Notes under the pieces: generated by a model
The model's input: only the letters and a program-made list of their open reading frames with translations
Told to the model about the DNA's origin: nothing
Databases searched by the model: none
Part shown: positions 1-24,091 of the stretch, in pieces
Layout of the letters: every line of letters begins with the position of its first letter
Position numbering within the stretch: the first letter of the stretch is position 1
Made by a program: the position numbers and the translations under genes
Source: a virus
Virus record (IMG/VR): IMGVR_UViG_3300044295_000244
Location: 1 to 24,091 of that record
Direction: 5' to 3' (one strand)
Length of the DNA: 24,091 bases

Positions 1-3000
1 ACCTTTGCCAATCGTGAGCGTGTTAGTAGTGTTGGCAGTAATCGTGGTGCTCCCACCAAGGGAGACGGCATTCCCGTTCACGGTTACTGAGGAATTGGAC
101 AACTTAGCGTTGGCGATTGACCCAGCCAACATCGTATTTGTGACGGTTCCGGTGTCACCGCTTGTAATCGCCGTGCCAGTAGTAGCAGGGAGGGTAAACA
201 CGGTGCCCGTACCTGCAACCGCAGCAGGAATAATCTGAACACTACCGGACGTGGCTCCAGGAAGAGTCACGCTAAGAATGCCCGTCAAATTTAAATTGGC
301 AGAGGCTCTATTCAGAGTAACTGCTGTGGTGCCGATGTAATGCGTATCTGCTCTAAGAGCAACGGTGCTATCAACAGCGATAGTAACCGCCCCGGACCCA
401 TTGAAGCTCGTACCGGACAAGCCAGAGCCAATCGTTAGAGCGTTCGTCGTATTGGCCGTGATGGTCGTTGAACCGCCGAGGGACACCGACTGACCGTTTA
501 CGGTAACACTGCTATTAGTCAAAGACCCGTTACCAATGTTCGATAACGTGTTTGAAGCCCCTGAAATGGTCTTATTGGTCAGGGTATCTGTAGTGGCCTT
601 GCCAACTAACGTATCCGTGGCAGCAGGAAGCGTGAGAGTACCTGAGGCTACAGCCGTAGCCACCAAAGTAGTAGTCCCTGAGGTGGCACCAGCAATCGTA
701 AAGCCGCCAGATCCAATGGCAGGGGTCGTGAGAGTCTTGTTCGTTAGAGTCTGACTCCCACTCAAGGTAACAACCGTGCTATCAATTGCGATTGTTACGG
801 CACCCGAACCATTGAAGCTAGTGCCAGACAACCCAGTTCCGATGGTTAGCGCATTTGTGGTGTTGGCTGTAACTGAAATTGATCCCCCGAGAGAAACGGA
901 AGACCCATTGATCGTAACACTACTGTTGGTAAGGGAGCCATTACCAATGTTTGACAGGGTGTTAGAAGCCCCACTAATAGTCTTGTTGGTAAGAGTGTCC
1001 GTGGTTGCTTTACCAACCAGAGTGTCGGTAGCAGCAGGAAGGGTAAGCGTTCCTGAGGCCGTGGCGGTTGCTACTAGGGTCGTAGTGCCAGACGTAGCCC
1101 CGGCAATCGTAAACCCACCTGACCCAATGGCAGGGGTGGTTAAGGTCTTATTTGTCAGCGTCTGGCTTCCACTTAAAGTAACTACCGTGGAATCAATCGC
1201 AATCGTAACAGCCCCCGAACCATTGAAAGACGACCCAGACAAGCCAGTACCGATAGTAAGGGCGTTCGTTGTGTTGGCTGTGATGGTCGTACTACCGCCC
1301 AGAGACACAGCGTTCCCATTCACAGTTACGCTGCTGTTTGCCAACTTAGCGTTAGCAATCGAGCCAGCCAACATTGTGTTAGTTACTGTGCCAGTATCTC
1401 CGGTGGTGACTAAAGTTCCAGTATTAGCAGGAAGAGTCAGCACAATCCCAGTACCAGCAACCGCATTGGGAATAAGCTGCACCGATCCAGAAGTAGCCCC
1501 AGGAAGAGTGACACTGCTGATTCCTGTGAGAGCTAGATTAGCCGAAGCCCTGTTCAGGGCAACTGAAGTTGTACCAATAAAAGTGGTGTCAGCACGCAAA
1601 GCCACCGTGCTATCAACAGCAATGGTCACAGCACCGGAACCGTTAAAGCTGGTTCCTGACAAACCGCTACCAATCGTCAAAGCGTTGGTGGTGTTGGCCG
1701 TTATGGTAGTGCTTCCACCAAGGGAAACAGACTGCCCATTAACCGTAACACTGCTGTTTGAAAGCTTAGCGTTGGCAATGCTGCCAGCTAGCATCGTGTT
1801 CGTTACAGTCCCAGTATCCCCGGTGGTGATCGCTGTTCCGGTTGTAGCCGGGAGAGTAAACACGGTGCTTGTTCCAGCAACAGCGGCAGGGATTACCTGG
1901 ACACTTCCCGAAGTAGCACCGGGAAGAGTGACGCTCAAAATGCCAGTCAAATTTAAATTAGCTGAAGCCCTATTGAGGGCTACAGACGTAGTGCCAATGA
2001 AAGTGGTGTCAGACTTCTGAGCAACCACAGAAGTATCTACGGCAATCGTTACAGGAGAAGACCCGTTGTAACTTGTCCCGGTAAGACCAGTCCCAATCGT
2101 GAGAGCGTTGGTAGCTGTCGCAGTAACCGTTATGGACCCACCGAGAGACACGGCAGACCCATTTACTGTAACCGAAGAGTTTGAGAGCTTGGCATTGGCG
2201 ATACTCCCCGCCAACATGGTGTTCGTAACGGTTCCGGTGTCTGCCGTGGTGATTACTGTGCCAGTTACAGCGGGGAGGGTGATGGTGTTAGAACCAGCCA
2301 CTGCAATTGGTTGCAGAACAATGGTCCCAGAAGTAGCTCCAGGAAGAGTTACGCTAGAGATACCCGTTAGAGCCAGGTTTGCTGAGGCTCGGTTCAGAGC
2401 AACAGAGGTGGTACCAATAAACGTGGTGTCTGCTCTCAACGCCACCGTGGAATCCACAGCAATCGTGATGGGGGTAGACCCGTTATAGCTTGTTCCTGAA
2501 AGACCGCTACCAATCGTGAGAGCGTTAGTGGCCGTGGCTGTTACCGTAGTACTTCCACCCAAAGACACAGACTGACCGTTTACAGTCACTGAACTATTGG
2601 CTAGCTTCGCATTAGCGATGCTGCCAGAAAGCATGGTGTTAGTAACGGTTCCGGTGTCCCCGGTAGTAACCACCGTCCCTGTGGTGGCAGGGAGGGTAAT
2701 CGTGGTGGTGCCTGCTACAGAAGCAGGCTGTAACGTAACGGTGCCTGACGTGGCTCCGGGTAGCTGAACACTACTGATCCCGGTTAGGGCAAGGTTAGCA
2801 GACGCCCTGTTGAGAGCGACTGCCGTAGTGCCGATGTAATGAGCATCAGCACGTAAAGCAACCGTACTGTCGATAGCAATGGTGACGGCACCAGAGCCAT
2901 TAAAACTGGTGCCTGACAAACCAGCCCCTATGGTAAGGGCGTTCGTAGTATTCGCTGTGATTGTTGCTGATCCACCAAGAGAAATGGCAGATCCGTTCAC

Positions 3001-3060
3001 GGTTACTGAACTGTTTACCAGCGCAGCATTTGGGATGGAAGTTAGGCTGGCACCACTTCC
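1..3060 (-). repeat. Tandem ~420-bp coding repeats in the tail fibre
   Basis: The sequence encoding SSVTVNG recurs near plus-strand positions 77, 497, 905, 1320, 1740, 2160, 2580 and 3000, a period of about 420 bp. There are two repeat flavours. One carries RASANL (near 297, 1537, 1958, 2378 and 2797). The other carries LSGSQTLTNKTLTTP and ISGASNTLSNIGNG (near 740 and 1160). The copies differ mostly at third codon positions, so the repeats are old but kept under protein-level selection. Confidence 0.85.
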
Positions 3061-3213
3061 TGAGAAGGTGGTGGCTGTTACGGTGCCAACATTGCTTAGG
3101 TTAAAGCCTCCACCGTTTACATTACCTGCCCAAGTGGCTAGGTCGTTTACGATCTCGTTCCAGTCCGTCGCAGTTACTACATAGTTCGTTGCTCTGGTAC
3201 TAGGCCAAGCCAT
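1..3213 (-). CDS. Repetitive tail fibre protein, N-terminal part (runs off the left edge)
   Basis: The frame starts at ATG 3213 (MAWPSTRATNY) and stays open to position 1, giving more than 1070 residues with no stop, so the C-terminus lies outside the window. After about 65 unique residues it consists of Thr/Ser/Gly/Ala/Val-rich repeats of about 140 residues (420 bp). Recurring phrases are SSVTVNG, VSLGGST, TNALTIG, LSGTSFNGSG, RASANLALTGI and TGTVTNTMLAGSIANAKL. These phrases are typical of phage tail fibre and receptor-binding proteins, where they form long beta-rich shafts with a receptor-binding tip at the C-terminus. The start is weakly supported by a GAGTGAGGG stretch upstream. Its position downstream of small virion genes fits a late structural role. 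I saw no signal peptide or enzymatic motif. Confidence 0.85.
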   Translation of the reverse strand, partial: MAWPSTRATNYVVTATDWNEIVNDLATWAGNVNGGGFNLSNVGTVTATTFSGSGASLTSIPNAALVNSSVTVNGSAISLGGSATITANTTNALTIGAGLSGTSFNGSGAVTIAIDSTVALRADAHYIGTTAVALNRASANLALTGISSVQLPGATSGTVTLQPASVAGTTTITLPATTGTVVTTGDTGTVTNTMLSGSIANAKLANSSVTVNGQSVSLGGSTTVTATATNALTIGSGLSGTSYNGSTPITIAVDSTVALRADTTFIGTTSVALNRASANLALTGISSVTLPGATSGTIVLQPIAVAGSNTITLPAVTGTVITTADTGTVTNTMLAGSIANAKLSNSSVTVNGSAVSLGGSITVTATATNALTIGTGLTGTSYNGSSPVTIAVDTSVVAQKSDTTFIGTTSVALNRASANLNLTGILSVTLPGATSGSVQVIPAAVAGTSTVFTLPATTGTAITTGDTGTVTNTMLAGSIANAKLSNSSVTVNGQSVSLGGSTTITANTTNALTIGSGLSGTSFNGSGAVTIAVDSTVALRADTTFIGTTSVALNRASANLALTGISSVTLPGATSGSVQLIPNAVAGTGIVLTLPANTGTLVTTGDTGTVTNTMLAGSIANAKLANSSVTVNGNAVSLGGSTTITANTTNALTIGTGLSGSSFNGSGAVTIAIDSTVVTLSGSQTLTNKTLTTPAIGSGGFTIAGATSGTTTLVATATASGTLTLPAATDTLVGKATTDTLTNKTISGASNTLSNIGNGSLTNSSVTINGSSVSLGGSISVTANTTNALTIGTGLSGTSFNGSGAVTIAIDSTVVTLSGSQTLTNKTLTTPAIGSGGFTIAGATSGTTTLVATAVASGTLTLPAATDTLVGKATTDTLTNKTISGASNTLSNIGNGSLTNSSVTVNGQSVSLGGSTTITANTTNALTIGSGLSGTSFNGSGAVTIAVDSTVALRADTHYIGTTAVTLNRASANLNLTGILSVTLPGATSGSVQIIPAAVAGTGTVFTLPATTGTAITSGDTGTVTNTMLAGSIANAKLSNSSVTVNGNAVSLGGSTTITANTTNTLTIGKG

Positions 3214-3229
3214 AAACTAAACCCTCACT

Positions 3230-3661
3230 CTAGGTAGAAACGGGGTCTTCCCCTTCACATTCTAGCGGTACGATTGCGTCAAATAACGCATGATTCTCGT
3301 GCCACTTACTAACAACTTCGATTGACATAGTGCCATCGGGGTACTTCCCAACCACACTCAAAGACTGAAGGGACTCAGGCTTTCCGTCCTTCCCCACAAC
3401 AGTCTTCTGCCAACCAACCAGGAAGAAAACTTTATCTTCCTCTCCAGGGGTCTTAAACACCCGCCTACGACAGATCAGTTTCAGTCCAGGCTGGTCAAAA
3501 TGGTACCGGAGTAAAGGCTTACCATCTCGGAAAAGGGCGAAAGATATGAGCTTGTCTCGCTCAATCTCATGGTACTTAACGCCCTCCTCATTCTCCCCAC
3601 TAACCCACTCTTTCACTACACGACCGTCGTTATAGGTCGCAACCCATTGTATTGAGTTCAT
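3230..3661 (-). CDS. Hypothetical phage protein (143 aa)
   Basis: The 143-residue product begins MNSIQWVATYNDG with a GGAG ribosome binding site upstream of ATG 3661. I do not recognise a family. It is a soluble, charged, beta-rich-looking protein with repeated DGK/DG turns (around FRDGKPLLRY, GKDGKPES and YPDGTMS). There is no signal peptide, membrane segment or cysteine motif. It sits between a small virion protein and the tail fibre start, with only 16 bp to the fibre gene, so it is probably co-transcribed. A tail-associated or chaperone role is possible by position only. Confidence 0.7.
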   Translation of the reverse strand: MNSIQWVATYNDGRVVKEWVSGENEEGVKYHEIERDKLISFALFRDGKPLLRYHFDQPGLKLICRRRVFKTPGEEDKVFFLVGWQKTVVGKDGKPESLQSLSVVGKYPDGTMSIEVVSKWHENHALFDAIVPLECEGEDPVST

Positions 3662-3694
3662 ACTTCCAAAAGACTCCTTCTTTTGTTTTACTAC

Positions 3695-4234
3695 CTAGAT
3701 TTCATCATACCGCCAAGTGAACGTCTCGGCAGAGGAAATTCCGGGGGAAGCAGTGTTATCCACAGCCATCTGATAAACAACCCGATCACCAAACTGACCC
3801 GTGCTGGGGTTGTTGATCGAGCCACTGACAGACAACGGAGAACCAGAGGTGTAGGCAAAAGCGTTGCTAGGAGCGCCAGCAAGCGTAGCATAGTTGCCCA
3901 CCGTCAACTGGATTCCCGTCGTACCAGGCGTCCCGGTAGCCTGGGTGTAAGAGGTAGCAGTGTTGACGTTACAGGTCACACCAGTCCCCAAACCATTACC
4001 GCCATCCGTGTACCACTTGATGTTGTTGATGACGCTGGAGGGGGAAGAGGTACAGTTAAGGCGCGTCACCACCCAGTAACTATAGTTTGTCCCCGCAGCC
4101 GGAATCTGTACCGGATTAGACGTGCCATTAGTACTGTGTGCGTCTTCTGCGTTCGCACGAGTGTTGATGGACGTGATGTCCGTAGCCGTGGGTCCAGTAC
4201 TCGTAAGCCGAACAATTTGAATTCCCGCCGCCAT
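3695..4234 (-). CDS. Putative virion protein, paralogue of the gene at 5063-5602
   Basis: The 179-residue product (MAAGIQIVRLTSTGP...) has an AGAGGAG ribosome binding site before ATG 4234. It is rich in Thr, Ser, Asn and Gly, almost lacks Lys, and looks like a beta-structured virion component. It has exactly the same length as the protein at 5063-5602. Both share the layout of an N-terminal MAA, an internal T/S/G-rich middle and a C-terminal aromatic-Y-D-E ending (RYDEI here, QYDEN there). The two probably arose by duplication. Decoration, tail or neck roles are all possible; the sequence does not choose between them. Confidence 0.65.
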   Translation of the reverse strand: MAAGIQIVRLTSTGPTATDITSINTRANAEDAHSTNGTSNPVQIPAAGTNYSYWVVTRLNCTSSPSSVINNIKWYTDGGNGLGTGVTCNVNTATSYTQATGTPGTTGIQLTVGNYATLAGAPSNAFAYTSGSPLSVSGSINNPSTGQFGDRVVYQMAVDNTASPGISSAETFTWRYDEI

Positions 4235-4268
4235 AATGTGTCTCCTCTACTGTTGCAATTGGTTGCAG

Positions 4269-4727
4269 CTACTGAACTGCCATCGTTACCGTATGGTTGC
4301 GGCCACCAATCTCGACCTGCCAACCAAAATGGAAAACCCTATGCTCAACATTACGCTGTCCAATCGGAGAATACAACGCTTTTCCTTCAGCGTCATGACC
4401 CACACACTGAACGTCCGTTTCTCTGGTTTGAGTGGTTCTGCGAAAGTAAACTAGCTTACGCTTAGTGTTGGGTGGAATCGTGACAGTTGGATCTCCAACC
4501 ATAACGGGAATTCCGTTTACTTCAAAATGGCCGTCTCTAAGGTCCACCGTGAACCTATTACCACACCCGGCCAACTGAAACAGCACCACATCATTAAGGC
4601 GGGTAACTACGTCCGAAAACGAGCTACCCGCCTCTTCACCTTGCACGGAGACATCATTGTAGGTCTGGTTGTACTGTGTTCCGTCTGAGAACAGCACGCC
4701 AAACATGTACTTGAAAACTGGTTCCAT
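4269..4727 (-). CDS. Hypothetical phage protein (152 aa)
   Basis: The 152-residue product begins MEPVFKYMFGVLFSDGT and ends TVTMAVQ. I do not recognise the family. It contains one CGNRF segment and a CVGHDAEGK turn, a proline-flanked VTIPPNTKRKLVYF strand, and no membrane or signal sequence. ATG 4727 has no good Shine-Dalgarno sequence, so the start is less certain than for its neighbours. It lies between two virion-type paralogues and is followed after 34 bp by the next gene. A palindrome (TGCAATTGGTTGCA) lies in that spacer. Confidence 0.65.
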   Translation of the reverse strand: MEPVFKYMFGVLFSDGTQYNQTYNDVSVQGEEAGSSFSDVVTRLNDVVLFQLAGCGNRFTVDLRDGHFEVNGIPVMVGDPTVTIPPNTKRKLVYFRRTTQTRETDVQCVGHDAEGKALYSPIGQRNVEHRVFHFGWQVEIGGRNHTVTMAVQ

Positions 4728-4768
4728 TGTATTGGTTCTTAGCGATTGTATTCGCCGCCTCTTTTCTT

Positions 4769-5053
4769 CTAGCTCAGAGCCTCAATAGCAGCCAAGGCTT
4801 CATTGACCTGCTGAGTAGACATGTGGCCGTTGGCAATCAAGTCTTCCTCGGTACGCATCAGGCTTAAGCCATGGTTCGCAGCCTTATGAGCCGCTACCAT
4901 ATCTGTCAACTCCTGACCAGAAACCCCTGCGGGGAACTTAATCACACGGTCACACCCTTCCCCATCACAGGCAAAGATGATCTCGTTGTTCGCCACCTTA
5001 GCTGTATGCAGCATATCTGCTTGGCAGTTAGCGCAAAAAATAGTCTTCTGCAT
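4769..5053 (-). CDS. Small zinc-binding protein (94 aa)
   Basis: The 94-residue product has an N-terminal zinc-ribbon-like pair, CANC at residues 7-10 and a CDGEGC segment at about 29-34. A helical C-terminal half follows (ELTDMVAAHKAANHG, then MSTQQVNEALAAIEAL). The start at ATG 5053 has a good TAGGAG site. Its function is not recognised. Small zinc ribbons like this are frequent in phage structural and regulatory blocks, and its place among virion-type genes suggests a minor structural or assembly role. Confidence 0.65.
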   Translation of the reverse strand: MQKTIFCANCQADMLHTAKVANNEIIFACDGEGCDRVIKFPAGVSGQELTDMVAAHKAANHGLSLMRTEEDLIANGHMSTQQVNEALAAIEALS

Positions 5054-5062
5054 GGTAGTCTC

Positions 5063-5602
5063 CTAGTTCTCGTCGTACTGAAGGGTCTGAGTAATCGTAG
5101 CCATGTCACCAGCAGCAGCACTACCAGTGGTCTGCAACTGGCTAGCCAGATATTGGGTATAGCCACCGCCAGACGAAAGCGTGGACGCCGGGGAAGCGTT
5201 CTCAGGACCGGAAGCAGCAAAGTTCACAGTCAGACCAGAGCCAATCGCAACTGCCGTGGTGAAGTCCGTAGACAGCGCACCGTTAGCAGCAGTACCGGGG
5301 GTGGCATAAGTTGAAGTGACCGTACCCTTCAACGTCAAGCCTGTGGCAAGCGAACCAGCCGGAGAAGTGTGGGCCGACCACTTACCATTGAGAATCTGGT
5401 TGTACGTGCCACTGAAGATACCAAACTGGTACTTAGTGTACGAATTGTTACCAGCAACAATGGGGCTGGACGTGTACGCCGTAGTCGAGTCGTCAATGTT
5501 CTTGTAGTTGCACTCGGTACGAGACGTGTTACGGGTAGTTCCCTTAAGGGGGGAACCCGTCTGCGTACCGTTATCTTCACCCCATGCGAATGTAGCCGCC
5601 AT
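5063..5602 (-). CDS. Putative virion protein, paralogue of the gene at 3695-4234
   Basis: The 179-residue product (MAATFAWGEDNGTQTG...) is rich in Ser, Thr, Gly and Asn. It ends ATITQTLQYDEN, matching the TFTWRYDEI end of the equally long protein at 3695-4234. A GGAG site precedes ATG 5602 (AAGGAGATCGAACATG). The composition suggests a beta-sandwich virion protein such as a decoration or tail protein. No enzymatic motif is visible. The start is clear; the function is inference from composition and neighbours. Confidence 0.65.
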   Translation of the reverse strand: MAATFAWGEDNGTQTGSPLKGTTRNTSRTECNYKNIDDSTTAYTSSPIVAGNNSYTKYQFGIFSGTYNQILNGKWSAHTSPAGSLATGLTLKGTVTSTYATPGTAANGALSTDFTTAVAIGSGLTVNFAASGPENASPASTLSSGGGYTQYLASQLQTTGSAAAGDMATITQTLQYDEN

Positions 5603-5613
5603 GTTCGATCTCC

Positions 5614-5973
5614 TTAGAAAAACTTAGCCGTCACGTTAACCGCGTTGGCTTTGGAAACTAGAACCAGACGGGCAAATTTAGCCACAATCTGGGGAACTTC
5701 CAGTCTGCCAACAAAACTAGAGTTCACTGCACTTAAAGTCGTCTTTGTCACGTAGTACTTGTCGGCATCGGTGTCCGCAGTCTGTAAGTCGATGGAGAAC
5801 GCACCGGGATCTCCAGAAAACTCAACCTCTACAGAGCAGGTTCCCGGCAACTCTCTGCGATGAAAAGACACCTGCTGACTCTTCCCACCATTGGAAACGG
5901 CCTCCGCGCTCCACACGGTAGAGGGACGACCTTGTTCAACTACGGGTGCCGTAGCAGCGTTGTATGCTGGCAT
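5614..5973 (-). CDS. Putative small virion protein (119 aa)
   Basis: The 119-residue product (MPAYNAATAPVVEQG...) ends NAVNVTAKFF. It has alternating beta-strand patterns (CSVEVEFSG, AFSIDLQTADTDADKYYV, FARLVLVSKANAVNV), consistent with a compact beta-sandwich. A GAGGA ribosome binding site precedes ATG 5973. It lies directly upstream of the gene at 5602, with an 11-bp spacer. A minor capsid, tail or decoration protein is the likeliest role, but no specific family is recognised. Confidence 0.65.
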   Translation of the reverse strand: MPAYNAATAPVVEQGRPSTVWSAEAVSNGGKSQQVSFHRRELPGTCSVEVEFSGDPGAFSIDLQTADTDADKYYVTKTTLSAVNSSFVGRLEVPQIVAKFARLVLVSKANAVNVTAKFF

Positions 5974-6019
5974 GTTTGAGTCCTCAACTACTTATACAGC
6001 CTAGCTGAAAAATCTGCAA

Positions 6020-6244
6020 CTAGGAATTGGCGTTAGAGATCGAAGCGGAGATACCTGAGACACTCATAGGAGCGGCTTGTGCGCCTACGAAAGCCTTGGG
6101 TTTGGGTAATAGGTCGCTTCTGGATTGAAAGCGGGAGAGGTTCTTTACAACTTTCTGGGGAGGGGCAACCTCTTGTTTCTGAACAACTTCCTTCTTCTCG
6201 GCCACTCCACGAGTAGCAAAACCGTTACCTGCTAATTGAAACAT
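6020..6244 (-). CDS. Hypothetical small protein (74 aa), first gene after the operon terminator
   Basis: The product begins MFQLAGNGFATRG and continues with a Lys/Val/Gln-rich stretch (EKKEVVQKQEVAPP) and an Ala/Ser-rich tail. I chose ATG 6244, which follows a GGAGG site with 5-bp spacing, over the TTG four codons upstream that overlaps that site. The protein looks disordered. It is the first gene after a strong terminator and appears to have its own promoter, so it may lead the virion-protein transcript. Function unknown. Confidence 0.6.
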   Translation of the reverse strand: MFQLAGNGFATRGVAEKKEVVQKQEVAPPQKVVKNLSRFQSRSDLLPKPKAFVGAQAAPMSVSGISASISNANS

Positions 6245-6261
6245 GGCTACCTCCAAGAGGT

Positions 6262-6291
6262 ATTATGCCATTGCAATTGGTTGCAGCACAA
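6262..6291 (-). promoter_or_regulatory. Candidate promoter with a palindrome filling its spacer
   Basis: Reading the minus strand, TTGTGC (6291-6286) and CATAAT (6267-6262) are separated by 18 bp. That spacer contains the 14-bp palindrome TGCAACCAATTGCA (6285-6272). It lies between the terminator at 6294-6340 and the gene starting at 6244. The -35 box is weak. A protein bound to the palindrome would block this promoter. Confidence 0.4.
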
Positions 6292-6293
6292 CT

Positions 6294-6340
6294 AAAAAAA
6301 ATCCCCGAACCACCCCAATAGCGGGAAGGGTGATCCGGGG
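6294..6340 (-). terminator. Strong intrinsic terminator closing the ubiquitin-like operon
   Basis: On the minus strand, CCCCGGATCACCC (6340-6328) pairs with GGGGTGGTTCGGGG (6316-6303), with a few G-U or mismatched positions. Eight T residues follow. It begins about 20 bp after the JAB gene stop and clearly separates that operon from the virion genes downstream. Confidence 0.9.
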
Positions 6341-6361
6341 CAAGCCTACTACAGGCTAAAA

Positions 6362-7135
6362 CTACATGTGGTGAGTAAAGAACAAGTTGCGATTGGCCTC
6401 TCGTGCCTCAAGAGACAAGCTACGCTCCCCTTTCGGACGTGCAGTCGTGAACGTGCTGAGGCTCGGCAAAATGCACTCATTCAACTCCTCCAACTCAGAG
6501 AGCATATCATCGCAATCGGTAAACAGCACCTCTGCATCACCACGATGGGCGCGTCCACATTCCAATACAGTACGACTGTTGGCTTTGATTTCACCTTTGG
6601 CGTTCACAACCAACTCAACCGGGTGGTTCATGTGGGCGATGTCCTCAGCACTGAAAAACACCCCCATGTTGACGTGGGAATGAACAGCACCGATGGTTCC
6701 AGGCTGGATATGCCCGTCTTCAGCTTCACAGTGAGCGCCCGTAGCACGCTGAGGGGGGAAGTACATCTCCGTGATTTGGTAAGACCCGTCCTCAAGCTCA
6801 TCACCCTTCAGATAGGCAAGCCACTCTGTCTGGATACTCTGAGCAAAAAAGATCCACTTGCTGAACATTCCATAGGGAATGTACACCTTCGTCTTTTTGG
6901 CAACAGGGCACCCCGTCAAATCTGATGGGCAGCGAAACACGTCATTCCCGGTTTCCTTCTTCGCCACCTGAGCGGCGATCTCAAAAAACGAATCGTCCGG
7001 TTCGTCACTCAACTCCATGTTGTAGGGGAACAAGTCCCCACCACACTCAACGCACTTGCCAGAGTTCTCTCCGACAATAATAATCCCCGCCCTATTACAA
7101 CGGGAATCAATGCAAGCAACATTAGCAGTAGTCAT
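6362..7135 (-). CDS. JAB/JAMM-family metalloprotease with N-terminal zinc ribbon (putative deubiquitinase-like)
   Basis: The 257-residue product carries a complete JAMM zinc-protease signature: Glu104 (in TEWLAYL), then HSH at 152-154, Ser162 and Asp165 (HSHVNMGVFFSAED, the HxHx7SxxD pattern). JAB/JAMM enzymes cleave isopeptide or peptide bonds after the C-terminal glycine of ubiquitin-like proteins. An added N-terminal zinc ribbon is formed by Cys8, Cys13, Cys28 and Cys31. Further cysteines (69, 76) follow before the catalytic domain. ATG 7135 overlaps the stop of the E1-like gene by ATGA, so the two are translationally coupled. It is the last gene before the terminator. The JAB call is secure; the role as a protease for the neighbouring ubiquitin-like protein is inference from context. 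Confidence 0.88.
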   Translation of the reverse strand: MTTANVACIDSRCNRAGIIIVGENSGKCVECGGDLFPYNMELSDEPDDSFFEIAAQVAKKETGNDVFRCPSDLTGCPVAKKTKVYIPYGMFSKWIFFAQSIQTEWLAYLKGDELEDGSYQITEMYFPPQRATGAHCEAEDGHIQPGTIGAVHSHVNMGVFFSAEDIAHMNHPVELVVNAKGEIKANSRTVLECGRAHRGDAEVLFTDCDDMLSELEELNECILPSLSTFTTARPKGERSLSLEAREANRNLFFTHHM

Positions 7136-7785
7136 GCTGCAACCCCTTTCTTCACCATAGAATCAAAAAACTCAACACCTTTCTCGCCAAAACCAATCCG
7201 ATAGGTGCGATCATAAAAAGGCAACCCATGGACAATCGAACCTACAACAACTGCCGCTGATAGAACACACGGCCCAACCCACACAGGAACAGAGGCGTAC
7301 CCAGGATTCTCTTCATCCGGGGTTGCAAAGTCCCCCGGAGAATCGGTAACAGTTCCAATGCTACCCTCTGCCGCAGCCTCAAAATAGGAAATGCCTTTAT
7401 TGGCTGCCCAACCACGAACCATCTTGCGAGACTTCAGGGTGTCAGTGGTAGCAATAATGTGGGAAATCTCCGAACCCAAACCCATCTCATCTGCAATGAA
7501 TGGGTCAAAATCCCCAGCAGAGTACACTTCACAAGAAGGGCGCACCCTCTTAATGAACCGTCTTACGGCATCGGATTTTCTCTTGTTCACCTCACTGAAA
7601 TCCACAGGCAAGCGGTTTAGGTTGTGGGGAGAAATGGTGTCTTTATCGAACAGATACACTGCTTGTGCCCCAGCCAGGGCCAGCATATAGGCAACCCAAG
7701 ACCCCACTCCCCCACACCCCACAACAGCAACGCCATGGACAGTACGCAAATTCAAAGACGCTTGACGATCCATTAAGCCGTCCAT
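7132..7785 (-). CDS. ThiF/E1-like adenylating enzyme
   Basis: The 217-residue product has the Rossmann nucleotide-binding motif GCGGVGSW (23-30), the FDKD segment (Asp47, Asp49), NLNR with Arg58, Lys70, and TTDT..SR (Asp115, Arg120). These are the ATP-binding and adenylation residues of the ThiF/MoeB/E1 family, which activates the C-terminal Gly of a ubiquitin-like protein. Cys173 in VWVGPCVLSA is a candidate thioester cysteine. The CxxC zinc pairs of MoeB are absent. The start at ATG 7785 has a GGAG site 10 bp upstream and overlaps the E2-like gene by 13 bp; the stop overlaps the JAB start. The family call is firm; the partner is inferred from the operon. Confidence 0.9.
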   Translation of the reverse strand: MDGLMDRQASLNLRTVHGVAVVGCGGVGSWVAYMLALAGAQAVYLFDKDTISPHNLNRLPVDFSEVNKRKSDAVRRFIKRVRPSCEVYSAGDFDPFIADEMGLGSEISHIIATTDTLKSRKMVRGWAANKGISYFEAAAEGSIGTVTDSPGDFATPDEENPGYASVPVWVGPCVLSAAVVVGSIVHGLPFYDRTYRIGFGEKGVEFFDSMVKKGVAA

Positions 7786-9146
7786 ACTTCAGTATCTCCT
7801 TCTTGTTCAGTTTCAACTCCAAGAACAGCATCACGCTGATTCTCGTTCAAAATCACCTCCAACAAATTGTTAGGCTCAGCCACCGCATTGGCGGCTGTAC
7901 CAGCAAAGCCTCCAGCAACTACCCCCTGAGTCGCTGTTCCGTTGGTAGGTACAAGGTTAATGGTCCCCATAGTCACTGCCGTAGGGATAGAGGAGACTTC
8001 CTCCGTGGGGGCGGTAGCAGGAGCAGGGGTGAGGGCAGCGGCCAGTGCAGCCAACTCGTCTTTCTTGGCCTGTTCTTCTTTAGCCCTTGTAATGAAGTAC
8101 CCCTGCCAATCTCCCTTAACCAAAAACTTGTACAAATCAGGAGGGATATCCTTCTCAAAGTCTTTTGCCCACTGCTCTGAACCACAAAACAAGGAATTCA
8201 TCTGGACGTACTGACAAGTCCGTTCTACCCCTCTAACAGCCCTCTTAAACTCTTCTGCACTCGTGATTTTGGGAGGGGCATCAGAAACACCCATGCAGCT
8301 AGAGCGATAACTGATGTGAGGCAAAACCCGCCCCAACTCATCCATAAAGCAAGAGGTAGGACTGAAGGTTCCATCCTTACTAACGCAAAACCACACGCCG
8401 TACCGACGAGGTACCCCTAAACCAGTACCACGCACAGAGAAAGCATAATCTTTCCCCTTATAACTACCAGCGAAATCGAAACCACGAAGGCGCACTTCAA
8501 TCACCGTTCGCACACACCACATTTCTTTGCTGGGCTTGAAGAAGTACGGCAACCCAAGTTCCTGAATCCAGTCAGGAGCGGCTAGTTTCCTTTTAGCTTC
8601 CTCAAGAACACCTTTTGCAGTGTCCAACTTGTCTTTGGCTTCACTGATTAAACCACTTGCCGCATCCTTGGCAGCGCGTCGAATGAAAATCCCCTCATCC
8701 TTAGCCTCTTGTCTAAGACGCTCTCGAATCCCGCTCAAAGCCTTCAACTTACCTGTGGAGGCGACGGGAACCATCTTGTACACAGCGTCCCCAATAGCCA
8801 TGTAAGCGGCATCTTGAACAGGACTAATCTGCGTGGAACCTGGGCGTTTTGACATCAGGTACTTCACTTCAATGGAACCCAGAATATCGGCCCACTCTTG
8901 GAACGAGATCCTCCCAACAGTAAGCCGAATCATATGAGGAACATCATAAGCTCCCCACGCCCCACTTTCCCGAAGGATAACCTTTCTCTCAGGGGATAAT
9001 GACGACCTTACGATACTAGTGGACCCGGACGTGCCCAAAAAACTACAACCTTCCACTGAAGGGTAGGAATGTCCTTCGACCTGAAACACCTTGACGCTAA
9101 TCTTAGCGTCTTCGAGGGGTTGTTCTTCTTTCTTCTTGCGTGGCAT
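7773..9146 (-). CDS. Putative E2-like protein of the ubiquitin-like module
   Basis: The 457-residue product starts at ATG 9146, which follows AAAGGAG by 4 bp; an in-frame GTG one codon earlier is too close to that site. Residues 1-130 are of unknown fold. Residues about 133-190 form a charged coiled coil. Residues about 207-345 resemble the prokaryotic E2/UBC fold, with strands VIEVRLRGFDF and YGVWFCVSKDGT, then LPHISYRSSCMG with Pro276-His277 and candidate active-site Cys284, and a helical C-terminal part. This parallels the HPH...CLG active-site segment of phage and plasmid E2-like families. Residues 370-457 are a Pro/Ala/Thr-rich linker and acidic tail. The E2 assignment rests on a short motif and on sitting between a ubiquitin-like and an E1-like gene, so it is moderate. 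Confidence 0.6.
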   Translation of the reverse strand: MPRKKKEEQPLEDAKISVKVFQVEGHSYPSVEGCSFLGTSGSTSIVRSSLSPERKVILRESGAWGAYDVPHMIRLTVGRISFQEWADILGSIEVKYLMSKRPGSTQISPVQDAAYMAIGDAVYKMVPVASTGKLKALSGIRERLRQEAKDEGIFIRRAAKDAASGLISEAKDKLDTAKGVLEEAKRKLAAPDWIQELGLPYFFKPSKEMWCVRTVIEVRLRGFDFAGSYKGKDYAFSVRGTGLGVPRRYGVWFCVSKDGTFSPTSCFMDELGRVLPHISYRSSCMGVSDAPPKITSAEEFKRAVRGVERTCQYVQMNSLFCGSEQWAKDFEKDIPPDLYKFLVKGDWQGYFITRAKEEQAKKDELAALAAALTPAPATAPTEEVSSIPTAVTMGTINLVPTNGTATQGVVAGGFAGTAANAVAEPNNLLEVILNENQRDAVLGVETEQEGDTEVWTA

Positions 9147-9180
9147 CACACTCCTTTGTGATCGAACGTACTTGAATTAA

Positions 9181-9202
9181 TGGGGGGCTGGTTGGCCCCC
9201 CA
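9181..9202 (-). promoter_or_regulatory. GC-rich hairpin between ubiquitin-like and E2-like genes
   Basis: Perfect 8-bp inverted repeat TGGGGGGC / GCCCCCCA with a 6-nt loop, starting 9 bp after the stop of the ubiquitin-like gene. The following sequence is only modestly T-rich (TTAATTC). It could act as a leaky terminator or as an mRNA 3'-end stabiliser, so that the ubiquitin-like protein is made in excess over the enzymes. Confidence 0.6.
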
Positions 9203-9211
9203 CAGGACTAC

Positions 9212-9628
9212 CTACCCACGAGCGTCTTTCGACACAATCTCGATCTTCGAGACTCCGGTGAGAGCCTTGTCAGAATCGGACGTGTCAGCCTTGCGGTCAT
9301 CGACGTACACGCTGAAGCTGCGGATTCCGCTCGCCTTGGCGCGTTCCACGACGAAATCTCCGAGCTTCTTACCGCTGGTGTCATACGTGCCCTTATTGGT
9401 GCCATTCACATACAACAGCACCGAATTGGGGGCGACACTGACCTTCTCAGTAGTGGGTGCAGTGGTGGTAAACACCTCCTTCACCGGAGCGCCGATGGTC
9501 GCGGTTTTCTGTTTGGGGACATCAGCGGTACGCTGGGCCTTCACAGCAGGGACGGCTTTTCGAGGGGCCGCCTTCGCAACAGGCTTCTTAACTGCTTTCT
9601 TCTGGACTGCTTTCTTCTTTGTTGCCAT
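9212..9628 (-). CDS. Putative ubiquitin-like protein with a lysine-rich N-terminal tail
   Basis: The 138-residue product has two parts. Residues 1-60 are Lys/Ala/Pro-rich and disordered-looking (repeated KKAVKK and PRKAVP), similar in composition to histone H1 tails. Residues about 69-134 show a beta-grasp pattern: SVLLYVNG, turn, GTYDTSGKKLGDFVVERAKASG helix region, FSVYVDD, then SKIEIVS. The chain ends KDARG with one terminal glycine, so no processing is needed before activation. PRTRC protein C, a plasmid relative known from ThiF- and JAB-linked operons, also ends in a single Gly. A strong GGAGGAGAA site precedes ATG 9628. It is the first gene of the operon. The ubiquitin-like call combines this pattern with context; a DNA-binding tail protein is the main alternative. 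Confidence 0.65.
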   Translation of the reverse strand: MATKKKAVQKKAVKKPVAKAAPRKAVPAVKAQRTADVPKQKTATIGAPVKEVFTTTAPTTEKVSVAPNSVLLYVNGTNKGTYDTSGKKLGDFVVERAKASGIRSFSVYVDDRKADTSDSDKALTGVSKIEIVSKDARG

Positions 9629-9665
9629 TTCTCCTCCATGAGAGATATTGAATTACTACGAGATT

Positions 9666-9716
9666 AGATTCTCACAATCAGTTACGTTTGTCAAGAAAAA
9701 AGTGCAACTGATTGCA
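9666..9716 (-). promoter_or_regulatory. Sigma-70 promoter of the ubiquitin-like operon with upstream palindrome
   Basis: On the minus strand, TTGACA (9694-9689) is followed after 17 bp by GAATCT (9671-9666). The palindrome TGCAATCAGTTGCA (9716-9703) lies 8 bp upstream of the -35 box. The leader then runs about 30 bp to the ribosome binding site of the gene starting at 9628. The TGA stop of the upstream gene is embedded in TTGACA. Confidence 0.75.
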
Positions 9717-9975
9717 AAAATCCCACGGCCAGCGTACCTAAACAACTGACCAAAACCACACTTTTAAAAGCGGCCATACAGAATATGCAGCAGGGGTACC
9801 CGTACAACAGTCTATGCGTATAAGAGCCGCAGAAAAAACACTTAAGATGGGGGAGGAGTGTAGTGTCGTAAGAGGCACCCTCAAGTTCACTAGCTGCTTT
9901 AAAAGCCTCGCTAGGAGTCTTAGTACCCCAAACTTCTGTTAACTTAGCAGTAGACTGTGATAAATCAAAACTCAC
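9691..9975 (-). CDS. Small zinc-finger protein with hydrophobic C-terminus (94 aa)
   Basis: The product has a four-cysteine motif, Cys46, Cys49, Cys63 and Cys66 (CFFCG, then LLYGYP, then CIFC). The spacing C-x2-C-x13-C-x2-C is identical to that of the protein encoded just upstream (Cys51, 54, 68, 71), including a shared LYG before the second pair. After the finger, residues 68-94 are hydrophobic (FKSVVLVSCLGTLAVGFLQ), a possible membrane segment. ATG 9975 overlaps the previous stop by ATGA. The stop lies within the next promoter's -35 box. Function unknown. Confidence 0.65.
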   Translation of the reverse strand: MSFDLSQSTAKLTEVWGTKTPSEAFKAASELEGASYDTTLLPHLKCFFCGSYTHRLLYGYPCCIFCMAAFKSVVLVSCLGTLAVGFLQSVALFS

Positions 9976-10211
9976 TTCTGGTCCCTCACTTCAGAGAGGC
10001 ACAGGGCACACAGTCTGTGTCCGTATAGGCTGTGCATAGTCCCCTTACCACACAAAGTACAAGGCTCCGTGTGGGCTGTGCCAGCATACCCTGGAACGGT
10101 TTCTAGTGCAAAAAACAACTGCTCCAAAGAAGCCACCCCAAAAGAAGCGTACACCCTCTTGGTGTACTCAGCAGCACTAAGCTCTTTTTCTTCTTTCTTG
10201 ACCTTAGGCAC
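9972..10211 (-). CDS. Small zinc-finger protein (79 aa)
   Basis: The product begins MPKVKKEEKELSAAEY and ends in a zinc finger, CTLCG at 51-55 and CALC at 68-71 with HSLYGHRL between them. The same finger recurs in the gene immediately downstream and, with one residue more, at the C-terminus of the gene upstream. The start is GTG 10211, preceded by GGAGG with 8-bp spacing inside the end of the upstream gene, so translation is coupled. No enzymatic motif is present. Binding to nucleic acid or protein is likely, with unknown target. Confidence 0.7.
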   Translation of the reverse strand: MPKVKKEEKELSAAEYTKRVYASFGVASLEQLFFALETVPGYAGTAHTEPCTLCGKGTMHSLYGHRLCALCLSEVRDQK

Positions 10212-11109
10212 TAGCGGTGCCTCCAGTCATTTCCGTAGCGCAGGGGTCACAGAACCGAAAACCATTCAGAACGATGTTGCTGGCCTTCCCACCACACATG
10301 TAACAAGGCGTGTCCTCTGCCTCGTACAGAGCGGCGTCATGCACAACTCCGATCTTTTTGATGACATGAGCCTCTTTCAGCTTATTGGCAAGTTCTTCTT
10401 CAAGAGAGTCAAGCAAAGACCCCTGAGTAGCTTCAGTTTCCTTGTCCGGCTCGTCAGCAGCAACACCCTTAGCTGCCGCGTTCCAGAGTTCTTTCATCCC
10501 GTAATTCTTGGCGCACACCGGGCCGTAGCCAACAACCACTGAACGCTTGTCACTCAGGGGAAGGTTACAGAAGCAGCACGCTCCTGTCAGCTTGCCGTAC
10601 TGAGCGGCAATCCCATGAGGATCGTCTCCAAACTCTTTCAGCAGCGCCTTCAAAGAAGCACGGAAGGTGTCAGAAGACCAGGACTTTCCAGAGAACCAGT
10701 CCCCATTCGGAGAGATACGACCGAACCATTCCTGATTGGGGTAGCTACCCTCTCCAGCAACGTTGATGTAACCGGGGGTCTTGCTCTTCACTCCACACAG
10801 GCTCAAGGTGATCGTCTTTCCCTCACAGGACAGCTTCACTTTGGGGTACTTCAGATTCACTTTGGCTTTGTTGAACAGTTCCACGACCTTAGTGAAATCT
10901 CCAAGGGAGTCACTGGGAACCATCTGGGGAGCAGGTTCGTTTGCACGGGCAATCAGCTTGCCTATAAACGGTGCTTGCTTGGGAGTAAGATCGCCATACT
11001 TGTGGTACCCAGCAATCAAGCTGTTGGCGAAAGTCAAATCAGAAGCGGTCTTCAGCTTCCCAAGAACGGCTTGTAGTTCTTCGATGGATTCCTTTGTTAC
11101 GTTAGGCAT
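10204..11109 (-). CDS. DUF6011-like zinc protein (301 aa)
   Basis: The product starts at ATG 11109 behind AAAGGAG; an in-frame GTG three codons earlier overlaps that site's spacer and is less likely. Residues 1-60 are helical. Residues about 75-165 resemble a small beta-rich domain (VKLSCEGKTITLSL ... ISPNGDWFSG). Residues about 177-204 carry a zinc knuckle ACCFCNLPLSDKRS ... GYGPVCAKNYG, the pattern of DUF6011 domains common in phage and actinobacterial proteins. A second finger at the C-terminus (Cys269, 272, 287, 290) matches those of the next two genes. DUF6011 has no established function. It is transcribed from the promoter at 11144-11194. Confidence 0.7.
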   Translation of the reverse strand: MPNVTKESIEELQAVLGKLKTASDLTFANSLIAGYHKYGDLTPKQAPFIGKLIARANEPAPQMVPSDSLGDFTKVVELFNKAKVNLKYPKVKLSCEGKTITLSLCGVKSKTPGYINVAGEGSYPNQEWFGRISPNGDWFSGKSWSSDTFRASLKALLKEFGDDPHGIAAQYGKLTGACCFCNLPLSDKRSVVVGYGPVCAKNYGMKELWNAAAKGVAADEPDKETEATQGSLLDSLEEELANKLKEAHVIKKIGVVHDAALYEAEDTPCYMCGGKASNIVLNGFRFCDPCATEMTGGTASA

Positions 11110-11143
11110 TACACTCACTCCTTTGAGTTTTCCTTACAGTTTT

Positions 11144-11194
11144 AGTATGTAACTATAAGGCGAGTTTGTCAAGAGAAAATTGCAATCAGTTGCA
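11144..11194 (-). promoter_or_regulatory. Sigma-70 promoter with upstream palindrome
   Basis: Minus strand TTGACA (11172-11167), 17-bp spacer, CATACT (11149-11144), with the palindrome TGCAACTGATTGCA (11194-11181) exactly 8 bp upstream of the -35 box. It drives the DUF6011-like gene and the zinc-finger genes after it. Confidence 0.8.
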
Positions 11195-11203
11195 AAAAAA
11201 AAC

Positions 11204-11380
11204 TCAACCTTTCCCTGTTGTCTTGATTCTATAAGAATGGTCAGAGCAATGCTTCTGTGTCCGCGTTCCCATGAACTCAATTCCACAAGTCTTACACACC
11301 TTTTTCACACGCCCATCATCCGGCATGACAGGACGACTCTCAACTACTGGGGCATAATAGGGAACAATCTTTGTGCTCAT
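11204..11380 (-). CDS. Very small zinc-binding protein (58 aa)
   Basis: Translating the minus strand from ATG 11380 gives a 58-residue protein starting MSTKIVPYYAPVVESRP and ending IKTTGKG. It contains a zinc-finger-like motif VCKTCGIEFMG ... KHCSDH, two cysteines followed by a Cys/His pair, similar to short phage zinc knuckles. Its ATG overlaps the stop of the RapZ-C-like gene (ATGA) and a GGGAG site lies just upstream, which supports translation. Function unknown. It is the last gene before the promoter at 11144-11194. Confidence 0.7.
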   Translation of the reverse strand: MSTKIVPYYAPVVESRPVMPDDGRVKKVCKTCGIEFMGTRTQKHCSDHSYRIKTTGKG

Positions 11381-11712
11381 ATCTCCCGATGCTCAACCTT
11401 AACTCCAAGCTCGTTACCCAACAAATCGGCAATGAAAACAGAACGGTGAAGCCCCCCAACACAGCCAATGTAGGCAACCTCAACACCGGGGGCAGATACT
11501 TGTTCTTTGACCAAACTAAACAGGCGGTCGAAGTTTCTGGTCTTCCTGATGTACTGCTCAACCTTAAAACTAAAACCATTCAAACTTCGTAGAGTGGGGT
11601 CAGAATGCGGGTTCCTGAACATGGACCTGACATCCACAACCACTACTCCTGGGTATTCAACAGGCACGTTTCCATGCTTGTAGCCAAAACTCACAATCTT
11701 TTGTAACGCCAT
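11377..11712 (-). CDS. RapZ C-terminal-domain-like protein (111 aa)
   Basis: The product matches the C-terminal half of the RNase adapter RapZ: SFGYKHG (8-14), VVDVRSMFRNP (25-35), a central helix, then the signature GCVGGLHRSV (83-92), equivalent to GCTGGxHRSV. In Enterobacteria this domain binds small RNAs GlmY/GlmZ, senses glucosamine-6-phosphate and guides RNase E cleavage. The N-terminal P-loop kinase-like domain of RapZ is absent here, so the phage keeps only the sensor/RNA-binding half. The start at ATG 11712 has AAGGAG. It is followed by overlapping small genes. The domain call is fairly firm; what it does in infection is unknown. Confidence 0.75.
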   Translation of the reverse strand: MALQKIVSFGYKHGNVPVEYPGVVVVDVRSMFRNPHSDPTLRSLNGFSFKVEQYIRKTRNFDRLFSLVKEQVSAPGVEVAYIGCVGGLHRSVFIADLLGNELGVKVEHREI

Positions 11713-11730
11713 TACTCACTCCTTGAGTAG

Positions 11731-11802
11731 TTACTTAGTCCACTTACCGTAGAGAACCCCAAGCGCAAAAAACAGAAACCAGATTACGTGTTCTTTTTGC
11801 AC
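11731..11802 (-). CDS. Possible 23-residue membrane peptide
   Basis: A GTG start at 11802, five bases after GGAG, opens a frame encoding MQKEHVIWFLFFALGVLYGKW followed by two residues and TAA. It has one hydrophobic segment flanked by charges. It overlaps the end of the 75-residue gene and fills the gap before the RapZ-C-like gene, where nothing else is encoded. It is too short for coding statistics. Confidence 0.4.
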   Translation of the reverse strand: MQKEHVIWFLFFALGVLYGKWTK

Positions 11803-12011
11803 TCAATCTCCAAAGCCTTCAAAAGTTTCTGAACAGAACTGGGGTAGTCCACCCCCACAGCAGAAACCAGAACTGAGCCGTTGTCATCTTCTAACTCAGC
11901 AAGCACACCACGCTCCGTGGTTCTATGGGAGACACACATCATGACTTCACGCTCGGTAATGCTAGAGTTCTTAAGCAACTTCCTGGCACCACACAGGGCG
12001 TCTTTCGTCAT
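11784..12011 (-). CDS. Hypothetical protein (75 aa)
   Basis: The product begins MTKDALCGARKLLKNSS, has a central REVMMCVSHRTTERGVLAEL segment, a strand LVSAVGVDYP, and ends in a charged helix. No family is recognised. ATG 12011 overlaps the upstream stop (ATGA), so it is translated with the secreted hydrolase-like protein before it. There is no signal peptide. Function unknown. Confidence 0.6.
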   Translation of the reverse strand: MTKDALCGARKLLKNSSITEREVMMCVSHRTTERGVLAELEDDNGSVLVSAVGVDYPSSVQKLLKALEIECKKNT

Positions 12012-12376
12012 ATCGTATCCGTTTCCTTTAAACCCGCCAACTTTAGCACCTTACCAGGGTACCAAGCATGCTCCGGGTTGTATCTTTTCAAGAAGTCTAC
12101 CACGTTGGAGCCTTTATTACGAGAGATTTGTAGCTTTAGTGCTCTCAGCCCAAGAGTCGCAGTCTTAAATACAGCGTAACCGTCTGGCCCCCTCCTGGCC
12201 CCCAACTGACGGGCAAATCGTAGACACCCAGGATTGTTCCACTTGGCGCAGTTCTCGATGCGAGATATGGCGTAAACCAAAGCGGAAGAAACCGTTCTTT
12301 GAGGCTTCCAAGTTGGGGCATAGGAAAGGGACGGCACCAAAACCAGCACAGCCACCACAGTAAGCGTGCGAATCAC
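12008..12376 (-). CDS. Putative secreted peptidoglycan-hydrolase-like protein (122 aa)
   Basis: The 122-residue product has an N-terminal signal-like sequence (MIRTLTVVAVLVLVPSLSYA). A compact domain follows with ISRIENC (Glu41), NNPGCLRFARQLGARRG (47-63), YAVFKTATLGLRALKLQI and a helical end. The Glu, then NNPG, then GYAVF and G-x-RAL order is that of a family of phage lysozyme-like/muramidase domains (Glu as acid catalyst, NNPGNI motif), so it may cut cell-wall glycan. GTG 12376 overlaps the previous stop as GTGA behind GGAGG. There is no adjacent holin unless the 23-residue peptide downstream counts. Substrate is not proven. Confidence 0.55.
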   Translation of the reverse strand: MIRTLTVVAVLVLVPSLSYAPTWKPQRTVSSALVYAISRIENCAKWNNPGCLRFARQLGARRGPDGYAVFKTATLGLRALKLQISRNKGSNVVDFLKRYNPEHAWYPGKVLKLAGLKETDTI

Positions 12377-12801
12377 ATGTCCTCCTTATTAAGAAAAACC
12401 CCCTGCTTTGCTAAAGCAGATCTCTTCATGTACACCAGATGTTGGCAAAAATGACAGCAATCTTTCTGGTTCTTGGGGTTCAGAATGGCCTTCATAGTCC
12501 TGATCTCGTAAACACCACAGAGACACAAAACCACATACAGCCTCTTGGAACTAGAAGTCTTTTCTTTCTTCTTGTAGTACACCCCTACCACAGTGAACCT
12601 ACCGAACTTCATTCCAATAACAGCAAGCTGCAACGGATCTTTGGGAGGCACTAATTTCGGGCACTCCCTAGACCACACCCCAACGTAGTTAAGGTGGTCT
12701 GGCTCATAATGAACACCGGGCTTAGTCACCCGCACAGCGGCCTTATTCACAGGGATAGGAAAAGACAACTTTCCCAAGTGCGAGTAGGAGCTTTTACTCA
12801 C
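12373..12801 (-). CDS. Conserved-type phage zinc protein (142 aa)
   Basis: The 142-residue product carries a pattern seen in many phage hypothetical proteins: GMKFGRFTVVGVYYKKK, then YVVLCLCGVYEIRTMKAIL, then DCCHFCQ. The two Cys pairs (CLC and CCHFC) probably bind one zinc. These proteins often occur near HNH and DNA-metabolism genes, but their function is unknown. The start is GTG 12801, with GGAGGG upstream and a GTGA overlap with the preceding stop. Confidence 0.65.
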   Translation of the reverse strand: MSKSSYSHLGKLSFPIPVNKAAVRVTKPGVHYEPDHLNYVGVWSRECPKLVPPKDPLQLAVIGMKFGRFTVVGVYYKKKEKTSSSKRLYVVLCLCGVYEIRTMKAILNPKNQKDCCHFCQHLVYMKRSALAKQGVFLNKEDM

Positions 12802-13043
12802 TTACCCTCCAGTTGCTCAATAAGCCTAAGAACTACCTTGGCTTTCGCGTAATCCACAGAATCCCTGAACACCAGGGGGTACTCATGGGAGGACAGCTTA
12901 TGCAAAGCGCCCATGGCTCTGTTGGTCAACTTGGAGTAACAGGTAGCACAGCAGGAAGAAAGAGGCGGCTGGTCTATGAGAGGACTTCCAGGGTAATACC
13001 AAACCTGACCCTCGATTTTTTCACCACACTCGGTACAGTTCAC
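12798..13043 (-). CDS. Small zinc-finger protein (81 aa)
   Basis: The product begins MNCTECGEKIEGQVWYYPG and contains SSCCATCYSKL, giving CxxC ... CxxC pairs as in a zinc ribbon. A helical C-terminal half (DYAKAKVVLRLIEQLEGK) follows. The start is GTG 13043 behind an AGGAGG site. The gene overlaps the next by GTGA. Function unknown; likely a binding protein. Confidence 0.65.
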   Translation of the reverse strand: MNCTECGEKIEGQVWYYPGSPLIDQPPLSSCCATCYSKLTNRAMGALHKLSSHEYPLVFRDSVDYAKAKVVLRLIEQLEGK

Positions 13044-13052
13044 TTTTCCCTC

Positions 13053-13445
13053 CTAGCGATTGAACATTGAGGACACTTGCGCCATGAAGCTAACAGCAGA
13101 GTTGTAAGACTGAACAGACGCCATGGCACTAACAATGTCACGTTCGGTGCTGCCCCAAGTAACTTCCGGCTCTAAACGAAACCCGGTATCACTACCCTCG
13201 TCTTTGGAGAATCGAAGATGCACAGTACAATCCGTGGCCCATGCACCGGGAGCAGCATCGAACTTGAAGTACATGGTACTCAAAAAAGAGTAACCAGTGT
13301 CCACAAACTGGTAGGCTTTTTCCTCGATCTGGGCCATATCTAGCGGGACCACAAAATCTGGGGCCTTCTTCACTGCTTCCAAAATTCTACCGATCCTCTC
13401 CTTAAAGAGGCGGTTCTTTTCTTCAGGTGTGTACTTGGATTTCAT
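13053..13445 (-). CDS. Hypothetical protein (130 aa), first gene of a transcript
   Basis: The product begins MKSKYTPEEKNRLFKERIGR, with an amphipathic N-terminal helix, a middle beta region (CTVHLRFSKDEG ... EPEVTWGST) and a C-terminal helix rich in Ser/Met. No family recognised. ATG 13445 is preceded by CTCAAAGGAGTGAGAACAAC, one of several near-identical leaders in this window. The promoter at 13483-13511 lies immediately upstream. Confidence 0.65.
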   Translation of the reverse strand: MKSKYTPEEKNRLFKERIGRILEAVKKAPDFVVPLDMAQIEEKAYQFVDTGYSFLSTMYFKFDAAPGAWATDCTVHLRFSKDEGSDTGFRLEPEVTWGSTERDIVSAMASVQSYNSAVSFMAQVSSMFNR

Positions 13446-13482
13446 GTTGTTCTCACTCCTTTGAGATTGTTACTACGCTTTA

Positions 13483-13511
13483 AGTATCGCACTATTCACG
13501 GAGTTTGTCAA
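13483..13511 (-). promoter_or_regulatory. Sigma-70 promoter without the palindrome
   Basis: Minus strand TTGACA (13511-13506), 17-bp spacer ending TAGTGC, then GATACT (13488-13483). It lies between the SWIM gene and the gene starting at 13445. No TGCAA-N4-TTGCA element is present upstream, unlike four other promoters here. Confidence 0.75.
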
Positions 13512-13516
13512 CACAA

Positions 13517-14629
13517 TTACACCTGATAAACGTCTAATCCATCTAAACAAATGAACTCATTGAGCCATTTATCGCTTGGATCAACCCTACCATACTGATT
13601 GTAGGCTTTGCACACAGCATACATGTCCAGCCACACCCCCTGGAAACGATGGTCATTACCAGCGCAGTGCGTACCATCACAACACCACTCAGGTATGGGC
13701 TTCGGACTTTTCCACCTCTCAACAGCTTTGTCATAAGCCTCCACGCACTCACCAAACAGAACAGGCTCGATAGTCGAAGCAACAGGACTGTTTCCCCCCG
13801 CCAACATCCACACGGCTTGGCACAGGTAGTTGTTGTCCCCGGATAGAGCAGACCGCTCTTTAAGATGAAACTCTGCCAGCATCTTGGCGTTGTCGTTGTT
13901 AGCGGCTTTGGCTAGGTCTAGCACATACTCAGCTTGCTTCGTTGAGGTAACAGATTCCTTCAAAGCATCAAAGGACAGCACAGCACCCAAAGCCATGAAC
14001 TTATCCTGGTCGGCAATGGCGGTTTCTAGGTGCTTTTTGAGGGTGGCTTCTTTATGATCCCAACCTAAGTACAACCACTTGCGATACCCCACAAGAGCAG
14101 AGTACATGTAGTCGTGCCCATTGGTGCTGGGATGCCACCAGTTTGGCACTTTGCAAATTCGGAGCACGTCTGCAATCAAGTGCAAAATTCCAGTACTCAT
14201 GGCAGAGTTCTTGCGGAAATTTGAAACTACCTTCTCCATCACAGCGAGAGAGTGCCCATCTTCAGCAGCCTCAATCAGAATTCGACGGGCGAGACGATAG
14301 TGGTACTTCTTGTCCTCTCTAAACTTTGCGCTATCGAGGTACAGTAGCCAATACACAGCGTCTTCAGGACGGCGCAAACGAATCGACTTCACCATACCAG
14401 ATAGAGCTTGAGAGAAGGTTGGGTGGGTGGTCATCTGAGCAAACTTGGACCATCTAGCCCCAAGGTGGTCAAGGTGTTTACACATCCCATTCCTATTCAC
14501 TTTCCCGCTAACAAAAGACGGGCAGTTACAGGTGCGATTCGTCACATCCACCGTGTACCTGGTTTCTGAAGCACTGAAGGACTTCAGACTGAAAATACGG
14601 CTGTCAGTTTTTTTGAAAAGAAGGGCCAA
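13517..14629 (-). CDS. SWIM zinc-finger protein (370 aa)
   Basis: The N-terminus carries a SWIM motif, Cys34-x-Cys36 ... Cys50-x-His52 (TCNCPSF ... MCKHLDHL), preceded by the usual strand pair (RYTVDVTNR). SWIM fingers bind DNA or protein. The remaining 300 residues are helical and repeat-like (AVYWLLYLDSAKF, YHYRLARRILIEAAEDG, AKMLAEFHLKERSAL), suggesting a helical-repeat scaffold. A Cys-rich segment (WCCDGTHCAGNDH) lies near the C-terminus. Translation starts at TTG 14629, behind TGGAGTGAG; no ATG fits better. A DNA-binding or protein-interaction role is likely, without a known pathway. Confidence 0.72.
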   Translation of the reverse strand: MALLFKKTDSRIFSLKSFSASETRYTVDVTNRTCNCPSFVSGKVNRNGMCKHLDHLGARWSKFAQMTTHPTFSQALSGMVKSIRLRRPEDAVYWLLYLDSAKFREDKKYHYRLARRILIEAAEDGHSLAVMEKVVSNFRKNSAMSTGILHLIADVLRICKVPNWWHPSTNGHDYMYSALVGYRKWLYLGWDHKEATLKKHLETAIADQDKFMALGAVLSFDALKESVTSTKQAEYVLDLAKAANNDNAKMLAEFHLKERSALSGDNNYLCQAVWMLAGGNSPVASTIEPVLFGECVEAYDKAVERWKSPKPIPEWCCDGTHCAGNDHRFQGVWLDMYAVCKAYNQYGRVDPSDKWLNEFICLDGLDVYQV

Positions 14630-14669
14630 GGACTCACTCCATTGATTATCGAAAGTTTCGATTTAATTG

Positions 14670-14698
14670 AGTGTATCACAAAGGCAAAGGTTTGTCAA
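14670..14698 (-). promoter_or_regulatory. Sigma-70 promoter of the SWIM gene
   Basis: Minus strand TTGACA (14698-14693), 17-bp spacer, TACACT (14675-14670), about 40 bp upstream of the TTG start at 14629. No upstream palindrome is present. It lies just after the stop of the deacetylase gene. Confidence 0.75.
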
Positions 14699-14711
14699 TA
14701 AAGAATTTAGG

Positions 14712-15383
14712 CTATAGGCGTATCCGCAACACATGAAACAACTCTGCTTTGCCAAAACCAGCCTCAAGACCACGTAAATTACCCAGAGCAGTAACCCCAG
14801 CTATAGAGTACAGATGGTGTTCTCCACGCATCTGCGTCTCATACTTGGATAGAGCCTCCACTTTCCGATCCCAATAATCGGTCACGTTTGCATACAGCCC
14901 GCCCTTACCAGCGTTAGCCTCTGAACCATCACCCCAGTTAGTAGAGGGATACTCATAGGCAGCAATCAAAGTGGGCTGGTGCTTTGCAGCAGACGGCCTT
15001 GTGGCAGCTATGCCAACCTCCCAAGTGTAACGATGATCCTGGTGAGACGAGGGGAGGGGGATCAGTACCTCCGTTGGCTTGAACTGGTCGATGATGTCAT
15101 CAAGCATACCGACAAACTGAGACTGCGGGGCGGTGTAGAGGTTCCCGTCCAAATTGTGGGACAGAACACTATGGGTCTGCACGCCGAGGACCGCCATGGA
15201 GTTTTGAAGTTCATATTCCCTCTCTGCAACCGTTACTACCCCCCTATGCCTAAACTTCACAGAAGAGACGGACATTACTACAACTTGCACCTCTCCCCCA
15301 GCAGCAACGGTACGAGCGATATAACCTCCACAGCCAATCTCTGCATCGTCGGCGTGAGGACTAATAACTAGCAACTTGTTCAT
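14712..15383 (-). CDS. PIG-L/LmbE-family zinc-dependent deacetylase
   Basis: The 223-residue product has the family's metal motifs: SPHADDAEIGCGG at 9-20 (His10, Asp12, Asp13; the usual form is HPDDE) and SSHQDHRY at 112-119 (His114, Asp116, His117). PIG-L/LmbE enzymes remove the acetyl group from N-acetylglucosamine-type amino sugars in glycolipids, mycothiol-type thiols or antibiotics. The length is normal for a single-domain member. ATG 15383 overlaps the glycosyltransferase stop by ATGA. Being the last of four sugar-related genes, it probably trims an amino sugar added by the upstream glycosyltransferases; the real substrate is unknown. Confidence 0.88.
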   Translation of the reverse strand: MNKLLVISPHADDAEIGCGGYIARTVAAGGEVQVVVMSVSSVKFRHRGVVTVAEREYELQNSMAVLGVQTHSVLSHNLDGNLYTAPQSQFVGMLDDIIDQFKPTEVLIPLPSSHQDHRYTWEVGIAATRPSAAKHQPTLIAAYEYPSTNWGDGSEANAGKGGLYANVTDYWDRKVEALSKYETQMRGEHHLYSIAGVTALGNLRGLEAGFGKAELFHVLRIRL

Positions 15384-16405
15384 GTAGTCACCTTGTACCT
15401 TGGCCCAGTCCCCTTGGGGAGACTAGGCAGAGCGTCCATCAATTTCGAGGCGAACGAACTTAGAAGATACTCTTTCCTTATGAAAGGAATTACCTCATTC
15501 TCCAGATAACCAAAAGCCTCATCGTAGTTCTTACGAACATACAAGGCCATACCTGGAAGGTCTTCTAGGGAACAAGTGTACTTGTAGCCTGGAAGCAACT
15601 TCTTTACCCACGGGTAGTCAACGAAAACACAGACAACCCCACTAAGCAAAAGCTCTATGTAGTAAAGACCAAAGCTCTCAAAATGACAAGTTACCATAGC
15701 AAAAGCGTACTTTCTCAACGCCTCTGCGTACTCTTTCCTGTCCAAAATCATGGGCTTGGCCGTATACCCCTCAGTCGTGAAGTCGTTGAGGCGAGACAAG
15801 CTCAGCTTAGTGGACATGAACATGTCCGTATTAGGTTGCCCAACTCCGATAAGCCTGAACATGGGCATCAAACGCTTAGTAGTTTCCTGGTGATCCTCGA
15901 ACCTCTTGTCCTCACAAATACGGGTGATGGGGCAGATCCAGTTGTCCAACCTGTCGGTCTTTTTCTCAAAATGGAAGCAGTCTAGTACTCCGTAAGGAAT
16001 CTGCACGAAATTCTTGTCTAGCTTACGAATGTTGGCGGGATTGAACAGTTCTTTTGCCCTTCCCATCAAATCCCCATAGATAGCAGGAGAAATACAGATC
16101 ATGGCAGTCTCAAACCCAGTCGCCAGGTACCCTGCCATCATAGCTTGAGTGTACGTCTCACAAGACATTGAGAACACGTTTACTAGCTGACCACACTTCC
16201 ACCAACGATTAGCAGCAGACTGAACGTATACCATCTGCTTGGGTTCAAAATTGAGCAGCAGGTCTGGCCCCATCTTGGCGCACTCTTGGTAGGAACCATG
16301 AATCTCTACCTCATGGCCCAGCTTCTTCAACTCCACACTCAAATCCCTGCACATGATGTACAGCGACCCGTGCTCGTTGGGGCTGGTTAAAAGACTAATC
16401 TTCAT
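15380..16405 (-). CDS. GT-B fold glycosyltransferase (GT4-like), first paralogue
   Basis: The 341-residue product from ATG 16405 begins MKISLLTSPNEHG and has an N-terminal Rossmann-like half. Its C-terminal half holds the E-x7-E nucleotide-sugar signature HFESFGLYYIELLLSG (Glu243, Glu251), followed by VFVDYPWVKKLLPG. I chose ATG 16405, with GAGG at good spacing, over upstream TTG/ATG codons inside the previous gene. It resembles the gene at 16395-17390, which has the matching segments ESFGIYYLEL and FLDKPWVRTLLP, so the two are duplicates. Donor and acceptor are not visible. It likely acts in the cytoplasm. Confidence 0.82.
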   Translation of the reverse strand: MKISLLTSPNEHGSLYIMCRDLSVELKKLGHEVEIHGSYQECAKMGPDLLLNFEPKQMVYVQSAANRWWKCGQLVNVFSMSCETYTQAMMAGYLATGFETAMICISPAIYGDLMGRAKELFNPANIRKLDKNFVQIPYGVLDCFHFEKKTDRLDNWICPITRICEDKRFEDHQETTKRLMPMFRLIGVGQPNTDMFMSTKLSLSRLNDFTTEGYTAKPMILDRKEYAEALRKYAFAMVTCHFESFGLYYIELLLSGVVCVFVDYPWVKKLLPGYKYTCSLEDLPGMALYVRKNYDEAFGYLENEVIPFIRKEYLLSSFASKLMDALPSLPKGTGPRYKVTT

Positions 16406-17390
16406 CTTCACCCTCATCAACAACTGAGCCTAGCGTCACGACTTCATCCACAAACTTTTGGAGACGGTAGGTTTGCCGTATGTACGGCACAACAACTTCT
16501 TTTAAATACTGGCGATACTCCTCGTAATTATCGAGAACATGGATGGCACCAGCAGCCAAATCCTCCTTACTGAAGATCAACTTGTCAGCAACGGGCAACA
16601 GGGTTCGTACCCAAGGCTTGTCCAAAAATACACCAACGGCCCCAGTACACATTAGCTCTAAGTAATAGATCCCAAAACTCTCTGACTTAGAGGTGCAAAG
16701 GAACATGCCGCAGTCTTTCACTAAACCACGGTAATCATCCCTGCTGCTTGGCTGGTCAACATACCTGTAGTCTGGAAACTCGGAAGGTGGAGCCGCCTGC
16801 CACAACTTAGGGGAGTAGATGAACATGGAGTCCAGCTTGATCCCATCACGTAGGAGCAGCGCGTTAGTCACTTTTCCAGTTATGGCGTAATGCAGGTCTA
16901 TGTCTTTGTGCTTTCTGTCAATACGATTGAACGGCACAACCCACTTGTACTTGTTCTTTTCCTCGCTCCACTCAAAAGCATCCTCTATTCCATAAAGAAT
17001 GCAATGAACAGACTCCAGTATCTTTCTCAACTTAGTGGCATTCAACCAAGTACGAGCAAACTTAGTAACAGCGTTGTGGGAGTGTCTTGAGTGTACTACC
17101 AACGGAATCCGGGGGGTAACTCTCCCGATAAGACCTAGCTTATCCCCTGCTGTCAACTCTTCAAAGTTTCCACCTAGAACCACTACAAGTTTTTTGTAGT
17201 GCTGAAATCTTTGGGCGGTAACAAGTTTGGGGGTTGCTTCCCAATCAACGTTAACAACTAGGTCCACATGGTCAAGATCACTTTGCCTGTTAGACACAAC
17301 CGCCCCAGGAATGCAGTTGGCTATAGACTTAGCCAAAAAATACATGGACGAGTCTGGATCATTATTTCCAAACCAAACACATACTCTCAC
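16395..17390 (-). CDS. GT-B fold glycosyltransferase (GT4-like), second paralogue
   Basis: The 331-residue product starts MRVCVWFGNNDPDSS at GTG 17390, right after the WbqC-like stop, with GAGGGG 7 bp upstream. A longer reading from a TTG at 17435 would overlap that gene by over 40 bp and adds residues unlike a GT start. It carries the E-x7-E motif at Glu237 and Glu245 (SESFGIYYLELMCTG), typical of retaining GT4-type enzymes using NDP-sugars. It overlaps the start of its paralogue by 11 bp. Role inferred: sequential addition of sugars with the other glycosyltransferase. Confidence 0.82.
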   Translation of the reverse strand: MRVCVWFGNNDPDSSMYFLAKSIANCIPGAVVSNRQSDLDHVDLVVNVDWEATPKLVTAQRFQHYKKLVVVLGGNFEELTAGDKLGLIGRVTPRIPLVVHSRHSHNAVTKFARTWLNATKLRKILESVHCILYGIEDAFEWSEEKNKYKWVVPFNRIDRKHKDIDLHYAITGKVTNALLLRDGIKLDSMFIYSPKLWQAAPPSEFPDYRYVDQPSSRDDYRGLVKDCGMFLCTSKSESFGIYYLELMCTGAVGVFLDKPWVRTLLPVADKLIFSKEDLAAGAIHVLDNYEEYRQYLKEVVVPYIRQTYRLQKFVDEVVTLGSVVDEGEDED

Positions 17391-17392
17391 GC

Positions 17393-18064
17393 CTACACCC
17401 CTCTTAGAACACGCAAAACTTCGGCTTTGGAACATCTTGCAAGCAAATCTAGTATGGAGGTTTGTGCGTCCACACCCCCAACATAGCTAGGCATGATGTA
17501 CTTCTGGCAATCAATTGCAATTCTACGCTCAGCGAATGGCCCAGTCTCAAGATACTTCAAGGGGGCGTCAGCAGCACACACATACGTCTCCCCACCTAAA
17601 GACTTACCAATGTTTGCAAGCCACTCAGAAGCACTTTCTGGACGATGAACAAAAAGCTGCTCCACAGGCAGCACGAGCAACTCTACCCCTAAATAATCCC
17701 TAATTGCGATGGTGGTACGAGTGCAGTACTGACCAAACGTCTCTCCTGGCTTATACTCCAACAAAGAGAGCACTAAATCCAAATTCGGACACCCGCTATA
17801 CACCATCGACACAGTTTTTCTTAAACGGTGGAAAAACCTTTCTGGGTCGGCAAACTGCACCTCGTTGATAGTCTTCCCGAACCTGGCTTTTAGGGGAGTG
17901 GAGATGATGGGGCGATAGTTCTTGGCATTAAGCTGAAACCTCGTGTGCCACCCCTCATTTTTGGCATAGTCTTCACCCAAGAGTACAAGCGTGTCCACAC
18001 TAAGAAACCTTGCCCACAGGTAGATGGGGGAAAACATCTGCGGCTGATGAACGGTGTACCTCAT
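17393..18064 (-). CDS. WbqC-like family protein
   Basis: The 223-residue product begins MRYTVHQPQMFSPIYLWARF and continues DTLVLLGEDYAKNEGWHTRFQL. The HQPQ-P-hydrophobic start, the W-x-R/N-R segment and the C-terminal YIMPSYVGGVDAQTSILDLLARC (P-x-x-ILDLL) are landmarks of WbqC-like proteins, found in O-antigen and other glycan gene clusters. Their chemistry is poorly defined; some act in amino-sugar acylation or modification. The start at ATG 18064 follows AAAGGAG by 4 bp; an in-frame GTG at 18082 lies before that site. It is the first gene of the sugar cluster and directly follows the large terminase. Confidence 0.75.
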   Translation of the reverse strand: MRYTVHQPQMFSPIYLWARFLSVDTLVLLGEDYAKNEGWHTRFQLNAKNYRPIISTPLKARFGKTINEVQFADPERFFHRLRKTVSMVYSGCPNLDLVLSLLEYKPGETFGQYCTRTTIAIRDYLGVELLVLPVEQLFVHRPESASEWLANIGKSLGGETYVCAADAPLKYLETGPFAERRIAIDCQKYIMPSYVGGVDAQTSILDLLARCSKAEVLRVLRGV

Positions 18065-18082
18065 CACACTCCTTTGTACCAC

Positions 18083-20050
18083 TTACTCAGTATACTCGTC
18101 TTGGTACGTCTGAGTCTTAGAATTCTTCTTTTCCAGATTATCCGCTGCCGCAGACGAAAGGGACGGAGGTATCGCAGATGGAGGTATACCAAACATCGCC
18201 CAAATCTCACGCCGCATCGTCAACCCAAACACCACGCCTGCAAGAGAGTCGGCACAGTCTTTTGATCCGTCTGGAGGGTGGTCAATCTTTCCGGTTTTAG
18301 AGTCACGTTCCAATGCCAGCAACTCCTTCAACACATGTGGATGAACAGGGATACTTACCCTATCATCATACATGGCGCTCTTTAGGAACTCATAAGGACG
18401 GCACGGCACAGTATCAATGGACTGCTGACCTGTGATGAAACCTTTCTGGCGTAGGATCTGCTGACTGTCTGTGGACTGGAATTGGTCAAACGTCACCCAC
18501 CTAATGTTGAGTCCTAGAGACTTCAACACAAACAATACTTTACGAATCTTTGAGAACAGTATCTCCCCGTTCTTAGGAGGCTTGATCTCTAACACGCCAT
18601 CAATGTGAATCTCTGGCATGAAATACTCCGTGTCCGATTCACCAGCATTACGGAACCCTGTAACAGTGCCTATAGTCAACCCAGCACTATCATTGCTGAT
18701 AGCCAAATCTACGTGAACGAATCGTGGAAGCTCAGGTTTATGGAACTTGGCCTTATCCAGCTTTAACAGAGTCTCCACAAAGTCAACAGGAGACTGGTTG
18801 AAGATGGACTCTCTGGACTTCTTGAAGGACTGGCTTACCTTCTCCACCTCAAGCATGAAGGGGTGGCGTGCTAAGGTGCTAACACCAGCGATTTCACGAA
18901 GGGCGTTGATGATGTCTTTGTTGAACTCCTCTTTGAATTCGAGGGGCACAGACACCACCAGTGCTCTATCTTCGTCTTTTACCTCTTCTCCATCGTTAAG
19001 GATTCTAGGCTTACGGGTTAGATCTCCAACAAAAACATGGAACCAACCGGAGGTGAAGGAGGACGGCTTTACGTCCCAAACCCTCTTATCATAGACGTAG
19101 ATCGTCTTGTCCCTCTTCGCCTCATCAACTTTTTGGTCGGTGAACTGACCTGGGTACTTCTTAGAAGACACGAGGCAGAGAATACCGGGCATCTTGCCGG
19201 ATTCCATAAAACGAGACTTGCGGCGACGAGCGATGCTGTTGTAAACGGCAACTGCTTGGTCATAGGTACCCTTATCAACACTAACCTTAGACTTCTCCAC
19301 CACGGCCATGTAGTTCAATTCGTCAATAATCCCACCAATGACGTTCTGACCGATGGCGGCAGTCTCACTACCAGCAACAGGAACTACCGAGATTCTGTTT
19401 GGGAAGTCCAGGCGCGACTCAAGACCTTTGTTAAAGGGAAAATGGGTGTTGAAGTACGGGCTAGCCCCTATCATCTCCCTAAAACGCTTATAGTCTACAC
19501 CCTCCGCTAACCTCTTGGTAATGGACTGGAAGATGAACAGGATTTCTGACGCTGGATCTAGTCCGTATAGACGCTGAGGCGACCTGAGGCAGGAGAGCAA
19601 GTACAACTGATAGGCACAGGTGTACAGTGCAAGGGTGGTCTTGCCAGAACCAATACCTCCGGTGAGAATTGCTTCGACGTAGGCTCCACTATTGAGTTCT
19701 TCAGCGCAGTCAAGGACGGCATCGTAAATCTCACCCCCCTTGCCCAAGTAGTCAGGTGAAACGATAAACTCACGGATTCCAACTGGTTTCCACTTATATT
19801 GGATGTCTGCAACAGAAGCTCCTACTGGCTGTTTAAGGATCTGCTCAGTAACTAGTACCACTAAGTCACTGTAGTACTTGGCACGGACGTTCAGATCCAT
19901 GATCTTTTGTCCAGCCATATACATTTCCCTAGCATCGTGCGGGGGTAGATGCTGCTTTAGGAAAGCAAACGTTCTATCCGCTAAGGAGTCGAACTTTAGG
20001 TGGGGCTTGGCTTTTCCACCCTCCACACCGCGCTTAAAGACAAGAGCCAT
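18083..20050 (-). CDS. terL: Terminase large subunit (DNA-packaging ATPase and nuclease)
   Basis: The 655-residue product has the packaging ATPase P-loop GGIGSGKT (131-138), Walker B IIDE (Asp243, Glu244) and a C-terminal RNase-H-like nuclease. The nuclease acids are Asp448 (FVHVDLAISND), Asp522 (WVTFDQFQS) and Asp601 (SKDCADSLAG). It pumps DNA into the prohead and cuts the concatemer, working at the portal vertex. The length is in the upper range for phage large terminases. ATG 20050 shares its A with the stop of the small-subunit gene (TAATG), so the two are coupled. This is the clearest evidence that the window is phage DNA. Confidence 0.95.
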   Translation of the reverse strand: MALVFKRGVEGGKAKPHLKFDSLADRTFAFLKQHLPPHDAREMYMAGQKIMDLNVRAKYYSDLVVLVTEQILKQPVGASVADIQYKWKPVGIREFIVSPDYLGKGGEIYDAVLDCAEELNSGAYVEAILTGGIGSGKTTLALYTCAYQLYLLSCLRSPQRLYGLDPASEILFIFQSITKRLAEGVDYKRFREMIGASPYFNTHFPFNKGLESRLDFPNRISVVPVAGSETAAIGQNVIGGIIDELNYMAVVEKSKVSVDKGTYDQAVAVYNSIARRRKSRFMESGKMPGILCLVSSKKYPGQFTDQKVDEAKRDKTIYVYDKRVWDVKPSSFTSGWFHVFVGDLTRKPRILNDGEEVKDEDRALVVSVPLEFKEEFNKDIINALREIAGVSTLARHPFMLEVEKVSQSFKKSRESIFNQSPVDFVETLLKLDKAKFHKPELPRFVHVDLAISNDSAGLTIGTVTGFRNAGESDTEYFMPEIHIDGVLEIKPPKNGEILFSKIRKVLFVLKSLGLNIRWVTFDQFQSTDSQQILRQKGFITGQQSIDTVPCRPYEFLKSAMYDDRVSIPVHPHVLKELLALERDSKTGKIDHPPDGSKDCADSLAGVVFGLTMRREIWAMFGIPPSAIPPSLSSAAADNLEKKNSKTQTYQDEYTE

Positions 20051-20643
20051 TACGCACCGTGTTTAGCAAGCAGACGGTTAGCCGTCTCATAGGCTTCGTA
20101 GGCTTGCTTTTGAACGTTTGTACCATCAGGGAGGGTGGTTGAGGTAATCACACCACGGCCAACCAAAGAGGGCTGTTGTGTGGAGTGGAACTCGTCTAAA
20201 CCAAGCTCAAATCTCAACTTCTGCAAAGTTCCAAGCTGGTCCACGTAGTCATTGATAACTGCGTTGAGCGCAGTCATGGGGAGAGGCATAGCCTTTTCTT
20301 TTTCGGCCAACCTCTTAATTCTGGCCTCTTGGAGAAAGATCACATCTCCCAGCTTCTCCATCACGTTAGGGGTTCCACGCAGGATGCGCTGTACCTCTGG
20401 TGCTAGAGCGGTTGCAGTTGATTGCAATTCTTCCTTGAGGGTTTCACCAAACACTCCCTCTGCCATCTGAAGACGAAGACGGTTTACTTGCTGAGTAAGA
20501 GTCTTCTCAGCTACATCATTCAGTTGGCCCCACTCCTGCTGAATCGTTCGTGCAACTGCCATAGCAGACACGCCACGAGCGAGGTCATTCTTGATCTTTA
20601 AAAACCTATCTTCGCCTAGATCCTTCAGGCGCTCGAAAGCCAT
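20050..20643 (-). CDS. terS: Putative terminase small subunit
   Basis: The 197-residue product lies directly upstream of the large terminase. It begins MAFERLKDLGEDRFLKIKNDLARGVSAMAVARTIQQEWGQ, where residues about 22-40 read as a helix-turn-helix. Long helices follow (LTQQVNRLRLQMAEG ... EARIKRLAEKEKA ... VDQLGTLQKLRFELGL), as expected for a small terminase that recognises DNA and oligomerises through coiled coils. A GGAG site precedes ATG 20643 (GGAGTAGTCC). Assignment is from domain layout and gene position; sequence similarity could not be tested. Confidence 0.7.
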   Translation of the reverse strand: MAFERLKDLGEDRFLKIKNDLARGVSAMAVARTIQQEWGQLNDVAEKTLTQQVNRLRLQMAEGVFGETLKEELQSTATALAPEVQRILRGTPNVMEKLGDVIFLQEARIKRLAEKEKAMPLPMTALNAVINDYVDQLGTLQKLRFELGLDEFHSTQQPSLVGRGVITSTTLPDGTNVQKQAYEAYETANRLLAKHGA

Positions 20644-20679
20644 GGACTACTCCTTGCCCCTACAATAGTAGCATCGTTC

Positions 20680-20717
20680 TACAAAAAGAAAAAGACCCCA
20701 AATTTCTTCAGGGTCTA
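20680..20717 (-). terminator. Intrinsic terminator after the tmRNA gene
   Basis: Minus strand AGACCC pairs with GGGTCT across an 11-12 nt loop, followed by a T-rich run (TTTTTCTTTTT). It closes the tmRNA transcript just upstream of the small terminase gene. Confidence 0.8.
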
Positions 20718-20865
20718 GTTCTAGCAGTTGGTGATTCATGGGGGCGTCCACGGGAGACTTTCTAGCCTGATGCAGGATTTCCCTGCATACCACACCCATA
20801 CTGCTGATACCGTGCCCCCTCTTTCTGTTTCCAGGCTGGGGGCAATTCCCAGGCTTCACTGCTGT

Positions 20866-20958
20866 TTAGGCAGCGAACGCAAGCTGCATATCAGGAGCGA
20901 ACAAGTCCGCAACCTTCTTCACAGCCGCTTTAGCCATCACCAGAACATTGTTCTTGGC
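20866..20958 (-). CDS. tmRNA proteolysis-tag reading frame (30 residues)
   Basis: Starting at GCC (20958), the usual alanine resume codon after an A-rich stretch, the frame reads AKNNVLVMAKAAVKKVADLF, then APDMQLAFAA and TAA. The terminal LAFAA resembles the hydrophobic -AA degrons of bacterial tmRNA tags (ALAA, VAA). At 30 residues it is longer than common bacterial tags of about 8-15 residues. The exact resume codon is inferred. Confidence 0.75.
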   Translation of the reverse strand, partial: AKNNVLVMAKAAVKKVADLFAPDMQLAFAA

Positions 20959-21117
20959 GTTTTTGTGTTTACGCTCATTCACCGGGTACTTTCAAGCGTT
21001 AGTTGACTACGAATTTCACGTAATCTCGCCACTCTGTATATATGCACCCGAGTACGGTGGTCGTCTACCGCTGCTCTTGACTTTACCTCACGCCGCAGTC
21101 GAAACCTTTACGCCCCC

Positions 21118-21213
21118 ACCATCATCAACTAAGCCCTTGCAAGGGTCAGTGCTCTGTGTCAAGTTCCATGCCTGGTTCCTGGGCCACTAGCTGGTGACAA
21201 CCTAGTTGATGAA
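21118..21213 (-). other. Intervening segment of the permuted tmRNA precursor
   Basis: This segment joins the tmRNA 3' end to its 5' end. Its ends hold a perfect 10-bp inverted repeat, TCATCAACTA and TAGTTGATGA, which extends the acceptor stem to roughly 20 bp. Such an extended stem is the expected precursor shape for a permuted tmRNA; the segment would be cut out to free the mature ends. Confidence 0.8.
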
Positions 21214-21330
21214 GGTGGAGGCGAGGAGAGTCGAACTCCTGTCCTACGCACGCTACTTCCAGCCTTCAGGTATTTCTACCAACGAACAAATCTCTAATGA
21301 AGTCAATGAAGTGTTCTTGGGATCTCACCG

Positions 21331-21741
21331 GGGATTACTCCCTTGTTCCAACGGAACTGCCTTGCAAAGCGGTTCTTTTACAGTAGGGCTACTAGTATAC
21401 CCCGCAAACACCCTGAGTACTCGAAACTCTCTCCCGCCCCGTATCAGGGGGCAGTGTGCAACCTTACACTATAGGCACTGTGTTGTCTATCCACGAACAA
21501 TTCATTGACTTCACAAAAGTTGGCAGGACACTGCCCATTCTGTTAGTATCCTTTCGGTCCCCCCTACCAGCGCATGCGTGCTGGGGTTAGGCGACAGTGG
21601 TGCCCTGCCTTCTTTTTACTTTCCGCTCAGGTCGCTCACTTTCAGAATCCTGCTTGGCTGTCATACAGACTCACCTCGCTACCATCCTTCCGTGCCCTCA
21701 GTGCGGAAAAACTTGATTCAGATTTCAAAGAACTTTTACTG
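21331..21741 (-). other. Non-coding, hairpin-rich region upstream of the tmRNA tRNA-like half
   Basis: About 410 bp with no supported gene. The minus strand holds many short hairpins: GGCAG-TGTC-CTGCC, GCCCC/GGGGC, GTTCC-GTT-GGAAC, GGGA-GTAA-TCCC and CCAGC/GCTGG. Part may be tmRNA pseudoknots moved to the front by the permutation; the far part (21575-21735) may be a separate RNA or a leader. I could not match it to a known RNA family. Confidence 0.5.
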
Positions 21742-21951
21742 CTAACCCCTACTATCAGCAGGGTGCGTCTTGGGAGGCTTTGCTACGGCCTTCTTCTTCT
21801 TGTGCTGACGCAACTCCCAATCCTGACAGAACTTGATAGCAGCATCAGCGTCAATCAGCACCCCCACCTTACGCTTTTGACGGCGTAGATAGAGAATCAT
21901 GTGCTGAGAGAAGGCTGCCTTACCTTGTGCTGCGGTGTTTCGGTTTGCCAT
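21742..21951 (-). CDS. Small basic protein (69 aa)
   Basis: The product begins MANRNTAAQGKAAFSQHMIL and continues with a basic helix (YLRRQKRKVGVLIDADAAI) and a Lys-rich tail (RQHKKKKAVAKPPK). ATG 21951 has TAGGAG at 5-bp spacing; a GTG two codons earlier is too near. The composition suggests nucleic-acid binding. It precedes the tmRNA region and may share its transcript. No family recognised. Confidence 0.6.
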   Translation of the reverse strand: MANRNTAAQGKAAFSQHMILYLRRQKRKVGVLIDADAAIKFCQDWELRQHKKKKAVAKPPKTHPADSRG

Positions 21952-22172
21952 ACACACTCCTAGCTCAAAAATTTGAGGGGGGTTTTACGGTACTTCTACC
22001 GCTTCGGGACCGTTTCAGGCACGCCCCCCACACCCGAAAAACCTAACTACGAAATTCAGCCATTTCCTTATCCTTGTCAAACCCAAGTCTTCGCTTGGTA
22101 GTAAGATGATACCACTACTTCCTGAAAAAGAAAAGAGCCTTTTGAAACTTCGCCAACCACCACAGGTAAGGA
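21952..22172 (-). promoter_or_regulatory. Structured leader with a candidate promoter
   Basis: No gene is seen here. On the minus strand, TTGACA (22080-22075) with a 17-bp spacer and a poor -10 GAATTT (22057-22052) is a possible promoter. Downstream a GGGGGG/CCCCCC stem encloses about 45 nt, and the palindrome CTCAAATTTTTGAG ends just before the ribosome binding site of the gene at 21951. The leader is probably folded. Confidence 0.4.
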
Positions 22173-22295
22173 CTAAGCATTCAGAGCCTCAGCGATCAGG
22201 CGCTTTCCATGGCGACGAATGATCTGGGCGACCCAACGCTTATACTCGCCCTTGCGTCCCCCGTCTTCTTTGATCTTAATGTTGTCGCGTTTCAT
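22173..22295 (-). CDS. Tiny basic protein (40 aa), apparently leaderless
   Basis: Translation from ATG 22295 gives a 40-residue basic protein, MKRDNIKIKEDGGRKGEYKR followed by WVAQIIRRHGKRLIAEALNA. It is a likely amphipathic, nucleic-acid-binding peptide. The ATG begins only 7 bp after the -10 box GATACT of a good promoter, so the transcript would start at or next to the ATG, leaving no room for a ribosome binding site. Confidence 0.6.
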   Translation of the reverse strand: MKRDNIKIKEDGGRKGEYKRWVAQIIRRHGKRLIAEALNA

Positions 22296-22301
22296 ATTTC
22301 T

Positions 22302-22352
22302 AGTATCGCACTAAGAAGCGGTTTTGTCAAGAGTTTTTTGCACTTGATTGCA
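22302..22352 (-). promoter_or_regulatory. Sigma-70 promoter with upstream palindrome
   Basis: Minus strand TTGACA (22330-22325), 17-bp spacer ending TTAGTGC, GATACT (22307-22302). The palindrome TGCAATCAAGTGCA (22352-22339, one arm imperfect) is again 8 bp upstream of the -35 box. It lies inside the end of the zinc-finger gene and drives the 40-residue gene. Confidence 0.8.
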
Positions 22353-22538
22353 ACAGGCTGCACAGTAGTACGCAACAAAAGGCTCACCCTCTAGGTCAGC
22401 ATACACGGGACTTGGTGCCCTGCCCATGATCTCGTCGTACACCCCCTCTGAGTCTTTAATCACGGCCACCTTACCACATCGGCAGCAGCGAACAATCGTT
22501 GGGGTGTTCTCGTACTCTTTGACTTTGACAATGTTCAT
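22311..22538 (-). CDS. Small zinc-ribbon protein (75 aa)
   Basis: The product begins MNIVKVKEYENTPTIVRCCRCGKVAVIKD and holds a second cysteine cluster YYCAACCNQV, giving a CxxC ... CxxC zinc ribbon. The start at ATG 22538 has only a weak Shine-Dalgarno sequence. The gene follows the HNH gene by 18 bp, and its 3' end carries the promoter of the next gene. Function unknown. Confidence 0.65.
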   Translation of the reverse strand: MNIVKVKEYENTPTIVRCCRCGKVAVIKDSEGVYDEIMGRAPSPVYADLEGEPFVAYYCAACCNQVQKTLDKTAS

Positions 22539-22556
22539 GATCTTTGATGGCTACTA

Positions 22557-22973
22557 CTAAACTTGGAACTTTCTAGCACAAGCCCTACTACAGTAGGCAT
22601 ACCCACGCTTTACAAGACCGTGATCTGCGCCCTTCCTAACGGTCTTCTCCTTCCCACACCTAGCGCATAGGTAAGTAACCTTAACAGCAGGATTATCAAC
22701 TGCACGCTTCGCCCTGTTCTGACCTCTAGTCAAAACTTGCAAATTGTCCAAACTATCATTTAACCTATCTCCATCCACATGGTCAACCTCCTCTTCCCTA
22801 GACAAAATACGACCCAAACATACAGACATCAGGTACTTTGCGTAAGAAAAAGTAGTTCTACTTCCATCTGGAAAAATAACTACGGCCATGCGCCTACCCA
22901 TCTTCTTGTGGAGAATGGGAGCATACACTCTACACCCATCAAAAGGCTTCAACGGGTTCTTTACCCTTGGCAT
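22557..22973 (-). CDS. HNH homing-type endonuclease
   Basis: The 138-residue product from ATG 22973 (site TAGGAAG, 8-bp spacing) has the HNH core EEEVDHVDGDRLNDSLDNLQ, with His65, Asn77 and Asn86 (TRGQN) as the expected metal and catalytic positions. A C-terminal zinc ribbon follows (Cys103, 106, 128 and 132: CARCGKEK ... YCSRACARKF), as in many phage homing endonucleases. The start could lie further upstream (to 23069), but that stretch looks like non-coding, tRNA-like DNA. It probably nicks or cuts a specific site in related phages and spreads itself. Confidence 0.82.
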   Translation of the reverse strand: MPRVKNPLKPFDGCRVYAPILHKKMGRRMAVVIFPDGSRTTFSYAKYLMSVCLGRILSREEEVDHVDGDRLNDSLDNLQVLTRGQNRAKRAVDNPAVKVTYLCARCGKEKTVRKGADHGLVKRGYAYCSRACARKFQV

Positions 22974-22984
22974 ACACCACTTCC

Positions 22985-23016
22985 TAGCTGCACTAACCAT
23001 CTGTGCTAAGGGGCCT
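22985..23016 (-). other. tRNA 5'-half-like sequence upstream of the HNH gene
   Basis: The minus strand reads GGCCCCT TA GCAC AGATGGTTA GTGC A, an apparent acceptor strand followed by a D-arm with a perfect GCAC/GTGC stem. No matching anticodon arm follows. It may be the remnant of a tRNA gene broken near the HNH insertion, or chance. Confidence 0.35.
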
Positions 23017-23131
23017 AAAACTTGTCTGCGTCGGTGGTCGAATTGCTCCCTCAGCCCCCGCCATCCCAATGGACTGATGTTCGTTATGGGCGGTTATTTT
23101 CTCTATCCGATACTTACTTCGCGCAGAAACT

Positions 23132-23208
23132 TGGTACTCTCGGCAAGACTCGAACTTGCAACACCCGACTTAGAAGGTCGGTGCTCTATCCTATTGAGCT
23201 ACGAGAGC
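23132..23208 (-). tRNA. tRNA-Arg (anticodon TCT)
   Basis: A complete 77-nt cloverleaf on the minus strand: acceptor GCTCTCG/CGAGAGT, D-arm GCTC/GAGC, anticodon arm CCGAC CTTCTAA GTCGG, variable loop GTGTT, T-arm GCAAG TTCGAGT CTTGC, discriminator A and encoded CCA. It reads AGA codons. Its first bases overlap the stop end of the Lar-like gene. Confidence 0.95.
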
Positions 23209-23432
23209 AGATACTTATACAACCAAACCAAAAACAAGGCGAACCACGCGACATCAAAGAGGGATGGGGTCTTGCATCGCGTTCTCCACTCCCCAAAAGC
23301 GGCAGAGTGCGTGTTACCTCTAGGCCCTCTAGCCCCGCACTTAAAGCACTCCACAACTATGCCGGGGTACTTCATGTCAACGTGGGAGTACACATCTCTA
23401 CCCCCACAGAACGGACACTTTTTCTCACGCAT
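23199..23432 (-). CDS. Lar-like zinc ribbon protein with C-terminal membrane segment
   Basis: The 77-residue product from ATG 23432 begins MREKKCPFCGGRDVYSHVDM and has ECFKCGARGPRG, then AAFGEWRTR. The order CPFCGG ... CxxCGA-x-GP ... A-x-x-W-x-x-R is that of Lar-like proteins, named for a prophage restriction-alleviation protein, though most relatives are untested. Residues about 58-77 (FDVAWFALFLVWLYKYLL) form a probable membrane helix, which is not typical of Lar. The start uses a GGAGGAGGAG site inside the end of the upstream gene (8-bp overlap). The 3' end overlaps the tRNA by 10 bp. Confidence 0.7.
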   Translation of the reverse strand: MREKKCPFCGGRDVYSHVDMKYPGIVVECFKCGARGPRGNTHSAAFGEWRTRCKTPSLFDVAWFALFLVWLYKYLLS

Positions 23433-23805
23433 CTTTCTCCTCCTCCACAAGATCTACCCCTATGGAGTAGTATCCGTTACTCTCACCAAGCCAACGCAAG
23501 ACAACTAGACCTTTTGCGGTGGTTAGTCGATAGAAAGTCCATTGGTGGTACTCTTCCGCTAAATCTGGGGGCGGGTCGTCCTGATTGGAGGACTCTTCAG
23601 CAGACAGGATAGGAGAGTCTTCTAGGTCTTTAAGATCACCACAGATGTCATCCAGGTAAACAAACTCACAACAATCCTGTCTGTGCTCAAGTCTGAAGGT
23701 TCTGTCTCCCTCTAAAACGAGAGTGTCCCAATACTCGCACGACTTGTCCACCCACACTTTTTTGAATGACAAGCCTACTAGAGTGCTTATGGGTTGTAGT
23801 ACCAT
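23425..23805 (-). CDS. DUF7448-like phage protein (126 aa)
   Basis: The 126-residue product from ATG 23805 reads MVLQPISTLVGLSFKKVWVD, then FRLEHRQDCCEFVYLDDICGDLKDLEDSPIL and a late segment TFYRLTTAKGLVVLRWLGESNGYYSIGV. The HRQDCCE-V-DxxGDL-DL motif and the RW-GESNGYYS ending match a phage family I know as DUF7448, of unknown function. ATG 23805 is preceded by CTCAAAGGAGTGAG; an upstream frame extension would run through the folded leader RNA and is rejected. It lies directly after the promoter and leader RNA at 23835-24049. Confidence 0.65.
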   Translation of the reverse strand: MVLQPISTLVGLSFKKVWVDKSCEYWDTLVLEGDRTFRLEHRQDCCEFVYLDDICGDLKDLEDSPILSAEESSNQDDPPPDLAEEYHQWTFYRLTTAKGLVVLRWLGESNGYYSIGVDLVEEEKDA

Positions 23806-23834
23806 GCAGGGCCTCACTCCTTTGAGGTTAAAGA

Positions 23835-23972
23835 TATTTCGGAAAGCCCCAACTGTTACAGGTGGAGCGTCCTCCAATGCCTTCCTGGTGTTTCACCAGC
23901 CCTTCCGTCCACCGCGCTCGGACTTACGTGGATGCTTTCGGAGTGGCAATAACAGCAGGGCTTTCCGAAATA
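23835..23972 (-). ncRNA. Folded leader RNA, candidate regulatory element
   Basis: The sequence is closed by a perfect 15-bp inverted repeat (23835-23849 with 23958-23972; core ATTTCGGAAAGCCC). Nested inside are CTGTTA/TAACAG (23853-23858, 23950-23955), GGTGGA/TCCACC (23861-23866, 23908-23913) and the hairpin CTGGTG-TTT-CACCAG (23885-23899). It lies between a promoter and the ribosome binding site (23817-23820) of the DUF7448-like gene. It could be a cis-regulatory leader or a released small RNA. No known family recognised. Confidence 0.65.
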
Positions 23973-23998
23973 GCTTTAAGGGTTTTATTTCATAGCTT

Positions 23999-24049
23999 AT
24001 GATCGCACTAAGAGATGGTTTTGTCAAGAGATTTTTGCAGTTGATTGCA
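23999..24049 (-). promoter_or_regulatory. Sigma-70 promoter with upstream palindrome
   Basis: Minus strand TTGACA (24027-24022), 17-bp spacer ending TTAGTGC, GATCAT (24004-23999). The palindrome TGCAATCAACTGCA (24049-24036, one arm imperfect) is 8 bp upstream of the -35 box. It lies just after the partial tRNA and starts the leader RNA transcript. Confidence 0.75.
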
Positions 24050-24057
24050 AAAAAAAA

Positions 24058-24091
24058 TGGTACTCCTGGAAGGACTCGAACCTTCACTGCA
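24058..24091 (-). tRNA. 3' end of a tRNA, cut by the window edge
   Basis: The minus strand shows a T-arm GAAGG TTCGAGT CCTTC, acceptor strand CAGGAGT, discriminator A and encoded CCA (24060-24058). The anticodon lies outside the window, so the amino acid cannot be named. Confidence 0.85.

Follow-up and report, generated by a model that had tools for sequence, protein, structure and literature searches.

Can a phage own a complete apparatus for attaching a ubiquitin-like (Ubl) protein to other proteins and removing it again, and what would it modify? Bacterial examples of Ubl conjugation come from host defence systems (CBASS and Bil) and from plasmids. We approached the question computationally in the IMG/VR virus record IMGVR_UViG_3300044295_000244, positions 1-24,091; the window, as used here, is this whole stretch of 24,091 nt. 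As the original prediction had it, the module at 6362-9628 consists of four consecutive minus-strand genes, transcribed in the order Ubl, E2-like, E1, JAB:

6290-6365, minus strand: intrinsic terminator of the operon, 3′ of the JAB gene (14-bp stem followed by T8, -32.7 kcal/mol, z -4.2)
6362-7135, minus strand (ORF 7135-6362): JAB/JAMM protease, 257 aa (Prok-JAB, 3.4e-6, 27.4 bits)
7132-7785, minus strand (ORF 7785-7132): E1-like adenylating enzyme, 217 aa, single ThiF domain (Pfam ThiF, 2.3e-24)
7773-9146, minus strand (ORF 9146-7773): candidate E2-like protein, 457 aa (invariant His/Cys, profile chain, AF2)
9180-9205, minus strand: G+C hairpin in the Ubl-E2 intergenic region (9-bp stem without a T run, -21.2 kcal/mol, z -1.8)
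9212-9628, minus strand (ORF 9628-9212): Ubl modifier, 138 aa (AF2 and Foldseek; C-termini of relatives)

The E2-like and E1 genes overlap by 13 nt and the E1 and JAB genes by 4 nt (ATGA), in agreement with the predicted overlaps, and the single strong terminator expected after the JAB gene is borne out by its z score and its stem and T run. A single promoter had been claimed as well, whereas a sigma-70 scan of the minus strand returned no site ahead of the Ubl gene, and matches resembling promoters did not exceed those in shuffled sequence. A TTGACA can be seen by eye near position 9692, with a poor -10 element, and the E2-like gene has a possible alternative GTG start 3 nt upstream. The hairpin in the Ubl-E2 intergenic region, which the original prediction did not mention, is possibly an attenuator or a processing site. 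Since the G+C content of the module genes, the Ubl gene excepted, is close to the contig average, base composition is uninformative.

The modifier itself is well defined. AF2 modelling of the 138-aa protein gave a basic, disordered N-terminal tail (residues 1-66), a beta-grasp core (69-133; pLDDT 83-95) with the elements E69-74, E77-83, H89-100, E105-109, E112-114 and E128-133, and a C-terminus reading KDARG, in which Gly138 is encoded at 9217-9215. The model withstood the refutation test named in the original prediction, which was an unrelated fold, as a Foldseek search against the PDB placed ubiquitin-, ISG15-, NEDD8- and SUMO-type or related folds in nearly all of the top 50 positions (prob 0.85-1.00), and SUMO2 was the best PDB sequence match of the corresponding profile (E 0.0018). 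Relatives end in KDxRG or AG, and several continue beyond the conserved Gly with NS, N, LV or KKAGKSSS, extensions that are consistent with maturation by the JAB protease.

The assignments of the E1-like and JAB/JAMM proteins likewise withstood analysis. The former retains the expected ATP-site residues, with GxGGxG (7719-7702), D49, N55, R58, K70 and D115 all conserved in our alignments (A3/A6). Neither a CxxC zinc motif nor a distinct catalytic-Cys domain is present, and no E1 cysteine conserved across clades was found. The protease, which carries Zn-ribbon-like Cys pairs at its N-terminus, scores above the Prok-JAB cut-off of 25 bits and contains the intact HSH-x7-S-x2-D motif; the JAMM ligands E104 (6826-6824), H152 (6682-6680), H154 (6676-6674), S162 and D165 are invariant among its relatives, and its profile finds the AMSH-like DUB AMSH-LP as best PDB match (E 3.6e-4).

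The identity of the 457-aa protein is less straightforward. Its AF2 model comprises an N-terminal part, a long coiled coil (133-189), a beta-rich domain (201-256) and a C-terminal tail of low confidence; no family match was found for the protein, and Foldseek comparison of the model with PDB and BFVD returned noise only, with no E2 or RWD match. Across 24 E2-like sequences (alignment A4), only H277 (codon 8318-8316), C284 (8297-8295) and S318 are invariant, the window protein reading H-x6-CMGVSDAPPKI at this segment. A chain of profile comparisons leads from here to E2s of the PDB: clade I, to which the window belongs, matches clade II (hhalign E 2e-9), clade II matches phage proteins that carry the canonical HPN..C motif of E2s, for example HPNxxxxGxVCLG (E 8e-30 and 2e-8), and the profile of these HPN-type proteins retrieves UBE2C, UbcH5 and Ubc13 from the PDB (E 0.003-0.03), with E2s in almost all top ranks. 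Pfam UQ_con also aligns to their HPN..C segment, at sub-threshold values of 0.004-0.02. Because direct comparison of window-type with HPN-type proteins is weak (E 0.005-0.04) and the model has no counterpart in PDB or BFVD, an E2 fold is unproven. The original prediction of an E2 with a candidate active-site Cys thus stands in part, through the invariance of C284 with H277 and the homology chain, while the structural comparison did not bear out the fold.

How widespread is the module? The gene set is no chance grouping: Ubl, E2, E1 and JAB homologues occur together again in six sister viral contigs. More than 100 viral contigs carry related pairs of E1 and JAB, in most cases accompanied by Ubl and E2. 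In an independent scan seeded with the E1, a JAB gene on the same strand lay no more than 3 kb away at 78 of 80 loci, and a Ubl was present at 49 of the 80. These relatives are metagenomic IMG/VR contigs, and the family was recovered only with aligned JAB and E1 profiles; single-sequence IMG/VR scans with E1, E2 and JAB gave no match, nor did direct tblastn searches of GenBank phages with the E1 and the E2-like protein. On cellular genome contigs, the clade I JAB profile found no relative in 84,980 species, and the clade II E1 found full modules solely on three small MAG contigs (84,980 genomes). As a negative control, E1-positive cellular loci of the ThiF/MoeB/TcdA type (L240-L250, L252-L254) had no Ubl, E2 or JAB match. 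The module is a cassette missing from the closest sampled kin of this phage: in the closest relative (L005) the flanking genes occur but the module does not, and a search of 50 terminase relatives gave no ThiF and two JABs above cut-off.

Its surroundings differ among lineages. The original prediction placed the module beside virion genes, which holds in the window, where it immediately precedes decoration- and fibre-like genes and no defence neighbours were seen, but not in general: in each of the six clade I contigs where TerL was detected the module is on the strand opposite the terminase, and in sister clades it adjoins replication genes, with primase and UDG genes in large phages. In one sister clade the Ubl gene directly follows the sliding-clamp gene at each of the 36 loci with a detected clamp. 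Clade I, the window included, has no clamp neighbour.

Comparison with known systems does not sustain the proposed kinship with PRTRC or Bil, whose family cut-offs and defining features the window proteins do not reach, and the E1 clusters with other phage E1s in our tree. PRTRC operons (Iyer type 6d), which encode a Ubl, JAB, E1, E2-like and helical protein on plasmids, share with the module four matching components in separate genes on a mobile replicon, and the E1 of pCRI9333.03 was the best of our first comparators to the window E1 (29%, 7e-11). However, the window E1 scores 19.3 bits with PRTRC_ThiF against a cut-off of 144.75 and falls outside the PRTRC branch, the Ubl and E2 have no PRTRC C/B match (NCBIfam; pairwise and profile comparison with one Deinococcus set), the window module has no E-type partner and gene order differs. 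BilABCD, an ISG15-like anti-phage defence, also encodes Ubl, E2, E1 and JAB together, with a two-domain Ubl, an E1 composed of IAD, AAD and Cys domains and an E2 with a CEHH motif (PMC11354881). In contrast, the phage-borne module has a Ubl with a single beta-grasp domain preceded by its disordered tail, a single-ThiF-domain E1 of 217 aa lacking both the inactive and active adenylation pair and the Cys domain, and an E2-like protein in which His precedes Cys and no CEHH follows it. With type II CBASS the module shares E1, E2 and JAB chemistry, and its E1 matches PADLOC E1-E2 models (1.9e-18), but E1 and E2 are separate proteins rather than a Cap2-type E2-E1 fusion, the module includes a dedicated Ubl, the window ORFs scanned yielded no cGAS-like gene, and Cap2 lies on another branch of the tree. 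The crAss001 gp79-gp75 block and its Flavobacterium Fpv homologues unite a Ub-like protein, a candidate E2 (YMHSH..PC.G.GP), JAB and ThiF, and their JAB is related to that of the window (hhalign 1.7e-9), although the order is Ubl-E2-JAB-E1-X and the E1 is on a separate branch; as hhalign gave no signal between the crAss E2 and Ubl and the window families, we claim no common ancestry for these two components. The sulfur-transfer equivalogs were considered and rejected, the window E1 scoring 44.6 of 275 bits for ThiF and 26.6 of 376.6 for MoeB.

We consider it likely that the module is a self-contained, reversible Ubl-conjugation cassette of a virus-specific family, proposed to modify replisome or host proteins during infection. 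The computation establishes gene order, the Ubl fold, the E1 and JAB families with their active sites, the His/Cys invariance and the distribution, whereas catalysis, E2 chemistry, the direction of the reactions and their targets are what we infer for such a cassette. The E1-like enzyme would adenylate the Ubl at its C-terminal Gly (KDARG), accessible directly in the window and freed by JAB trimming in relatives with C-terminal tails. Either straight off the adenylate or through a cysteine of the E1, the Ubl would next be loaded on Cys284 of the E2-like protein, close to His277, and from there reach lysines of target proteins, possibly including those in its own Lys-rich tail; the JAB protease would deconjugate it. 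In the sister clade the targets may be the clamp or the replisome, and for the window module a host or phage factor. We propose replisome or host targets because the family lies mostly outside virion operons and often adjoins replication genes, and it probably acts on proteins of these kinds; as the clamp neighbour is absent from clade I, a replisome role for the window module is drawn by analogy. Rather unlikely, in our estimate, is the stronger version in which a large, previously unrecognised viral family modifies phage replisome components, including the adjoining sliding clamp in one clade, and the window holds a mobile clade I version.

The same chemistry could instead serve as a weapon or shield, with the Ubl placed on virion proteins of competing phages or on host defence proteins in superinfection exclusion or counter-defence, much as host Bil systems act on phages. 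The accessory nature of the cassette in this lineage fits such a role, as does the use of Ubl-type conjugation in phage-host conflict by Bil (PMC11354881) and CBASS (PMC10097602), but conserved synteny with clamp or primase/UDG genes in large phages looks more like that of a core early function than of a variable weapon, and the window lacks defence neighbours; we regard this as a minority possibility to be taken seriously. Service in the phage's own particle assembly is quite improbable. Lambda TAPI and TAPK, a phage Ub-like protein and JAB paired in lambdoid tail operons (PMC1779556), are a precedent, and decoration- and fibre-like genes adjoin the window module; these tail-assembly proteins, however, operate with neither E1 nor E2, the modules of relatives lie opposite the terminase strand or within replication clusters, and the closest relative keeps the neighbouring virion-like genes without the module.

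Two further alternatives deny the 457-aa protein an E2 function. Conjugation might proceed by direct, SAMP-like transfer from the E1, the 457-aa protein serving as scaffold or as substrate adaptor and its His/Cys pair being structural; its long coiled coil and the absence of an E2 fold match would suit this, yet two of only three residues invariant in 24 divergent proteins are H277 and C284, and sister proteins carry HPNxxxxGxVCLG, making this reading unlikely. Very improbable is a sulfur carrier of the ThiS/MoaD or CysO-Mec+ type, in which the E1 would adenylate the Ubl for thiocarboxylation, JAB would free the product and the E2-like protein would do something else. The E1 is of the ThiF/MoeB type without a Cys domain, and sulfur-assimilation operons with Ubl, E1 and JAB exist (PMC1779556, row 4e). 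Against this, no sulfurtransferase, cysteine synthase or cofactor genes were seen near the window module, cellular MoaD/MoeB-type loci lack E2 and JAB, and the E2-like gene is conserved, with its invariant His/Cys and its link to HPN-type E2s.

Conjugation by the viral cassette, the reading we prefer, would resemble the ubiquitin system of human cells in its predicted roles, with a tag, two attaching enzymes and one removing enzyme. Our literature searches turned up no account of Ubl/E1/E2/JAB sets encoded by phages, though an earlier mention may exist. The family spans a broad set of viruses, cultured crAss-like and Flavobacterium phages among them, in which its members are mostly annotated as hypothetical, ThiF or metalloprotease, so that targets of phage ubiquitylation are directly testable; the linkage with the clamp gene suggests the clamp as a concrete candidate. 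If true, modification of the clamp or replisome would give prokaryotic viruses a counterpart of PCNA ubiquitylation and SUMOylation, and a full set of writers and erasers owned by a virus would imply that ubiquitin-like signalling is used by phages themselves.

Four consecutive minus-strand genes lie at 6362-9628 as originally described, and the main family matches among their products are those of the ThiF/E1-like enzyme (ThiF, 2.3e-24) and the JAB protease (Prok-JAB, above cut-off); the ubiquitin-like modifier (Ubl) and the E2-like protein have no significant match in Pfam, PHROGs, NCBIfam or PADLOC. A strong terminator 3′ of the JAB gene was borne out, and the promoter scan did not support the proposed promoter.

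The ubiquitin fold proposed for the 138-aa protein is supported: AF2, run on 28 sequences, predicts a ubiquitin-type core with confidence, and the best 50 PDB matches of the model consist almost entirely of ubiquitin, ISG15, NEDD8, SUMO and Ubl domains (Foldseek probability 0.85-1.00, with E-values no better than 7e-3, probably because half of the chain is disordered). SUMO2 is the best PDB sequence match of the family profile. Ubl C-termini read K[DE]xRG in clade I (window-type modules) and mostly AG in clade II, the sister clade with a sliding clamp beside Ubl; short tails beyond the conserved Gly in several Ubls would fit precursors requiring trimming. The N-terminal tail (9628-9500, minus strand) is basic and Lys/Ala/Pro-rich, with a shorter form common to four relatives (L105, L108, L109, L161). 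Could it be a SUMO-like chain site, or bind nucleic acid?

Assignment of the 457-aa protein as an E2 is probable, not proven. Only H277, C284 and S318 are invariant across 24 E2-like sequences. Clade I and clade II E2s are homologous (E 2e-9), and clade II E2s are homologous both to those of L194/L201/L202 (E 8e-30; motif HPNVNDDGMVCLG or PHCN..VCLG) and to HPN types, phage proteins with an HPN..C motif such as HPNISGEGEVCLG (E 2e-8), whose profile finds in PDB nearly only ubiquitin-conjugating enzymes as best matches (UBE2C 0.0034, UbcH5, Ubc13). This chain and the invariant H277/C284 favor an E2; compared directly, however, clade I E2 and HPN types match weakly, and the AF2 model, fairly confident at 190-312, matched no E2 among solved structures. 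One locus carries an E2-E1 fusion (L114:3081-4865, 594 aa, HYHVGCWGD) beside a Ubl tailed past Gly (KAGKKAGKSSS), and another has tandem E2-like genes, both with HYHQ..PDCWG (L178:3240-4982).

Single-sequence searches with module proteins did not retrieve relatives. A weak match of the window JAB to crAss001 gp77 (E 0.3-0.4) led to a block of gp79 (Ub-like N-terminus), gp78, JAB gp77, ThiF gp76 and gp75, its order repeated in eight further phages, including Flavobacterium FpV4. A profile of aligned window and crAss-type JABs retrieved 52 IMG/VR loci, six of which (L105-L110) have homologues of the window E2, E1 and JAB in conserved order, and of Ubl (tblastn or profile). An E1 alignment added 80 loci, several contigs being common to both sets; JAB lies within 3 kb of E1 on the same strand in 78/80, and Ubl was found in 49/80. 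Ubl/E2-like/JAB/ThiF/X blocks occur in cultured phages, crAss-like and Flavobacterium ones (L089:2782-8004; L097-L104), where they are annotated mostly as hypothetical, ThiF or metalloprotease; in crAss-like cr106_1 (L102:3699-4902) an HNH endonuclease gene splits the Ub-like core (end KKIKSGKF) from its apparent C-terminal part. Three clade I modules share a similar small protein 3′ of JAB (L105:6286-6633, L108:6102-6524, L109:6450-6827), possibly a fifth component.

Scanning 84,980 cellular genomes with the clade I JAB yielded no relatives, and the scan with the clade II E1 turned up complete modules only on three small MAG contigs, one equal in length to an IMG/VR contig. As a control, cellular loci of the ThiF/MoeB/TcdA type that were E1-positive in the genome scan had no other module component. 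In the E1 tree, drawn with midpoint and with several long branches, the window E1 groups within clade I (99/96); a further split (97/94) sets the phage clades I, II, HPN and Zn apart from MoeB/ThiF, Cap2, PRTRC and crAss E1s.

The module would work like the Ubl-E1-E2-JAB operons of Iyer 2006 (PMC1779556). It lacks the tested features of CBASS, as well as those of PRTRC and Bil, and kinship with the latter two is not supported. The crAss-phage literature checked mentions no Ubl system; an earlier description is possible, and priority is claimed only tentatively.

The window, an IMG/VR viral record of 24,091 bp, encodes a terminase 58% identical to that of Stenotrophomonas phage DLP5 and 49-59% to those of Vibrio siphophages. 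Homologues of genes on either side of the module occur in terminase relatives (g10204, DUF6011, in L047/L048; g11377 in L059/L063/L069/L080; g6020, g5614 and g3695 in L005), which places the module within phage DNA. Several terminase relatives keep the RapZ C-terminal domain protein (11377-11712, minus strand, 5.9e-18), and DLP5/Vibrio relatives share PIG-L deacetylase and glycosyltransferase-like genes (14712-17435, minus strand). The phage also encodes a permuted tmRNA (20866-21271, minus strand; Rfam RF04321, 71.9 bits; ARAGORN 20775-21305, tag end LAFAA), a second protein-tagging device; it lies immediately upstream of the terminase genes and near tRNA-Ile and tRNA-Arg. The nearest terminase relative, L005 (70%), has a gene for a small Zn-Cys protein with the g6020 homologue immediately after it; the window has the module between small Zn-Cys genes, equated with that of L005 by eye, and g6020. 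The module is thus a cassette that can be gained or lost.

Where a terminase was detected on a clade I contig (six contigs), the module lies on the other strand. In clade II locus L119 a neighboring gene encodes a DNA-polymerase processivity factor (phrog_223, 5e-9):

L119:1435-2172, same strand as Ubl: sliding-clamp gene (phrog_223), directly upstream of Ubl

In 36/36 clamp-positive clade II loci, which include eight seeds and some near-duplicate contigs, the clamp gene shares the strand of Ubl, and its end lies 35-820 bp upstream of Ubl. This adjacency, in L119 and 35 other loci, parallels PCNA modification in eukaryotes. The crAss blocks adjoin primase and uracil-DNA glycosylase genes. Together, the opposite-strand terminase, the clamp linkage and these neighbors favor a module that would act on replication or host proteins rather than in virion assembly.
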